Assembly (NCBI GenBank): GCA_947331495.1
Contig: CAMZOI010000004.1
Coordinates: 62,001 to 126,000 of the forward strand
Length of the DNA: 64,000 nucleotides
Direction: 5' to 3'
Origin: Erythrobacteraceae bacterium Alg239-R51
GTDB lineage: Bacteria > Pseudomonadota > Alphaproteobacteria > Sphingomonadales > Sphingomonadaceae
Part shown: positions 1 to 64,000 of the stretch, piece after piece
Position numbering within the stretch: the first letter of the stretch is position 1
How the letters are laid out: every line of letters begins with the position of its first letter
The notes under the pieces: model-generated
Databases searched by the model: none
The model's input: the letters and a program-made list of their open reading frames with translations, nothing else
What the model was told of the DNA's origin: nothing
Position numbers and translations under genes: made by a program

Positions 1-248
1 GAGTTTTTTCTCACTTTCGTTCACAAACGTGGAACATTATTACAGTCCCATCAGACGCAGCGGGCGGGCAGTCCCCAAGAACGCCCCCCGGTCTGGCCTT
101 CCTTGCCCTCGGCTTGGCTCTGCTGTTGCGGGCCCGCCCACGGCAAGGCGATATGGCAGCGAGTAGAGACGCGGCCGTCGGTATCTCCTCTCCCCCTCTC
201 CCAAGAACCGGCGCCGCGTCTCGAAGCGTCTTCGCTGGACTGCGCTTG
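1..248. other. Left-edge non-coding stretch
   Basis: I see no convincing gene here. Frames on both strands are open for part of the stretch, but the encoded peptides are arginine/proline-rich and look like translated GC-rich spacer. A six-T run at positions 4-9 could be the tail of a terminator whose stem lies outside the window. A 9-bp inverted repeat, GAGACGCGG (166-174) with CCGCGTCTC (214-222), makes the stretch downstream of the acyl-CoA ligase potentially structured, but no T-run follows it on the minus strand. Confidence 0.4.
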
Positions 249-1805
249 TTAGCTCGGCAAGCCAAGGCGTTCGGTTTCCTCGCGCAATTCGGTTTTCAGC
301 AGCTTGCCGATATGGCTGCGCGGCATTTCTGCGAGCGTGTGTAGTTGCGCAAGGCGCTGGGTCTTGCCCAAGCGTCCATTCACCGCCTCGCGAATCGCCT
401 CCGCATCGCGCGCCTCGGCATGCAACGTCACGAACCCGACCGGAGTCTCGCCCCAGCGTTCGCTGGGCACACCGATCACTGCCGCTTCGACGACATCCGG
501 CTCTTTGAGCAATTCGTCTTCGAGATCGATCGGAAAGATATTGAACCCACCCGATATGATCATGTCCTTCGCCCTGCCCACCAGTTCCACGAAACCATCC
601 GCATCCACGCGCCCGATGTCACCCATCCGTTGCCAGACATCGCCAGTGTCGGGATCGGTCCAGTAACCCTCGCGAGTCTTCTCGGGCTGGTTCTTGTAGC
701 CTGCCATCATTGTCTGGCTGCGTCCGATGAGATTGCCGGGTTCGCCTTGCGCAACCGGACGGTCGTCGTCGTCTAGTACCTTGAGCTCACTGCCCGGTGC
801 GGGCCGGCCCACGGTGTGCAGCTTGTCGGGAAACCTGTGCGCTTCGAGCAAGCAAACCACGCCGCCTTCGGTCATGGAATAGATTTCGATCAGGGCGCCC
901 GGCATGCGTCGCAGCACCTCGCGCTTGAGTTCAGCCGAGAACGGCGCCGACGTACAGTATTTCAATTGCATGGCTGACAGGTCGTGTTCGTCGAACCGTG
1001 GCTCCGCCATCAACCGGCTGTACTGGACCGGCACCAGCATAGTTACCGTCGTCGCATCGTCCTGTGCCCATTGCAGCCAGCGATTCACGTCGAACTTGCG
1101 CATGACCCGTACCGTGCCGCCCGCGAGCAAGGGAGGCAGAAAAGCGACCATGGTGGTGTTGGAATATAGCGGCGTCGAGGCCAGCGTCCGGACTGGCAGA
1201 CCGTTTTCCAGCCAGCTCGAAGCCGTGGCGGCGAATTGGCGCCAGCGCATCTGGTGGGTGTGGACGATGCCCTTGGGGATGCCGGTCGTACCGCTCGAGT
1301 AGATGATATTGAAAGGATCGGAAGACCGGGGCTCGAACTGCGGAGCTACGGTGCCTTCGGTAGCCATCCATTGGTCGAGTTCTTCATCCAGCACGATCAC
1401 CGTCATGCCGGGGAAAGCATCGTGGCCGAGCTCCTCCAGCTTGGCGCGGTCAACAAACAGATGGCGCGCGCCGGAGTCCACTGCCATGCCCGCAAGCTGG
1501 TCGGGACTAGCACTGGTCGTCAGCGGCGCAGCAACGCCGCCGGCACGCACGGCGGCAAGAAAGACCAGCGCATAGGGGATGCTCGAATAGCCGAGAATGG
1601 CGACTGCCTGTCCGCGCTCCAGCCCGTCCTCGGACAAGCGGGCAGCGATTCGCTCGACCTTTTCGCCAAGCTCCGCCCAGGTGATTTCGCCATCGTCGTC
1701 CCGCATGGCGACCGAGGTGCCGAGGCGCCGGGCATTGCTGCCAATGGTCGCCGAAAAACTGCCGAACGGTTCGTTAAGCGATCGAATGGTGTGGGTTTCT
1801 GCCAT
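249..1805 (-). CDS. Class I adenylate-forming acyl-CoA ligase
   Basis: This is a 518-residue ANL-superfamily enzyme that would activate a carboxylic acid to its acyl-AMP and then its CoA thioester. The phosphate-binding loop YSSGTTGIPKG lies at about residues 169-179. The A5-type YSMTEGG motif, the hinge-proximal GDIGRVDADGFVELVGR block and a C-terminal GKLLK with the catalytic lysine (about residue 501) are all present. The length is typical for soluble fatty- or aryl-acid CoA ligases. It lies 43 bp downstream of the serine dehydratase on the same strand and may be cotranscribed with it. The ATG is preceded by AGGG at good spacing. The substrate cannot be read from the sequence; long-chain fatty acid or an aromatic/terpenoid acid are both possible. 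Confidence 0.85.
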   Translation of the reverse strand: MAETHTIRSLNEPFGSFSATIGSNARRLGTSVAMRDDDGEITWAELGEKVERIAARLSEDGLERGQAVAILGYSSIPYALVFLAAVRAGGVAAPLTTSASPDQLAGMAVDSGARHLFVDRAKLEELGHDAFPGMTVIVLDEELDQWMATEGTVAPQFEPRSSDPFNIIYSSGTTGIPKGIVHTHQMRWRQFAATASSWLENGLPVRTLASTPLYSNTTMVAFLPPLLAGGTVRVMRKFDVNRWLQWAQDDATTVTMLVPVQYSRLMAEPRFDEHDLSAMQLKYCTSAPFSAELKREVLRRMPGALIEIYSMTEGGVVCLLEAHRFPDKLHTVGRPAPGSELKVLDDDDRPVAQGEPGNLIGRSQTMMAGYKNQPEKTREGYWTDPDTGDVWQRMGDIGRVDADGFVELVGRAKDMIISGGFNIFPIDLEDELLKEPDVVEAAVIGVPSERWGETPVGFVTLHAEARDAEAIREAVNGRLGKTQRLAQLHTLAEMPRSHIGKLLKTELREETERLGLPS

Positions 1806-1848
1806 GCATGCACCCTATCCTGCATGCTGCGCTTGTCGAGAGGGCAGA

Positions 1849-3234
1849 TCAGCACTCGATGACGTTGACCGCGAGCCCGCCCTGACTGGTTTCCTTGTAC
1901 TTGCTCGACATGTCGAGGCCTGTTTGGCGCATGGTCTCGATGACTTGATCGAGGCTGACGCAGGTCTCGGCCTCGGTCCGGTGCAGGGCCAGGCGCGCGG
2001 CGTTGACCGCTTTGACCGCGCCGATGGCATTGCGTTCGATGCACGGCACCTGCACCAGGCCGCCGACGGGATCGCAGGTAAGCCCAAGATTGTGCTCCAT
2101 GCCGATTTCCGCGGCACTGGCGACCTGCGCTGGCGAGGCTCCCCACAACGCGGCAAGACCACCTGCTGCCATCGAACAGGCGACGCCGACTTCGCCCTGA
2201 CATCCCATTTCGGCACCCGAAATGCTCGCGCGCTGCTTGTAGAGCAAGCCGATCGCACCGGCAGTCAGTAGGAAAGTGCGTCGGCTGTCGCGGCATGGCG
2301 TTTCGTCTGCGCCAACGCAGTAGAAGCGGATCACGGCGGGAATGATGCCCGCCGCACCGTTGGTAGGCGCGGTAACAACGCGGCCACCGGCGGCATTCTC
2401 CTCGTTCACTGCCATGGCATAGCAATTGAGCCAGTCGAACAATTGCTCGCGTTCGTTCGATTGCGGATTGGCGGTAAGCTTGTCCCACAGGTCGGGCGCA
2501 CGCCGTGCGACCTTGAGCCCGCCGGGCAGGACGCCGCGCTGCGAAAGCCCCCGATCAATGCATTGATCCATGGCTTTCGCAATACGATCTACACCCTGAA
2601 GCGTCTCGTTGCGCGGGCGGAAAGCGCTTTCGTTGACGAGCATCAGATCGGCAATGGTCAATTCCGTCCTGTCGCACTGCGCGAGCATTTCCTCAGCCGA
2701 CCCGAACGGATGCGGCACGGATGCCCCGGCCGCGACCCGGTCATTGTCGGGGCGCTTACGAAGCTGCGCCTCGCTCGCCACGAATCCGCCGCCGGTGGAG
2801 AAGTACGTCCGGTCGAGCAACGGTGCTCCATCTTCCGTCAGCGCCGTCAGCCGCATGCCGTTGGGATGTAGATCGGGAATGATCTCGGTCGCCAGTTCGA
2901 TATCGCGCCGTGCGTCGAACGCCACGCGATGACCGCAGTGCAGCGCGAGATTCCCTTCGCTTTTCAATTCGGCCAGCGCAGCTGTTGCCTCGTCGGGATC
3001 GGTACTGTCCGGTGCGAAGCCCATTAACCCGAGGACCGAGGCATCGAGTGTGCCGTGTCCGACCCCGGTCAGGGCGAGCGAACCCTGCAACTGGACTTTC
3101 ACGCGATTCGCTTCGGCAACCCTGCCGGTCTTTTCCAGCGCCCGCACGAAGCGTCGCGCGATGCGCATCGGCCCGACCGTGTGGGATGAGGACGGACCAA
3201 TTCCGACGCGGAAGATATCGAGGACGGACAGCAT
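1849..3234 (-). CDS. sdaA: L-serine ammonia-lyase (single-chain, iron-sulfur type)
   Basis: The enzyme deaminates L-serine to pyruvate and ammonia in the cytosol. The 461-residue protein has the fused single-chain layout. The beta-type domain begins with the family signature [18 protein letters not shown] at residues 6-23. The alpha domain carries [12 protein letters not shown], a CSMAAGG segment and [12 protein letters not shown], whose cysteines are expected to hold the oxygen-labile 4Fe-4S cluster that replaces PLP in this family. The gene is divergent from gyrB with 128 bp between them. I see no good ribosome binding site next to the ATG. A TTGCAT/CATTTT pair with 17-bp spacing ends 6 nt before it, so a leaderless message is possible but the boxes are weak. 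Confidence 0.93.
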
Positions 3235-3311
3235 GGTCGCAAAATGCGCCTCGTCGCCTCGAAATGCAATCGATTACAAATGAAACCGATGCGAAGCCAA
3301 GCTGTGGGTAA

Positions 3312-5894
<2,583 letters not shown>

Positions 5895-5903
5895 CGATAC
5901 GCG

Positions 5904-6563
5904 CTAGGCTGGCGTGCGGGGGTCTGTTGTTTCGCCCCGGTCGCCTTTCGACAATTGCGCGACGGTCTGAGTGCTCTTTTCCAGAGCGATGAACCGTTCG
6001 CAATCGGGCATTCTGGAGCGGTAGAAGCGCGCCAGTGTTGCAAGGTCGGCCCGGTAGTCGCCACTTGGCATAAGCGGCTCGCCAACTCCGCCGCGCGAAG
6101 TTTCGTAATCGACCCAGCCGGGGACGATCGGAACCTTTGCCGCCATCGCGATGTGATAGAAGCCGCTTCGCCAGCCCCCTTCGGAACGGCGCGATCCTTC
6201 GGGCGCCACGGCCAGAGCGAGCTTGTCCGCGCTGGCGAATGCTCGGGCGACCTCTTCGACATAATTTCCGCGTCGGCCACGATCCACCGGGACACCGCCC
6301 ATGTCGAGCATGAAGTTGGTGACCGGCCAGCGGAACAGGCTTTGCTTTCCCATGAAACTGGGCTCGATGCCGAGTTCCTGCGCGAGACCGAGGAAGAAGA
6401 CGAAATCCCAGTTGGACGTGTGCGGTGCGCCGACCAGCACGAATTTGTCGCATTGGGGCCGATGGCCTTCTATCTGCCAGTCCTTACGATAATGCAGTCC
6501 GAGCAAGATCCGCCTTGCTGCTCTGCTGGCCAGCGACGGGCTACGGCCTGGTTCGTTCGACAT
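5904..6563 (-). CDS. PlsC-type 1-acyl-glycerol-3-phosphate acyltransferase family protein
   Basis: A predicted membrane-associated acyltransferase of about 219 residues. It carries the HX4D catalytic box as HTSNWD near residue 54 and an EGSRR motif that corresponds to the glycerophosphate-binding EGTR block. This places it in the lysophospholipid acyltransferase family that makes phosphatidic acid or remodels acyl chains. I chose the start at 6563 because GGGGAG sits 7 nt upstream of that ATG; another in-frame ATG lies at 6578. The close match to a short subfamily often annotated only as 'acyltransferase' leaves the acceptor uncertain. It converges on gyrB. Confidence 0.8.
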   Translation of the reverse strand: MSNEPGRSPSLASRAARRILLGLHYRKDWQIEGHRPQCDKFVLVGAPHTSNWDFVFFLGLAQELGIEPSFMGKQSLFRWPVTNFMLDMGGVPVDRGRRGNYVEEVARAFASADKLALAVAPEGSRRSEGGWRSGFYHIAMAAKVPIVPGWVDYETSRGGVGEPLMPSGDYRADLATLARFYRSRMPDCERFIALEKSTQTVAQLSKGDRGETTDPRTPA

Positions 6564-6659
6564 TGCGCGGCTCCCCATGCCATGGCCGACTCACTTCTGC
6601 ATAAAGCTGGCGCGTCCGGCGGCTTGCGATATCCCGAACATCAGGCTGGACGTGCGCAG

Positions 6660-7322
6660 TCAGTCCGGACGGCTAGTGGTCGTGCTGAACGCAGCGGGCT
6701 TTGTCGGTGCTTGGTTGCTGCCGTCCATATCGCGTTCGTCGTCGTTTCCGGTCTGGCCCGATCTGCCGTGTGCGACATTCTCGTCCTGTCCGGCCAACTT
6801 GCTGGTCATTTCGGAAAACAGTGCTTCGTAGTGGTTGATAGCCCGCCGCAATTCTTCGGTCGTGGCATCGTTTGATCGCCGGGCGATTTCGTGCCCAGCG
6901 AGGTAATGTTTGGCAGCTTTCGCGTGATCCACCGTCAGGTCCCCATGACGATGCTCGAAATCCGACATCGGAAACCCGCGGGTGTTCATGATATCGGTCA
7001 GCAAACGGTCCGCCCGGCTGACCGCTTCAACCGGACTGTCGACGAAAAGTGCTTTCGTCTCCTGCCAATCATCCTTGTAGCGATCGCGTTCCGAAGGGGT
7101 GAGTGGACGGATCTCCAGCTTCTTCACCCGCTCCTTGCGGTCGGCCAGGTCGGCCTCGGCATGGCGGCGACCGCCACGTGCTTCTACCGTGCGATCGTAT
7201 TCGTCGCCAAAATCCTTGCGCAGAGCCTTGGTGCGACGCCGCTGCATTAACAGCCACGCCAGTAGCAGCACGACGATTGCCGCCAGTGCAATGATGGCAA
7301 ATGTAGCTTCCTGGCCTTCCAT
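6660..7322 (-). CDS. Single-TM anchored protein of unknown function
   Basis: I do not recognise a named function. The 220-residue product has one N-terminal transmembrane helix (about residues 7-25, with a stop-transfer MQRRR), then a charged, likely helical soluble part. The middle section, containing SPVEAVSRADRLLTDIMNTR and a TVDHAKAAKHYLAGHEIA-like segment, resembles an uncharacterised domain I recall from actinobacterial and proteobacterial membrane or secreted proteins. The last 40 residues are disordered, rich in D, N, S and T. The ATG has a good AGGAGAG ribosome site. It lies 73 bp downstream of mccB, and a GGAAC-N16-CATT element in that gap is one base off the EcfG stress promoter consensus. 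Confidence 0.7.
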   Translation of the reverse strand: MEGQEATFAIIALAAIVVLLLAWLLMQRRRTKALRKDFGDEYDRTVEARGGRRHAEADLADRKERVKKLEIRPLTPSERDRYKDDWQETKALFVDSPVEAVSRADRLLTDIMNTRGFPMSDFEHRHGDLTVDHAKAAKHYLAGHEIARRSNDATTEELRRAINHYEALFSEMTSKLAGQDENVAHGRSGQTGNDDERDMDGSNQAPTKPAAFSTTTSRPD

Positions 7323-7365
7323 GGCTCTCTCCTAGATGGCCCGTCCGTTTCTCATTATCATTTGT

Positions 7366-7390
7366 AATGTTCGGCAGGCCGCAGCGTTCC
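7366..7390 (-). promoter_or_regulatory. Imperfect EcfG-like promoter
   Basis: On the minus strand, GGAAC (7390-7386) is followed after 16 bases by CATT (7369-7366). The alphaproteobacterial general stress sigma factor EcfG recognises GGAAC-N16/17-CGTT, so the -10 has one mismatch. It would give a leader of roughly 35 nt for the one-TM protein gene that starts at 7322. The evidence is weak because of the mismatch. Confidence 0.25.
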
Positions 7391-7395
7391 GCCGA

Positions 7396-9006
7396 TTACA
7401 TCCGGAACACCCCGAATTCGGGCCGTTCGGGGATCGGTGCCTCCAGCGTCGATGCCAGGGCAAGACCGAGCACATCGCGGGTTTGGACGGGATCGATTAC
7501 ACCGTCGTCCCACAGCCGCGCAGTGGCGTAATAGGGATTGCCCTCATCTTCGTATTTCTGACGGATCGGGGCCTTGAATTCCTCCGCCTGTTCTTCGGTC
7601 CAGCTTTCGGCATCGCGATGGACCGTAGCGAGGACGCTGGCCGCCTGTTCGCCGCCCATCACCGAGATGCGAGCATTGGGCCAGGTGAAAAGGAAACGCG
7701 GCGAATAGGCCCGGCCGCACATGCCGTAATTGCCTGCGCCGAAGCTGCCGCCGATTACCACGGTCACCTTAGGTACACTGGCGGTGGCAACGGCGGTGAC
7801 GAGCTTCGCGCCGTGCTTGGCAATGCCTTCCGCCTCATATTTTCCACCGACCATGAAGCCCGAGATGTTTTGCAGGAAAAGCAGCGGAATGCGGCGCTGC
7901 TGTGCCAGCTCGATGAAATGTGCACCCTTCTGCGCGCTTTCGGAAAACAGCACGCCATTATTAGCGAGGATTGCGACCGGCATGCCCCAGATATGAGCAA
8001 AGCCACAGACCAGAGTGCTACCATAATGCTGCTTGAACTCGTGGAGCTCGCTGCCGTCGACCAGCCTCGCGATGACTTCGTGCACGTCGTATGGCGCGCG
8101 AACATCGTCGGGGATCAGCGCGTAAAGGTCTTCCGCATCGAACTTCGGGTCGCGCGGCTCGCGCAAATCGATGTTCCTGGCCTCTGCATAATTGTTGCCA
8201 AGGTGAGATACGATATCGCGCACGATGGTGAGCGCGTGCTCGTCGTTTTCCGCAAGGTGATCGACCACGCCGGATCTTTTCGCATGAAGATCGCCGCCGC
8301 CCAGATCCTCGGCGCTGATTTCCTCGCCCGTCGCGGCCTTCACCAGCGGTGGGCCGGCAAGGAAGATCGTGCCCTGATTGCGCACGATCACCGTCTCGTC
8401 GCTCATCGCGGGCACATAGGCCCCGCCCGCGGTGCAAGAACCCATGACGCAGGCGATCTGCGGAATGCCCATCGCACTCATGTTCGCCTGGTTGTAGAAG
8501 ATACGCCCGAAATGGTCGCGGTCGGGGAACACCTCGGCCTGGTGCGGCAGGTTCGCGCCGCCACTATCGACGAGGTAGATGCACGGCAGGCGGTTTTCCT
8601 GCGCGATCTCCTGCGCGCGCAGATGCTTCTTGACCGTCATCGGGTAATAGGTGCCGCCTTTGACGGTCGCATCGTTGCACACGATCATCACCTGACGCCC
8701 TGAGACGCGTCCGATACCCGCGATTAAACCCGCGCCGTTGATTTGGTCCTTGCCGTACATGCCGTTCGCTGCGAGCTGACCGATCTCGAGGAACGGGCTG
8801 CCCGGATCGAGCAGGCGCTCGACCCGCTCGCGAGGGAGCAGCTTGCCGCGACCCACATGCCGCTCGCGGCTGCCCGCAGAGCCGCCGAGAGCGGCATCGG
8901 CTACATGCTTGCGCAATTCTGCGGCGAGCGACCTGTTGTGCTCGAAGCGTGCTTTCGAATCGGATGCCTCGCGGTCGAGCGTGGAGGTGAGAACGGGTGC
9001 GCTCAC
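7396..9006 (-). CDS. mccB: Methylcrotonoyl-CoA carboxylase, carboxyltransferase (beta) subunit
   Basis: This subunit transfers the carboxyl group from biotin to 3-methylcrotonyl-CoA in leucine breakdown. The 536-residue carboxyltransferase fold shows the N-domain [20 protein letters not shown], then [26 protein letters not shown] and a C-domain [20 protein letters not shown], all typical of the acyl-CoA carboxylase beta family. The sequence is closer to MccB than to propionyl-CoA carboxylase, in line with its position directly after ivd. It starts at GTG (9006) and overlaps the ivd stop by 4 bp as GTGA, so translation is probably coupled. The biotin-bearing partner (mccA) is not next to it: the next gene downstream is an unrelated one-TM protein. 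Confidence 0.93.
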
Positions 9007-10172
9007 CCCGCGGCTCCGATCAGTTCACGACCGATCAGCATTCGCCTGATCTCGTTCGTCCCGGCACCGATATCGAGCAGCTTGGCGTCGCGCATGTAAC
9101 GCTCGACCGGCCAGTCGAGCGTGTAGCCCGCGCCGCCCAGCGCCTGAACGCTTTCGGCGGCCACGCGGAAGGCGTTTTCGCTGGCGAGCAGAATCGCGCC
9201 TGCCGCATCGAAGCGCGTCGTTTGGTTGGCATCACAGGCCTTGGCGACGGCATAGGTGTAGGCGCGCGCCGATTGCAGCGCCACATACATGTCCGCAACC
9301 TTGGCCTGCATCAGTTGGAAAGAGCCGAGCGGCTTGCCGAACTGCGTGCGCTCGCGCAGATAGGGAATGACCGTGTCGAGACAGGCCTGCATCACCCCGA
9401 GCTGGAGGCCGGACAGCACCACGCGCTCGTAATCCAGTCCGCTCATCAAGACCCCCACGCCGCCGTTTTCCGGCCCCATGACGTTCTCGTCCGGCACGAA
9501 ACAGTCGTCGAAGACCAGCTCGGAAGTCGGCGAACCGCGCATGCCGACTTTCTCGATATTCTGGCCGATCGAGAAGCCTTCGAAATCCTTTTCGATCAGG
9601 AAAGTGGTGATCCCGCGGCTGCCCGCGTCGGGCGTGGTCTTGCCATAAACCACCAGCGTATCGGCATAAGGCGCATTGGTAATCCAGAACTTTGTTCCGT
9701 TGAGGATGTATCCCCCGTCAACCTTCCCAGCCTTCATCTTCATCGAGACGACATCGGACCCGGCACTGGCCTCGCTCATCGCCAGGCTCCCGACATGCTC
9801 GCCACTGATCAGCTTGGGCAGATATCTCGCCTTCTGCTCTGCGTTACCCCAGCGCGCAATCTGGTTCACGCACAGGTTGGAATGCGCGCCGTAGCTCAGG
9901 CCGACAGAAGCGCTCGCGCGGCTGACTTCCTCGACCGCGATCACATGCTCAAGATAGCCAAGGCCAAGGCCACCATCGGTCTCTGATACGGTTATCCCGT
10001 GCAGGCCCAGTTCGCCCATCGCCGGCCACAGCTCGTTCTTGGGAAACCAGTCCTCTCGGTCGACCTTCTCGGCCAGCGGGGCAATCTGTTCGTCGGCAAA
10101 GCGAGAAGTGGTTTCGCGGATCATCTGGGCCGTTTCGCCCAGCTGGAAATCGAAATCGGGAGTCGCGCGCAT
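9003..10172 (-). CDS. ivd: Isovaleryl-CoA dehydrogenase
   Basis: An FAD-dependent acyl-CoA dehydrogenase of 389 residues that oxidises isovaleryl-CoA to 3-methylcrotonyl-CoA in leucine catabolism and passes electrons to ETF. Visible hallmarks are the flavin-contact segment [36 protein letters not shown], and the C-terminal [19 protein letters not shown]. The C-terminal part has [20 protein letters not shown]. The N-terminal [20 protein letters not shown] matches isovaleryl-CoA dehydrogenases. The ATG has an ACAGGAGAAACC ribosome site. Together with mccB it encodes two consecutive steps of the pathway. Confidence 0.93.
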
Positions 10173-10276
10173 GGTTTCTCCTGTCCGCTCGCGAAATGGT
10201 CGGGTCTGCCGATAGCCCAGCGTGCCAGCAGGGGCAAACCGCGAAATCCCTGTTCACCGGAAAGAAGGTTAATTGT

Positions 10277-10305
10277 TTTGAGTAGGCAGCACTTATCGCC
10301 TAACC
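10277..10305 (+). promoter_or_regulatory. Putative promoter of the HWE kinase
   Basis: TTGAGT (10277-10282), a 17-bp spacer and TAACCC (10300-10305) fit a housekeeping promoter and would give a very short leader of about 7 nt before the ATG at 10319. The -35 is good and the -10 is mediocre. Confidence 0.3.
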
Positions 10306-10318
10306 CTTCGCGCCGGAC

Positions 10319-11851
10319 ATGTACCCGAAGACGACCCATCTCTGGCCGAACGGCGAACCGCCGGCGGCGGCTCTTTGCGGCGAGGACGAGCGCCTGTCGG
10401 TGCTTGCTGCGCACGGAACGGACTCACTGGTCGACGATCCGGAACTGCAACGCATCGTCAATTTCGCTGCCGAGCTTTGCGCTTCCCCGTTCGCGCTGGT
10501 CTCACTGGTCGAAAAGGACCGGCAGCATTTCATTGCCCGGGCCGGTCTGAAGGAATCGGAAACGCCGCGCCCAACCAGTTTCTGTGCCCATGCCATGCTT
10601 GAAGCCGAACCGATGGTGGTCCCTGACGCCACGGTCGATCCGCGCTTTTCGGACAATCCGCTGGTTACCGGGGAGCCTGGAATCCGGTTCTACGCTGGAC
10701 ATCCGTTGATTTCCAACGAAGGCGCTCCACTGGGGGCATTGTGCGTTATCGACACCACGCCTCGCGCAACCGGACTGACCAACATTCAGCGCCAGGGTTT
10801 GGGTGTCCTGGCCGAAGCGGTCATGCGCAGGCTCACCCAACAATGGCTCGATCAAGCCGCCCGTGCTGCTATCGAACGTCGCGAAGAGCGGCTGAAACAG
10901 ATGATCGACAGCATGCCCGGCATAGCCTGGTCATCAGATCAGAGCGGCAATCTCGATTACGTCAATGCTCGCTGGACGGAAACGACGGGTGCTCCGGTGC
11001 CGATGAGCGCGACAGAATGGGCCGAGTTCATTCACCCTGAAGATCGCGAGACCAGCCTGGCCCGCTGGGTCGCTGCGATGCGCAAGGGCGATCCACACGA
11101 AGCTGAGGTCCGCATGCGACAGAAGGACGGCTCGTATCGCTGGGTCCTTTCGCGCGCCTTGCCGGTCCAGGAGGCGGGGGTCGAAGGCAAGCGCTGGTTT
11201 GGTACGGTCATCGACGTCGATGCAGCGCACCGCCTGTCGGAGGCGCGTGACCTGCTAGCCAACGAGTTGTCGCATCGGATCAAGAACATATTTGCAGTGG
11301 TGTCGGGCCTGATTGCCCTGCGTTCACGTGGCAGATCGGAAATCCAGGATTTTGCCGAAGAAATCACCAGTGCGATCCGCGCGCTCGGAATGGCGCATGA
11401 TTACGTTCGCCCCGGCGATGGTCGCATGAGCGATAGTCTGAAGGGTTTGCTGGGCGACCTGCTCGCACCCTACGCCGTCGATGGCCTCGACCGGGTCGCC
11501 ATTGCCGGAGACGATATCGAAATAGGCCCCCGCGCGGCAACGCCACTGGCGCTTATCTTTCACGAGCTGGCGACAAACGCGGCAAAATACGGTGCGCTGG
11601 CCCGCGACGATGGACGGGTGGAAATCGAGGTCATTGTCGCATGCGGAGCCCAGGACGAGATATGCGTCAGCTGGCGCGAACATTCTCGGACCTATAACGA
11701 GGATGCGAGAAAACCGGAAAATGAAGGCTTCGGTTCACGGCTGTTGCGCATGGCGATAGAAGGACAATTGGGCGGCAGGTTCGAACGGATCTTCTCCGAT
11801 GACGGGCTGAATGTCGAGATTACCGTGCCGACTGCACAGCTTGCGCGCTGA
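10319..11851 (+). CDS. GAF-PAS sensor histidine kinase, HWE family
   Basis: A soluble sensor kinase of 510 residues with no transmembrane segment. The order is a GAF domain (about 40-170, ending GAPLGALCVIDTTPR), a PAS/PAC domain (about 190-305, with YVNARWTETTG and DGSYRWVLSRALPV), then the HWE kinase core. The phospho-accepting histidine is H319 in ANELSHRIKNIF, the N-box reads HELATNAAKYG (415-425), and the WRE (452-454) supplies the family's W and E. HWE kinases often act on PhyR-type or single-domain regulators in the general stress response or on light and redox cues. No response regulator lies beside it, so it is an orphan. The GAF domain lacks an obvious chromophore cysteine that I can assign. 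It is divergent from ivd. Confidence 0.93.
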   Translation: MYPKTTHLWPNGEPPAAALCGEDERLSVLAAHGTDSLVDDPELQRIVNFAAELCASPFALVSLVEKDRQHFIARAGLKESETPRPTSFCAHAMLEAEPMVVPDATVDPRFSDNPLVTGEPGIRFYAGHPLISNEGAPLGALCVIDTTPRATGLTNIQRQGLGVLAEAVMRRLTQQWLDQAARAAIERREERLKQMIDSMPGIAWSSDQSGNLDYVNARWTETTGAPVPMSATEWAEFIHPEDRETSLARWVAAMRKGDPHEAEVRMRQKDGSYRWVLSRALPVQEAGVEGKRWFGTVIDVDAAHRLSEARDLLANELSHRIKNIFAVVSGLIALRSRGRSEIQDFAEEITSAIRALGMAHDYVRPGDGRMSDSLKGLLGDLLAPYAVDGLDRVAIAGDDIEIGPRAATPLALIFHELATNAAKYGALARDDGRVEIEVIVACGAQDEICVSWREHSRTYNEDARKPENEGFGSRLLRMAIEGQLGGRFERIFSDDGLNVEITVPTAQLAR

Positions 11852-11922
11852 ATGCTGCGGGGTCTCGCACGGACAGGACGGCGCGGCTAGGGAGTCCAGG
11901 GGTGATAGAGATACGAGACGAC

Positions 11923-12384
11923 ATGCGACTTGAACGACTGATCGGACTGCTTGCGACGGGCGCGCTCGCTGCCTGTTCGCCGACAGGGGACGGTAGCACG
12001 ACCGCAGTCTCGCCGGTCGAGACAGCGGCGGCGGTATCGGAACCTGAGGGCCAGCCAGCGCCTGACGAATTCGCCAACACTGCTTGGCGAATAATTGCCG
12101 AAGATGGCGCGCGCTACGTTACTTATTTCGACGCCGACGGCACTTATCGCGATCTGCGCAATGGCGATCCGTGGCAGGATGGCACCTGGTCATACGAAGA
12201 CGGCCCCGAAGCCAAGATGCTGTGCTTCACTCCCGACGACGAGAACGGCGTTGAGCGTTGCTGGCAGCCGGGCCGTATCACCGACGGCACGATGGTGGCA
12301 ACCAACGCCGCCGGGCGGCGCATCGAACTAAAACCTGTCGACTACACACTACCAGAGGATAACGAGGACGACGGCGGGGCGTGA
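11923..12384 (+). CDS. Predicted lipoprotein, function unknown
   Basis: A secreted lipoprotein of about 153 residues. The N-terminus MRLERLIGLLATGALAAC is a lipoprotein signal with lipobox LAAC, cleaved before the cysteine. The mature part starts with a Ser/Thr/Ala-rich linker and continues into a small, probably beta-rich domain containing aromatic and acidic residues (YFDADGTYRDLRNGDPW). A GTG at 11902 with GGAG upstream would add seven residues; I prefer the ATG at 11923 because it gives a canonical signal peptide. Its stop overlaps the GTG start of the ABC ATPase by 4 bp, so it is probably translated with the importer, though a role in transport is only inferred from that. Confidence 0.75.
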   Translation: MRLERLIGLLATGALAACSPTGDGSTTAVSPVETAAAVSEPEGQPAPDEFANTAWRIIAEDGARYVTYFDADGTYRDLRNGDPWQDGTWSYEDGPEAKMLCFTPDDENGVERCWQPGRITDGTMVATNAAGRRIELKPVDYTLPEDNEDDGGA

Positions 12385-13148
12385 CCCATTCCGCCGGGCC
12401 GGTACTCGAATTTCGCGATGTGCGGAAAAACTATGGTGCGCTCGATGCGGTTGCGGACGTCTCGCTTGCCATCGCGACCGGCGAATTCGTCGCCCTGGTA
12501 GGGGCTTCGGGTTCGGGCAAATCGACGCTGCTCAAGACCGTGAACCGTCTGGTCGAGCCAAGCGCAGGCACGGTTCTTTTCGAAGGCTTGGATGTGGCAA
12601 CATCGCCGCTGCCTGCCCTTCGCCGACGCGTAGGATATGTTTTCCAGTCGATCGGTCTCTTCCCGCATATGAGCGTGAGCGAAAACATCGCAATCGTTCC
12701 TCGTCTGGCAGGCGAACCGCTATCCTCTGATCGTGTCGGCGAGTTGCTGGAACTCGTCGAGCTCGAAGCGGAAATGCGTTCGCGCATGCCTGACGAATTG
12801 TCGGGCGGTCAACGGCAGCGCGTGGGTGTGGCCCGCGCTCTGGCGGGGGAGCCTCACCTCCTGCTGATGGACGAACCTTTCGGCGCGCTGGATCCACTCA
12901 CGCGCAACGCGCTTGGCGAACGGGTACGGCGCCTTCACAAACGGTTCGACCTGACAACCATCATGGTTACGCACGACATGGCCGAAGCGCTGTTGCTTGC
13001 CGATCGCGTTCTGGTGATGGACGGCGGGCGGATCGTTGCCGACGAAACGCCGCAAGCCTTGCTGGAGGGCGCAGGCGGCAGAATCGCGCAGGGAATGGTT
13101 GCCGTGCCGAGGGCGCAGGCCGAGAAACTTGCTCGGATGTCTCGATGA
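12381..13148 (+). CDS. ABC importer ATP-binding protein (betaine/choline/osmoprotectant type)
   Basis: The 255-residue nucleotide-binding subunit would power uptake through the fused permease encoded next. Walker A is GASGSGKST (41-49), followed by the Q-loop (VFQSIGLFPHMSV), the signature LSGGQRQRVGVARAL, Walker B LLLMDEPFGALD and the switch histidine in MVTHDMAEALLLADR. The sequence is of the ProV/OpuCA subtype but ends soon after the ATPase core and lacks the CBS pair that senses ionic strength in OpuA/OpuC. It starts at GTG and overlaps both neighbours by 4 bp (GTGA upstream, ATGA downstream), so the three genes form one translational unit. Confidence 0.9.
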   Translation: MTHSAGPVLEFRDVRKNYGALDAVADVSLAIATGEFVALVGASGSGKSTLLKTVNRLVEPSAGTVLFEGLDVATSPLPALRRRVGYVFQSIGLFPHMSVSENIAIVPRLAGEPLSSDRVGELLELVELEAEMRSRMPDELSGGQRQRVGVARALAGEPHLLLMDEPFGALDPLTRNALGERVRRLHKRFDLTTIMVTHDMAEALLLADRVLVMDGGRIVADETPQALLEGAGGRIAQGMVAVPRAQAEKLARMSR

Positions 13149-14683
13149 CGGGTTTCTGGCAAACCCTGACTGGTCTGGGCGACAAGCTTGCTGCACACAT
13201 ACTGCTGGCCTCTGCCGCCATCGCTCTGGGCATAATCGTGGCGTTGCCCCTGGCAATCTGGGCGAGCCGTTCGCAAAACGTGGCCCGCGCCGCTCTCGGA
13301 TTTGCAAGTCTGGTACAAACAATCCCTGCTCTGGCCTTGCTGGCCCTGTTCTTTCCAATCCTGCTCAGCCTGCGCGCTGTGTTCGGTGACGGGTTGCCGA
13401 CCCTCGGATTTCTGCCTGCGCTACTTGCTTTGTCGCTCTATGCCTTGTTGCCGATTCTCAGGAACGCCGTGACCGCGCAGACGAATCTCGATCCTGGCGT
13501 GCTCGAGGCGGCCGATGGGGTGGGAATGAGTTTCTCACAAAGGCTGCGACTGGTTGAGGCCCCGCTATCCGCGCCTTATATCATGGCTGGCATTCGCACC
13601 GCCGCGGTCTGGACCATCGGGGCCGCGACGTTATCCACGACGATCGGACAGCCGAGTTTGGGCGACCCGATCTTCGCCGGGCTGCAAACCCAGAACTGGG
13701 TTCTGGTGCTGGCCGGCTGCGTCGCAAGCGCCGGACTGGCGCTGGTCGCGGACGCACTTCTGGGACTGATCGAGAAAGGCTTCGCCACGCGCCGCAGATC
13801 GTTCTGGGCAGGAGGAATGGTCGCCGTCCTACTCGGAGTGTCAGCCGCACTGCTGGCCCAGTTTGGAGGACGCGACGACGAAGATACCATCGTAATCGGA
13901 GCGAAGGGTTTTTCCGAGCAATATATCCTCGCCCGGCTCATCGGACACCGGTTGGAAGCGGCAGGCTACGCAGTCGAATATCGCGAAGGGTTGGGCTCTG
14001 CTATCGCTCACAACGCAGTCGCCAGCGGGGCGATCGACGTGCTGGTCGACTATACCGGAACGATCTGGACCAACCAGATGGCACGCAAAGACAATCCGGG
14101 CCGCAACGCGATGTACGAGGCCATCGTCCGCTGGGAGGAGGAAACCGCTGGCACGCGTGTGCTGGGCCGCCTGGGCTTCGAGAACGCCTATGGCCTGGCG
14201 GTCGAAAGCGAGTGGGCCCAAGATCGCGGCGTGGCGGATATCAGCGACCTTGCCTCGTGTGCTCCGAACATGGTGATCGGCGGCGACCCCGAATTTTTCG
14301 AACGGCCGGAATGGATCGCGGTACGCGATGCTTATGGACTGCGCTTCGCCGCAACGCGCAACTTTTCGCCGACGTTCATGTACAATGCCTTGCGGTCCGG
14401 TGAGGCGGACGTGATCGGAGCCTATACCTCGGACGGTCGGATCGCGGCGGACAATCTGACAATACTCGACGACCCGCGTGGCGCCTTCCCCAGTTATGAC
14501 GCGATCATCCTGCTAAGTCCGGAGGCCGGGCAAGACCCGCAATTGCTGGCAACACTCGAGCCGCTGATTGGCGCAATCGACGTTGAGGAAATGCGCAGAG
14601 CCAATCTTTCCGTTGATCGCGAAGAGAACAAGCTGGGCTTCGACGAAGCTGCGCGCAGACTGGCGGCGCGCATCGGCTTCTAG
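13145..14683 (+). CDS. ABC importer permease fused to substrate-binding protein (OpuC/OsmF type)
   Basis: A single 512-residue chain combines both remaining parts of the importer. Residues 1 to about 235 form a permease with several transmembrane helices and an EAA-like coupling loop (LEAADGVGMSFSQRLRLVEAP). After another helix, the region from about 247 is an OpuAC/ProX-like periplasmic binding domain that begins TIVIGAKGFSEQYILARLIG and contains DVLVDYTGTIWTNQ. Such fusions are known for osmoprotectant and quaternary-amine systems. The aromatic cage that would fix the ligand cannot be assigned by eye, so glycine betaine, choline and related compounds are all possible. Its stop codon overlaps the convergent DUF2147 stop in the palindrome CTAG. 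Confidence 0.88.
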   Translation: MTGFWQTLTGLGDKLAAHILLASAAIALGIIVALPLAIWASRSQNVARAALGFASLVQTIPALALLALFFPILLSLRAVFGDGLPTLGFLPALLALSLYALLPILRNAVTAQTNLDPGVLEAADGVGMSFSQRLRLVEAPLSAPYIMAGIRTAAVWTIGAATLSTTIGQPSLGDPIFAGLQTQNWVLVLAGCVASAGLALVADALLGLIEKGFATRRRSFWAGGMVAVLLGVSAALLAQFGGRDDEDTIVIGAKGFSEQYILARLIGHRLEAAGYAVEYREGLGSAIAHNAVASGAIDVLVDYTGTIWTNQMARKDNPGRNAMYEAIVRWEEETAGTRVLGRLGFENAYGLAVESEWAQDRGVADISDLASCAPNMVIGGDPEFFERPEWIAVRDAYGLRFAATRNFSPTFMYNALRSGEADVIGAYTSDGRIAADNLTILDDPRGAFPSYDAIILLSPEAGQDPQLLATLEPLIGAIDVEEMRRANLSVDREENKLGFDEAARRLAARIGF

Positions 14684-15093
14684 CTGGCCTTGCGCCAGTT
14701 TTGCGTCTGGCAGAATGGCCCCACACAGCCTTTAACCTCCAGCACGTTGGCGCTTTTGCGACGAATGACCGAACGGTAGGTCTTGCCGCTTTTCGGATCG
14801 TAGATTTCCCCCCGCCACAAATCCGACTCCTCGTCGAGACCGGTTAACACCGGCATGCCCATAAGCTTGCGGTTGCGTTTTGCAGGATCGGCGTTGTTCA
14901 CGTCGCGCTGGTTCTTGCCCTGTGGCGGCGCCACCAGAAACTTGACGATCTTACCACACAAAGACTGGCCGCATGACCCGATCTGAATCACTGCATCGCG
15001 TTCTTCGGTAATCCACCGGCCTGCAATGGGATCTGCGGCGGAAAGCGGCTGGGCGATCATCAACGCAGCCATGCAGGCAAAAAATTTCTTCAT
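14680..15093 (-). CDS. DUF2147 family secreted protein
   Basis: A small exported protein of 137 residues. The signal peptide MKKFFACMAALMIAQPLSA precedes a DUF2147 domain that starts GRWITEERDAVIQIGSC, contains paired cysteines (SCGQSLCGKIV and GCVGPFCQTQNW) and ends in the typical beta-strand pattern. DUF2147 proteins are envelope proteins of unknown biochemical role that look like small beta-barrel carriers. I chose the ATG at 15093 because it starts a clean signal peptide and overlaps the midA stop by 4 bp (ATGA). A longer reading frame upstream only adds arginine-rich residues. It is the last gene of the lgt-midA operon. Confidence 0.85.
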   Translation of the reverse strand: MKKFFACMAALMIAQPLSAADPIAGRWITEERDAVIQIGSCGQSLCGKIVKFLVAPPQGKNQRDVNNADPAKRNRKLMGMPVLTGLDEESDLWRGEIYDPKSGKTYRSVIRRKSANVLEVKGCVGPFCQTQNWRKAS

Positions 15094-16166
15094 TCTATGT
15101 CCCCTTCGGCAAATCCTGTTCCGCGCGGCCAATCACGCGGCGAAAGCGCCATGACCTTGAACAGATCGCCCATCTTGTCCGTTCCGACAAGCCGATCGTG
15201 AGCTTGCGCGATGTCCTGGGCTCGTGCCGGTGAACGCGCGGTGAGCGCCTGCGCGCGCTGGCCAATTCCCAAGGCGCTGAGCCATTCGCCTTGCGTGGCG
15301 GTCGCGCCTGCGAGGCCTGCGCGCGCCGCTATTTGCCCAAGCATCGCGAAATCGACATGCGCGGTGAGGTCCATGTCCCCGGGAGCGTCGAAAAGCCCCA
15401 CTTTCTCATGCACGCGAACGGCCTGGAGCGTCGAACCGGTTCGCGGTTCCAGATGACCGTAATCGATGAACACTGCCGCGCCGCCCTGAACGTCGAGCCT
15501 GCGCGCGATTTCTCCCGCCAAGGCCGCCGCGGCCGGACTGGTTTCGATTATTGCGCCAGGGGGCGCCGTCTTTCGGTCAGCAGGGACAGCCTCGTCCATC
15601 GGATTGTCGCCGGCAACAAACACGAACTGCGCCTGGTCGTCCAACGCGATCATCCGCTCGCGCCATCCTACCTCCGTGCAAACCAGTTGCCGTACCGGAA
15701 GTGCGTCGAAAAACTCGTTCGCGACGAGCAACATCGGCGCATGGTCCGGCAGCGTATCGACAGTTTCATGAAACCGCGCTCCTGCAAGTGCGTCTGCCTG
15801 GAGCGATCGCAATGCTTCGGACCCTTCGACCAGGTGCACTTGCGGCCTCAATCCTTGCGTCGCCATTGCCCGTAGCGAATCGCGAGCCAGCGTGCCGCGG
15901 CCTGGCCCCAGTTCGACATAGACAGCGTTCGCAGGTCGACCAGCCCGGACCCAGATATCCGCCAGCCAAAGTCCGACCATTTCTCCAAACATCTGGCTGA
16001 TTTCCGGGGCGGTGACGAAATCGCCAGTTGTTCCCAGCGGGTCGCGCGAAGCGTAATATCGCGCATTGCTTTCCCCCATGTACCGCGAGACCGGTATCGG
16101 CCCGTGTTCGCGGATCAGGCGCCGGAACGTTTCCGCAAGCGTGGTCGGGGCGGCAATCGCGGTCAT
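15090..16166 (-). CDS. MidA/NDUFAF7-family SAM-dependent methyltransferase
   Basis: A 358-residue class I methyltransferase of the DUF185 family. In mitochondria the homologue NDUFAF7 dimethylates an arginine on a complex I subunit; the bacterial role is probably similar but less well tested. The motif ELGPGRGTLARD is the SAM-binding loop. The flanking family blocks SRYMGESNARYYASRDPLG and ANEFFDALPVRQLV are present. The start at 16166 gives a 4-bp ATGA overlap with the lgt stop. The reading frame stays open far upstream, but that part lies entirely inside lgt and encodes no family sequence. Confidence 0.88.
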   Translation of the reverse strand: MTAIAAPTTLAETFRRLIREHGPIPVSRYMGESNARYYASRDPLGTTGDFVTAPEISQMFGEMVGLWLADIWVRAGRPANAVYVELGPGRGTLARDSLRAMATQGLRPQVHLVEGSEALRSLQADALAGARFHETVDTLPDHAPMLLVANEFFDALPVRQLVCTEVGWRERMIALDDQAQFVFVAGDNPMDEAVPADRKTAPPGAIIETSPAAAALAGEIARRLDVQGGAAVFIDYGHLEPRTGSTLQAVRVHEKVGLFDAPGDMDLTAHVDFAMLGQIAARAGLAGATATQGEWLSALGIGQRAQALTARSPARAQDIAQAHDRLVGTDKMGDLFKVMALSPRDWPRGTGFAEGDIE

Positions 16167-17041
16167 GCCGGCTGCGGCTTGGACAACTTCCCATTCCCAC
16201 CAACCGGCGGTTTCATCAGCGCATATATGATCACGATCACCCCGACGGCAATCATTGGTAGGCTGAGCCATTGGCCTCGCGAAAGCCCCGTCTCGACCAC
16301 CACGTATGCCAGATGCGCATCCGGTTCGCGGAAGAATTCGTTCACCAGCCGCCCCACGCCCATGCCGACGGTAAAGATGCCAACCAGCAATCCGGCACGG
16401 TATCGCGCACCTGTTTTCCAGAACAGGGCGATGAGCAGGACCCCGAGCAACAGGCCTTCCAGTCCAGCCTGGTACAGCTGGCTGGGATGCCGTGCGACCT
16501 GTAGCGGATCGGTCGGAAAGACCATCGCCAGAGGAAAATCGCTTTCGACCGGCCGGCCGTACAATTCGCCGTTGATGAAGTTCGCGAGCCTGCCAAGCAT
16601 GTAGGCGAGCGGAACATTGACCGCGATGTAATCGCATACGCGTAGCCAGTTCAAGCCGCCGCGCCACGCCACCCAGCTGATGGCCACAAGCACGCCTATC
16701 ACCCCACCGTGAAAGCTCATGCCGCCCTCCCAGACCGCGAAAAGCTCCATGCCTCCGAACAGTTCGGGGCGATAGAACGCGGCATAACCCAACCTGCCAC
16801 CGAGAATGACACCGAGCGTACACCAGAAGAACAGATCATCGGCATGGCGCTGGGCCATCGGGCTGCCAGGGGCCGCGATCATCTTCGAAAGATGCCAATA
16901 ACCCAGCAGGATGCCGACCAGGTAGGCGAGCGAATAGAATCGCAACTGAAAGCCCCCGACCTCGAACAGGTAAGGTCTCAATCCGAGATTTTCCCAGTAG
17001 ATCGGCTCGGCTGCGCCGCTCGCGGCGAGTAGTGACAGCAA
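16163..17041 (-). CDS. lgt: Prolipoprotein diacylglyceryl transferase
   Basis: This inner-membrane enzyme transfers diacylglycerol from phosphatidylglycerol to the lipobox cysteine of preprolipoproteins, the first step of lipoprotein maturation. The 292-residue multi-pass protein shows SFHGGVIGVLVA, the Lgt signature GRLANFINGELYGRP with the essential arginine and asparagine, and HPSQLYQAGLEG. The start appears to be TTG at 17041, with a GGGGA ribosome site 7 nt upstream; no ATG or GTG fits. It heads the lgt-midA-DUF2147 operon and is divergent from the acyl-CoA synthetase. At least five predicted lipoproteins in this window would be its substrates. Confidence 0.95.
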   Translation of the reverse strand: MLSLLAASGAAEPIYWENLGLRPYLFEVGGFQLRFYSLAYLVGILLGYWHLSKMIAAPGSPMAQRHADDLFFWCTLGVILGGRLGYAAFYRPELFGGMELFAVWEGGMSFHGGVIGVLVAISWVAWRGGLNWLRVCDYIAVNVPLAYMLGRLANFINGELYGRPVESDFPLAMVFPTDPLQVARHPSQLYQAGLEGLLLGVLLIALFWKTGARYRAGLLVGIFTVGMGVGRLVNEFFREPDAHLAYVVVETGLSRGQWLSLPMIAVGVIVIIYALMKPPVGGNGKLSKPQPA

Positions 17042-17206
17042 GTGCTTATCCCCTTAGAGGTGTGCGTGAACGCCGCGTCCGGCGACCCATCGGAAGCGGC
17101 TTTTGGCATAGCAGGGGTTTTGGGGAAAGCCTGCGTCGAGCCGCAATTTATGCGCGAGCCTCGCCAACGGGGCCGTGCGCCACGTGGAGAGGATTTCAGA
17201 CAGACC

Positions 17207-18901
17207 ATGCCTACCGAACTTGACCAGGATATCCAGCGCTTCACCGCAGCCGTAACTGCGCCCGGACAGATGTTCGAAACCACGCCCGTCGCTCGGCGAG
17301 GCGTCGAAATGCCGGCCTTCAAGAATGCTCCGCCAAGCCTGGCGCATTACCTTGCTCATTTTTGCAACGAGAAGAAGGACGAGACCTTTCTGGTAGACGG
17401 CGATCTGCGCCTGACCTTCGGCCAGGTTTACGGAGCGGCAGCCTGTGTGGCTCATGGTCTTGCGACCAGACATGGCGTCAAGAAGGGCGACCGGGTCGGT
17501 ATTGCGGCACGCAACTCTGCCAACTGGATGATCGCCTATATGGGCACGATCATGGCAGGCGGATGCGCCACGCTCCTGAACGGGTGGTGGACTGGCGAAG
17601 AGCTCGCCTACGGGGTCCAGTTATGCGAATGCTCGCTTGTCCTAGCTGACGATCAGCGCGCCGCGCGCTTCGAAGGGCAGGACGTCGATGCGAAGATCGT
17701 CATCTTCGATCATGGCGTTCCGTCCGAAGGGCTCGCTCCGATCTGGGCCGAAGGCGATACCGCAACCAAGATGCTCGGGCAGATAGGGCAGGATGATCTT
17801 GCGACCATCCTCTATACGTCCGGTTCTACCGGGCATCCAAAGGGTGCTTACTCGGATCACCTGGGTGTGGTGTCCGGCGTCCTGAATTACGTTGCCCAAT
17901 CGGCCATGATCCTTGGCCTTCTAACCGAAAAAGGCGAAGCGCCGACGGTACAGCAATGTGCGCTGGTGGCGGTGCCATTGTTTCACGTAACCGGGGAAAT
18001 TCCCCTGTTCCTGCAAAGCTTTGCCACGGGCCGCAAGCTGGTCCTGATGCCGAAATGGGATGCCGGCGAGGCGTTGCGCCTCATCGCCGAGGAGAAGATC
18101 ACCTACTTTGTCGGCGTTCCGCTGATGAGCTACGAAATGGCGACCCACCCGGACAAGGACAAGTACGACCTGTCGCATTGCAAGAGCTTCGCGGCCGGCG
18201 GGGCCCCGCGTCCGCCCGAACACGTAACGCGCATCAAGGAAGCCTTTCCCGAAGCCTTCCCGCTATTGGGTTACGGTTTGACCGAAACCAATGCGGTCGG
18301 CTGTGGCAATCTGAACGAGAATTATATGGCGAAGCCCGGCTCTACCGGCATGCCGTCGAAGCCACTTGTCGATCTCGCCATTCTCGACGATGACGGCAAC
18401 GCCTTGTCGGCAGGGCAGGTCGGCGAAGTCTCGATCCGCTCAGTATGCAACTTCCTCGGGTATTGGAAAAACGAGGAAGCCACCAAGGCTGCATTCACCG
18501 ACAATGCCTATTTTCGAACTGGCGATCTCGGCTATCTCGACGAGGACGAATATCTCTTCATTGTAGACCGCAAGAAGGACATCATCATTCGCGGCGGCGA
18601 AAACATCGCCTGCATCGAGGTGGAGGAAGCGATCTACGCACATGAAGCGATCGCCGAATGCTCGGTGTTCGGCATCCCGGACGACCGGCTCGGCGAAGTG
18701 CCAGCAGCCGTTTATTATCTCCATGAAGGAGAGTCGCTGAGTACCGAAGAGCTGCAGGATTTCCTGCGCGAACATATTGCTGCGTTCAAAGTGCCCTCCG
18801 TGATGTGGCGCGCGAACGAAAAGCTGCCGCGCCTGGGAACCCAGAAAGTCGACAAGCGCGCAGTGAAGGCAGCATATGCCGGGGAGCATCCTTCGGCTTG
18901 A
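17207..18901 (+). CDS. Acyl-CoA synthetase (class I adenylate-forming)
   Basis: A 564-residue ANL enzyme. The phosphate loop is TILYTSGSTGHPKGAYSDH, the A5 region is YGLTETNAVG, and GDLGYLDEDEYLFIVDRKKD with RGGENI forms the hinge and A8 block. The C-terminal PRLGTQKVDKRAVK carries the likely catalytic lysine. The sequence fits medium- or long-chain fatty acyl-CoA synthetases rather than acetyl-CoA synthetases. I placed the start at the ATG 17207, because the in-frame extension back to 17042 has no family similarity. Its TGA overlaps the proposed TTG start of glnD by 4 bp, an unusual but apparently genuine pairing. Confidence 0.87.
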   Translation: MPTELDQDIQRFTAAVTAPGQMFETTPVARRGVEMPAFKNAPPSLAHYLAHFCNEKKDETFLVDGDLRLTFGQVYGAAACVAHGLATRHGVKKGDRVGIAARNSANWMIAYMGTIMAGGCATLLNGWWTGEELAYGVQLCECSLVLADDQRAARFEGQDVDAKIVIFDHGVPSEGLAPIWAEGDTATKMLGQIGQDDLATILYTSGSTGHPKGAYSDHLGVVSGVLNYVAQSAMILGLLTEKGEAPTVQQCALVAVPLFHVTGEIPLFLQSFATGRKLVLMPKWDAGEALRLIAEEKITYFVGVPLMSYEMATHPDKDKYDLSHCKSFAAGGAPRPPEHVTRIKEAFPEAFPLLGYGLTETNAVGCGNLNENYMAKPGSTGMPSKPLVDLAILDDDGNALSAGQVGEVSIRSVCNFLGYWKNEEATKAAFTDNAYFRTGDLGYLDEDEYLFIVDRKKDIIIRGGENIACIEVEEAIYAHEAIAECSVFGIPDDRLGEVPAAVYYLHEGESLSTEELQDFLREHIAAFKVPSVMWRANEKLPRLGTQKVDKRAVKAAYAGEHPSA

Positions 18902-21657
18902 ACCGTATCCGCATTCCCCGCCAGCGCGCGATCATCGACCGGCGCCGACTCGCCCCTCGGATCGAAGCGCTGGTCGCGGAGCATGGGACAGATGCGCGAC
19001 CGCATGTCGTCGACACGCTCAGGCAAGCGCTCGACGACGGTCGTCGGGAACTTGCCACGCGGCTCGAGCAAAAGCCTTCCGCGGGGCATGAATCGGCTGG
19101 CGGATACAGTTTCCTAATAGATCAACTGATCCGCGTGATTCATGATCACGTGGTCACGCAGCTCTACGCCTCGCCCGGTCGTTCACCGGGAGAGCGGCTC
19201 GCGGTGATGGCGGTGGGAGGTTACGGACGGGCGGAGATGGCCCCGCATTCGGATGTCGACATCGCTTTCCTCGTCCACAGCAGGAAAAGCATTTGGTGCG
19301 AGCAGGTGGTCGAGGCAATGCTCTATTTGCTATGGGATCTTGGCCTCAAGGTCGGTCATTCGACCCGAACGCTCGACGATGCGATCCGCATGGCGAACGA
19401 CGATCTTACAATCCGCACGGCCCTGCTCGAGGGACGCTATGTCTGGGGTGACCAGGAGCTCTACGACGAGGGGTCGCGCCGTTACACCACCGAGGTCGTT
19501 CGGGGCAGCGAGCGTGCTTTCGTCACCGAAAAGCTGGCCGAGCGCAACGCGCGGCACAGGCGCATGGGCGACAGCCGCTATGTCGTCGAGCCCAATGTGA
19601 AGGACGGCAAGGGGGGGCTGCGCGATCTGCACACACTCTACTGGATCGGCAAGTTCATTCACCGCGTCCGGGCGGCCGCCGAACTGGTCGAGATCGGCCT
19701 GTTCACGCAAACAGAATATCGCAGCTTCCGCCGCGCCGAAAACTTCCTGCTGGCCGTCCGCGCCCATCTGCATGTCCTTGCGGGGCGCGGGGAAGACCGG
19801 CTGACATTCGACATGCAGCGTCGCATCGCCGAACGAATGAATTTCGCCGAACGACCAAGCAAGAGCGCGGTCGAACGGTTCATGCAGCTCTATTTCCTGC
19901 ACGCCAAGCGCGTCGGCTCGCTGACCGGCGTATTTCTTGCCCATATCGATGAGCAATTCGAAGCGAAAAGCGCTCGCAGCGGTTTTTTCGCCGGCTGGAA
20001 ACAGAAGGCGCGCATCGTGAAAGGGTACCGCGTCTTCGGCGGCAAGATAGCCGCGCCCTCGGACGACTGGTTTCGCAAGGATCCGGTGCGCCTGATCGAG
20101 ATCTTCCAGCTCGCCGAGGCGGAGGAACTGGAAATCCATCCGGAAACCATGCGCCAGGCCAATCGGGACAGCGGCCTGATCGACAACAGACTGCGCGAGG
20201 ACGAGCGCGCCAACGCCTTGTTTCTCGATCTCCTGGCGGGTCGCAAAGACCCCGAAACGGTACTTCGCTGGATGAACGAAACCGGCATTTTCGGGAAATT
20301 CGTGCCGGATTTCGGCAAGGTAAATGCGCAGATGCAGTTCGATATGTACCATCACTACACGGTGGACGAGCACACAATCCGTGCGATCGGCCTCCTCAAC
20401 CGCATAGAGAAAGACGAACTGGCCGACGATCATCCGCGCGCGACGCGCCTCATACACAAGGTGCAATCGCGCCGGGTGGCTTATGTTGCGGCCTTGTTGC
20501 ACGACATCGCCAAGGGGCGCGGCGGAGATCATTCTGTTCTTGGAGCACAGGTGGCCCGAGAACTGTGTCCCCGATTCGGGCTGTCGCAGATCGAGACGGA
20601 ACTGGTCGCATGGTTGGTACTCAACCACCTGCTGATGAGCCATACCGCACAGAAACGCGATCTGACCGACCCCAAGACCATCGAGGATTTCGTCGGCCAG
20701 GTACAAAGCGCCGAACGGCTTCACCACCTTGCCATTTTGACGGCAGTCGACATTCGCGCGGTCGGACCGGGCACTTGGAACAGCTGGAAAGGACAATTGC
20801 TCGGCGAGCTTTACGATGCGGCGAATGAGCGCTTGCGGCTCGGCCATATGCGTCATGGCCGCACCCAGAAGATCGCTCACAAGCAGGCCGAGGTCGTGTC
20901 CGCTCTCGGCAATCGTGCACATCTGGTCGAGGATCTCGCCGAAACGATGGGCGATGCCTACTGGATTGCGGAGCCGGCCGATATCATCGCGTTGAACCTC
21001 GTGCACTACGCGGCGGCGCGGGCGGCAAAGCACGAACTGTCGGTCCATTGCGAATATTACGAGGCGCGAGGGGCAACGTTGGTCACGGTGATCGCAGGCG
21101 ATCATCCTGGCCTGTTTTACCGTATCGCGGGCGGGATACACCTGGCAGGCGGAAACATCATCGACGCGCGCATCCATACGACGCGCACCGGCTGGGCGGT
21201 CGACAATTTCCTCGTACAGGACCCGCATGGCAATCCCTTCCGCGACGACGACCAGTTGAAGCGTATCGAAACGAGCATCGCCGATGCGCTCGCCAACCGG
21301 ATCGATCTTGCTCCCCGCCTTGCCCAGCGCCCGCTGCCACACAGTCGCTCGAAAGCATTCGACGTGTCTCCACGTGTGTTGTTCGACAACAAGGCATCGA
21401 ACCGCTTTACCGTGATCGAAGTCAACGCAAGGGATCGCTCTGCACTGCTCAATCGTCTGGCGCGCGCACTGTTCGAAAGCCGGCTGGTGGTCCATTCCGC
21501 ACACATCACTCATTACGGGGAGCGGGCCGCCGACACGTTTTATGTCACCGACCTGACAGGCGGAAAGCTCGAAAGCGGCGAACGGATGAACCGGCTCGAG
21601 GCGCGGCTTATGGACGCTGCCAGCGATGCCATGCAGGAGCGCCTGGAAGACGCCTGA
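18898..21657 (+). CDS. glnD: Bifunctional PII uridylyltransferase/uridylyl-removing enzyme
   Basis: GlnD senses glutamine and uridylylates or de-uridylylates the PII signal protein, setting nitrogen assimilation. In the 919 residues, the nucleotidyltransferase motif GGYGRAEMAPHSDVDIAFL is near residue 105-125 and the HD hydrolase motif LLHDIAKGRGGDHS near 535. Two C-terminal ACT domains (about 720-800 and 830-915) would bind glutamine. The proposed start is TTG at 18898, overlapping the stop of the acyl-CoA synthetase as TTGA with GGGGAG upstream; the product then begins NRIRIPRQRAIID, matching relatives. A start further upstream at 18805 would overlap the previous gene by about 100 bp. It converges on yggS with 9 bp between. 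Confidence 0.95.
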   Translation: MNRIRIPRQRAIIDRRRLAPRIEALVAEHGTDARPHVVDTLRQALDDGRRELATRLEQKPSAGHESAGGYSFLIDQLIRVIHDHVVTQLYASPGRSPGERLAVMAVGGYGRAEMAPHSDVDIAFLVHSRKSIWCEQVVEAMLYLLWDLGLKVGHSTRTLDDAIRMANDDLTIRTALLEGRYVWGDQELYDEGSRRYTTEVVRGSERAFVTEKLAERNARHRRMGDSRYVVEPNVKDGKGGLRDLHTLYWIGKFIHRVRAAAELVEIGLFTQTEYRSFRRAENFLLAVRAHLHVLAGRGEDRLTFDMQRRIAERMNFAERPSKSAVERFMQLYFLHAKRVGSLTGVFLAHIDEQFEAKSARSGFFAGWKQKARIVKGYRVFGGKIAAPSDDWFRKDPVRLIEIFQLAEAEELEIHPETMRQANRDSGLIDNRLREDERANALFLDLLAGRKDPETVLRWMNETGIFGKFVPDFGKVNAQMQFDMYHHYTVDEHTIRAIGLLNRIEKDELADDHPRATRLIHKVQSRRVAYVAALLHDIAKGRGGDHSVLGAQVARELCPRFGLSQIETELVAWLVLNHLLMSHTAQKRDLTDPKTIEDFVGQVQSAERLHHLAILTAVDIRAVGPGTWNSWKGQLLGELYDAANERLRLGHMRHGRTQKIAHKQAEVVSALGNRAHLVEDLAETMGDAYWIAEPADIIALNLVHYAAARAAKHELSVHCEYYEARGATLVTVIAGDHPGLFYRIAGGIHLAGGNIIDARIHTTRTGWAVDNFLVQDPHGNPFRDDDQLKRIETSIADALANRIDLAPRLAQRPLPHSRSKAFDVSPRVLFDNKASNRFTVIEVNARDRSALLNRLARALFESRLVVHSAHITHYGERAADTFYVTDLTGGKLESGERMNRLEARLMDAASDAMQERLEDA

Positions 21658-21666
21658 TATAGTGCT

Positions 21667-22338
21667 TCAAGCGGGCTCAGGACGTTCGCCGAACAGGGCA
21701 GTACCCACGCGGACATGGGTAGCGCCCAAGCGGATCGCCGTCTCGTAATCCCCGCTCATGCCCATGCTGCGCCCGTCCAGTTCATGATCGCGCGCCAGCT
21801 TGTCGAGGAATGCGAAGAACGGTGCGGGTTCGGTGTCGAGCGGTGGAATGCACATCAGCCCGGCAAGCGGGATTTGCGCTTCGCGCGCCTGGTCCAGCAG
21901 ATCGGGCAGCTTGTCGATCGGACAACCGCCCTTCTGGTCCTCCTTGCCGACATCCACCTGCACGAAGCAGGGCACGCGCTTGCCGAGCTTGTCGAACGCC
22001 TTCCCAAGCGCCTTGACGAGGCTGGACCGGTCAAGCGAATGGATGACATCGAACAGCGCGACCGCATCCTCGGCCTTGTTCGACTGGAGTTGGCCGACGA
22101 GATGTAGTTGCGCGTCCGGGAACCGATCGCGGAGCCCGGGCCATTTTGACTGCGCTTCCTGCACCCGGTTTTCGCCATAATGAACTTGACCCTGCTCCAG
22201 TAGCGGAATGATCGCTTCAGCCGGATGCATCTTGCTGACTGCGACGAGCGTGACCTCGTCCGGACTGCGACGGGCGATCTTGCAGGTCTTCTCGATATTC
22301 GCGCGGATGTCGTCGAGCGGTGTATCTGCTTTTTCCAT
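21667..22338 (-). CDS. YggS/PROSC-family pyridoxal phosphate homeostasis protein
   Basis: A 223-residue PLP-binding TIM-barrel protein of the YggS family, which buffers vitamin B6 and amino-acid pools without known catalysis. The PLP lysine lies in VAVSKMHPAEA. Other family blocks are HYGENRVQEAQSK, HLVGQLQSNKA, VQVDVGKEDQKGG and the C-terminal SMGMSGDYETAIRLGATHVR with RVGTALFG. Length is normal. It is divergent from the TenI-like gene with only 22 bp between start codons, and its -10 element must be the shared palindrome GCTATAGC at 22347-22354. Confidence 0.93.
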   Translation of the reverse strand: MEKADTPLDDIRANIEKTCKIARRSPDEVTLVAVSKMHPAEAIIPLLEQGQVHYGENRVQEAQSKWPGLRDRFPDAQLHLVGQLQSNKAEDAVALFDVIHSLDRSSLVKALGKAFDKLGKRVPCFVQVDVGKEDQKGGCPIDKLPDLLDQAREAQIPLAGLMCIPPLDTEPAPFFAFLDKLARDHELDGRSMGMSGDYETAIRLGATHVRVGTALFGERPEPA

Positions 22339-22346
22339 CGCGCTGC

Positions 22347-22354
22347 GCTATAGC
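22347..22354. promoter_or_regulatory. Symmetric -10 element in a 22-bp divergent gap
   Basis: The perfect palindrome GCTATAGC reads TATAGC on both strands. It stands 6 nt before the ATG of the TenI-like gene (22361) and 8 nt before the ATG of yggS (22338). As the whole intergenic gap is 22 bp, both promoters must use this element, with their -35 regions inside the opposite gene. No Shine-Dalgarno fits on either side, so both messages would be leaderless or nearly so. Clear -35 boxes are not visible. Confidence 0.45.
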
Positions 22355-22360
22355 GTGAAT

Positions 22361-22888
22361 ATGTCCGATAGAAAGTCTCTCCCCCTCCTCTGGCTGTTGA
22401 GCGACGCGCGAAACGACGCTCGGCTCGAATGCGCTCTGGCCGCGCTGCCGAGGAGATCAGGATTCGTTTTCCGTCATTATCACCTGAAGCCCGTTGAACG
22501 CCGCGCCCGTTTCGAAAAGCTGGCTCGCATTGCGCATAGTCGCGAACACATTGTCATTCTTTCTGGACCTGAAGATTGGGGTGCGGACGGAACGTATGGT
22601 TCGCCCGGTCGCCGCGGGCATGGCCTGCATCTCGCTACCGCACATGATGATGGAGAACTACAAGCCGCAATCGAGGCGCGGGCCGATGGAATATTCGTGT
22701 CGCCCGTTTTTCCGACCGCTTCCCATCCCGGAGCCGAAGTTCTCGGCGTCCGGGGTTTCCGCGCTCTTGCAAGGCGATCGACAGTGCCGGTAATTGCGTT
22801 GGGGGGCATGAGCCATGAACGTGCGCGCGAGATCGATTGGCCGCGCTGGGGGGCGATCGATGGACTCGTCTCGACGAACAGCGCTTGA
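22361..22888 (+). CDS. Thiamine phosphate synthase/TenI family protein
   Basis: A 175-residue TIM-barrel of the ThiE/TenI family. Recognisable parts are the LAATAHDDGELQAA-like central region, DGIFVSPVFPTASHPG, which corresponds to the phosphate- and thiazole-contact loop of the family, and the C-terminal VPVIALGGMS with AIDGLVSTNS. It is short for a full ThiE, and the N-terminal pyrimidine-contact residues are hard to find. A TenI-like thiazole tautomerase or a diverged paralogue is therefore as likely as a true thiamine phosphate synthase. No other thi gene is nearby. It is divergent from yggS and followed by ftsK 56 bp later. The start at 22361 is placed after the shared -10 element. Confidence 0.75.
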   Translation: MSDRKSLPLLWLLSDARNDARLECALAALPRRSGFVFRHYHLKPVERRARFEKLARIAHSREHIVILSGPEDWGADGTYGSPGRRGHGLHLATAHDDGELQAAIEARADGIFVSPVFPTASHPGAEVLGVRGFRALARRSTVPVIALGGMSHERAREIDWPRWGAIDGLVSTNSA

Positions 22889-22944
22889 CCTCGGACTCGC
22901 TGGCGACTCATACTACAACTACAGCACGGACAAGGGACGGACAA

Positions 22945-25281
22945 ATGGCCACGCGCGCAAGCGCCAAACCCGATTGGCGGGCGGCATTTCGCCGCTCATT
23001 TCGCCGCGCCACTCATCTGACGGGGGCCGCGCTGCTGTTCGCATTCCTGATCTTTTTGACCCTGTCGCTAGCGAGCTACGCCCAGACCGATCCCAGTGCC
23101 TCCACTGCGGCAAGCGGAACCAACATCTCCAACTGGATGGGAGCTAGCGGCGCATGGATGGCGGATCAGGCTTTCGGTTGGTTCGGTATATGCGCATTGT
23201 TGCTCCTGCCCCTGCTCTATATCGCGGCGCGCCGGTTATGGACCGGGGTCGAGAACGAAGAGGAAGAAGAAACGCCGGGCCGGTGGTGGGGCCCCTTCGC
23301 GATGCTGATAGCAGCCATGGTGCTGCTCGGAACGGTGCTTGCCCTGCTGTTCGAGCCTGCGTCAGTCAGTCTACCGGCAGGTTTGGGCGGACTTGCCGGT
23401 CTCCTTGGCGCTGGCGCGATCGAGGCGGTCGCAATGCGGTTCGACGGCGGCTTTTCCGGCTGGATCATAGGTTCGCTCGGGTTGGCCGCACTGGCGGCGG
23501 GCATCGCCCTCGTCACCCGCGTATTCGCGATCGACTGGGCGCAATTTCTGACCTTGCCGGGCTTTGTTAAACAGACGCGCACGTTGTCCGACCTCGACTT
23601 GCCGCTGGCGCCGAAGCGCCAGAAACGCGACCGGCGACCAGCCAGCGAGGACAGCGACACGGACGGCGAACCCATCGCCGTAGCGCGCCGTGCCCCCGAG
23701 ATCGCCGACCCCGCGCCGTCCCCCGCGCAGACGCGCCCTGCCCCAGCCAAGCAGCGCGACATGTTTGCCAATTACCAGCTGCCAAGCCACGATCTGCTAG
23801 ACGATGCACCGGAACACGCCGCCCCCAAACTCGACAAGATGGCGCTCGAGCGCAACGCACGTCTGCTGGAAAATGTACTCGATGATTTCAATGTGAAGGG
23901 TGAGATCACGGCCGTGCGCGCGGGACCGGTAGTGACCATGTACGAGCTCGAACCGGCGGCCGGTATCAAGGCCAGCAGGGTCGTTGGCCTGGCTGAAGAT
24001 ATCGCGCGGAACATGTCTGCCATCAGCGCACGCGTGTCGCCGATACCGGGTCGGACCGTGATCGGCATCGAACTGCCCAATGCGGACCGGCAAATGGTGA
24101 ACTACAAGGAGCTCGCCAATTCCGCCGCGTTCGTCGACAGCACGGGCTCGCTGCCGATGATCCTGGGCAAGGATATTGCCGGTGAACCGATCGTCGCCGA
24201 TCTTGCAGCCATGCCGCATCTGCTGGTCGCGGGTACCACCGGTTCGGGGAAATCGGTGGGACTCAATGCGATCCTGCTGTCGTTGCTATACCGCTTTACG
24301 CCTGACGAGTGCCGCTTGATCCTGATTGATCCCAAGGTGCTCGAACTCAAGACCTACGATGACATCCCGCACCTCCTCAGCCCAGTGGTAACCGAGCCGC
24401 ACAAGTCGGTCCGCGCGCTCAAGTGGGCGGTCGAGGAGATGGAAAAACGCTACCGGATGATGTCGAGCGTGAATTCACGCAACATCGCTGGATTCAACGA
24501 GAAAATTCGTACCGCAGCCGCCAAGGGCAAACCGCTTGGTCGCCGGGTGCAGACCGGCTTCGATCCGGAAACCGGCGAGGAGATCTACGAGGAAGAGCAG
24601 CTCGATTACCAGCCGCTGCCGCTGATCGTGTTGATCGTCGACGAACTGGCTGACCTGATGGTCACCGTTGGCAAGGAGATCGAGGTGCTGATCCAGCGCC
24701 TGTCGCAGAAATCGCGCGCGGCGGGCATTCATCTGATCATGGCAACACAGCGCCCGAGCGTCGATGTCATCACCGGCGTGATCAAGGCGAACCTGCCGAC
24801 CCGCATCAGCTTCAAGGTCACGAGCCGGATCGATAGCCGTACGATACTGGGCGAGCAGGGCGCCGAGCAACTGCTCGGCAAGGGCGACATGCTTTACAAG
24901 CCCAATACGGGGGCCATGGTCCGCGTGCACGGGCCGTTCGTCAGCGACGAAGAGGTCGAGAAGGTCGCTGACCACTGGCGTGCCCAAGGCAAGCCCGATT
25001 ATGTCGACGCGGTGACCGAGGAACCCGAAGATGGCGGTTACACGTTCGAGGACGAATTCACCGCCAGCGATGACCCGGACGAGCGTAAATACCGCCAGGC
25101 TTGCCAGATCGTGATCGAGAACCAGAAGGCGAGCGGAAGCTGGCTCCAGCGCCAGATGGGCGTAGGCTACAATACCGCCGCCAAGTGGATCGAGCGGATG
25201 GAAAGCGAAGGGCTGGTAGGGCCTGCCAATCATGTCGGACGCCGCGAAATCTTCCGCGACCAGGACGGCAATCCGATCTAG
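22945..25281 (+). CDS. ftsK: DNA translocase FtsK
   Basis: A septal motor that pumps chromosome ends apart and activates dimer resolution at dif. The 778-residue protein has four predicted N-terminal membrane helices (first about 190 residues), then a short Pro/Ala/Arg-rich linker. The motor follows with Walker A GTTGSGKSV near residue 431 and LIVLIVDELADLMV as Walker B. The C-terminal winged-helix gamma domain (about 710-778) contains SWLQRQMGVGYNTAAKWIERM, which would read KOPS sequences. The linker is much shorter than in E. coli FtsK, as in other alphaproteobacteria. The ATG at 22945 has an AAGGGACGG ribosome site; the upstream in-frame extension overlaps the TenI-like gene and is not used. 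Confidence 0.96.
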   Translation: MATRASAKPDWRAAFRRSFRRATHLTGAALLFAFLIFLTLSLASYAQTDPSASTAASGTNISNWMGASGAWMADQAFGWFGICALLLLPLLYIAARRLWTGVENEEEEETPGRWWGPFAMLIAAMVLLGTVLALLFEPASVSLPAGLGGLAGLLGAGAIEAVAMRFDGGFSGWIIGSLGLAALAAGIALVTRVFAIDWAQFLTLPGFVKQTRTLSDLDLPLAPKRQKRDRRPASEDSDTDGEPIAVARRAPEIADPAPSPAQTRPAPAKQRDMFANYQLPSHDLLDDAPEHAAPKLDKMALERNARLLENVLDDFNVKGEITAVRAGPVVTMYELEPAAGIKASRVVGLAEDIARNMSAISARVSPIPGRTVIGIELPNADRQMVNYKELANSAAFVDSTGSLPMILGKDIAGEPIVADLAAMPHLLVAGTTGSGKSVGLNAILLSLLYRFTPDECRLILIDPKVLELKTYDDIPHLLSPVVTEPHKSVRALKWAVEEMEKRYRMMSSVNSRNIAGFNEKIRTAAAKGKPLGRRVQTGFDPETGEEIYEEEQLDYQPLPLIVLIVDELADLMVTVGKEIEVLIQRLSQKSRAAGIHLIMATQRPSVDVITGVIKANLPTRISFKVTSRIDSRTILGEQGAEQLLGKGDMLYKPNTGAMVRVHGPFVSDEEVEKVADHWRAQGKPDYVDAVTEEPEDGGYTFEDEFTASDDPDERKYRQACQIVIENQKASGSWLQRQMGVGYNTAAKWIERMESEGLVGPANHVGRREIFRDQDGNPI

Positions 25282-25291
25282 ATGCCGGCCC

Positions 25292-26833
25292 ATGGCTGAT
25301 TCCGCAGGAACCGTTTCCGACCAGACTCCTCTGCGTGAACCGCCCGGCTGGGTGCACAGCCCCCTTGGCAGGGCGCTCGTTCCGCTGCGACGCTGGTGGG
25401 TCGACAGCGTGGTCGAAGGGGTCGACCACACCGCCGTGATCGCCAAGGTGGCGAGCGAGAGCCGGACCAGCCCTCGCTACATCTTCATGACGATGATGTC
25501 GGCCGGCATCGCGATCCTCGGGATGCTGCTGTCTTCCCCCGCAGTGGTCATCGGAGCCATGCTGTTGTCGCCGTTGATGAGCCCGATCCTGGGCGCTGGC
25601 TTCGCGCTCGCGACCGGCAAGGTGAAATGGTTGCAGATCAGCATACGCGCGCTTGCGATCGGGACAATCGCAGGCATAGCATTTACGGCTCTGATCGTAC
25701 TTGTCTCGCCCCTGAAGACGGTCACGCCGGAAATTGCCGCGCGTACGCAACCCAATCTGTTCGATCTGCTGGTAGCCTTGTTCTCCTCTCTGGCAGGCTC
25801 CTATGCGATGATCCGCGGTCGCGAGGGCACAATCGTCGGAGTGGCCATCGCCACCGCTCTGATGCCACCGCTCGCCGCCGTCGGCTATGGTCTGGCAACG
25901 CTCAACTGGACCGTTTTCGGCGGCGCACTCGCGTTGTACGTGACCAACTTCCTGACCATCGCCCTTACCGCGACAGTCATGGCGCGACTCTACGGCTTCC
26001 GGACCGATCTTTCGACGAGGCAGGGCTGGTTTCAGAATGTCGGAATATTCCTGGTCTTCATCGCCCTGGCCATTCCACTCGGCTTTTCGCTCCGCCAGAT
26101 CGCGTTCGAAGCGAATTCGCAGCGGGTGGTGCAGGAAGCGATTGCGGAAAGCTTTCCCGAAAATGCCCGGGTCAGCGACGTCGCCATAGACTGGGATAGC
26201 GAGCCCGCCTCTGTCAGCGCCACGGTATTCACGCCGCAATTCAATTCGAACGCCAATACCGAAATTGTTCGGCGTCTGACCCGCAGGTTCGATACGCCGG
26301 TCGCGGTCGCGCTCGATCAGTTTCGTGTCGGTGCCGATCCCGGCGCGGCGGAGGAGGCGCAATTGGCAAAGGCTCGCGCAGAGCAGCAGGAAGCTGCCAG
26401 TGAAGCACAGATCGACGCGATGATCGACAGACTTGCCCTGATCGCCGGAAAAGACCGCGCGGCCGTGACAGTCGACCGCGACAACCGCCGGGCATCTGTA
26501 GAGGCAGCGGCGCTCCCCGGGCTGACCCTTGCCGGTTGGCGCCTTTTGGAACGAAGGATCGCCGAGTCCACGCCTGAATGGTCGGTCGAGCTTCGTCCAC
26601 CCTTGCTCGCCCTACCCCCCATAACCGTGACCGAAGGCGAAACGGATAGCGAAGCAAGACAGGCTGTCCTGTGGGCCGTGCAGCGGCTCTCGCTTCCCGT
26701 GACCATCGCCGGTGGCGGCGAGGCAGGCGAATCACTGGTCGCCGCCTTGCGCACTCGGGGCGCGAACGTGACACAAGCGGAAGAAGGCTCAGCCGACCAG
26801 ATCGATGTCCGGTGGCAGGCGCTGCCGCAATAA
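25292..26833 (+). CDS. DUF389 (TIGR00341-type) multi-pass membrane protein
   Basis: A 513-residue inner-membrane protein. The DUF389 core covers roughly residues 55-260, with alternating hydrophobic helices and the conserved FMTMMSAGIAILGMLLSSPA and GAMLLSPLMSPILGAG blocks. A long cytosolic or periplasmic C-terminal half follows, with acidic and alanine-rich sequence from about 350. The biochemical role of the family is not established; transport or osmotic functions have been suggested. It starts 10 bp after the ftsK stop and has no strong ribosome site, which suggests translational coupling to ftsK. Confidence 0.85.
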   Translation: MADSAGTVSDQTPLREPPGWVHSPLGRALVPLRRWWVDSVVEGVDHTAVIAKVASESRTSPRYIFMTMMSAGIAILGMLLSSPAVVIGAMLLSPLMSPILGAGFALATGKVKWLQISIRALAIGTIAGIAFTALIVLVSPLKTVTPEIAARTQPNLFDLLVALFSSLAGSYAMIRGREGTIVGVAIATALMPPLAAVGYGLATLNWTVFGGALALYVTNFLTIALTATVMARLYGFRTDLSTRQGWFQNVGIFLVFIALAIPLGFSLRQIAFEANSQRVVQEAIAESFPENARVSDVAIDWDSEPASVSATVFTPQFNSNANTEIVRRLTRRFDTPVAVALDQFRVGADPGAAEEAQLAKARAEQQEAASEAQIDAMIDRLALIAGKDRAAVTVDRDNRRASVEAAALPGLTLAGWRLLERRIAESTPEWSVELRPPLLALPPITVTEGETDSEARQAVLWAVQRLSLPVTIAGGGEAGESLVAALRTRGANVTQAEEGSADQIDVRWQALPQ

Positions 26834-26909
26834 CATTACAAAGGCCGTGCCGATACTTGCCGCGCAGCCACGGGCGCCGTAACGGCCCGTGAAAGAAGGA
26901 GTGCTCCCC

Positions 26910-28025
26910 ATGCGCATCGGTTGCCCTAAGGAAATCAAGAACCACGAATATCGCGTTGGCCTGACGCCGGAGAGCGCGCGCGAACTGGTGTTGCAGGGCA
27001 ACGAGGTCTGGATCGAAACACAGGCCGGTTGCGGAATCGATGCGACGGACGAACAATACGTCGCTGCCGGAGCGAAGATAGTCGACGGTCCGGATACTAT
27101 CTTCGCCGAGTGCGAAATGGTGGTAAAGGTCAAGGAGCCGCAGGCTGTCGAACGCAAGAGACTCCGCGAAGGCCAGATCCTCTATACTTATCTTCACCTT
27201 GCTCCCGATGCGGACCAGACAAGGGAGCTGGTCGAAAGCGGCGTGACCGCGATAGCCTACGAAACCGTCACTGGACCGCGCGGGCAGTTGCCGCTGCTCA
27301 AGCCGATGAGCCAGGTGGCCGGTCGCATGAGTGTCCAGGCCGGTGCGAGCGCGCTCGAAAAGGCGCATGGCGGACGGGGTGTGCTACTGGGCGGGGTACC
27401 GGGGGTTATGCCGGGCAAGGTCGTTGTGATTGGTGGCGGTGTCGCCGGATTCAACGCCGCGCAAATGGCAGTCGGCCTAGGCGCCGATGTCACGATTCTC
27501 GATCGAGACCCAGAGGTTCTGGAAAAGGTCGGCACCCACTTCGAAGCACGGGCGAGTACGCGCTTCTCCAACCACGCCAACCTCTACGATGCCGTTACCA
27601 ATGCAGACCTCGTCATTGGTGCGGTGCTGATCCCGGGGGCGGCCGCGCCAAAGCTCGTAACGCGCGAAATGCTCAAGGACATGCAGAAGGGTGCCGTTCT
27701 GGTCGATATCGCTATCGACCAAGGGGGCTGCTTCGAAACCTCCAAGCCCACCACCCATGCCGAGCCGACCTACGTGGTCGACGAGATCGTGCATTACTGC
27801 GTTGCCAACATGCCAGGCGCAGTGGCGCGTACGAGCACCTATGCGCTCAACAACGTCACGCTGCCCCATGCCCTGCGCATCGCGCGGATGGGGTGGAAGG
27901 GTGCGCTTGCCGCCGACCCTTACCTAGCTGAGGGTCTCAACGTGCATCAGGGCGAGATCACCTACGAGGCGGTAGCAACGGAACTTGGCTATGATTATCG
28001 CCCGGTGGCCGAGCTTCTAACCTGA
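26910..28025 (+). CDS. ald: Alanine dehydrogenase
   Basis: This NAD-dependent enzyme interconverts L-alanine with pyruvate and ammonia. At 371 residues it has the canonical length. The N-terminus [20 protein letters not shown] holds substrate residues. [20 protein letters not shown] follows, and the Rossmann loop is [17 protein letters not shown]. The ATG at 26910 has AAGGAG 8 nt upstream; a GTG seven codons earlier is in frame but overlaps that ribosome site. It converges on the thioesterase gene, and their 3' ends overlap by 9 bp. No Lrp-type regulator is adjacent. Confidence 0.97.
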
Positions 28026-28361
28026 AACGAACGGGGCGAGCACTTCGGGCCGGACCCGCACGGGGCGTCCGGTTCCTCGATCGAGCATGGCCCAGGTGGT
28101 CGCGGCGCTGACCAGCACCTTTTTTGCGCTGTCACGAAATTCGACCCTTCGAACTGATTTTGCGCCGTGTGCCCCGCCCTCGATCCAGGTTTCGCCGGTC
28201 GCGGTCTCGCCGGCATCGATATTGCCGCGATAGTCGATTTCGTGCCTGACCACGAGCCAGACGAATTGTTCGCGGTCCTGGACCCGCGCCGCCGTATCCC
28301 AATGCGCGGTTGCCATGTCCTGAATCCATTGCACCCAAACCGCATTGTTGACGTGCCCCAT
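28017..28361 (-). CDS. Acyl-CoA thioesterase (4-hydroxybenzoyl-CoA thioesterase-like hotdog), start uncertain
   Basis: A hotdog-fold thioesterase of the YbgC/4HBT group. The first canonical start codon gives 114 residues, beginning MGHVNNAVWVQWIQDMA. In relatives the catalytic block reads DEMGHVNN and is preceded by a first beta strand. That strand is visible here upstream in the same frame as FTAEPRHIDE, so the true protein must begin earlier. Between it and the in-frame TAG at 28425-28427, however, there is no ATG, GTG or TTG. An ATC at 28410-28412 would give the expected N-terminus. A seven-A run (minus strand) lies in the same place and one extra A would join a GTG-started frame. The TAG is the stop codon of the upstream peptidase, in the same frame. 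Confidence 0.75.
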   Translation of the reverse strand: MGHVNNAVWVQWIQDMATAHWDTAARVQDREQFVWLVVRHEIDYRGNIDAGETATGETWIEGGAHGAKSVRRVEFRDSAKKVLVSAATTWAMLDRGTGRPVRVRPEVLAPFVSG

Positions 28362-28424
28362 CTCGTCAATGTGGCGCGGCTCGGCGGTAAAGTTTTTTTG
28401 GAAGCGCGAGATTGTCTGCGGGCC

Positions 28425-30617
28425 CTATCGTTTTGCCATTTGCGGATCGTCACTCATGCCCATCTGCCAGAGGATGAAGGCGTATTCCTCCGCCACTTCG
28501 TAGACTGAGTTCCAGCGGCCCGACTTGCCGCCATGGCCTGCGCCCATGTTGGTCTTGAGCAGCAGTTCGTTGTCATCGGTCTTGGTATCGCGCAGTCTGG
28601 CGACCCACTTTGCCGGTTCCCAATAGGTCACGCGCGGATCGTTCAGTCCTGCCGTCACCAGTAGCGGCGGGTAATCCTGCGCCTTGACCTGATCGTAAGG
28701 CGAATAAGAGAGGATATAGGCAAAGGCCGTCTTGTCCTCGATCGGATTGCCCCATTCCTGCCATTCGCCGGGCGTCAGTGGCAGATCCTCGTCGAGCATG
28801 GTGTTGAGCACATCGACGAAGGGCACATGCGCCACTACGGCGCCGAACAGTTCGGGCGACTGGTTGATTACCGCTCCCATCAGCTCGCCTCCGGCAGAAC
28901 CGCCGCTGGCCGTAATTTTACCTTCCTGGGTATAACCCTGCGCGATCAGACCGCGCCCCGCATCGACAAAATCGTTGAAGGTGTTGGCCCGCTCGAACAG
29001 TTTGCCCTGCAGGTACCAGCGCCGTCCCAGATCGTCCCCACCGCGGATATGTGCGATAGCATAGGCAAAGCCGCGGTCGACGAGGCTCAATCGCGTGGTC
29101 GAGAAGCCCGGCGGCACGGCATAGCCATAGGATCCGTAGGCATAGAGATGCACCGGTCCGCTGGCGGGGCGATCCTTGCGCCGGACAATGCTGACCGGGA
29201 TCAACGTCCCGTCGCGCGCTTCAACCTCGATCCGCTCGGTGACATAGACATTGGCGTCGTAGCCGCTCGGAATTTCCTGCTGCTTGAGCAGTTCGAGCGC
29301 TCCGCTCGCGACATCGTAATCGTAAACCGAATCCGGCGTCACCATGCTTTCGTAGGAAAGGCGGAGCCTGGCTTGATCGTATTCCGGATTGTTGGACAGC
29401 CCGGCATCGTAGCTCGCTTCGGGAAAGGATATCGCTTTGGCCTGCTCGGGCGAATCATAACTGCGGATCTGGACCTGATCGAGGCCGTTGAGGCGCCCTT
29501 CGGTCACGAAGTAGTCCTTGAACAGGTCGAAATCGGTCAGGTAGAATTCGTTCGAACCGTCGAGCACGGTCGACCAGTCCCCCGGCGCTTGCAGACCAGC
29601 CTTGGCGAGCCGGAAATTGATATGCTCGTCATTCGTCAGCACGAACAATTCTCCGTCGCGCACATCGACCGAGTATTCGACGCCCTTCTTGCGCGGCTTG
29701 ACGAGGATCTGCTCGCCGGTCGGGTCATCTGCGCGCACAAGGCGAACTTCGCTTGTCTCGTTGTCGCCGGTGGCGATGATTAGCCAGTCTTCCTGCGCCG
29801 AAAGGCCGCTATCGACCCGGAAGCTCTCATCGCCCTCGGTATAGATTTCGATGTCGTCCGAAACTGGCGTGCCTAGCTTATGCAGACGCGCGTTGAGGAC
29901 CCGCCAGTTCTCGTTCGCCTTGCCGTATACGAGTGCGGTGTCGTTCGCGACCCACGTCAGGCCCGTAAGCGTTTCGGGTATTTCGTCAGGCAGCAATTCG
30001 CCCGTCTGCAAATCCTTGATTCGCGCAGTAAACCGCTCCGAACCATCGGTGTCGGCTGAATAGGCGAGATAGCGTCCGTTCTGGGAAACCGAGAATGCTC
30101 CGAGGCGGAAATACTCCAGACCTTCGGCCAGTTCGTTCTCGTCGAGCAGCAATTGAGCCTGGTCGCCGCCAACCGGCGCCTCGTCATCGCTAAGGACAGG
30201 CTTGCGGTAATATTTGCGATACTGCGCGCCTTCTTCGAATTCAGACCAGTAAAGCCAGTCACCGTCCTTCTGCGGCACCGTGCTCTCGTCCTCCTTGATG
30301 CGCGCCTTCATCTCCTCGAACAACGTATCGACGAGCGTTTGCTGAGGCTGCATCCGTGCTCCGAACCAGGCGTTCTCCGCCTTTAGGTAATCAAGCACAT
30401 CCTCATCGTCGATGGCCGGATAGGACTTGTCGTGCAGCCAGTTGTAGGGATCGGAAATGGTGATCCCGTGATGCGTGTAACTGTGTTCGCGTTTTTCGGC
30501 GATCGGCGGCGAAGTCGGCTGTGTCACTGCGTTCCCTTCGAGGGTCTGGGCGATGGATGGCGCGGGAAGCGCCAGAGCGACGGCAGATAGGAAGGGTGCC
30601 AGTTGCTTGAAAGCCAT
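28425..30617 (-). CDS. Exported prolyl oligopeptidase family serine peptidase (oligopeptidase B-like, S9A)
   Basis: A 730-residue S9 peptidase. An N-terminal signal peptide (MAFKQLAPFLSAVALALPAPSIAQ) suggests export, whereas E. coli oligopeptidase B is cytosolic. The beta-propeller domain covers the first two thirds. The hydrolase domain shows ITASGGSAGGELMGAVIN with the nucleophile serine, PLLVTAGLNDPRVTYWEPAKW with the aspartate, and NMGAGHGGKSGRW with the histidine. It should cut short peptides after basic residues. The ATG at 30617 follows a GGAGAG site; a start eight codons earlier gives a poorer signal peptide. It is divergent from aminopeptidase P, pairing two peptide-degrading enzymes. 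Confidence 0.92.
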   Translation of the reverse strand: MAFKQLAPFLSAVALALPAPSIAQTLEGNAVTQPTSPPIAEKREHSYTHHGITISDPYNWLHDKSYPAIDDEDVLDYLKAENAWFGARMQPQQTLVDTLFEEMKARIKEDESTVPQKDGDWLYWSEFEEGAQYRKYYRKPVLSDDEAPVGGDQAQLLLDENELAEGLEYFRLGAFSVSQNGRYLAYSADTDGSERFTARIKDLQTGELLPDEIPETLTGLTWVANDTALVYGKANENWRVLNARLHKLGTPVSDDIEIYTEGDESFRVDSGLSAQEDWLIIATGDNETSEVRLVRADDPTGEQILVKPRKKGVEYSVDVRDGELFVLTNDEHINFRLAKAGLQAPGDWSTVLDGSNEFYLTDFDLFKDYFVTEGRLNGLDQVQIRSYDSPEQAKAISFPEASYDAGLSNNPEYDQARLRLSYESMVTPDSVYDYDVASGALELLKQQEIPSGYDANVYVTERIEVEARDGTLIPVSIVRRKDRPASGPVHLYAYGSYGYAVPPGFSTTRLSLVDRGFAYAIAHIRGGDDLGRRWYLQGKLFERANTFNDFVDAGRGLIAQGYTQEGKITASGGSAGGELMGAVINQSPELFGAVVAHVPFVDVLNTMLDEDLPLTPGEWQEWGNPIEDKTAFAYILSYSPYDQVKAQDYPPLLVTAGLNDPRVTYWEPAKWVARLRDTKTDDNELLLKTNMGAGHGGKSGRWNSVYEVAEEYAFILWQMGMSDDPQMAKR

Positions 30618-30759
30618 GGTTCTCTCCATCGCGTGCCGCAAAACTGGAAAGGTGCCGCGCGCACGCCTACATTGACTACACGATTAAGCGGCGGCGAGTC
30701 CTGCCGCAAGCGCCGTGTCGTCATTCATGCGATCGGCACCGATAAAAGGATTTTGACCC

Positions 30760-32562
30760 ATGCTTATGCAGACCCATGAAGCCCGTCTCGACGCGTTGCG
30801 GACCGAGCTTTCCAAGCGGGGCCTCGATGGCTTCGTCGTCCCGATTTCCGACGAGCACATGAGTGAATATGTCGGCTCCTACGCACAGCGGCTCGAATGG
30901 CTCACCGGCTTCGGCGGCAGTGCGGGCAGCGCAGTCGTGCTGAAAGACAAGGCGGCGATGTTCACCGACGGTCGCTACACCGTCCAGGTGCGCGAACAGG
31001 TCGACGGCAAGCTCTACGATTACGAGGATGTGCCTGCGACTTCGCCTGCGGAGTGGATTGCCGAACAAGCGGCAGAAGGCGCAAAAATCGGTTACGATGC
31101 CTGGTTGCACGGTATCGAATGGGCAGAAAACGCCGAGAAGGCTTTCGCGAAGAAAGGGATCGAGTTGGTCCCCGTCGATAGTAACCCGATCGACGCGGTA
31201 TGGGACGACCGCCCCGAAGCATCGCTCGCTCCTGCCGTCCCGCATGACGAGCGATTGGCGGGCCGGTCGAGCGCCAACAAGCGCGCCGAGATCGCCGACT
31301 GGCTTAAGCGCGAGGGCCATGATGCAACGGTCGTCAGTGCGCTCGATTCGGTTGCGTGGCTGCTCAACATGCGCGGAAAGGATGTCGACAATACGCCGGT
31401 AGCGCTGTCTTACGTCGTTGCCCATGCCGACGGGACTGCCGACCTGTTCATCGCTCCCGAGAAAGTAACGCCGGAACTGACGAAGCATCTCGGCAACGCA
31501 GTGACCGTGCGTCCCCGCGAGGAATTTCAGTCCGCGCTGAGCGACCTTTCCGGCAAGACCGTCGCAGTCGATCCCAAACATGCGGTCGCCGGGATTTTTC
31601 ATGCGCTGGAAACGGGCGGGGCAAAAATCGTACGGTCCGACGATCCGACCGTGTTGCCCAAGGCGATCAAGAACCCGGCCGAACAGAAGGGCCATCGTGA
31701 CGCGCAGGCGCGCGACGGGGCGGCGGTCGTGCGGTTCCTGCGCTGGCTTTCGATCGAAGCGCCCAAGGGCGGCGTCGATGAGCTGACTGCCGCAGCCAAG
31801 TTGCGAGAGTATCGCGAGGCGTCGGGCGCGCTGAGAGATGCCAGCTTCAACACGATCAGCGCCGCCGGTCCGCATGCCGCCTTGCCGCACTACAAGGTTG
31901 ATGAGGATAGTAATATTCCGATCCCACCCTCCTCGATCTACCTCGTCGATTCTGGCGGGCAATATGCGGATGGCACGACCGACATTACCCGCACGGTCTG
32001 GATTGGACCGGGCGAGCCGAGCGCGGAAATGATCGAGCGCAATACCCGCGTGCTCAAGGGCCATATCCAGCTCGACATGCAGAAATTCCCCGACCGCACC
32101 AGCGGCGGCGCGCTCGATGCACTGGCGCGGATGCACCTTTGGAATGGCGGGGTCGATTACGGCCACGGCACCGGGCACGGCGTCGGCAGCTACCTCTCGG
32201 TTCACGAAGGACCCCAACGCATATCCAAGCCCGGCGGCGCGTTTCCAGGCACCGAAACGCCTCTGCGCGCGGGCATGATCCTGTCCAACGAGCCGGGCTA
32301 TTACAAGGCTGGCCACTACGGCATTCGCATCGAGAACCTCGTGCTGGTGGTCCCGGCAGAAATCGAGAGCGAAGGCGACTATCTCGGTTTCGAGACGCTG
32401 ACCCATGTGCCGCTCGACCGGACGCTCGTCGACAAGCGTCTGCTCACCGAGGCCGAAATCGACTGGTGGAACAACTACCACACCTCGGTTCTGGCGATCC
32501 TCGGCCCGCAAATGGTGGGTAGCGATCTCACCTGGCTCGAGGAGCAGTGCACCCCCTTGTAG
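30760..32562 (+). CDS. pepP: Xaa-Pro aminopeptidase P (M24B)
   Basis: A cytosolic metallopeptidase of 600 residues that removes N-terminal residues preceding proline. Two non-catalytic creatinase-like N-terminal domains come first. The pita-bread catalytic domain carries the metal ligands in VDSGGQYADGTTDITRTVW (two aspartates), GHGTGHGVGSYL (histidine), and the two glutamates in NEPGYYKAGHYGIRIEN. The length of about 600 matches the three-domain subgroup found in many alphaproteobacteria and eukaryotes. A second ATG two codons in (30766) is an alternative start. It is divergent from the oligopeptidase B-like gene. Confidence 0.95.
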   Translation: MLMQTHEARLDALRTELSKRGLDGFVVPISDEHMSEYVGSYAQRLEWLTGFGGSAGSAVVLKDKAAMFTDGRYTVQVREQVDGKLYDYEDVPATSPAEWIAEQAAEGAKIGYDAWLHGIEWAENAEKAFAKKGIELVPVDSNPIDAVWDDRPEASLAPAVPHDERLAGRSSANKRAEIADWLKREGHDATVVSALDSVAWLLNMRGKDVDNTPVALSYVVAHADGTADLFIAPEKVTPELTKHLGNAVTVRPREEFQSALSDLSGKTVAVDPKHAVAGIFHALETGGAKIVRSDDPTVLPKAIKNPAEQKGHRDAQARDGAAVVRFLRWLSIEAPKGGVDELTAAAKLREYREASGALRDASFNTISAAGPHAALPHYKVDEDSNIPIPPSSIYLVDSGGQYADGTTDITRTVWIGPGEPSAEMIERNTRVLKGHIQLDMQKFPDRTSGGALDALARMHLWNGGVDYGHGTGHGVGSYLSVHEGPQRISKPGGAFPGTETPLRAGMILSNEPGYYKAGHYGIRIENLVLVVPAEIESEGDYLGFETLTHVPLDRTLVDKRLLTEAEIDWWNNYHTSVLAILGPQMVGSDLTWLEEQCTPL

Positions 32563-32622
32563 AAGGTCAATCGTTCTAGTAATGTTCCAGCGGTCGCGAG
32601 TCGTTATCATGGGAGAAAATGA

Positions 32623-33018
32623 ATGATCGGATACGTGACCCTGGGCACCAACGACCTAGAGCGGGCAGCGAAATTCTACGACGCCATCGCCAAGGAAATG
32701 GGCGTCGGGCGGATGATGGATTTCGACAGTTTCATCGCCTGGGGCGCATGGGACGGCGGCGCGGGTATTGCCGCAACCAAGCCGTTCGACGGTAAACACG
32801 CGAGTGTCGGCAACGGCACGATGGTAGCCATCCAGGCGAAGGATCGAGACCAGGTCAAGAAGCTTCATGAAATCGCGCTGGCAAACGGTGGCAGCGATGA
32901 GGGCGAACCGGGACCGCGCGGCGAGCCGGACGAGAACGGCATGGTCTTCTATGCCGGCTATTTCCGCGATCCCGACGGGAACAAGCTTAACGCCTTCCTG
33001 ATGGACACGGCCGCGTGA
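32623..33018 (+). CDS. VOC (glyoxalase/bleomycin resistance fold) protein
   Basis: A 131-residue vicinal-oxygen-chelate protein. It begins MIGYVTLGTNDLERAAKFYD, the typical first beta-alpha unit, and ends with YFRDPDGNKLNAFLMD, the typical last strand with a potential metal glutamate/aspartate. It is closest to uncharacterised single-domain VOC proteins that are annotated as lactoylglutathione lyase-like; the substrate is not readable. A GGGAGA ribosome site precedes the ATG. Its stop overlaps the GTG start of the cupin gene by 4 bp, so both are probably made together. Confidence 0.85.
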   Translation: MIGYVTLGTNDLERAAKFYDAIAKEMGVGRMMDFDSFIAWGAWDGGAGIAATKPFDGKHASVGNGTMVAIQAKDRDQVKKLHEIALANGGSDEGEPGPRGEPDENGMVFYAGYFRDPDGNKLNAFLMDTAA

Positions 33019-33419
33019 CGACTGAACCGCGCCGTCTCACCGACAGCTTCGTCCATCTCGGCCTCGGCGCGACCGCCGTGCCGCAACCGCCCTTCGAAGG
33101 TGGGATGGAATGGTACGAAGCCTATGGTGAGCGGCACGGGGCCGATGGGCGCGAAGGGCGGCTGGTCAGCCAGCACAGCTTTGCCGAGAATTGGGATAGC
33201 TGGGAAATGCACCCGTTGGGCGACGAGCTGGTTGTCTGCACGAAGGGCGAGATCGCGCTGCACCAGGAATTTCCCGACGGTCGCCGCGAGACCGTGACGC
33301 TCGTCCCCGGTGACTATGCAGTCAATCCGCCGGGCGTATGGCATACTGGCGATGTCGAGGGACATGCGACGGCGATCTTCGTCACCGCCGGCGAGGGCAC
33401 GCAGCACCGCCCGCGCTGA
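33015..33419 (+). CDS. Cupin domain protein
   Basis: A 134-residue single-cupin protein started from GTG. The domain shows WEMHPLGDELVVCTKGEIALH (first motif, with a histidine and glutamate as possible metal ligands) and PGDYAVNPPGVWHTGDVEGHA (second motif with histidines). The fold is a small beta barrel used by isomerases, dioxygenases and binding proteins. No specific activity can be assigned. It is translationally coupled to the VOC gene. Confidence 0.82.
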   Translation: MTTEPRRLTDSFVHLGLGATAVPQPPFEGGMEWYEAYGERHGADGREGRLVSQHSFAENWDSWEMHPLGDELVVCTKGEIALHQEFPDGRRETVTLVPGDYAVNPPGVWHTGDVEGHATAIFVTAGEGTQHRPR

Positions 33420-33425
33420 AAGCGC

Positions 33426-33480
33426 AACTGGTTGAACCAGTTTGTGACAGTTCCTTGCAGTTCTGATGGAAATTCAGAAC
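33426..33480. repeat. Two adjacent short inverted repeats between the cupin gene and pabB
   Basis: AACTGGT-TGA-ACCAGTT (33426-33442) lies directly after the cupin stop, followed by GTTCTGA (33460-33466) and TCAGAAC (33474-33480) around a 7-nt loop. Each is a perfect 7-bp stem. Neither is followed by a run of T longer than three, so they are weak terminators at best and might be operator sites for the pabB operon. Confidence 0.35.
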
Positions 33481-33589
33481 AACGCAGCGAATACGAGCAT
33501 ATCCGGTCCAGGCAGAATGACGCATGGTCGTCGGGATGGTCAAGCTATCCCTCGACAGCCGCACACCATCAGGTAAAGGCTTGCAGGCG

Positions 33590-35404
33590 ATGGCCGACCG
33601 GCTTCCCTTCGTCCTGCTTGATGATGCGCGCGAAAGCGGCGCTGCCGATGCGTTGTTGTTTGAAAACCCTCGCGCGCTCTTCGTCGCGCGACGTCCAAGT
33701 GAAGTCGAGTCGATCCTCGAGGCCGCCGAAACGGAACGCAGGAATGATGGAGGGGAGCTGGCGGGGTACGTTGCCTACGAGGCCGGGCTGGCCCTCGAAC
33801 CCAAACTGTTAGATCGCGCCGAAGCACGCGCCGGGGCGTCCGGTCCGCTGGTATGGCTCGGATTGTTCGCCGAACCGACGCGGATTGCCACAGCCGATGT
33901 CCCCGGCTGGCTAGCGAGCCGCGCGAAAGAAAGCGGCAGCGTCGGTCCGCTGGAACCGCAAATCTCGCCTGGCGGGTACGCGAAAGCCTTTGCGCAGCTT
34001 CAGGAAGCGATCCATGCGGGCGACATCTACCAAGCCAATCTGACCTTCACGTTGGAGGGCAGCTTCACCGGTGACCCGCTCGGCCTGTATGCCGCGATGC
34101 GCCCGGCGGCGAAAGCCGGATATGGCGGCGTAGTGTTCGATGGAACGCATTGGTTGCTGAGCCTCAGTCCGGAACTGTTCGTCTCGCTCAAGAAGCGCGA
34201 CGCGAAGACCAAGCCAATGAAGGGCACACGTTCGCGTGCCGCCGATCCGGCAGCGGACCGCGCTTTGCGGGACGAGCTTGCCAACTCTGCCAAGGACAAG
34301 GCGGAGAACCTGATGATCGTCGACCTCATGCGTAACGACCTCAGCCGCGTGGCAGAACCGGGGACCGTGCGAGTGGACGAGCCCTTCGCGATCGAGAGTT
34401 ATCCGACCGTGCATCAGATGGTAAGTGTGGTACGAGCGCGGCTGCGCGATGGTCAGGGTGCGATCGATGTCGTCCGCGCGCTGTTCCCTTGCGGATCCAT
34501 CACCGGCGCGCCGAAAATCCGAGCCATGGAACTGATCGACGAGGTCGAGCAAGCTCCACGCGGTCCCTATTGCGGCGCAATCGGACGGATCAATGCGAAC
34601 GGCGATGCTGCATTCAACGTTGCCATCCGCACGCTGCGGCTAACCGAGATCGAGAACGGGCGCGGCAAGGCGGTGCTGGGCGTTGGGGGCGCGATCGTGG
34701 CCGATAGCGAACTGCGCACCGAATGGCGGGAAGCCTTGCTGAAGGGTGCGTTCGCGAAGACGAGCTCGCCCGAGCAACGCGCGGCGCAGTTCGACCTGAT
34801 CGAAACAATGCGTTTCACGCCCGAAGCCGGCATTCCGATGCTCGAAGCGCACCTTACCCGACTGAAGAACAGCGCGCAGGAGCTGGGATTCTCCTTCGAC
34901 CGGCACGAGGCACGCAACCAGATGCATGCCTTGTGCTTCGTGCTCGAAAAGCCAAGCCGTGTGCGCATGTTGGTGGCCCGCTCGGGCGCTATCGCGCTCG
35001 CGGCTGAGGAAATGCCCGAAGCTTGGCCCGATCCCGCACGCTGTGTCGTTCTGCCGCTGCCGGTAGAGCCGGGAGACTGGCGCTTGCGGCACAAGACTTC
35101 GGACCGCGGTTTCTACGAAGACGGCCAGCGCGTAGCGCACCAGTTCGGCGCGCAGGAGGCGCTGTTCGTTCGCGACGACGGCTTGCTTACCGAAGGCTGC
35201 GCAACCAGTATTTTCGTAGAACGCGACGGCATCCTTCTGACCCCGCCGGCCAGGCTCGGGCTCTTGCCGGGTGTATTTCGGCAGTCTCTGCTTGACAAAG
35301 GCAAGGCGCGCGAGGCCGAACTTATCATACCCGATCTCGAGGACGGTTTTCTTCTCGGCAATGCACTTCGTCTCATGACGCGCGCGAAACTCAGGAACCC
35401 ATGA
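33590..35404 (+). CDS. pabB: Fused aminodeoxychorismate synthase component I and aminotransferase class IV (PabB-PabC)
   Basis: A two-domain protein of 604 residues for para-aminobenzoate synthesis in the folate pathway. The N-terminal chorismate-binding domain contains PMKGTRSRAADPAADR, KAENLMIVDLMRNDLSRV and GSITGAPKIRAMELIDE. From about residue 395 a class IV aminotransferase/lyase domain begins with FDLIETMRFTPEAGIP. It includes WRLRHKTSDRGFYED with the probable PLP lysine, and TEGCATSIFVERDGILLTPP. This combines amination and pyruvate release in one chain; the glutaminase PabA is not adjacent. I start at ATG 33590 because the upstream in-frame part has no family similarity. Its stop overlaps the next gene as ATGA. 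Confidence 0.93.
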   Translation: MADRLPFVLLDDARESGAADALLFENPRALFVARRPSEVESILEAAETERRNDGGELAGYVAYEAGLALEPKLLDRAEARAGASGPLVWLGLFAEPTRIATADVPGWLASRAKESGSVGPLEPQISPGGYAKAFAQLQEAIHAGDIYQANLTFTLEGSFTGDPLGLYAAMRPAAKAGYGGVVFDGTHWLLSLSPELFVSLKKRDAKTKPMKGTRSRAADPAADRALRDELANSAKDKAENLMIVDLMRNDLSRVAEPGTVRVDEPFAIESYPTVHQMVSVVRARLRDGQGAIDVVRALFPCGSITGAPKIRAMELIDEVEQAPRGPYCGAIGRINANGDAAFNVAIRTLRLTEIENGRGKAVLGVGGAIVADSELRTEWREALLKGAFAKTSSPEQRAAQFDLIETMRFTPEAGIPMLEAHLTRLKNSAQELGFSFDRHEARNQMHALCFVLEKPSRVRMLVARSGAIALAAEEMPEAWPDPARCVVLPLPVEPGDWRLRHKTSDRGFYEDGQRVAHQFGAQEALFVRDDGLLTEGCATSIFVERDGILLTPPARLGLLPGVFRQSLLDKGKAREAELIIPDLEDGFLLGNALRLMTRAKLRNP

Positions 35405-36057
35405 CCCAAATTTCCATCGTCTATGAGGACGGCGAAGCGCTCGTCATCGACAAGCCGGCCGGTCTGCCGGTTGATAGGCCGCGCCGGGGCGGACCTTGTC
35501 TCGAAGATCACTACGAACAATTGCGCATGGGTTTCCAGCGCAATCCCGCCCCTGTCCACCGGCTCGATACCGATACCAGCGGATGCTTGCTTCTCGCGCG
35601 CAATCCGAAGGCCCTGAAACGCTTTGCCAAGGCGTTCGAGGAACGGTTGGTCGAGAAGCGCTATCTGGGCCTGCTGGCCGGGTTGCCAGAAGAGCAGGAG
35701 GGGACTGTCGAGCTCTCGCTCGCAAAAATCAGCAGCGCCGAGAAAGGCTGGCGGATGATCGCAGCAAGGAAAGGCAAGCCTTCGGTAACGCATTGGAAAG
35801 TGCTCGCCCAGAGTGGTGGTCATGCGCTCGTGGAATTCCGTCCCGAGACGGGTCGCACGCACCAGATTCGTGTGCATTGTGAAGCCGGACTGGGCATTCC
35901 GCTCCTCGGTGACCCGGTCTACGGAAATGGCAAGGGAGCGCCTCGTACCATGCTTCATGCCGCCGCAATTACCGTACCGCGCGAGAACAAGACTCCCGTC
36001 CAGGCGAGCGCGCCCCTTCCTGAAGACTTCGTCGCGCTCGGTTTCGGTGATGGGTAG
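35401..36057 (+). CDS. RluA-family pseudouridine synthase
   Basis: A 218-residue RNA pseudouridine synthase. The catalytic aspartate lies in PVHRLDTDTSGCLLLARN near residue 55, and RTHQIRVHCEAGLGIPLLGDP follows in the C-terminal half. There is no N-terminal S4 domain, which makes it a short type like RluA or TruC; the target uridine in rRNA or tRNA is not predictable. It overlaps pabB by 4 bp and arfB by 8 bp, so the three genes form one operon that ends at the terminator at 36501. Confidence 0.92.
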   Translation: MTQISIVYEDGEALVIDKPAGLPVDRPRRGGPCLEDHYEQLRMGFQRNPAPVHRLDTDTSGCLLLARNPKALKRFAKAFEERLVEKRYLGLLAGLPEEQEGTVELSLAKISSAEKGWRMIAARKGKPSVTHWKVLAQSGGHALVEFRPETGRTHQIRVHCEAGLGIPLLGDPVYGNGKGAPRTMLHAAAITVPRENKTPVQASAPLPEDFVALGFGDG

Positions 36058-36454
36058 GATAGCCGACAAGGCGCTCGAAATTGCCGAAGAGAAATTCATC
36101 GCCTCCTCTGGCCCCGGCGGGCAGAACGTCAACAAGGTTGCCACTTCGGTGCAGTTGCGGGTCGATGTCTTTCAGCTCGGCATGCCCCCCGATGCATTCG
36201 AGCGTCTGAAGGACATCGCCGGAAGCAAGTTTACCAAGAATGGCGAAATCGTCCTGACCGCCAACGAATACCGCACCCAGGAACAGAACCGCGAGGCCGC
36301 ACGCGAAAGGCTGGTCGCGCTGCTGGGCGAAGCGTTAACCCCACCGAGGAAGCGCAAGAAGAGTCGTCTCAATCGCGTCGGCAAGGTCAAGCGGCTCAAG
36401 GCGAAGAAAGCGCGCGGCGAGGTCAAGGCCAAGCGCGGTCCGGTGAAGCTCTAG
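36050..36454 (+). CDS. arfB: Alternative ribosome-rescue factor / peptidyl-tRNA hydrolase ArfB
   Basis: A 134-residue ICT1/YaeJ-family factor that enters the empty A site of stalled ribosomes and hydrolyses the peptidyl-tRNA. It has the class-1 release factor loop FIASSGPGGQNVNKVATSVQ with the essential GGQ at about residues 25-27. The C-terminal tail is rich in lysine and arginine (PPRKRKKSRLNRVGKVKR), as needed to sit in the mRNA channel. The start at 36050 overlaps the end of the pseudouridine synthase gene. A GTG one codon earlier would serve equally. The in-frame extension further upstream is a shadow. Confidence 0.93.
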   Translation: MGRIADKALEIAEEKFIASSGPGGQNVNKVATSVQLRVDVFQLGMPPDAFERLKDIAGSKFTKNGEIVLTANEYRTQEQNREAARERLVALLGEALTPPRKRKKSRLNRVGKVKRLKAKKARGEVKAKRGPVKL

Positions 36455-36500
36455 AGCGCTTGACTTTTACCGGTGAATCGCCCAATGGCCGCGCCTTGAC

Positions 36501-36531
36501 GGGCGGCGCCGGTGCGTCGCCCCTGTTTTTT
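36501..36531 (+). terminator. Rho-independent terminator after the pabB-arfB operon
   Basis: GGGCGGCG (36501-36508) pairs with CGTCGCCC (36515-36522), eight pairs with one G-U wobble, around a 6-nt loop. It is followed by CTG and six T (36526-36531). It lies 46 bp after the arfB stop and upstream of rpmG, so rpmG should have its own promoter in 36532-36600. Confidence 0.65.
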
Positions 36532-36600
36532 CCGGCCCGTTCCTCGATTCGAACTCTTCGGTTTGAGGGTCGGCCCATTTCGAGATCTTAGGAACACGCC

Positions 36601-36768
36601 ATGGCGAAGCCCGCAACCGTCAAGATCAAGCTCGTCTCGACCGCCGATACGGGTTTCTATTACGTGACGAAGAAGAACCCGCGCAACCACACCGAAAAGT
36701 TCGTATTCAAGAAGTACGATCCGATCGTGCGCAAGCATGTCGAATTCAAGGAAGCCAAGATCAAGTGA
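36601..36768 (+). CDS. rpmG: 50S ribosomal protein L33
   Basis: A 55-residue ribosomal protein. The sequence begins [20 protein letters not shown] and continues with the family block [19 protein letters not shown], ending KEAKIK. It lacks the CXXC zinc pairs of the zinc-containing L33 paralogue, so it is the zinc-independent form. An AGGAA ribosome site lies 9 nt before the ATG. It sits between a terminator and lolA, probably with its own promoter. The hairpin at 36781-36808 follows its stop codon. Confidence 0.97.
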
Positions 36769-36780
36769 TGCAAGGCTAAA

Positions 36781-36808
36781 CTGAACCGCTGGAACGAGCC
36801 GGGTTCAG
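36781..36808 (+). other. Hairpin after rpmG
   Basis: CTGAACC (36781-36787) pairs with GGTTCAG (36802-36808), with an inner GCT/AGC stem. No T-run follows, so it may stabilise the rpmG mRNA end rather than terminate. Part of it overlaps a GGAAC-N17-GGTT element (36791-36816) that is one base off an EcfG promoter and would point at lolA. Confidence 0.35.
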
Positions 36809-36843
36809 TAATGGTTCAAAGCTCCGGCCCTAGACCTCGGAGT

Positions 36844-37506
36844 ATGAACACTGTGACTTTCAAATCGAAAAGATCCATTCGCACCGCGCTGGCTGTTGCC
36901 TTGGCGGCGACCTTGCCCGTTTCCTTCGCCTTGGTGCCGTCGCCGGTCGAAGCCGCAGCGGGCGATCTCGACAAGGCTGTCTCGGCCCTGCGCGGTATCT
37001 CCACGATGAAGGCGGATTTTATCCAGACCGACCGCAACGGTCAGTCGGTATCCGGAGTCATGACGCTCAAGCGCCCTGGCAAGATCCGGTTCGAATACGC
37101 CAAGGGCGTCCCAATGCTGGTCGTCTCCAATGGCAAGTCGATGTATCTGGTCGACTACGAGGTGAATCAGGTCCAGCGCTGGCCAATTGCAAATTCGCCG
37201 CTCGGCGCTCTGCTCGATCCCAGTCGTGACGTGAAGAAATACGGCAAGCTACTACCTACGAGCCACCCGGACGTCGTAAGTGTTCAGGTACGTGACCCGA
37301 AGCGGCCCGAATTCGGCGTGATGACGCTGATCTTCGCCCGCGATGCGTCTTCGCCGGGTGGACTGAAGCTTACGCACTGGGTCGCGTTGGATTCTCAGAA
37401 CCACCGCACCACTGTGCGCTTGTCGAACCAGCGCTACGGCGTGTCGGTTGCTGACAGCGCGTTCACGTTTCGTGACCCGCGCCGCTCGTCCCGTCGCCCT
37501 GGCTAA
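36844..37506 (+). CDS. lolA: LolA-type outer-membrane lipoprotein carrier protein
   Basis: A periplasmic chaperone of 220 residues that would carry lipoproteins from the inner-membrane LolCDE complex to the outer membrane. The N-terminus has a long basic region followed by a signal peptide ending at about VEA (residue 37). The mature part shows the LolA pattern: STMKADFIQTDRNGQSVSGVM, the strand LKRPGKIRFEYAKG, and SPLGALLDPSRDVKKYGKLL. The ATG at 36844 has no well-spaced ribosome site. The product belongs with lgt and the several lipoproteins of this window. Confidence 0.9.
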   Translation: MNTVTFKSKRSIRTALAVALAATLPVSFALVPSPVEAAAGDLDKAVSALRGISTMKADFIQTDRNGQSVSGVMTLKRPGKIRFEYAKGVPMLVVSNGKSMYLVDYEVNQVQRWPIANSPLGALLDPSRDVKKYGKLLPTSHPDVVSVQVRDPKRPEFGVMTLIFARDASSPGGLKLTHWVALDSQNHRTTVRLSNQRYGVSVADSAFTFRDPRRSSRRPG

Positions 37507-37560
37507 ACCTTCCGGCGACGAGCGGTTGTACAAATGCGACATTTTGATGGCGCGCGTTCA

Positions 37561-37589
37561 TTGGACAGCAATCGCTACAGGCCTAAATA
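37561..37589 (+). promoter_or_regulatory. Promoter in the lolA-phoA gap
   Basis: TTGGAC (37561-37566), an exact 17-bp spacer and TAAATA (37584-37589) form a housekeeping-type promoter 54 bp downstream of lolA. No protein gene follows on this strand before the terminator at 37684, so it appears to drive a non-coding RNA. Confidence 0.5.
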
Positions 37590-37595
37590 TCAATG

Positions 37596-37718
37596 GACGA
37601 GACGACGCGAGGCGGATTTCCCCCCTGTTGATCCCTTCGCATTTTTTCTTCTCGTTCCAAGCGTGACGAACGCTCACAAGGAACCCTCGTGCCAACGCCC
37701 CCGGCACGAGGGTTTTTT
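37596..37718 (+). ncRNA. Candidate small RNA of about 123 nt
   Basis: The interval lies between an independent promoter (37561-37589) and a perfect rho-independent terminator (37684-37718), and holds no plausible protein gene. The transcript would carry two C-rich single-stranded stretches (CCCCCC near 37620 and the CCCCC of the terminator loop). Such stretches in other alphaproteobacterial small RNAs pair with ribosome binding sites. The 12-codon frame at 37593 is probably fortuitous. I know no family with this sequence. An alternative is that the promoter is chance and the terminator simply ends the lolA message. Confidence 0.4.
37684..37718 (+). terminator. Strong rho-independent terminator
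   Basis: A perfect 10-bp stem, CCCTCGTGCC (37684-37693) with GGCACGAGGG (37703-37712), a 9-nt loop and six T (37713-37718). It ends transcription from lolA and/or the small RNA candidate and protects against reading into the antisense of phoA, whose stop codon is 10 bp away. Confidence 0.85.
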
Positions 37719-37727
37719 GTTGTTCGC

Positions 37728-39137
37728 CTATTCCCAGCCAAAAGCATCACGAATTATATCGTAGATGCGGTTCTGCTCGATCACGCCGCGGGCCCGTTCC
37801 GCCCCCGGTCCATGTGCGTAAAGCGCCACGTCCTCGCCCGCATGGGTTTCCGAGCCGAGCGGCACCAGCGCCTGCTGTCTGGCCGTCACACCCGTAGCTG
37901 GAACGTCGCGCTCGCCCTGCACTGCGCCCGGGCCGTTTGCATAGCCCAACGTGGTATAGGGCTTACCATCAGCGCCCAGTGTCGGCCCGTCGACCGAGCC
38001 GCTGCTTTCAGGCGGGATCACCAGGCCAAGAATGTCGTTTCCGCGTCGCGGATAGCCGGCGATGGTGAAGACGTGGCTATGGTCCGCCGTGACCATGATC
38101 AGCGTCTCTTCCGGGTCGGTATTGTCAATCGCATACTGGATTGCCTGCGCGAATTCGAGCGCTTCCTCCAGCGCGTAGCCCGCCTGGCCGGCATGGTGTC
38201 CATGGTCGATACGCCCGCTCTCGACCATCAGGTAGTACCCTTTAGGATCGGATTTAAGCCTGGCTATCGCAGATGCTGTCATCTCCGTCAGCGTCGGCTC
38301 GCTGCTGCCGGGTTCGCGTTCGACCATGTAGGTCAGATGGCTCGGAGCGAAGAGACCGAGGACGGGCTTGTCGGCAGGTGCCGCTGCCAGGGCCTGTGCG
38401 CTCTCGACGTAGCTCCCACCGGTGCGTGCCGCCCATTGTCGCGGAAGGTCGCCCGCCGTATCGAGCCGCTGGCCCTTGCCATCACGACCAAAGAAGGCCG
38501 CCCGCCCGCCGCCCAGTGCCACGTCGAAATCGGCTTCTACAAGCTGCAGCGCAATATCGCGGCACATAAGGCCGCGCTGACCTTCGGGTATGCCGATATC
38601 CGCTTCCCAATTCCTGTCGACGCTGCGGGCATAGACCGAGGCCGGCGTTGCGTGGGTGAGGCGCGCCGTGCTGATGATGCCAAGCGCGTAACCGCGGCGC
38701 TTCACTTCCTCACCAAGGAGCGGCAGTTCGTGTCCTGCTCCGCTGGCGCAATCGCCGCTCGTTGCGCCCGGACCGATGCCAAGCATTCCGATTTTCGTCT
38801 TGACCCCCGAATGCATGGCTGTTGCCGTACCCGCGCTATCAGGGACCTGGGCGTTGGTATTGTATGTCTTGACCAAGGCAACATTTTCGAATGTTTCGAA
38901 AGGCAACACGTGCTCTTCGCCCATCTTGCCAAGCTTCTGCCCTGCATAGATACGCGCGGCCGTCACGGTGGAAACCCCCATTCCATCGCCAATGAACAGG
39001 ATGACGTTCTTCGCTCGGCTGTTTTGGGGACCCGCGACGCCGACCGTGCCTGAACTCTGCACCGGCGCGGGCGTGGCGCAGGCGCTCAAGCCTAGTGTCG
39101 CGGCTATAATGGCGATATGAAGGGGGCGACGGATCAT
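37728..39137 (-). CDS. phoA: Alkaline phosphatase, lipoprotein form
   Basis: A PhoA-superfamily phosphomonoesterase of 469 residues. It begins with a lipoprotein signal whose lipobox is LSAC (C20), so it is probably tethered to a membrane rather than free in the periplasm. Metal and catalytic residues are visible: D51 in LFIGDGMG, the nucleophile serine S101 in VPDSAGTATAMHSG, the IDHGHHAG zinc block and TADHSHVF. The length and motifs are standard. A GGAGA ribosome site precedes the ATG. I see no clear Pho box in the 100-bp gap shared with xthA. Confidence 0.93.
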   Translation of the reverse strand: MIRRPLHIAIIAATLGLSACATPAPVQSSGTVGVAGPQNSRAKNVILFIGDGMGVSTVTAARIYAGQKLGKMGEEHVLPFETFENVALVKTYNTNAQVPDSAGTATAMHSGVKTKIGMLGIGPGATSGDCASGAGHELPLLGEEVKRRGYALGIISTARLTHATPASVYARSVDRNWEADIGIPEGQRGLMCRDIALQLVEADFDVALGGGRAAFFGRDGKGQRLDTAGDLPRQWAARTGGSYVESAQALAAAPADKPVLGLFAPSHLTYMVEREPGSSEPTLTEMTASAIARLKSDPKGYYLMVESGRIDHGHHAGQAGYALEEALEFAQAIQYAIDNTDPEETLIMVTADHSHVFTIAGYPRRGNDILGLVIPPESSGSVDGPTLGADGKPYTTLGYANGPGAVQGERDVPATGVTARQQALVPLGSETHAGEDVALYAHGPGAERARGVIEQNRIYDIIRDAFGWE

Positions 39138-39202
39138 GCGGTATCTCCAGGTTCGATCGATTATTCTGTATATCGGTCCCCTTGAAGACGAAAGCGTGAC
39201 GC

Positions 39203-39231
39203 TTGCGAGAGGCAGGTCCGTCGCCTAACTC
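39203..39231 (+). promoter_or_regulatory. Putative xthA promoter
   Basis: TTGCGA (39203-39208), a 17-bp spacer and TAACTC (39226-39231) end 6 nt before the xthA ATG at 39238. No Shine-Dalgarno is present, so this arrangement also points to a leaderless message. Individual boxes are only moderate. Confidence 0.35.
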
Positions 39232-39237
39232 GCTCGC

Positions 39238-40035
39238 ATGATTTCGATCGCTACCTGGAATATAAACTCGGTTCGCTTGCGCATGCCGATCGTCGCGCGC
39301 TTTCTCGAAGAGCAGTCGCCCGACATTCTATGTCTGCAGGAAATCAAATGTCAGGAGCACCAGTTCCCGTTCGAAGCGTTCAGAGCGTTGGGCTACGAAC
39401 ATTTCGCGGTCCACGGGCAGAAGGGTTATCACGGCGTGGCGACCGTCGGGAAAATTCCGTTCCGCGATCATTCGAAGCATGACTGGCAAGACAATGGCGA
39501 GGCCCGTCATATCGGTGTCGAACTGACCGATCCCGCACATCAAGGGTTGATCGTGGAGAATGTCTACGTTCCCGCCGGCGGTGACATTCCCGACCGCGCG
39601 CAGAACGTGAAGTTCGGACAGAAGCTCGACTTTTTCGAGCGGATGACGCGCTGGGCGGACGCTATAGAGCGGCCCACGTTAATCGTCGGCGATTTCAACG
39701 TCGCGCCGCTGGAAAGCGACGTGTGGAGCCACAAGCAATTGCGCAAGGTCGTCAGCCATACCCCGATCGAGATCGCGACGTTGCAGCGATTCATGGACGC
39801 GCATGGCTGGGCGGATATCGGTCGCCAGCATATCAAGTCGCCGGAGCGGTATTACAGCTGGTGGAGCTACCGCGCGAAAGACTGGAAGGCTAACGACCGG
39901 GGCCGCCGACTCGATCATATGTGGGCCAGCCCCGAACTCGCGAAGCAGGCGAAGGCGCATTCGGTTCACGAGTATGCGCGCGATTGGGAGAAGCCCTCCG
40001 ACCACGTGCCGCTCGTCACCGAGTTCGATATATGA
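39238..40035 (+). CDS. xthA: Exodeoxyribonuclease III
   Basis: An AP endonuclease and 3'-5' exonuclease for base excision repair. The 265-residue EEP-family protein has NINSVRLRMP (Asn), LCLQEIKCQ (catalytic Glu), YVPAGGDIPDRAQN, VGDFNVAPLESDVW (Asp and Asn), RRLDHMWASPEL and the terminal SDHVPLVTEF with the catalytic Asp-His. The start has no ribosome site, and the putative -10 is 6 nt upstream. ribA follows within 15-50 bp and is probably cotranscribed. Confidence 0.96.
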   Translation: MISIATWNINSVRLRMPIVARFLEEQSPDILCLQEIKCQEHQFPFEAFRALGYEHFAVHGQKGYHGVATVGKIPFRDHSKHDWQDNGEARHIGVELTDPAHQGLIVENVYVPAGGDIPDRAQNVKFGQKLDFFERMTRWADAIERPTLIVGDFNVAPLESDVWSHKQLRKVVSHTPIEIATLQRFMDAHGWADIGRQHIKSPERYYSWWSYRAKDWKANDRGRRLDHMWASPELAKQAKAHSVHEYARDWEKPSDHVPLVTEFDI

Positions 40036-40048
40036 CGGAGTTAGGCCA

Positions 40049-41110
40049 CTGACAGGGCCTTCTCCTTCGCGGCGGGCGGCGCTGGCGGTGGATGCGCTGC
40101 GCCACGGCTGGCCATTGGCGATCGAGGGCGCGCCGCTGCTCCAGCCCGTCGAAACGGCATTTTCCGAGGTTTCGGGCGAAACCATGCTGATATCGGCTAC
40201 GCGCGCGGCCACCCTCAAGCTAGCAAACCAGCGCGAGGCGGCGGTTCCGCGGCATCCGGTGCTGCTGCGCGCCGCGGAACTTTTCGATCTGCCCGCGGCG
40301 CTGGCAGTGGCCGATCCTGCGCTCGATATGCGAAACCCGCTGAAAGGACCGTTCAAGGCGTTGCCTCTCGAATGGGAGAAACAGGCAAAAGCCGCGCTCG
40401 AACTCGCGCGAATTGCGGGAATATTACCCGCCTTCATCGTCGATCCGGAAGGAAGCAGCGAGGCCGCATGTCTGACCGCCAGCGATGTCGGTGCCTTCAG
40501 CGATCCCATGCGGCTCGGCATTGCCACCCGCGCCCGGCTGCCCGTGGCGGCGGCCCAAGGCGCGCACATCGTCGCCTTTCGCAGCCCTGACGATACGCGC
40601 GAGCATCTCGCGCTGATCATCGGCCGTGAAAATTCGGCCACGCCGCCGCTGGTCCGCCTGCATTCCGAATGTGTAACGGGCGATATTCTCGGAAGCCTAA
40701 AATGCGATTGCGGCCCGCAGCTCGATGCCGCGCTTCAGGCGATGGCGACGGAGGAAAAGGGAGGCGGCTGGGGCATTCTGCTCTACATGCGACAGGAAGG
40801 GCGCGGGATCGGCATGGTCAACAAGCTGCGCGCCTATCGCCTGCAGGATCAGGGCTTCGACACGGTCGACGCCAATACCCGGCTCGGTCTGCCCGACGAG
40901 GCGCGAGATTTCCCCACCGCCGCGCGCATGCTGGGCTTGCTTGGCGTGAAGGATATCCGCCTTATGACGAACAATCCCGCGAAGGTCGCAGCATTTGAGG
41001 CCGAAGGCGTGAAAGTGTCCGAGCGCTTGGCACATTCGCTGCCCGACAATCCCCATAACGCCCGCTACCTCGCTACGAAGCGAGACCGGGCGGGACACCT
41101 GCTGCCATGA
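40049..41110 (+). CDS. ribA: GTP cyclohydrolase II
   Basis: This enzyme opens GTP to the first riboflavin intermediate. The C-terminal catalytic half shows RLHSECVTGDILGSLKCDCG with the three zinc cysteines, MRQEGRGIGMVNKLRAY and DANTRLGLPDEARDF. A longer N-terminal part (about 150 residues) has no recognisable catalytic motif and is seen in sphingomonad RibA proteins. The start is unclear. The only in-frame ATG upstream lies inside xthA. I propose CTG at 40049, with GGAG 8 nt before it, because the encoded RRAALAVDALRHGW seems family-conserved. The conservative alternative is GTG at 40088, giving 340 residues. Confidence 0.9.
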   Translation: MTGPSPSRRAALAVDALRHGWPLAIEGAPLLQPVETAFSEVSGETMLISATRAATLKLANQREAAVPRHPVLLRAAELFDLPAALAVADPALDMRNPLKGPFKALPLEWEKQAKAALELARIAGILPAFIVDPEGSSEAACLTASDVGAFSDPMRLGIATRARLPVAAAQGAHIVAFRSPDDTREHLALIIGRENSATPPLVRLHSECVTGDILGSLKCDCGPQLDAALQAMATEEKGGGWGILLYMRQEGRGIGMVNKLRAYRLQDQGFDTVDANTRLGLPDEARDFPTAARMLGLLGVKDIRLMTNNPAKVAAFEAEGVKVSERLAHSLPDNPHNARYLATKRDRAGHLLP

Positions 41111-41416
41111 ACGCAATTGTCATCTAGCTGAACGGGCGGGCGAGCAAGGGACAATTCAGGCGCTGACCGAGACCACGTTTCGCGACATGCCTTTGAGTGA
41201 CGGCGACGAGCAGCATCTCGTAAACGCGCTGCGGCGCGGTCGCGACCTGGTGCTGTTATTGGCGTAGAGAATGCCGAACGGATCATCGGCCATATCGCCT
41301 TCTCGCGCGAGACCATTTCGGAAGGCAGCCGCGACTGGTACGACCTCGGCCCGATGACCGGGGAGCTCGGAGCGCAGCAGCTGGTGCTCGAAGGCGATGC
41401 TCCGCGGGACGGTGGC
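41107..41416 (+). pseudogene. Decayed GNAT-family N-acetyltransferase
   Basis: The remains of a YhbS-like acetyltransferase follow ribA, with the old ATG at 41107 overlapping the ribA stop (ATGA). After a frame change, codons 41130-41269 read ERAGEQGTIQALTETTFRDM and then SDGDEQHLVNALRRGRDLVLL before a TAG. A further frame shift gives VENAERIIGHIAFSRETISE and WYDLGPM (to about 41356). The sequence then jumps to LGAQQLVLEGDA, which resembles the late part of the fold. The middle, including the acetyl-CoA loop, is missing. At least two frameshifts and one deletion make a functional product very unlikely. Confidence 0.75.
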
Positions 41417-42277
41417 CTACGCCGCGGCGTTCGGCTGAAGCCGCTTGCCGATGGCCTGCCCCATGCGGACGCTGTCTCCCGGCCTGAGATCATCGAGCCA
41501 TTCGACCCTGCCCGGCTCGAAGAGCAACACCACGGTCGAGCCGAGAATAAAACGTCCCATTTCCTCGCCTGCTCCGAAGCTGTGCCGGTTCGGTGAGAAC
41601 TCCTGCCTTACGAGCGCAGGCGCGTGGGTTTCGACAAGCCCCGACCAGACCGTTTCGATGCCTGCCACGATCATCGCACCGACCATCACGCTGGCGAAAT
41701 GGCCATCCTCACCTTCGAACAGGCAAGCAAGGCGCTCGTTGCGGGCGAACAGGCCGTCGACATTCTCAGCTGTAACCTGGTTCACCGAAAAAAGGTCGCC
41801 CGGGACGTAGGTGGTCGAAAGCAAATTTCCGGTCGCGGGCATATGAACCCGATGATAATCGCGCGGAGACAGGTAGACGGTCGCGAAGTGCCCACCCTCG
41901 AACCGGCGTGCCGCAGTCTCGTTATCGCCGAGCAACTGGCGGGCCGTGAAATGACGGCCCTTGGCCTGGAAAATCCGGCCCTGCTCGACCCGTCCGATCT
42001 GGCTGATCGTGCCATCGGCCGGACTGAGGATATTGCGCGTTTCGTCGGCCAGCGGTCGAGCGCCCGGCTTCAGTTCGCGCGTGAAGAAATCGTTAAATGA
42101 GGAATAGTCATCGACGTTTCGGGCCGCTTCGCTCATGTCAACGTCATAAGCCGCAATAAAGCGCCGGATAAGCCGGTCCTTCAACCAGCCGATCTTGCTC
42201 GAAGCGATCTTGCCCGCGCTGCGTGATACGGCGTGGTGAGGGAGGATGTGCTGAAGCCAGATGAAGGGTGAAGTCAT
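41417..42277 (-). CDS. psd: Phosphatidylserine decarboxylase
   Basis: An inner-membrane enzyme that makes phosphatidylethanolamine. The 286-residue proenzyme has NDFFTRELKPGARPL, DYHRVHMPATG and the self-cleavage site LGST (within RFILGSTVVLLFEPG), where the serine becomes the pyruvoyl group of the small subunit. The start at 42277 gives the usual MTSPFIWLQHILPHHAVSR N-terminus; an ATG seven codons earlier is possible. It lies 30 bp downstream of the DksA-like gene on the same strand and may share its stress promoter. The acetyltransferase fossil converges on it. Confidence 0.93.
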   Translation of the reverse strand: MTSPFIWLQHILPHHAVSRSAGKIASSKIGWLKDRLIRRFIAAYDVDMSEAARNVDDYSSFNDFFTRELKPGARPLADETRNILSPADGTISQIGRVEQGRIFQAKGRHFTARQLLGDNETAARRFEGGHFATVYLSPRDYHRVHMPATGNLLSTTYVPGDLFSVNQVTAENVDGLFARNERLACLFEGEDGHFASVMVGAMIVAGIETVWSGLVETHAPALVRQEFSPNRHSFGAGEEMGRFILGSTVVLLFEPGRVEWLDDLRPGDSVRMGQAIGKRLQPNAAA

Positions 42278-42307
42278 GATCGGACTGGTCGTGCGCACGG
42301 ACGCGAC

Positions 42308-42571
42308 TTAACGCAACTGGCTATCCTTGCTTCCGCGCCGGTTATACGCCGTGTGACGGACAAACGCGTCCTTGCCGGACTGGCATTCGACGCATCTGCG
42401 CACCCCTGGCAGCGCTTTTCGGCGTTTTTCGGGGATCGGCTCGCCGCACTCATCGCAGTACTGCGCACTTTCGCCCTGAGGCATGCGCGAACGCGCCGCG
42501 CTGACCGCATCGCTTATCGTGTCATCGATCTGGTCCTGAACCGCCCCGTCGCGGGCCCATCCACCTGCCAT
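42308..42571 (-). CDS. DksA/TraR-family C4 zinc-finger protein (YbiI-like)
   Basis: An 87-residue protein of the short DksA/TraR group, probably binding the RNA polymerase secondary channel or another RNA-related target. The zinc site is YCDECGEPIPEKRRKALPG with RRCVECQ, giving the four cysteines. The long N-terminal coiled coil of DksA is reduced to a short helix (QDQIDDTISDAVSAARSRM), as in YbiI. It has a strong AAGGAGG ribosome site and a perfect EcfG-type promoter 22 bp before the ATG. That suggests a role in the general stress response. Confidence 0.9.
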   Translation of the reverse strand: MAGGWARDGAVQDQIDDTISDAVSAARSRMPQGESAQYCDECGEPIPEKRRKALPGVRRCVECQSGKDAFVRHTAYNRRGSKDSQLR

Positions 42572-42592
42572 GAAGGCCTCCTTGATTTCTCA

Positions 42593-42618
42593 AACGATCA
42601 GGTGGAGGGACGTGTTCC
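42593..42618 (-). promoter_or_regulatory. Perfect EcfG (general stress response) promoter
   Basis: On the minus strand, GGAAC (42618-42614), 17 bases, then CGTT (42596-42593). This matches the known EcfG consensus GGAAC-N16/17-CGTT exactly. The predicted start lies some 10-15 nt before an AAGGAGG ribosome site and the ATG at 42571. It should place the DksA-like gene, and perhaps psd behind it, under PhyR-NepR-EcfG control. Confidence 0.7.
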
Positions 42619-43614
42619 CTACCGGCGTTCGAAAGCGCGCAGGTTCGGACCGAGCAGATTGTCGCCAATCGTCAGCCGGTCTCCAGTCCAGTCGGCCACG
42701 AACACGGACTCACGCCGCAGGCCAGGTGCCAATTGTGCATTGTTCTCTTCGATCACCAGCCCGTCGGAGCTGTATTTCGCGCCCTCGGCCCCGACAGCGA
42801 TCAGGGCGGACCAGTTTTCCTTGTCACGGCCCTGTACGAACCAATTGCCGGTGATCGCGCCGCCGCCGCCTTCGGGCAGATCGATCATGTAGTTCGTCCC
42901 TCTTCCATTCGAATCGTCGAAACTGTTGTCGCTTATGAGGTTATAAGCAGCACGCGACTTCAGATAATGTCCGCCGGTTCCCTGTTCGAAACGGCTGCGT
43001 GTCACGCTAAGTCGCCCGTAATCGCCGACATAAATCGAGTGTGCGCAACCCGCGGAATGCTCACATGTGCCAAGCCGCGTGAAAGTGGAACGGTCGATAG
43101 TCAACTCGCTATCGACACCGTTCGTTGTCAAAATGCCCTGCTGGCTGTCGCGAAACCAGCTTTGCGAAATGTGAAGCGGTCCCTGTTCGAGCCGAATGCC
43201 CGCGCCATTGCCGTCCGGAACACTAATGTCGGCGAAGACGATCCCTTCGACCCCCGCGCCGCGTCCGCGAAGGACGAGCGCGGCCTTGCCTTCGCACGCG
43301 GTGCCGCCAAGCAGCGTCTCGCCCGGTTCGACAGCGCGAAACGTGATATTCCCGCTTGTCTGGACTGCGCATTGTTTCCAGTTTCCAGGAGCGATGGAAA
43401 TCGTACCGTCGCGCTCGCCGATCGCGTTCACCGCTTCCTGCAACGAGGCAAAGCCCTGCCCGGTTTCCAGGACCGTGAACGGAGCTGCCGGTCGATCCTG
43501 CGCCAGAAGCGCCGCCAGCGGAATGGCCGTCACCGCGAACAAGGCGACTGTGCCCGTAAGCCAGCGCGGCGTTCGTGTTATCGACGAGACCATGTCCCGG
43601 AAATAGATTCTCAT
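42619..43614 (-). CDS. Right-handed beta-helix repeat protein, exported
   Basis: A predicted exported protein of about 331 residues. The N-terminus has a transmembrane or uncleaved signal segment (WLTGTVALFAVTAIPLAALL). The rest is a pectate-lyase-like right-handed beta helix, with short repeating strands such as NITFRAVEPGETLLGG, VEGIVFADISVPDGNGAGI, LTIDRSTFTRLG and LSVTRSRFEQGTGGHYLKSR. Such proteins act as carbohydrate lyases, epimerases or adhesins; I see no catalytic triad that I can name. The start is uncertain: ATG 43614 or 43593. It lies 37 bp after the hydrolase gene and is probably cotranscribed with it. Confidence 0.75.
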   Translation of the reverse strand: MRIYFRDMVSSITRTPRWLTGTVALFAVTAIPLAALLAQDRPAAPFTVLETGQGFASLQEAVNAIGERDGTISIAPGNWKQCAVQTSGNITFRAVEPGETLLGGTACEGKAALVLRGRGAGVEGIVFADISVPDGNGAGIRLEQGPLHISQSWFRDSQQGILTTNGVDSELTIDRSTFTRLGTCEHSAGCAHSIYVGDYGRLSVTRSRFEQGTGGHYLKSRAAYNLISDNSFDDSNGRGTNYMIDLPEGGGGAITGNWFVQGRDKENWSALIAVGAEGAKYSSDGLVIEENNAQLAPGLRRESVFVADWTGDRLTIGDNLLGPNLRAFERR

Positions 43615-43651
43615 GGTTAACATTACGACAACATCCCGGAGTCTTGACCGC

Positions 43652-44623
43652 TCACTCAGCTTCACCATCCGCCTGCCCGACGAACGCGGCGATCGCATCG
43701 ACCAGTTCCGTCATGACGGGCAGGGACGGGTCGGTATAGGTCGCCAAATTCCCTGCGCGATCCTCGCCGGCGGCACTTTTGAGAACGTGATTCATGTTTG
43801 CTAGCATGACATATCGCGCCGCCGGTTGCGCCGCATGCAACGCCTGACCATCGTCGAGCGTGACCTGCAAGTCTTGCCCCCCTTGAACAATCAGCATCGG
43901 AAGCGCGGTTTCCCCCGCCAGCGCCGCTGGATCGTATGCCATAATGTCAACGAGGAAACCCTGTACCTGAGGCGCAAATAGACCCTGCAAGGCCGGGTGC
44001 ATATCGGACACATTCACCCGGTCGCCCGCTTCGAGCGTATCGATCGCCGTCATGGCATCGGGAAGAATGACGCTATTCGCCGGATTGGCCCGCAATTGAT
44101 CGCGCAGAATATCGCCCAGAGGCCGTCCCGGCACAGCGACAAGAATTGCTCCGCAGATATTATCGACCCGCTGTGCCGCCGCAAGAGCGACAAGGCCGCC
44201 CTCGCTATGCCCAAGCAACCATACGCATTCACGCTGCGTAGCTTCTCGCGCCGAAACGATCCAGGCAGCGACATCCTCGACGTAAGCCCCTATGGTCACG
44301 TTGTTAGGATCGGCGATCGCAGTGTTGCTACCGAACATTCCGCGCTTGTCGATGCGCAAGCTTCCTATGCCTCGTTCACGGAGCGCTTCTGCCAGAAGGC
44401 GGTAGGATGCGGCGGTGACGCCCAGAGGGTTGTTGCCGTCTCGATCGGTCGGGCCGGAACCAGGTATAATCAGCACGACCGGATTGTTGTCCACTGGCTG
44501 GATCAAGGTGCCGGACAGTTGGTCCTCGGGGCCAGGCGCAGTAAGTTCTACCTGTGCAAAAGAATTCGTCGACATGGCGCAACCTGCTGCCGCAATGAAA
44601 ATGGATTTCAACGAATGCTTCAT
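43652..44623 (-). CDS. Exported alpha/beta hydrolase
   Basis: A 323-residue alpha/beta hydrolase with an N-terminal signal peptide (MKHSLKSIFIAAAGCAMSTN, cleaved near SFAQ). The oxyanion region is VLIIPGSGPTDRDGNNPLG. The nucleophile is the serine in GHSEGGLVALAAAQR, the acid is probably in IVQGGQDLQVTLDDG, and the histidine in ANMNHVLK. It resembles serine aminopeptidase S33/acylglycerol lipase-like periplasmic hydrolases. The substrate is unknown. A ribosome site AAAGGG lies 6 nt before the ATG at 44623, and a TTGTGC/TCTTAT promoter is possible within the 73-bp gap to recQ. Confidence 0.87.
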   Translation of the reverse strand: MKHSLKSIFIAAAGCAMSTNSFAQVELTAPGPEDQLSGTLIQPVDNNPVVLIIPGSGPTDRDGNNPLGVTAASYRLLAEALRERGIGSLRIDKRGMFGSNTAIADPNNVTIGAYVEDVAAWIVSAREATQRECVWLLGHSEGGLVALAAAQRVDNICGAILVAVPGRPLGDILRDQLRANPANSVILPDAMTAIDTLEAGDRVNVSDMHPALQGLFAPQVQGFLVDIMAYDPAALAGETALPMLIVQGGQDLQVTLDDGQALHAAQPAARYVMLANMNHVLKSAAGEDRAGNLATYTDPSLPVMTELVDAIAAFVGQADGEAE

Positions 44624-44696
44624 TCGGCACCCTTTCACTCGAACTGTATTCCGAATCGAATAAGAGCGCATTGCGCGGCTTGGCACAACAGCCGCA

Positions 44697-46481
44697 TCAA
44701 CTTCGGACAATCGCGTCGAGAAACTGCTTTCCATAGGCATCCAGTTTCTTTGCCCCGATGCCTGGCAGCGCTCCGAGTTCGGCTATCGTGTTGGGACGCT
44801 TTGCCGCCATTTCTCGCAAGGTTGAATCGTGAAAGACGACATAGGGCGGCACTCCACCAGCTTCGGCCAGTTCCTTGCGCAGGGTGCGCAGAGCTTCGAA
44901 GAGGGGGTCGCCCACCGGGTTTGCTATCGGGTCGCGACGTCGCTGTCGTTGACGTTTCGGTGGGGCCACGATCGCCACTTCACTTTTGCCCTTGAGAATC
45001 GCCCTTGCGCTACCACCAAGGGCAAGTCCGCCATGCTCTGTGGCAACAAGATCGCCACGCGTTTGAAGAGCCCTCGAGAGCGGTTGCAGGAGATTGGCCT
45101 GCTCGTTCTGAACAATGCCGAACACCGATAAATGGTCGTGTCCGCGTTGGCGCACCCGTTCGTCTTCAACCCCGGTCAGGACTTTCTGGAGATGTCCCAT
45201 GCCGAAGCTCTGACCGGTGCGATACACTGCCGAGAGCAACTTGCGCGCCAGTTCGGTGACATCGGTGACGCGGGGCTTTTCCAGGCAATTGTCGCAATTG
45301 CCGCAGGCTTGCGGCGGATCTTCCCCGAAATGCCTGAGCAGGACTGCGCGGCGGCAGTCGGCGGTTTCGACAAGTCCCGCAAGTGCATCGATCCTGGCAC
45401 GGTCTGCCTCGCGCCTCGCGCTCTCGACCTCGGCCAGGCGCTGACGGGCGGTGGCGAAGTCGCCGGCAGCCCAGAACATCGTCGCTTGTGCAGGATCGCC
45501 GTCGCGACCAGCACGGCCGGTTTCCTGGTAGTAGGCCTCGAGTGACTTTGGGACACCGACATGCGCGACGAAACGGACATCGGGCTTGTCGATACCCATT
45601 CCGAAAGCAACCGTGGCGACAATCACCATGTCTTCGCTGAGAACGAACGCCTCCTGGTTCGCAGCCCTAGTCACCGCGTCCAGCCCTGCGTGATAGGGCA
45701 ACACGCTTCGCCCTGTCGCAGCAGCGAGTTTCTCTGCCAGATCCTCGACCTTTCGGCGCGTAGGGCCGTAGATGATACCCGAACCCGGATGCTTAGCCAT
45801 CATTTGGGAAAGCTGGCGCAGGGGATCGTCTTTGTGCCGGATGGCGTAACGAATGTTCGGACGATCGAACCCGGCCAGGATCAGGCCACCCTCAGGAATG
45901 CCGAGTTGGGTCATCACATCGGTTCGGGTCCGGCCGTCTGCCGTGGCCGTCAGTGCGAGCCTCGGAACATTGGGAAACGCATCCATGAGCGGGCGCAACT
46001 GGCGGTAGTCGGGCCTGAAATCATGGCCCCATTCGCTCACGCAGTGGGCTTCGTCCACCGCGAACAGGCTTAGCGGCGCGCTGCTCAGCAGATCGCGAAA
46101 ACCGCGTTGACTTGCCCGTTCGGGAGAGACGTAGAGAAGATCCAGTTCGCCCGCGCGGAACGCATCTTGGGTGCTCCGCCAATCGAAGTCGGCACTGGTC
46201 AGAGTTGCGGCACGAATGCCGTTGGCACGCGCGCTCCGGAGCTGGTCGTGCATTAGGGCAATCAGGGGGCTGATGACCACACACGTTCCGGGCCGCATTG
46301 TCGCCGGAAGCTGATATGTAAGGGATTTGCCCGCCCCCGTCGGCATGACGGCAAGTGCGGATTGCCCAGACAGCACCCGGGCGATGACCTCAGACTGTTT
46401 TCCGCGAAAATCATCGAAGCCGAACAGGGTCTTGAGATGCGCACGCGCCTCGTCCAAATTCACTTCGGCCTCATTCAGCAT
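44697..46481 (-). CDS. recQ: ATP-dependent DNA helicase RecQ
   Basis: A 3'-5' helicase for recombination and replication-fork repair. The 594 residues contain Walker A MPTGAGKS (46-53), the DEAH box in [20 protein letters not shown] and the helicase core [10 protein letters not shown]. The RQC zinc site is visible ([13 protein letters not shown] and CGNCDNC), then the winged helix. A C-terminal HRDC domain ends [20 protein letters not shown]. All three domains are complete and the length is normal. It is divergent from the lipoprotein gene at 46599. Confidence 0.96.
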
Positions 46482-46538
46482 GGGCTACCTGTGGCACAAA
46501 CACTTGGGCACGCAACCGCTTCCCTCGCATTTTTCCCC

Positions 46539-46567
46539 TTGCTCCTTGCTCAAGCCTTACGTTTAAC
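46539..46567 (+). promoter_or_regulatory. Possible promoter of the acidic lipoprotein
   Basis: TTGCTC (46539-46544), a 17-bp spacer and TTTAAC (46562-46567) precede the ATG at 46599 by 31 nt. Both boxes are imperfect. Confidence 0.3.
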
Positions 46568-46598
46568 GACGCGGCAACCCATTGACAGGAGAATTCTC

Positions 46599-46901
46599 AT
46601 GAAGTTTCGTGTTGCTCTGGTCGCATCTGCGACTGTCGCGCTTGCTGCTTGTGGCAGCAATGAAGATGCATCGATCGAGGCTGAGGCCGAGACGGTTGAA
46701 TACACCGCCGACGAGGCGCTGGAAGGCGTCGACGAAGAACCGGTCGCCGATCCGTCGGCCAATCTTTCCACGCCGCAGAACGTCCAGGACGAGGCCGAGG
46801 TCGCTCCGGAAGAAGCTGCAACGATCGAGGCTGCTGGCGACAACGCGGCTGCTACCGCCGAAGCAGCGATGGACGAAATGTACGGCGACGCCGAGAACTG
46901 A
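46599..46901 (+). CDS. Small acidic lipoprotein
   Basis: A 100-residue lipoprotein with signal MKFRVALVASATVALAAC and lipobox LAAC. The mature chain is very rich in Glu, Ala and Asp with hardly any aromatic residues, so it is probably disordered or extended. It has no family I recognise. An AGGAGA ribosome site lies 8 nt before the ATG. A strong hairpin (46912-46954) follows its stop, before another small acidic lipoprotein gene. A similarly acidic lipoprotein is encoded at 52764-53015. Confidence 0.82.
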   Translation: MKFRVALVASATVALAACGSNEDASIEAEAETVEYTADEALEGVDEEPVADPSANLSTPQNVQDEAEVAPEEAATIEAAGDNAAATAEAAMDEMYGDAEN

Positions 46902-46911
46902 GCTTTTATTC

Positions 46912-46954
46912 GCCGGAGTGCCGTAACGGATTTTACGCCCACGCACTCCGGCGA
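46912..46954 (+). other. Strong composite hairpin between two lipoprotein genes
   Basis: CGCCGGAGTGC (46912-46922) pairs perfectly with GCACTCCGGCG (46944-46954), and an inner stem CGTAA/TTACG (46923-46927 with 46934-46938) extends it, leaving a 5-nt bulge. No T-run follows on either strand, so it is not a classical terminator. It sits 10 nt after one stop codon and 13 nt before the next start codon, where it could stabilise the upstream mRNA and limit translation of the downstream gene. Confidence 0.7.
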
Positions 46955-46967
46955 TAGCTTGTGACCT

Positions 46968-47180
46968 ATGATCCGACTCATCTTGTCTTGCGCTGCCATT
47001 GTTACGTTAGCCGCCTGTTCCGGCTATGAGGAAGATGACCCATCCGAGGTCATTACCCAGAGCGAGCGCGAAGCGCTCGATGATGCAGCGGAAATGATCG
47101 AACAGCGCCGTTTGCCTGACGATGCCCTGCCACCGGCCGGGGATGACGAAACCACCGAATTCACGGAGACAGCACGATGA
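46968..47180 (+). CDS. Small lipoprotein
   Basis: A 70-residue lipoprotein. The signal MIRLILSCAAIVTLAAC ends in lipobox LAAC, and the mature part of about 53 residues is acidic (EEDDPSEVITQSEREALDDA). No family is recognised. Its TGA overlaps the start of the acyl-CoA dehydrogenase gene as ATGA, so it is the first member of that translationally coupled operon, although a metabolic link is not obvious. Confidence 0.75.
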   Translation: MIRLILSCAAIVTLAACSGYEEDDPSEVITQSEREALDDAAEMIEQRRLPDDALPPAGDDETTEFTETAR

Positions 47181-48364
47181 CTGCAGCGGCGGCCAATAAA
47201 GGGATGGATGGCGACACTTTCGACCAGTTTCTCGAGCAGCTGGAACGCTATGTTCGCGAACGGCTGATCCCGGCAGAAAAGGACGTTATCGCCCACGACA
47301 GAATTCCCGACGAGATCGTCGATGAAATGAAGGACATGGGCCTCTTCGGTCTGACCGTGCCCGACGATTATGGTGGTGCGGGCCTCAACACCGCGCAATA
47401 TGCCCAAGTCGTCAAAACCATGGCCTACGCCGCCCCTGCCTTCCGCTCGATCTTCTCGATCAATGTCGGCATGTTCAATTCGGCGATCAAGAATGGCGGC
47501 ACCGAGGAACAGAAAGCAGAATGGTGGCCGAAGATCGCTGCCGGCGCGATCGCCTGCTTTGGTCTGACCGAGCCGGGGTCGGGCAGCGATTCGGCTGCAA
47601 TGCAGACGACCGCCAAACCCGATCCAAGCGGCAATGGGTGGATACTGAACGGCACCAAGCGCTATATCACCAACGCGCCACACGCCGACGTCGCCTTGAT
47701 CATGGCGCGCACCGAAAAGGATGCCTTGCCCAAGAACGCTCATGTCAGCGCCTTCATCGTGCCGATGGACACGCCCGGCATGTCGACCGGCAGTCCAGAC
47801 GAGAAGATGGGCCAGGCAGGGTCGCATATTTCCGACGTCATGCTGGACGATGTGCATGTTCCAGGTGACGCCTTGCTCGGCGCAGAAACCGGCAAGGGTT
47901 TCCGTTTTGCCATGATGAGCCTCGACAATGGGCGTATTTCGGTTGGTGCGGCAAGTACCGGTTATGCCCGACGCGCGCTGGATTCAGCCCTGCGTTATGC
48001 GACCGAGCGCAAGGCCTTCGGCGAGCCGATTGCGAACTTCCAGCTTATTCAGCAGATGCTCGCCGATAGCGAGACGGAGATATATGCTGCGGAATGCATG
48101 ATGGCAGACGTTACCGCGCGCGCCGATCGCGGCGAGAACGTCATCCGCAAGGCTGCTGCTTTCAAGGTCTTCGCCTCGGAAATGTGCGGTCGTGTCGTCG
48201 ACCGGGTGGTACAGATTTATGGCGGGGCGGGTTATCTCGCCGAATACGATGCGGAACGCTTCTTCCGCGATGCGCGGATCTACCGCATCTACGAAGGCAC
48301 CACGCAGATCCTGCAATTGCAGATCGCCAAGCATATGTTGCGCGATTTCGCGGCGCAGGGCTGA
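47177..48364 (+). CDS. Acyl-CoA dehydrogenase
   Basis: A 395-residue flavoprotein that introduces a 2,3 double bond in an acyl-CoA. FAD and substrate contacts are CFGLTEPGSGSDSAAMQT and KRYITNAPHADVALIMART. The C-terminal YGGAGYLAEYDAERFFRDAR and RIYRIYEGTTQI carry the catalytic glutamate of the E-G-T position (about residue 376). It is not the isovaleryl type. Downstream genes with 4-bp or near-zero spacing encode a CoA-transferase, a thiolase and a hydratase, so it starts a pathway for an unidentified acid. Confidence 0.92.
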   Translation: MTAAAANKGMDGDTFDQFLEQLERYVRERLIPAEKDVIAHDRIPDEIVDEMKDMGLFGLTVPDDYGGAGLNTAQYAQVVKTMAYAAPAFRSIFSINVGMFNSAIKNGGTEEQKAEWWPKIAAGAIACFGLTEPGSGSDSAAMQTTAKPDPSGNGWILNGTKRYITNAPHADVALIMARTEKDALPKNAHVSAFIVPMDTPGMSTGSPDEKMGQAGSHISDVMLDDVHVPGDALLGAETGKGFRFAMMSLDNGRISVGAASTGYARRALDSALRYATERKAFGEPIANFQLIQQMLADSETEIYAAECMMADVTARADRGENVIRKAAAFKVFASEMCGRVVDRVVQIYGGAGYLAEYDAERFFRDARIYRIYEGTTQILQLQIAKHMLRDFAAQG

Positions 48365-48367
48365 GGC

Positions 48368-49624
48368 ATGTACGATCTCCTGCGCGGACTTTCGTTGCTT
48401 GAAGTTTCCAGCTTCGTGGCCTCGCCCACAGTCGGTCTTTATTGCGGGCAATTTGGCGCGGAGGTAGTTCGCGTAGACCATATTGCCGGCGGGCTCGATT
48501 ACGACCGCTACATGCTGGCCGAAAACGGCCGATCGCTGGCATGGGAAAATCTCAACCGCACGAAAAAATCGGTCGCGCTAGATCTGCGTAGCGCAGAAGG
48601 CCGCGAACTGTGCGTCGAGCTCGCCCGCAAAACCGGTCAATGCGTTACCAATCTGCCGGAAAAGAGCTTCCTACGCCATGCGAGCATGGCCGAGGGGCGA
48701 AACGACATGATCAGCGTGCGCATCATGGGTTGGCACGACGGGCGCCAGGCAATGGATTTCACCGTTAACGCGGCGAGTGGCTATCCGCTCATGACCGGTC
48801 CCAAAGAATGGAACCCTGACGAAGCGCAGCCGGTAAATCAGCTGATGCCCGCGTGGGATTTTCTCACTGGTGCCTATTGCGCGTTTGCCCTCTTGGCTGC
48901 GTTACGCCATCGCGATGCCACTGGCGAGGGGGCCGAGGTTCGCGTGCCGCTCGGCGATGTGGCGATGGGCACGCTGGCCAATTCGGGAACGATGGCGGAA
49001 ATGCTGTTTCGCGGCGGCGATCGCGAACGGCTCGGCAATGCGATCTGGGGTGCATTCGGTCGCGACTTCCGCTCACGCGACGGCGTGAGGTTCATGGTCG
49101 CCGCTCTGACTGCCAAGCAGTGGTCCGGTATCATCGAAGCCTTCGATCTGGCGGAAGAAATTGCCGCGCTGGAAGCCGAGCTCGATGTTCGCTTCGCCGA
49201 GGGAGATACGCCCCGCTTCGAGAATCGCGAACGACTGTTCGCACTGTTCCAGTCGGTTGCGGCCCGCCACGATTACGCCGATCTCGAGAAACGCATGGGC
49301 GCAGCGGGCACGACCTACGAGCGGTATCGTACGCCATTCGAAGCATCACGCGATCCGGTATTGGTGGATGACAACCCCCTCTTCGCTATCACAACCGACA
49401 ACCCGAGCGGGTTCGACTATCCTGCGGCACGAAGCTTCGCCAATATCCCGGACAAGGAGCGCGCCGAGCCGCAACGGGCGCCCTACCTGGGCGAACATAC
49501 CGAAGAAATACTTGCCGACCGGCTCGGTCTTTCATCGGGGGAAATTGGAAGACTGATTGACATCGGTCTTGCCGCCACCAGTGATTCCGGTCGCAACTAT
49601 TCCAAGATCAGGACCATGCCATGA
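48368..49624 (+). CDS. Class III (CaiB/BaiF family) CoA-transferase
   Basis: A 418-residue family III CoA-transferase, which moves CoA between acids through an enzyme-bound aspartyl thioester. The N-terminal DLLRGLSLLEVSSFVASPTV and ENLNRTKKSVALDLRSAEGR are family blocks. The nucleophile should be D164 in PAWDFLTGAYCAFALLAALR. The gene starts 3 bp after the dehydrogenase stop and overlaps the thiolase gene by 4 bp. The context suggests activation of a substrate acid using CoA from a pathway intermediate, as in bile acid, carnitine or mesaconate metabolism. Confidence 0.92.
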   Translation: MYDLLRGLSLLEVSSFVASPTVGLYCGQFGAEVVRVDHIAGGLDYDRYMLAENGRSLAWENLNRTKKSVALDLRSAEGRELCVELARKTGQCVTNLPEKSFLRHASMAEGRNDMISVRIMGWHDGRQAMDFTVNAASGYPLMTGPKEWNPDEAQPVNQLMPAWDFLTGAYCAFALLAALRHRDATGEGAEVRVPLGDVAMGTLANSGTMAEMLFRGGDRERLGNAIWGAFGRDFRSRDGVRFMVAALTAKQWSGIIEAFDLAEEIAALEAELDVRFAEGDTPRFENRERLFALFQSVAARHDYADLEKRMGAAGTTYERYRTPFEASRDPVLVDDNPLFAITTDNPSGFDYPAARSFANIPDKERAEPQRAPYLGEHTEEILADRLGLSSGEIGRLIDIGLAATSDSGRNYSKIRTMP

Positions 49625-50853
49625 CGTCACTCCGCCGTGTAGCCATCTGCCGTCCCCTCCGTACGCCAGTGGGCAAGTTTCTCGGCACGCTCGCACCGCT
49701 CGAGGCGGGCGAACTTGGCGCGATCATGATCAAGGCGCTGGTCGAGAGATCCGGCATCGACCCCTCGCGTGTTGACGATGTGGTGTTCAGCCAGGGCTAT
49801 GGCAGCGGTGAAGCCCCGGCGATCGGGCGCTGGAGTTGGCTTGCGGCCGGATATCCGATCGAAGTGCCCGGTTTCCAGCTTGATCGGCGGTGCGGCTCGG
49901 GGCTGCAGGCCGTGGCTACCGCAGCCATGATGGTGCAGACCGGAGCGGCGGACTGCGTGTTGGCTGGCGGCGTCGAAAGCATGTCCAATGTCGAACACTA
50001 CACCACGAAGGCCCGCCATGAGGCGCGAATGGGCGACATGGTGCTCTGGGATCGGCTGACCCGGGGGCGATTGATGAGCCAGCCGATCGAGCGCTTCGGG
50101 GTCATTACCGGCATGATCGAGACGGCAGAAAATCTGGCCAAGGACTATGACATCTCGCGCGAGGCTTCGGATCGGTTCGCAGTCCGTTCTCATCGCAATG
50201 CCGCCGCTGCGTGGCAGGAAGGCAAGTTCGACGATTACCTCGTCCCGGTCGAGATTCCGCAACGGCGCGGCGATCCGATGGTCTTCGCTAGAGACGAGGG
50301 GTTTCGCGCCGACGCCGACCTGGAATCTCTAGGAAAACTGCGTCCGATCGACGCGAAGCGCGACCCCGAAGCTATAGTGACGGCAGGCAATGCCAGCCAG
50401 CAGAACGACGCCGCAGCAGCTTGCCTGGTGGTTGCAGAGGACAAGGTCGATGAGCTTGGTCTCGAACCGATCCTGTGGTTCCATTCGTGGAGCGCTGCGG
50501 GTTGCGATCCATCGCGCATGGGCATCGGTCCGGTCCCTGCGGTGGAGCGCCTCTTTGCCCGGAACGGACTTGGCTGGGACGATATCGGCCTGATCGAGCT
50601 GAATGAGGCTTTCGCTCCCCAGGCGCTCGCCGTGCTAAAAGGTTGGGGGTTCGCAGACGAGGACAGTCGGCGTGAAATCGTGAACGTCAACGGATCCGGC
50701 ATTTCTCTAGGTCATCCGATCGGCGCGACCGGGATCCGCATTCTGGCTGACATGGCGCACGAGATGCAACGGCGCGAGGTGCGCTACGGGCTGGAAACCA
50801 TGTGTATCGGGGGCGGTCAGGGTATGGCCGCCGTATTCGAGCGAGCTACATGA
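49621..50853 (+). CDS. Acetyl-CoA C-acyltransferase (thiolase)
   Basis: A 410-residue thiolase. The acyl-carrying cysteine is C91 in QLDRRCGSGLQAVATAAMMV; the histidine is in NGSGISLGHPIGATG and the second cysteine in LETMCIGGGQGM. It would cleave a 3-ketoacyl-CoA to acetyl-CoA and a shorter acyl-CoA. It differs clearly from the second thiolase at 60891-62072, which has CSSG instead of CGSG. ATGA overlaps join it to the CoA-transferase before and the hydratase after. Confidence 0.93.
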   Translation: MTSLRRVAICRPLRTPVGKFLGTLAPLEAGELGAIMIKALVERSGIDPSRVDDVVFSQGYGSGEAPAIGRWSWLAAGYPIEVPGFQLDRRCGSGLQAVATAAMMVQTGAADCVLAGGVESMSNVEHYTTKARHEARMGDMVLWDRLTRGRLMSQPIERFGVITGMIETAENLAKDYDISREASDRFAVRSHRNAAAAWQEGKFDDYLVPVEIPQRRGDPMVFARDEGFRADADLESLGKLRPIDAKRDPEAIVTAGNASQQNDAAAACLVVAEDKVDELGLEPILWFHSWSAAGCDPSRMGIGPVPAVERLFARNGLGWDDIGLIELNEAFAPQALAVLKGWGFADEDSRREIVNVNGSGISLGHPIGATGIRILADMAHEMQRREVRYGLETMCIGGGQGMAAVFERAT

Positions 50854-51707
50854 GCGACTGGCACGATTGGATCGGGCGCGAACAGCGTAGCGCCGATCGC
50901 CTCGATCCAGCTCTGGCCGCGCGGTGGTGCGCGACATTCGACCGAAGCCCCCCGGACGGCACGGCCATGCCACAGGGCATTCACTTGTGCCTGTGCACGC
51001 CCGAAGCGCGGACCGAACAGTTGGCAAGGGACGGTCACCCGGTACGAGATGATACACCTTCCAGCTTTCTTCCACCTCTTCCGCTACAACGACGGATGTG
51101 GGCGTCGAGCGCCATGAAATTTCGGGAGCCCATCACCGTTGGCGCGAGTATCGAGCGGCTCAGCCGCATCGTATCCATCGCGAAGAAATCGGGCAGTCGT
51201 GGCGACATGGTATTCGTCGACATCGATCACGAAACCAGCGTCGATGGCAGGCTCTCTGTAGAGGAGCGTCAGACCCTCGTTTTTCTGGAAGCGCTTCCGC
51301 CCGGGGCGCCCCTTTCGCCGCCGGAAACGTCAGACGCCGAAACTTTCGACGCATCGGCCTGGGACTTGCATCGTCGCGTCGTACCCGACGAGCGTTTGTT
51401 GTTCCGTTATTCCGCACTGACCTTCAACACCCATCGCATTCACTACGATGAACCCTACGCCCGCGAAGTCGAACGCTATCGCGGCCTGGTGGTCCATGGC
51501 CCCTTGACGGCCAGTCTGCTCTTGCAGCTTGCCGGTGAACGGTTCGGAGAAAACCGCCTTGCCTGCTTTGAGTTTCGCGGGCTCAGCCCGGCTATTGCAG
51601 GCGAATCTCTGCATCTGGCAGTAAGAAAGAAAAACGACGCGGTCGAACTTGGGGCCTTCGCACCCGACGGACGCCAGATTACGAAGGCCACGGCGGCACT
51701 CGGTTGA
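50850..51707 (+). CDS. FAS1-like/MaoC-type dehydratase (mesaconyl-C4-CoA hydratase-like)
   Basis: A 285-residue double-hotdog protein of the HTD2/FAS1-like dehydratase group. The N-terminal hotdog covers FLPPLPLQRRMWASSAMKF and onward. The C-terminal hotdog shows YSALTFNTHRIHYDEPYARE, the hydratase helix with its histidine, then GLVVHGPLTASLLLQL. Known relatives hydrate mesaconyl-C4-CoA in the 3-hydroxypropionate bi-cycle or act as mitochondrial 3-hydroxyacyl dehydratase. With the CaiB-type transferase in the same operon, a C4- or C5-dicarboxylate CoA step is conceivable. The start at 50850 overlaps the thiolase stop as ATGA. Confidence 0.85.
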   Translation: MSDWHDWIGREQRSADRLDPALAARWCATFDRSPPDGTAMPQGIHLCLCTPEARTEQLARDGHPVRDDTPSSFLPPLPLQRRMWASSAMKFREPITVGASIERLSRIVSIAKKSGSRGDMVFVDIDHETSVDGRLSVEERQTLVFLEALPPGAPLSPPETSDAETFDASAWDLHRRVVPDERLLFRYSALTFNTHRIHYDEPYAREVERYRGLVVHGPLTASLLLQLAGERFGENRLACFEFRGLSPAIAGESLHLAVRKKNDAVELGAFAPDGRQITKATAALG

Positions 51708-51708
51708 T

Positions 51709-51737
51709 TTGAATCTCAAGCCGCGAACGCGTAGATA
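51709..51737 (+). promoter_or_regulatory. Putative phhA promoter ending 7 nt before the ATG
   Basis: TTGAAT (51709-51714), an exact 17-bp spacer and TAGATA (51732-51737). The phhA ATG is at 51745, so the transcription start should coincide with the start codon. No proper Shine-Dalgarno is present. The promoter starts 2 bp after the preceding operon's stop codon. Confidence 0.5.
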
Positions 51738-51744
51738 GGGTTTT

Positions 51745-52686
51745 ATGGCAACGCTTGCAGAACCCGAACAGGATTTCACCCGGCTTCCCGAAATGCCGGA
51801 CGATGTTTTTACCGCACCGCTAAAAAAGCCGGACCATGTAGGCGACGACTGGCTTGAGCCCAATCAGACCGACTATGACAGCGAGGACGACGCGATCTGG
51901 AACGATCTTTTCGCGCGTCAGATGGAGGTTCTGCCCGGTCGCGCGGCAACGGCGTTCATGGAAGGCACCGAAAAGCTTGACCTAGGTCGCGGAGGCGTTC
52001 CCGAGTTCGGTCTGCTGAGTGAAGAGCTGGACAGGCTGACTGGCTGGAGCGTTGTCCCGGTGCCCATGCTGATCCCCGACCACGTGTTTTTCTGGCATCT
52101 GGCCAACCGTCGTTTCCCCGCAGGCAATTTCATCCGTACACGCGAAACCTTCGACTACATTCAGGAGCCGGATGTCTTCCATGACGTTTTCGGCCATGTG
52201 CCGATGCTGACCGACCCGGTCTATGCCGACTACATGCAGGAATACGGCAAGGCGGGCTGGAAAGCCATGCGATACAACCGCCTCAAGGCATTGGGGTCGC
52301 TGTACTGGTATACGGTCGAGTTCGGGCTGCTAGAAGAAACAGCGGGTGATATTCGCGCTTATGGTGCCGGTATCCTGTCGGGTCCGACCGAAGCGGTCTA
52401 TTCTACCGAAGCAGAAAGTCCGAACCGCATCATGCTCAATGTCGACCGCGTTATGCGCACCGATTACGTGATCAGCGACCTGCAGCCGACTTATTTCGTA
52501 ATTTCGAGCTTCGAAGATCTTTACCGCAAGACGGTCGAACGGGATTTCGACAAACTCTACAAGAGTCTTGGGCCCGGCTTCACCTATGCCAACACCGCGG
52601 TGATCGATGTCGACAATGTGATCAGTCACGGCACCCTGGAATACACGCTTCGTGGTGGTCGTGGCAGCGGCGCTGCCCCGTTTTAG
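51745..52686 (+). CDS. phhA: Phenylalanine 4-monooxygenase
   Basis: A non-haem iron, tetrahydropterin-dependent hydroxylase that makes tyrosine from phenylalanine. The 313-residue catalytic domain shows PDHVFFWHLANRRFPAGNFI and DVFHDVFGHVPML with the two iron histidines, and the third ligand glutamate in WYTVEFGLLEE. The regulatory ACT domain of the animal enzymes is absent, as usual in bacteria. No phhB (pterin dehydratase) is next to it. It has its own probable promoter and is followed by a hairpin at 52701. Confidence 0.96.
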   Translation: MATLAEPEQDFTRLPEMPDDVFTAPLKKPDHVGDDWLEPNQTDYDSEDDAIWNDLFARQMEVLPGRAATAFMEGTEKLDLGRGGVPEFGLLSEELDRLTGWSVVPVPMLIPDHVFFWHLANRRFPAGNFIRTRETFDYIQEPDVFHDVFGHVPMLTDPVYADYMQEYGKAGWKAMRYNRLKALGSLYWYTVEFGLLEETAGDIRAYGAGILSGPTEAVYSTEAESPNRIMLNVDRVMRTDYVISDLQPTYFVISSFEDLYRKTVERDFDKLYKSLGPGFTYANTAVIDVDNVISHGTLEYTLRGGRGSGAAPF

Positions 52687-52700
52687 GGTCGGCCAAGGAA

Positions 52701-52734
52701 AAAGGCGGCACAGGTTCGATCCTGTACCGCCTTT
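52701..52734. terminator. Bidirectional terminator-like hairpin between phhA and the acidic lipoprotein
   Basis: AAAGGCGGCACAGG (52701-52714) pairs with CCTGTACCGCCTTT (52721-52734), 13 of 14 positions, around a 6-nt loop TTCGAT. The A-rich left flank gives a T-run on the minus strand and the right flank begins TTT on the plus strand. It lies between the convergent ends of phhA and the lipoprotein gene, so it probably serves both. Confidence 0.7.
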
Positions 52735-52763
52735 CATCATTCGGTGATTAAGCCGACTTGCGA

Positions 52764-53015
52764 TTACATCGCATCGCCTTCGTCGACCTGCTCTTCCATG
52801 GATTCTTCCATGGCATCGGTCTGGTCGTCCATCGCGTCGGCCTGATCGTCGGTGATCTGACCGGTATCTTCCATCATGTCGACCGTTTCGTCGCGGTTGT
52901 CTTCCATCACTTCAATGTCGTCTTCCATTTCGTTCTCGGCAGGGCTGTCACATGCAGCAAGACCGAGGCTGAGGGCTGCGGCCGAAGCGACGAGCGCCGT
53001 TTTGTTGAATTTCAT
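52764..53015 (-). CDS. Small Asp/Glu/Met-rich lipoprotein
   Basis: An 83-residue lipoprotein with signal MKFNKTALVASAAALSLGL and lipobox LAAC. The mature part is dominated by Asp, Glu and Met (for example DDIEVMEDNRDETVDMMED) with short degenerate repeats DDQ-DAM. Such a chain could bind cations or act as a disordered spacer, but nothing shows a function. The start at 53015 has an AGGGGAAGAG ribosome site. It is similar in style to the lipoprotein at 46599-46901. Confidence 0.8.
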   Translation of the reverse strand: MKFNKTALVASAAALSLGLAACDSPAENEMEDDIEVMEDNRDETVDMMEDTGQITDDQADAMDDQTDAMEESMEEQVDEGDAM

Positions 53016-53097
53016 GATACTCTTCCCCTTGAATGGTGAGGCGGTCGCAATAGCAGCGCATTTCCCCAAGGGAAACGAAAAATGGCGAAAATGTGAC

Positions 53098-53352
53098 TTA
53101 ATGCAGGACGCGTCGGCGTACGAGATTGAAAGCTGCCAGTGCAACCAGCGATCCGGCGACCGCCCAGATCAATGCGAACCCGCTGACCGCACCAAGAAAC
53201 GTCCCATTCCCTGCTATAAGTCCGACCAGCAGCGACCCGAGCACTCCGACCAAGGCATTGGCCAGTATCTCGCGCCCGTCTTCTATTCGAAGAACGATCG
53301 TTGCCAGCCACCCCAGGATGGCGCCGACGATGATCAATATCAGCAGGCCCAT
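53098..53352 (-). CDS. GlsB/YeaQ/YmgE family stress-response membrane protein
   Basis: An 84-residue integral membrane protein of the transglycosylase-associated family. Three hydrophobic helices are visible, with the family pattern GLLILIIVGAILGWLATIVL, the NALVGVLGSLLVG glycine-rich segment and a basic end (NLVRRRVLH). Relatives are induced by general, acid or osmotic stress. An AAGGAA ribosome site lies 8 nt before the ATG. A GGAAC is present upstream, but without a matching CGTT at the right distance. Confidence 0.87.
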   Translation of the reverse strand: MGLLILIIVGAILGWLATIVLRIEDGREILANALVGVLGSLLVGLIAGNGTFLGAVSGFALIWAVAGSLVALAAFNLVRRRVLH

Positions 53353-53476
53353 TCGCGTGCTTCCTTCAAAGCCATGTTACGCTTTTACCATCTTGCGAGG
53401 GTGATAGTTCCGATGGACCGCTGAAAACACCAACTGTGGCCATAACGACACGGTTTGAATGGGGCGAAGAAAAGCA

Positions 53477-54271
53477 TCAGAAAGCGACCAGCAACGCCGC
53501 GCCCAAGAAAATCCGATAGACAACGAAAACAAGCATCGACGCCTTTCTGAGGAAATTCATCAGGAACATCATCGTAGCAAGCGCAGCAAAGAACGTGAAT
53601 ATGCCAGTCACCGCTGCATCGACCTGCATCCCGCGGGTTGCCTCGGCAAGATCAAACGCTGCTAGCAGGCCTGCGCCCGCCACCGCGGGAATTGCAAGTA
53701 GAAATGAAAACCTTGCGGATTCGACCCGCGAATACCCCAATGCGCGCGCCGCAGTCATCGTCGCGCCCGAACGGCTTGTCCCCGGTATCAGGGCCAGAGC
53801 CTGTGCGATCCCCACCAGTACCGCGTCGCGCAAAGTCATGTCTTCATAGGCCTTCACTTGCTTGCCGAACCGGTCTGCAAGCCCGAGGAAAATCCCGAAG
53901 ATGATGAGATTTGTCGCAACAAGATCAGTCGACCGGAACCCTTCCAGATAACCCCCCAGCTTGATGAACAGGCCTGCTGCAACCGCGGGAATGGTGCCGA
54001 TCAGTACGAACCAGAACAGCCGGCGCTGCTCATCGTCTCGGCCAAGGCCGACGCTTGCAAAGCCACCGCGGGCGAGCCCTGCAACGTCCTTGCGAAAATA
54101 AAGCATGATTGCGAGCAGCGAACCGACATGCACCGCAACATCAATTAACGGCCCCTGGTCGGGAAAATTCGTCAGTTTCGGGATCAGGATCAGATGTCCC
54201 GACGACGAGATCGGCAGGAATTCAGTGATTCCCTGCACGATAGCTATCAGCAATTGTTGGAAGAGTGTCAT
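53477..54271 (-). CDS. uppP: Undecaprenyl-diphosphatase
   Basis: A multi-pass membrane phosphatase of 264 residues that recycles undecaprenyl pyrophosphate, the lipid carrier of peptidoglycan and polysaccharides. Both conserved blocks are present: GITEFLPISSSGHLIL near the N-terminus with the catalytic glutamate region, and IPGTSRSGATMTAARALG. I chose ATG 54271, where the typical MTLFQQLLIAIVQGITEFLP begins; 54286 is an in-frame alternative that lies immediately behind the terminator hairpin. It follows the M13 peptidase gene on the same strand. Confidence 0.95.
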   Translation of the reverse strand: MTLFQQLLIAIVQGITEFLPISSSGHLILIPKLTNFPDQGPLIDVAVHVGSLLAIMLYFRKDVAGLARGGFASVGLGRDDEQRRLFWFVLIGTIPAVAAGLFIKLGGYLEGFRSTDLVATNLIIFGIFLGLADRFGKQVKAYEDMTLRDAVLVGIAQALALIPGTSRSGATMTAARALGYSRVESARFSFLLAIPAVAGAGLLAAFDLAEATRGMQVDAAVTGIFTFFAALATMMFLMNFLRKASMLVFVVYRIFLGAALLVAF

Positions 54272-54286
54272 GTCGGACGCGTCCAT

Positions 54287-54327
54287 GAACAAAGGGCGGA
54301 GCAAGTCAAGCGACCAGCTCCGCCCTT
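54287..54327 (-). terminator. Terminator or attenuator between the M13 peptidase gene and uppP
   Basis: A perfect 11-bp stem, AAGGGCGGAGC with GCTCCGCCCTT (plus-strand 54292-54302 and 54317-54327), with a 14-nt loop. On the minus strand it is followed by TGTTC, so the T-run is TTTGTT. It comes 24 nt after the M13 stop codon and ends only 15-20 nt before the uppP start. Confidence 0.6.
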
Positions 54328-54351
54328 CCGAATTTCAGGCCTCGGCCAACT

Positions 54352-56472
54352 CTACCAGATACGGATACGCTCTTCAGGCGGCAAATAGAGTTCGTCTTCG
54401 GGTGTCACGTTGAACGCCTCGTACCACTCGCTCATGTTCCGAACGACACCGTTGGTGCGGTATTCTTCCGGGCTATGCGAATCGGTGCGCAGGCGATTGC
54501 GGTAATTCTCCTCGCGCTGTTGCGAGCGCCAGACCTGCGCCCAGGCCAGGAAGAACCGCTGGTCGCCCGTCAGCCCGTCGATAACCGGCACATCCTGCCC
54601 TTCGGTAGCAATCTTGTAAGCGCGGTAGGCAAGGCTAAGGCCGCCGAGATCGCCAATGTTCTCGCCCAGCGTCAGCCGACCGTTGACACAGGTTTCGCCG
54701 GCATCGAGCGGGCAGAACTGGTTGTACTGTTCCACCAGCGCGTCGCCCAGCGCATCGAACGCTTCGCGGTCCGCATCGGTCCACCAGTTACGTAGCGCGC
54801 CCTGGGCATCCGACTTCGAACCCTGGTCGTCGAAGCCGTGGCCTATTTCGTGTCCGATTACCCCGCCTATAGCACCGTAATTGACCGCCGGATCCGCGGT
54901 CAGGGCGAAGAAAGGTTGCTGCAGGATCGCGGCCGGAAAGACGATCTCGTTGAGCGTCGAATAGTAATACGCGTTGACCGTCTGCGGCAGCATGAACCAC
55001 TCGCTACGGTCAATCGGCCCGCCCAGCTTGGAAAGGTCGTCCTCCCAGTTCCATCTGGCCGCTGCCATTCGATTGACCAGCGGATCGCCGCCGATCGTGA
55101 GCCCTTCATAAGTCTCGAGATTTTCCCGATAGCCGATCTTGGGCGTGAAACTGTCGAGCTTGGCGCGCGCTTCGTTTTTCGTTTCCTCACTCATCCAGTC
55201 GATTTCGTCGAGGCTACGGGCAAGCGCGATGCGGAGATTGGTGACTAGCTGGTCCATCGCCGCCTTGTTCTCGGGCGGAAAATATCGCTCTACATAGGAT
55301 GCCCCCAGTAATTCGCCGAGCTGGCCTTCGGTCGCATCGATGGCGCGTTTCCAGCGCGGCCGTTGTTCGGGCGTTCCGCTGAGGACGGTGCCGTAGAACG
55401 CGAAGTCCGCTTCATCGAAACGACTCGGCAGGACGGCGGCGTTGTTCTTGAGGAACTCCTTGAGCGTCCAGGCCTGAAGCACTTCTATCGGAGTTTGCGC
55501 GAGCAGTTCGAACATGGTCGGAGTGCCGCCGCCGATCTTGGCACGCGTTTCGGCATCGAGGCCAAGTTCCGCCGCGCGCTCGTCGCTCGGCGGGAGATCG
55601 CCAATGATAAAACGGTCAGATTCGCCAAAGCCCGACGCTTCCAGCGCTCGGGCGAGTGGGAATTCGCCCGCCAGTTCTTCGAAGTCCTCTGGCGTCAGTG
55701 CATTGTAGGTAAGGTCCCGGTTGCGCCGCGTCGCGCGGTCCCAACTGACCGTGCGCGCGATGGTGTCCTCGAATGCATAGACTGTTTGCGCCATCCCGGC
55801 TGCATCAGCGTATCCCGCCTCGTTCAGCAGAAACGCCAGGTAGTCGCGATATTTCGTTTGGATATCCCGACCCTTTTCGGTTTCGTCGAGATAGTAGTCC
55901 CGGTCCGGCAGGCCCAGACCGCCGGAGCCGAAGAAGACAGAATATCGCGTCGGCTCCTTGGAATCGACGCCGACCCCGCCGCCCAGCGGCGAAGGATACC
56001 CGGGCGTACCCCATAACGAAGCGAGTTCGGCAAGAGTGTCGGCAGCCTTTATCTGAGCGAGGTAGGGCTGTGCCGGGGCTAGGCCCGCCGCGTCGATCGC
56101 ACCCGTGTCAAGATAGGCGTCATACGCAGCGACAATGCGCCTTTCGTCGGCAGTCAGCTGGCCAGCAGGTCTGGCCACCAGTTCATCGACAAGAGCCTTC
56201 ACGTCGCTGGTGGATTTTTCTCGCAGCAGGTTGAAGGCCCCGAAGCGGCTGAATTCGGCCGGAAGAGGATTGGCCTCGAGCCATTTCTGGTTGGCATAGG
56301 CGAAAAAGTCGTCGCCAGGATCGATGTCTTGCGAAATGTAATCGGGATCGAACCCCCAGTCGCCAAAGCTCATCGTCGGCATGGGCGCGTCGGCCTCGTT
56401 CTGGGCGGCAGCGGGGGCCGCAAGACCGAGGACGAGCGCGCTGGCGCTCGCTGCGAGCAAGGTACGTATCAT
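54352..56472 (-). CDS. M13 family metallopeptidase (neprilysin/PepO-like), exported
   Basis: A zinc endopeptidase of 706 residues with an N-terminal signal peptide ending near AAAQ (residue 24). The zinc site HEXXH appears in GVIGHEIGHGFDDQGS at about residue 540, the third ligand glutamate in TLGENIGDLGGLSLAY, and the family's distal histidine in RTDSHSPEEYRTNGVV. It lacks the N-terminal membrane anchor of animal neprilysins and should act in the periplasm or outside. Length is standard for bacterial M13 enzymes. A GGGAGA site precedes the ATG. Confidence 0.95.
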   Translation of the reverse strand: MIRTLLAASASALVLGLAAPAAAQNEADAPMPTMSFGDWGFDPDYISQDIDPGDDFFAYANQKWLEANPLPAEFSRFGAFNLLREKSTSDVKALVDELVARPAGQLTADERRIVAAYDAYLDTGAIDAAGLAPAQPYLAQIKAADTLAELASLWGTPGYPSPLGGGVGVDSKEPTRYSVFFGSGGLGLPDRDYYLDETEKGRDIQTKYRDYLAFLLNEAGYADAAGMAQTVYAFEDTIARTVSWDRATRRNRDLTYNALTPEDFEELAGEFPLARALEASGFGESDRFIIGDLPPSDERAAELGLDAETRAKIGGGTPTMFELLAQTPIEVLQAWTLKEFLKNNAAVLPSRFDEADFAFYGTVLSGTPEQRPRWKRAIDATEGQLGELLGASYVERYFPPENKAAMDQLVTNLRIALARSLDEIDWMSEETKNEARAKLDSFTPKIGYRENLETYEGLTIGGDPLVNRMAAARWNWEDDLSKLGGPIDRSEWFMLPQTVNAYYYSTLNEIVFPAAILQQPFFALTADPAVNYGAIGGVIGHEIGHGFDDQGSKSDAQGALRNWWTDADREAFDALGDALVEQYNQFCPLDAGETCVNGRLTLGENIGDLGGLSLAYRAYKIATEGQDVPVIDGLTGDQRFFLAWAQVWRSQQREENYRNRLRTDSHSPEEYRTNGVVRNMSEWYEAFNVTPEDELYLPPEERIRIW

Positions 56473-56593
56473 GGATGAAGTCTCCCGGAATTCGCGACCG
56501 GCTCCGGCGAGCGGTCAAATCTAAGTCTTATTTAACAAAACATTGGAAAGGAGCGAAGCCGTTCGTCGGTCCGAACCGTCGTTTGCCGATTGA

Positions 56594-58426
56594 TCAGACG
56601 CTTTCCAGCCCGAATTGCAATGTTGCCAGACGGGCATATAGGCCGCCGCTCTCTGACAATTGCGCGTGCGTGCCCTGTTCGACGATGCGCCCGTCCTCCA
56701 TCACCACAATACGGTCCGCAGCGCGCACAGTGGCGAGACGATGGGCGATGACTAAGGTTGTACGATCCTCCATCAGATGTTCCAGCGCATCCTGAACCAG
56801 CCGCTCGCTTTCGGCGTCAAGCGCGCTGGTTGCCTCATCCAGCAAAAGGATCGGTGCGTCGCGCAACAAGGCGCGGGCGATGGCGATTCTCTGACGCTGA
56901 CCACCCGACAATTGGGTCCCGCTTTCACCAAGATAGGTATCAAGCCCATGCGGCAGGCGGTCGAGAAATCCTTCTGCGTTGGCCGCACGGGCGGCGGCCC
57001 GGATATCCTCGTCACTCGCGTCCCAATTGCCGTAGCGCAGATTGTCGCGCGCATCGGCGCTGAATAGCACCCCTTCTTGCGGGACGTAGGCGATGCGGCG
57101 GCGGATCTCGGAGGGATCGGCGGATGTCATCGACACCCCGTCGAGCCGGATCGTGCCTGCTTGCGGATCGTAGAAGCGCTCGGCAAGCTGGAACACGGTC
57201 GATTTGCCGGCCCCGGAAGGTCCGACGATGGCGACAGTTTCGCCTGGTTCCACCTCGAGACTGAAATCCTCTATTGCTGGCACTTCGAGTCTGGTCGGAT
57301 AGCGGAAAGTCACGTTGCGAAACGACAGGCTTCCGCGCGGCGGTACCGGCAAGTCCTGCGGTCGAGCGGGCGCGGTGATTGCCGGCTTTTCCTCCAGCAG
57401 TTCGGACAGCCTGCTTGCCGCACCGGCCCCGCGCAGCAAATCGCCATAGACTTCGGTCAAGGCGCCGAAGGCACCCGCGACGAGCCCCGCGGTAAGGACG
57501 AAGGCCGCTATGGTTCCTCCCGATATTACGCCTTCGCTCACCGCCATCGCACCACGCCAGACTAGGCCGGTTATTCCACCGAAAACGACCATGATAACGA
57601 TCGCTGTCATGGCCGCGCGGATGATGATGCGGCGTTTTGCAACGGTGAATGTGCGCTCGACCGCCTCGCCGAAGCGGCTGCTTTCCCGTCGTTCCTGATT
57701 GAACCCCTGCACGATTTTCATCGCCCCGAGCACCTCGGTCACCAGCGCGCCGATATCGGCCACCCGGTCCTGGCTGGTACGAGACACGTTGCGCAATCGC
57801 CGGCCGAATAGGGTAATCGGCAAGGTGATCGCTGGAATCAGCAAAACCAGCCAGATAGTAAGCCCCGGAAGAAGGTAGAACAGATACGCGGTCCCGCCGA
57901 TTGCCATCAGCGTGTTGCGCAGCGCAACCGAGATGGTGGTGCCGACAACCGTTTCGATCAGCGCCGTATCGCTGGTCATCCGGCTGGAAATTTCCTTGGG
58001 GCTGTTTTCCTCGTAGAAACCTGGGGCCAGACGCATGAGGTTGGCGTGCACACGGCAGCGAATGTCGGCGACCACCCGTTCGCCCAGCCAGCTGACGAAG
58101 TAGAACCGCATTGCCGTTCCCAGCGAAAGGACACCTACGATCATGAGCAGGTAACGAAACCATCTCCCGATATCGTTAGAACTGCCTTCGGCAAAACCGC
58201 GGTCGATGACCATCTTGAATCCGGCGGGTATCGCCAGCGTCGCCCCAGCGGTGATGAACAGGGCGAGGACCGCCAAAGCAACGTGCCCAGGATAGTTTCT
58301 CGCTGCGTCCCAAACCATCCGCAAGGGCTTGAGGGAACGCTGCCGGGGCGCATCCTTTGCCGGACGCTTGCGCGCAAACCGCCCGCGCGGCTCCGCCATC
58401 GGTTCCGATCCTGTGCGAGCGTCCAT
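56594..58426 (-). CDS. MsbA-like ABC exporter (transmembrane + ATPase half transporter)
   Basis: A 610-residue homodimeric exporter. Six transmembrane helices cover about residues 45-330, preceded by a basic cytosolic N-terminus (RGRFARKRPAKDAPRQRSLK). The ATPase has Walker A VGPSGAGKSTVF near 405, signature LSGGQRQRIAIARALLRDAP, Walker B ILLLDEATSALDAES and the switch VIAHRLATVRAADRIVV. It belongs to the lipid/multidrug (MsbA, LmrA) branch; lipid A flipping is possible but the substrate is not deducible. Start choice is open (58426 or 58399; neither has a strong ribosome site). It is divergent from phaZ. Confidence 0.9.
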   Translation of the reverse strand: MDARTGSEPMAEPRGRFARKRPAKDAPRQRSLKPLRMVWDAARNYPGHVALAVLALFITAGATLAIPAGFKMVIDRGFAEGSSNDIGRWFRYLLMIVGVLSLGTAMRFYFVSWLGERVVADIRCRVHANLMRLAPGFYEENSPKEISSRMTSDTALIETVVGTTISVALRNTLMAIGGTAYLFYLLPGLTIWLVLLIPAITLPITLFGRRLRNVSRTSQDRVADIGALVTEVLGAMKIVQGFNQERRESSRFGEAVERTFTVAKRRIIIRAAMTAIVIMVVFGGITGLVWRGAMAVSEGVISGGTIAAFVLTAGLVAGAFGALTEVYGDLLRGAGAASRLSELLEEKPAITAPARPQDLPVPPRGSLSFRNVTFRYPTRLEVPAIEDFSLEVEPGETVAIVGPSGAGKSTVFQLAERFYDPQAGTIRLDGVSMTSADPSEIRRRIAYVPQEGVLFSADARDNLRYGNWDASDEDIRAAARAANAEGFLDRLPHGLDTYLGESGTQLSGGQRQRIAIARALLRDAPILLLDEATSALDAESERLVQDALEHLMEDRTTLVIAHRLATVRAADRIVVMEDGRIVEQGTHAQLSESGGLYARLATLQFGLESV

Positions 58427-58495
58427 CCTCGTTCAAGTAGGTCGCCGCCGGCTGAAAATCCACCTCCCGCGTGGTGTGGGTGCACATTTACCCTC

Positions 58496-58510
58496 TTGTG
58501 CGTTGCACAA
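58496..58510. promoter_or_regulatory. Palindrome in the phaZ upstream region
   Basis: TTGTGC-GTT-GCACAA is a perfect 6-bp inverted repeat with a 3-nt centre, 76 bp before the phaZ ATG. Its TGC-N3-GCA core resembles the CTGC-N3-GCAG site that I recall for the PHA-responsive repressor PhaR of Paracoccus. It is a candidate operator for phaZ and perhaps for the divergent exporter gene. Confidence 0.4.
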
Positions 58511-58586
58511 TCACTTCTAAGGCGGCAGGAGTCGCCTTTCGCCCGAAGGTCGCGACTGGATCGCGCCGGGCTCGCAGGGGACAAGA

Positions 58587-59822
58587 ATGCTCTATCATGC
58601 TTACGAATTACAGCGCAGCTGGCTGAACTCGGCCAGCGCCTGGGCCTCGATCGGGGCGGAAATGTTGTCAAATCCCTCTCTACCGATGGGGTACATGGGA
58701 CTGGGTCCAGTCGCCGCGAGCGCGCTCGATGTCTTTGCCCACGCCACCGCAACTTACGGCAAGCCCGCCTGGAACATCGAGGCGATTGAGGTAGACGGCG
58801 AACCCGATCCAGTGGTCGAGTCAACCGTGCTCAACCGGCCGTTCGGCGATCTGAAGGAATTCTACCGCTCTGGACTGTCCGATGATGCCCCTCGGCTGCT
58901 GGTCGTTGCACCCATGAGCGGACACTTCGCCACGCTCCTGCGCGGCACGGTCGAGCGGATGTTGCAGAATTACCGTGTATTCGTGACCGACTGGGCGGAT
59001 GCGAAGACCGTGCCGCTGCGCGAAGGCGAATTCGATCTCGATGATTACATTGATTACGTCATCGGGTTTCTCGAACATATCGGCCAGGATCAATCAGACG
59101 GGCGCGCGCATGTGATGGCGGTCTGCCAGCCATCGGTTCCGGTCTTTGCGGCAACCGCCTGCATGAACCGCGATGATCATCCCTGCACGCCAAGGACGCT
59201 GACCATGATGGGCGGGCCAATCGACACGCGGTGTTCGCCAACGACGGTCAACGATCTTGCGATGGATCGCCCGATCGAGTGGTTCCGCCACAATGTCATC
59301 GCCACCGTTCCGATGCAATATCGCGGGAGCGGTCGGCAGGTCTATCCAGGGTTCATGCAATTGGCCGGGTTCATGAGCATGAATTTGGGCAACCACATGC
59401 AGAGCCATTACGAGATGTTCAAGCACCTGACCGCAGGCGACGATGCCAGCGCCCAGGCGACCAAGGATTTCTACGACGAGTATCGCAGCGTCGCCGACAT
59501 GACGGCGGAGTTCTATCTGCAGACCGTTCAGGAGGTCTTCCAGGACCACGCGATCCCCAATGGTACCTTCATGCATCGCGGACACCGCGTGGATCTGGGC
59601 GACATCACCGAAACCGCGCTGCTCGCCATCGAAGGTGAGCGCGACGATATTTCAGGATTGGGCCAAACGCGTGCGGCGCTGGAACTGACACCCAGTCTTG
59701 ACGCGTCCAAGAAACGCTATTTCATGGCTGAAGGCGCGGGCCATTATGGCATCTTCAACGGCAGCCGCTGGCGCGACAAGATCGCCCCGGTGGTCGAGGA
59801 GTTCATCGCGGCTCATGGTTAG
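58587..59822 (+). CDS. phaZ: Intracellular poly(3-hydroxybutyrate) depolymerase
   Basis: A 411-residue depolymerase of the PhaZa type that mobilises stored polyhydroxyalkanoate granules. The N-terminus MLYHAYELQRSWLNSASAWA is typical of the family. The catalytic nucleophile is a cysteine, C180, in HVMAVCQPSVPVFAATA, in place of the serine lipase box. Family blocks YVIGFLEHIGQD and ALLAIEGERDDISGLGQT follow, with the probable histidine in AEGAGHYGIF. There is no signal peptide, so it is cytosolic. An AGGGGA ribosome site is present. Two thiolases and two hydratases elsewhere in the window could process its products. Confidence 0.95.
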   Translation: MLYHAYELQRSWLNSASAWASIGAEMLSNPSLPMGYMGLGPVAASALDVFAHATATYGKPAWNIEAIEVDGEPDPVVESTVLNRPFGDLKEFYRSGLSDDAPRLLVVAPMSGHFATLLRGTVERMLQNYRVFVTDWADAKTVPLREGEFDLDDYIDYVIGFLEHIGQDQSDGRAHVMAVCQPSVPVFAATACMNRDDHPCTPRTLTMMGGPIDTRCSPTTVNDLAMDRPIEWFRHNVIATVPMQYRGSGRQVYPGFMQLAGFMSMNLGNHMQSHYEMFKHLTAGDDASAQATKDFYDEYRSVADMTAEFYLQTVQEVFQDHAIPNGTFMHRGHRVDLGDITETALLAIEGERDDISGLGQTRAALELTPSLDASKKRYFMAEGAGHYGIFNGSRWRDKIAPVVEEFIAAHG

Positions 59823-59920
59823 GCAGTAGGCAGGACCGTCTGTCAGCCGGATAAATGACTCGGCGCGAAACTACGAGCAGCTAGATTTAGCTTTGCCCAG
59901 AAGCGCGCAAGGCCGACAAG

Positions 59921-60874
59921 TCAACTGGTCCGCAGCGCCTTCACATCGTAAGGTTCGCCAAAGGTGCTTCGTGGAATTTCGAGAGCGTCACGATCCCAAC
60001 CCGCTGCTTCTGCCACTGCTGCGTAGGTTGTCTCAAGAAAGCTCAACAAGGCCTTGTCAGGATCGGCACTGTTGCTGACATCCGCAAAGGGCAGCACGAA
60101 TTCGCCAAGTTCATTCTGCCAATTTGCGGCATCCGGCGCGACATCGCGACCCCCCAAACCGTCCGGAGTCGGATAGCCGTAGGCGTAGAACGCTGCCTCG
60201 CTAACGCCACTACCGCCAAGCCAGAAGCCTGCGCTGGCGACCTCATGGCTATACGCCTCGCGCGTCACCCGGTCGGAAAGATTTGGAAAGCCCCCGGGAT
60301 GCAAGGGAGCCTCCCGGCCCGAGAACCGGGTTATGGCAAGGTCGAGGCTTCCCCAGAACAGGTGGCTTGGAGAGGACTTGCCGACAAATCCGGAACGAAA
60401 ATGCTCGAAGACGCGGTTCGCATCGCAAAAAGCGCGGAAAATTCGCAAAAGTGTCGCGCGATCCCACGCGCGTTCGCGATTATCGTCGATGAAAGGTACC
60501 GCTTCTTCGACCTCGTTCGGAGCTCCCGAGGTATCGACTGGAAGACCGGCTGCCACAAGTAGTTCGCGCAGCTGTTCATGGAACCGCGCAACAGTCTGCC
60601 CCTCGATATCGAACCCGTCGGCGAAGCCTTGCGAGGTTTGCAACAAAATTGCCGAACTGAGGCAGTCGAACAGCAACTCGGCTTCGCCGCCCTGCATTTG
60701 CAGCGGATAGGTGCGGAAGCCGCGCGGCACCACGCGCAATGCGACATGCCAGCTGTGATTATGCCAGGGAAGCGTGCGCAAAGGCAGCTTGCCGACAACC
60801 TGAAGGTAAGAATGAAGACTCTCGATGATCTCGCGGTCGCGCCCGTAATCGAGTTTCGGCCACCGCTCGATCAT
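59921..60874 (-). CDS. DUF5996 family protein
   Basis: A 317-residue protein of the DUF5996 family, whose function is unknown. It begins MIERWPKLDYGRDREIIESL and contains the characteristic PWHNHSWHVALRVVPRGF, LDLAITRFSGREAPLHPGGF, and a tryptophan-rich C-terminal half (SAGFWLGGSGVSEAAFYAYG, DAANWQNELGEFVLP). The repeated His and Trp suggest a metal or ligand site. No signal peptide. The start at 60874 has AAGGA 7 nt upstream. It lies 16 bp after the thiolase stop and is probably the last gene of the maoC-thiolase operon. Confidence 0.85.
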   Translation of the reverse strand: MIERWPKLDYGRDREIIESLHSYLQVVGKLPLRTLPWHNHSWHVALRVVPRGFRTYPLQMQGGEAELLFDCLSSAILLQTSQGFADGFDIEGQTVARFHEQLRELLVAAGLPVDTSGAPNEVEEAVPFIDDNRERAWDRATLLRIFRAFCDANRVFEHFRSGFVGKSSPSHLFWGSLDLAITRFSGREAPLHPGGFPNLSDRVTREAYSHEVASAGFWLGGSGVSEAAFYAYGYPTPDGLGGRDVAPDAANWQNELGEFVLPFADVSNSADPDKALLSFLETTYAAVAEAAGWDRDALEIPRSTFGEPYDVKALRTS

Positions 60875-60890
60875 CTCAAGTTCCTTTCGA

Positions 60891-62072
60891 TCAGAAAATC
60901 TCGAAAAGGCCCGCTGCACCCATTCCGCCGCCGACACACATGGTGACGACGCCGTATTTCGCACCCCGGCGCTTGCCCTCAATCAGCGTATGGCCAACGC
61001 AGCGTGCGCCGGTCATGCCGTAGGGGTGACCGATGGAGATGGAGCCACCACTGACGTTGAGCTTCTCGTTGTCGATACCGAGCTTGTCGCGGCAATAGAG
61101 CACCTGTACCGCGAAGGCTTCGTTCAGTTCCCAAATGCCGATATCGTCGACCTTCATGTCGAAGCGCTCGAGCAGCTTGGGAATGGCAAAGATCGGGCCA
61201 ATGCCCATTTCGTCGGGCTCGGTGCCCGCCACCGCCATGCCGATGTAACGGCCGAGCGGGGTCAGCCCCTTCTTCTCGGCGACCTTGGCTTCCATCAGGA
61301 TCGAGGCCGAGGAACCGTCCGAAAGTTGCGAGGCATTACCGGCGGTAATCGTGGTACCTTCGCCCATGACCGGCTTCAGCCCCTGCAGACCTTCGAGCGT
61401 GGTGGAGGGGCGGTTTCCTTCATCCTTGTCGATGGTGATGTCGACATCCGAGATTTCGCCCGTTTCCTTGTCCTGCACCTTGTGCGTGGTCGACACGGAA
61501 ACGATCTCGTCATCGAACCGGCCCGCTTCCTGCGCGGCGGCGGTGCGCTGCTGCGATTGAAGGGCATATTCGTCCTGGTCTTCACGACTGATGCCATAAC
61601 GCTGCGCAACCGTCTCGGCAGTCTGCAGCATCGGCATGTAGATCGCGCCATGCATCCCGATCAGTTCGGGATCGGGCATCACCCGCATTTCCTTGGTCTG
61701 CACCAAGCTGATCGATTCCTGCCCGCCCGCAGCGACGACGTCCATCCGGTCGGTGATGATCTGCTTGGCAGCCGTGGCGATGCTCATTAGTCCCGAAGAG
61801 CACTGGCGGTCGATGGTCATGCCGCTGGTGCCGATCGGGCAACCGGCGCGCAGCGCGACCTGCCGCGCGAGGTTCCCAGCCTGCGTGCCCTGCTGCAGAG
61901 CCGACCCCCAAAGCACGTCATCGACTTCGCCCGGATCGATTTTGGCACGCTCGATCGCGGGCTTCAGTGAGTAGGAGCCGAGGGTGGGGCCCTTGGTATC
62001 GTTGAACCCGCCCTTGTAGGCGCGGCCAATGGCCGTGCGAGCGGTGGATACGATGACTGCGTCACGAGACAT
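60891..62072 (-). CDS. Acetyl-CoA acetyltransferase (thiolase)
   Basis: A 393-residue thiolase. The nucleophilic cysteine is C91 in [19 protein letters not shown], the histidine lies in [17 protein letters not shown] and the second cysteine in [13 protein letters not shown]. It would condense or cleave acetoacetyl-CoA or longer 3-ketoacyl-CoAs; a fatty-acid oxidation role is at least as likely as PHB synthesis, as no phaB or phaC is next to it. An AAGGAAA ribosome site precedes the ATG. It sits 52 bp downstream of the MaoC hydratase. Confidence 0.93.
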
Positions 62073-62124
62073 GGGATTTCCTTGGTTGTTTAATTGGTCC
62101 GATTCCGCCGGGGAGGAGCTCAGA

Positions 62125-62574
62125 TCAGACGAAGAACTGGGTCATCCATTCGCAGATCAGGGCCGGTTTGTCCTCGCCTTCGATCTCGATGGTTATCTCC
62201 ATGGTCTGCTGCCACTGGCCAGGACGTTTCTCGTTCATTTCGAGCAACTTCCAGTGTCCACGGATGCGCTTGCCCGATCGCACGGGCGAAATGAAGCGGG
62301 TCTTGTTGCCCCCGTAATTCACCGCCATCTTGATCCCGTCGACGCGTGGCACGTCGCTGTTCGCAGTTAGGTAGGGAATCATCGAGAGGGTGAGAAAGCC
62401 ATGCGCGATGGTGCCGCCGAACGGCGTCATCTTTGCCTTTTCCTCGTCGATATGGATGAACTGGTGATCGCCCGTAGCGTCGGCGAACTGGTTGATCCGT
62501 TCCTGGCTCATCTCGACCCATTCGCTGGTGCCGACCTGTTCTCCGGTTTTTTCTGCAACATCCTGCGGGGTCAT
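62125..62574 (-). CDS. MaoC-type (R)-specific enoyl-CoA hydratase
   Basis: A 149-residue single-hotdog hydratase. The catalytic aspartate and histidine lie in [20 protein letters not shown], and [15 protein letters not shown] is the following family block. Such enzymes hydrate trans-2-enoyl-CoA to (R)-3-hydroxyacyl-CoA and can link fatty acid oxidation with PHA. The start at 62574 has a purine-rich GAGGAGAGAGG ribosome site. It begins the maoC-thiolase-DUF5996 operon. Confidence 0.92.
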
Positions 62575-62602
62575 GCCTCTCTCCTCGATAGATATATGTT
62601 CT

Positions 62603-62626
62603 GCGCGACTCCCGGTCGCGCTTTTT
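62603..62626 (+). terminator. Terminator-like hairpin on the plus strand
   Basis: GCGCGAC (62603-62609) and GTCGCGC (62615-62621) form a perfect 7-bp stem with a 5-nt loop and five T (62622-62626). Both flanking genes run on the minus strand, where no T-run follows the stem. It would therefore stop transcription antisense to the MaoC hydratase gene. Confidence 0.5.
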
Positions 62627-62680
62627 CCAAGCGTGTCATGGCGCATCGAAATCCGCGGTGCAACCGGCGGAGAGGTGCCG

Positions 62681-64000
62681 TTACGGCATTGCGGGCTTGC
62701 CCGTGGCGGCCTCGCGACGGGCGCTGCGAGCGGCTTTGCGTGTCTCATCCACGTAAGCCGAATCAAGTTTGCGGCAGTAGGTATGCAACGCGATCTGGAG
62801 CCCGATCAGCAGCAGAATGAATGGCTGATAAGCGATCCCTTGGAAAGCAGCGCCGACCAGATAGACAATGTTCGCGAATTGCAGGGCACTGGCGAGCGGA
62901 GCCTGCCATTGTTCGTCGGCAAGTTCGCGGTCCCGCCATCTCCGGCGGATCCTTTCCATCTGTATGAGCCCGACGAGATGGAGAGCAAGCCACAGGAAGA
63001 GACCCGGCCATCCCTGCTCGCCAAGCATTTCGAAATAAGAAGAATGATAGGCGCGTCCCTGCTCGGTCACCTCCCTTGTTTCGATAACCGTTGTTCCCGC
63101 CTCTTCGCGCGCTACCGGCATGCGATAGCTGAAGCTGTTGGCGCGATAGGCGTCGAAACCACCGCCCAGCGGCCGTGCCTTGGCGTAGTCGATAGTCCAT
63201 TCCCATACCTGCATGCGTGTGGATGCAGACTGGTCGGACTGGACCGAGCCCAGCGTCGCCATACGCTCGTAATAGCTGGCCGGCAGAAAGGGCAGCGCCA
63301 TGACACCGAGCGCCGCGGCCCCCAGAAGATAGGTCAGCCGGCGCTTGACGTCGCGCAGCATCAGGATCGCGAGCGTGGCGATGCATAACAAGCCCGTGCG
63401 CGCCTCTGTTCCGATCGGGATCAGCAAGCAGGCGAAGATTAGCAGGTACGCGAATGTTTTCGTTTTCCAATCTGGGGGAAACACGCTTCCATGCCGGGTC
63501 AGCCACAGGACGAGCGGTATGATCGCGACCGCCACCGTCGCCAGGGTGGAGCTTTCATAAATGTTGGAATTGTCGTTCACGAACAGGTAGAGATCGCCGT
63601 AACCGCCGCCACCGAAAAGGGTTTTCATACCCGCAGAGATGATGATCGCGCCCGCAGTCAGCACCATGATCAATGCGGTCGCCTCCATTCTCAGGCGCGT
63701 GGTCAGGGTGAAGGGAAGGAAAATCGCGAAGACGAGCGCTTTCCACACCCAGCCCCATTTCTCCAAAGCGCTTACAGGAAACTCGGCCCATTGAAGCGTC
63801 ATGAAGCAATAGCACAGCAGGATTGCCAGTATCGCCTGTCGAAGGGTGAACCGGGTATCCGCCTTCCGGTCGGAAATAATCCAACCGGTAAAGGCGAGCA
63901 GGAACGCGATCAGAGAGATCGGCAGCATTGCAGTCAGCGACCAGCCGATTTTCTGCGGGGCGAGTATATCTATATATATATAGGTCAACACCCACAGAAA
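62681..64000 (-). CDS. O-antigen ligase family protein (exosortase A-associated O-glycosylation ligase-like), N-terminus cut by window edge
   Basis: A polytopic inner-membrane protein; about 440 residues are visible. The frame is open to the last base of the window, and the codons before the first possible start encode FLW, continuing the family's first helix, so the gene begins outside. Around ten or more hydrophobic helices surround a central Wzy/WaaL-like loop (TLGSVQSDQSASTRMQVWEW and RAYHSSYFEMLGEQGWPGLF). The segment NDNSNIYESSTLATVAVAII corresponds to the DNN-type motif of the exosortase A-associated ligases. It likely transfers a lipid-linked glycan. A (TA)6 run lies in the coding sequence at 63971-63982. 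Confidence 0.8.
   Translation of the reverse strand, partial: FLWVLTYIYIDILAPQKIGWSLTAMLPISLIAFLLAFTGWIISDRKADTRFTLRQAILAILLCYCFMTLQWAEFPVSALEKWGWVWKALVFAIFLPFTLTTRLRMEATALIMVLTAGAIIISAGMKTLFGGGGYGDLYLFVNDNSNIYESSTLATVAVAIIPLVLWLTRHGSVFPPDWKTKTFAYLLIFACLLIPIGTEARTGLLCIATLAILMLRDVKRRLTYLLGAAALGVMALPFLPASYYERMATLGSVQSDQSASTRMQVWEWTIDYAKARPLGGGFDAYRANSFSYRMPVAREEAGTTVIETREVTEQGRAYHSSYFEMLGEQGWPGLFLWLALHLVGLIQMERIRRRWRDRELADEQWQAPLASALQFANIVYLVGAAFQGIAYQPFILLLIGLQIALHTYCRKLDSAYVDETRKAARSARREAATGKPAMP

Follow-up and report, generated by a model that had tools for sequence, protein, structure and literature searches.

A conserved EcfG-type promoter predicted to place ybiI, a DksA/TraR-family zinc-finger gene, under the general stress response of a sphingomonad

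A GGAAC-N17-CGTT string in front of a small zinc-finger gene of Erythrobacteraceae bacterium Alg239-R51 raises the question of whether it is a working promoter of the EcfG-dependent general stress response and, if so, which of the neighboring genes it serves. The string lies at 42593–42618 on the minus strand of the window, i.e., the 64,000-nt stretch of DNA analyzed here, and is composed of a GGAAC −35 element (42614–42618), a 17-nt spacer, and a CGTT −10 element (42593–42596), an exact match to the EcfG −35/−10 elements with their 16–17-nt spacing. On its upstream side it abuts the stop codon of a gene encoding a beta-helix protein (42619–43698, minus strand; PF13229, 28.5 bits), the true start of which is probably internal to that open reading frame (ORF). 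The next ATG, that of ybiI at 42571, lies 21 nt beyond the end of CGTT, with the Shine-Dalgarno sequence AAGGAGG (42577–42583, minus strand) in between. The perfect match and the correct placement ahead of a strong ribosome-binding site, both claimed in the original prediction, are thus borne out. A crude scan of 41100–46700 found no sigma-70 alternative directly before ybiI.

The gene itself (42308–42571, minus strand; PF01258, 52 bits) encodes an 87-aa DksA/TraR-family C4 zinc-finger protein and is followed on the same strand by psd, encoding phosphatidylserine decarboxylase (41417–42277; PF02666, 208.6 bits). For psd, the ATG at 42277 is a likelier start than the listed GTG at 42298, because the matches of relatives mostly begin near residue 8; counted from this ATG, the gap between ybiI and psd is 30 bp. 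No terminator-like site was found between the two genes on their strand, and psd is probably carried on the ybiI transcript by read-through. On the upstream side, the beta-helix ORF overlaps an alpha/beta hydrolase gene (43652–44740, minus strand; PF12146), which in turn overlaps a RecQ helicase gene (44697–46481, minus strand; PF09382, PF00570, and PF16124). Since these overlapping ORFs all point in the same direction, the promoter sits inside a series of co-directional genes, and housekeeping transcription of the entire string may originate in the RecQ region, if the genes are cotranscribed. Beyond psd, the stretch at 41111–41416, adjoining ribA (39803–41110, plus strand), resembles a broken plus-strand ORF, and neither of its two pieces matched a Pfam family.

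The genome also holds the regulatory circuit to which such a promoter would respond. NepR (PF18557) is encoded at G000:C2:188558–188662 with an exact copy of the motif upstream, and its neighbors are an ECF sigma factor, PhyR (NF006623, 369 bits), and a CHASE-HWE kinase; a further motif copy is situated 29 nt before phyR. The sigma factor is called EcfG-like because it is encoded next to NepR and is similar to PhyR_sigma2; no equivalog model scored above its cut-off on this protein. In circuits of this type, phosphorylated PhyR sequesters NepR under stress and thereby frees EcfG. At our locus, the freed EcfG–RNA polymerase would initiate shortly before the ribosome-binding site of ybiI, at about 42584–42588, approximately 13–17 nt before the ATG. 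The product would be an mRNA with a short leader that encodes the TraR-like protein of 87 aa and continues by read-through into psd. YbiI would then probably enter the secondary channel of RNA polymerase and tune promoter output under stress. The reading that we favor, with considerable confidence, is accordingly composite: a functional EcfG promoter inside the co-directional run, ybiI as its selected target, psd reached by read-through, and YbiI acting at the polymerase. Here, we infer dependence on EcfG, binding to the polymerase, and a physiological effect; the evidence for each part is considered below.

The original prediction of a DksA/TraR-type zinc-finger gene can be made more precise, as the protein belongs to the YbiI family (PRK11019; NF008243, 138.2 bits against a cut-off of 96, residues 1–87). 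The scores for DksA proper (TIGR02420, 23 against an equivalog cut-off of 115.5 bits) and for TraR proper (NF010268, 43.4 against 108 bits) fall well below the respective thresholds. E. coli YbiI, for which an NMR structure has been available since 2009 (PDB 2kgo), is a full-length homolog (E 1.2e-30), and the literature that we found assigns the protein no settled function. An AlphaFold2 model of moderate quality (pLDDT 70.5) retrieved 2kgo as its first structure match with a poor superposition (TM 0.40, rmsd 16.9), so that this match rests on sequence; the next fold match was polymerase-bound TraR (TM 0.52–0.64, Foldseek E 2.3e-4 to 1.1e-3). The CxxC-17-CxxC zinc finger is present in all 75 YbiI proteins of the same family of bacteria, and residues C39, C42, C60, C63, R50, and R51 do not vary among 40 aligned sequences, the arginine pair appearing as (I/L/V)P..RR in 71 of the wider set of 75. 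R50 and R51 align with R48 and R49 of TraR, which have been described as contacting the secondary-channel rim and beta-prime Si3 (PMC9239242). At the tip, all 75 proteins carry WxxDxA (W5xxD8xA10) where TraR has DxxDxA, with a register uncertain by one residue, since the profile alignment leaves D8 one residue out of step with TraR D6. The C-terminal tail NRRGSKDSQLR (window 42308–42343) is nearly invariant, with RRGSKDSQLR in 72 of 75 proteins; it was modeled at low confidence and extends past the end of the TraR alignment.

A role of YbiI at the polymerase is, on this evidence, a likely prediction. The most probable of the alternatives is that the promoter is EcfG-dependent and YbiI does not act on RNA polymerase, serving instead, e.g., an iron-related or other stress function. 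We regard this as possible though unlikely: a role in iron metabolism is favored by the authors of PMC2613031, some C4 zinc-finger relatives without DxxDxA do not behave like DksA or TraR (PMC9239242), and the conserved tail has its place outside the TraR-aligned part, whereas the resemblance to polymerase-bound TraR in fold and zinc finger, the invariant arginines aligned with those of TraR, and the suppression of dksA mutant auxotrophies by high-level E. coli YbiI, mentioned as data not shown in PMC2613031, all argue for action at the polymerase.

The question of whether the promoter is real, and for which gene, was approached through relatives. In 199 same-family genomes, 106 of which had some YbiI match, 76 full-length loci were taken and 75 parsed, one (L059) being left out for want of a matching start. 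At 26 of the 75 loci, ybiI is the gene immediately after the beta-helix gene. Within 75 nt of ybiI, GGAAC-N16/17-NGTT was found at 21 of these 26 beta-helix-linked loci versus 4 of the 49 others (p 2.7e-10, relatedness ignored), i.e., before 25 of 75 overall. At a 150-nt cut the unlinked count becomes 5 of 49; the exact motif of locus L048, which has no beta-helix gene, stands at −77, just past the 75-nt limit, and so does not enter the 4 of 49. Of the five linked loci that miss the motif, two are duplicates of each other, and four differ from it by a single base. With duplicates removed, the motif precedes 21 of 25 linked loci against a shuffle mean of 0.03 and a maximum of 1. The −10 box in the 21 motif-bearing loci reads CGTT (11), GGTT (8), or TGTT (2) and ends 20–24 nt before the ATG, whereas identity among the spacers is only 38% for the 18 loci in which they are 17 nt long; published EcfG promoters likewise combine a conserved GGAAC with a flexible −10 (PMC7083833). 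In one genome, the beta-helix–ybiI–psd arrangement is found twice near opposite contig ends with identical YbiI proteins (L064 and L065), which is probably an assembly overlap.

The beta-helix gene, which has a match at E ≤ 1e-20 in 138 of the 199 genomes, served as a control. The set comprised the 40 top-scoring beta-helix loci that lack ybiI as the next gene, one of them offering just 239 bases; none has the motif, including seven loci with psd directly next to the beta-helix gene. From the linked, control, and named-locus comparisons, the promoter tracks ybiI and not the beta-helix gene or psd as such, and the motif is very probably a real EcfG promoter with ybiI as its target.

These counts also bear on psd, which the original prediction had tied to the circuit with a "perhaps". 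That psd is the selected target, for remodeling of membrane phospholipids under stress, with ybiI as a passenger, has some points on its side: 16 of the 26 beta-helix-linked ybiI genes have psd close behind them, 8 of the 13 named loci whose motif is exact or differs by one base also have psd downstream, and no terminator-like site was seen at the ybiI–psd junction here. Against it, besides the seven motif-free loci with psd directly after the beta-helix gene, stand eight motif-bearing beta-helix loci and four motif loci without a beta-helix gene, none of which has psd in the stretch examined. We therefore consider this reading improbable, and psd, disfavored as the main target by the seven motif-free loci, would be at most a secondary beneficiary of the promoter; of the suggested tie, only the probable read-through stands.

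The motif was also weighed by number and by position. In the window, GGAAC-N16–18-CGTT occurs three times versus 1.8 expected, and 35 of 100 shuffles reach three; in the whole genome (2.91 Mb), 53 copies of GGAAC-N16/17-CGTT face 68 of a reversed control. Because the motif is enriched in neither, bulk enrichment was dropped as an argument. The position of the copies was assessed by requiring a motif 12–45 nt before a Shine-Dalgarno sequence and the start codon of an ORF no shorter than 50 aa, for 51 of the 53 motif copies and 35 of the 68 reversed-control sites. Such start codons are preceded by 18 of 51 motif copies and by 1 of 35 control sites (Fisher p 0.00035, relatedness ignored). The genome scan envisaged in the original prediction thus came out negative by raw count and positive for sites before starts, and the significance of the motif comes from its position and conservation, its count alone being no better than chance. 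That this copy is a functionless chance match, one of many such strings in a GC-rich genome, agrees with the raw counts in window and genome but is very improbable, being already largely refuted by the conserved footprint, i.e., the fixed distance before orthologs with diverged spacers, and further opposed by the enrichment before start codons.

The 18 genomic copies ahead of start codons give a set of predicted targets. A Pfam scan of 10 of the 18 assigned a family in seven cases and none in three; the typed targets include a DJ-1/PfpI protein, an MscS-type channel, an S30AE-type ribosome-associated protein, a PAS-HWE histidine kinase, PhaC, and a sulfate permease, and phyR is an additional predicted target beyond those scanned. 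Perfect EcfG-type promoters were also seen before two short hydrophilic proteins of 82 aa (L113, G000:C1:2068419–2071444) and 114 aa (L003, C1:306985–310010), the latter without a Pfam family in the scan. The predicted phyR, MscS-type channel, and HWE kinase targets are of the types reported for Sphingopyxis granuli, where mscS, phyR, and an HWE kinase are direct targets in the EcfG regulon (PMC7083833). NepR is encoded in all 25 motif-bearing genomes and in 177 of the 199 same-family genomes overall, and is hence weakly informative. The proposed link to the PhyR–NepR–EcfG circuit is supported, as a prediction, by the conservation of the promoter in relatives, the PhyR–NepR–sigma locus in the same genome, and the motifs before phyR and nepR.

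The control of ybiI by EcfG appears to be lineage-restricted and not universal, as indicated by the 25 of 75 same-family loci with the motif, and it is not intrinsic to ybiI because so few unlinked loci carry the motif within 75 nt. Among the same-genus relatives sampled, two have ybiI without the motif, with upstream regions that look sigma-70-like by eye, and a third is without the gene. A ybiI tree (87 columns) required 16 parsimony changes, in which gains and losses of the promoter are not separable; the loci are related by descent, and two independent contrasts only fall on supported branches. A clean comparison is available between related sphingomonads in which ybiI is under predicted EcfG control and those in which it is not.

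In named genomes, the nearest YbiI loci belong to Erythrobacteraceae such as Qipengyuania. Seven of 80 named YbiI loci are beta-helix-linked, two of them with the exact motif and four more with a one-base variant; the other 73 include four with the exact motif and three more with a variant. Three of these four exact loci, from a Qipengyuania aestuarii, a Q. vulgaris, and an Erythrobacter MAG (L211, L213, and L215), show ybiI followed by psd and no beta-helix match in the DNA examined. Across the class, YbiI is sparse, being detected in 17 of 385 genomes at E ≤ 1e-15, four of them from the same family. Of 14 class loci (L192–L205), among which L194 repeats a same-family gene and L202 has an internal stop, one from another family (L203) carries an exact GGAAC-N17-CGTT at −84 before ybiI in a genome that encodes NepR, and GGAAC-N16/17-NGTT was not found within 150 nt at any of the remaining 13. 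Given the exact motif and NepR at L203, the EcfG–ybiI link may have arisen more than once. GGAAC-N17-GGTT at −49 before ybiI of the rhizobial Bosea sp. AAP35 (L257, one of the 80 named loci) is possibly a further independent EcfG link or a chance occurrence.

Compared with known systems, the promoter resembles the EcfG (sigma-T/RpoE2-type) promoters of Sphingopyxis granuli TFA and Sphingomonas melonis Fr1 in its GGAAC, its 16–17-nt spacer, its CGTT or near-variant −10, and its short distance to the start codon, and the genome resembles theirs in its PhyR–NepR–sigma locus (PMC7083833 and PMC6599016). The terms DksA, TraR, and zinc finger are absent from the main text of both papers, as distinct from their supplementary gene lists. 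Among the titles and abstracts examined, none linked EcfG to YbiI, and no paper in the collection searched combined EcfG with the TraR family; published regulon tables could list such a link. We propose that ybiI joins the known EcfG regulon as a newly predicted member, an assignment as strong as comparison of sequences permits. If YbiI does act as proposed, it would offer the alphaproteobacterial stress response a possible route to RNA polymerase itself, beyond promoter choice. With the secondary-channel regulators TraR and DksA, YbiI shares the C4 zinc finger, an N-terminal helix, and the rim-contact arginines, but it differs from them in scoring below their equivalog cut-offs, in having WxxDxA in place of DxxDxA, and in its extra conserved C-terminal tail.

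RpoS and EcfG are sigma factors of different, unrelated types with different promoter recognition. In E. coli, ybiI has been verified as a target of RpoS and is thus likewise under the general stress sigma factor (PMC4447067); its neighbors there are ybiX and fiu (PMC5493296), in contrast to the beta-helix gene and psd here. In 48 of the 80 named loci, taken as gamma-proteobacterial or other, RpoS-like −10 boxes precede ybiI in six, against a shuffle mean of 1.8 and a maximum of 7; as this is too weak to claim, the E. coli paper is the basis for the RpoS link. That one protein should come under RpoS in one lineage and, as predicted, under EcfG in another, a convergence that we did not expect, is the most interesting result of the comparison. 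The placement of ybiI under unrelated master stress sigmas in two bacterial classes argues for a general-stress role. It is tempting, though tentative, to suppose that RpoS in enterobacteria and EcfG in sphingomonads independently took over YbiI as a dedicated general-stress partner of the polymerase, a secondary-channel factor that would help to move it from growth to stress promoters without ppGpp.
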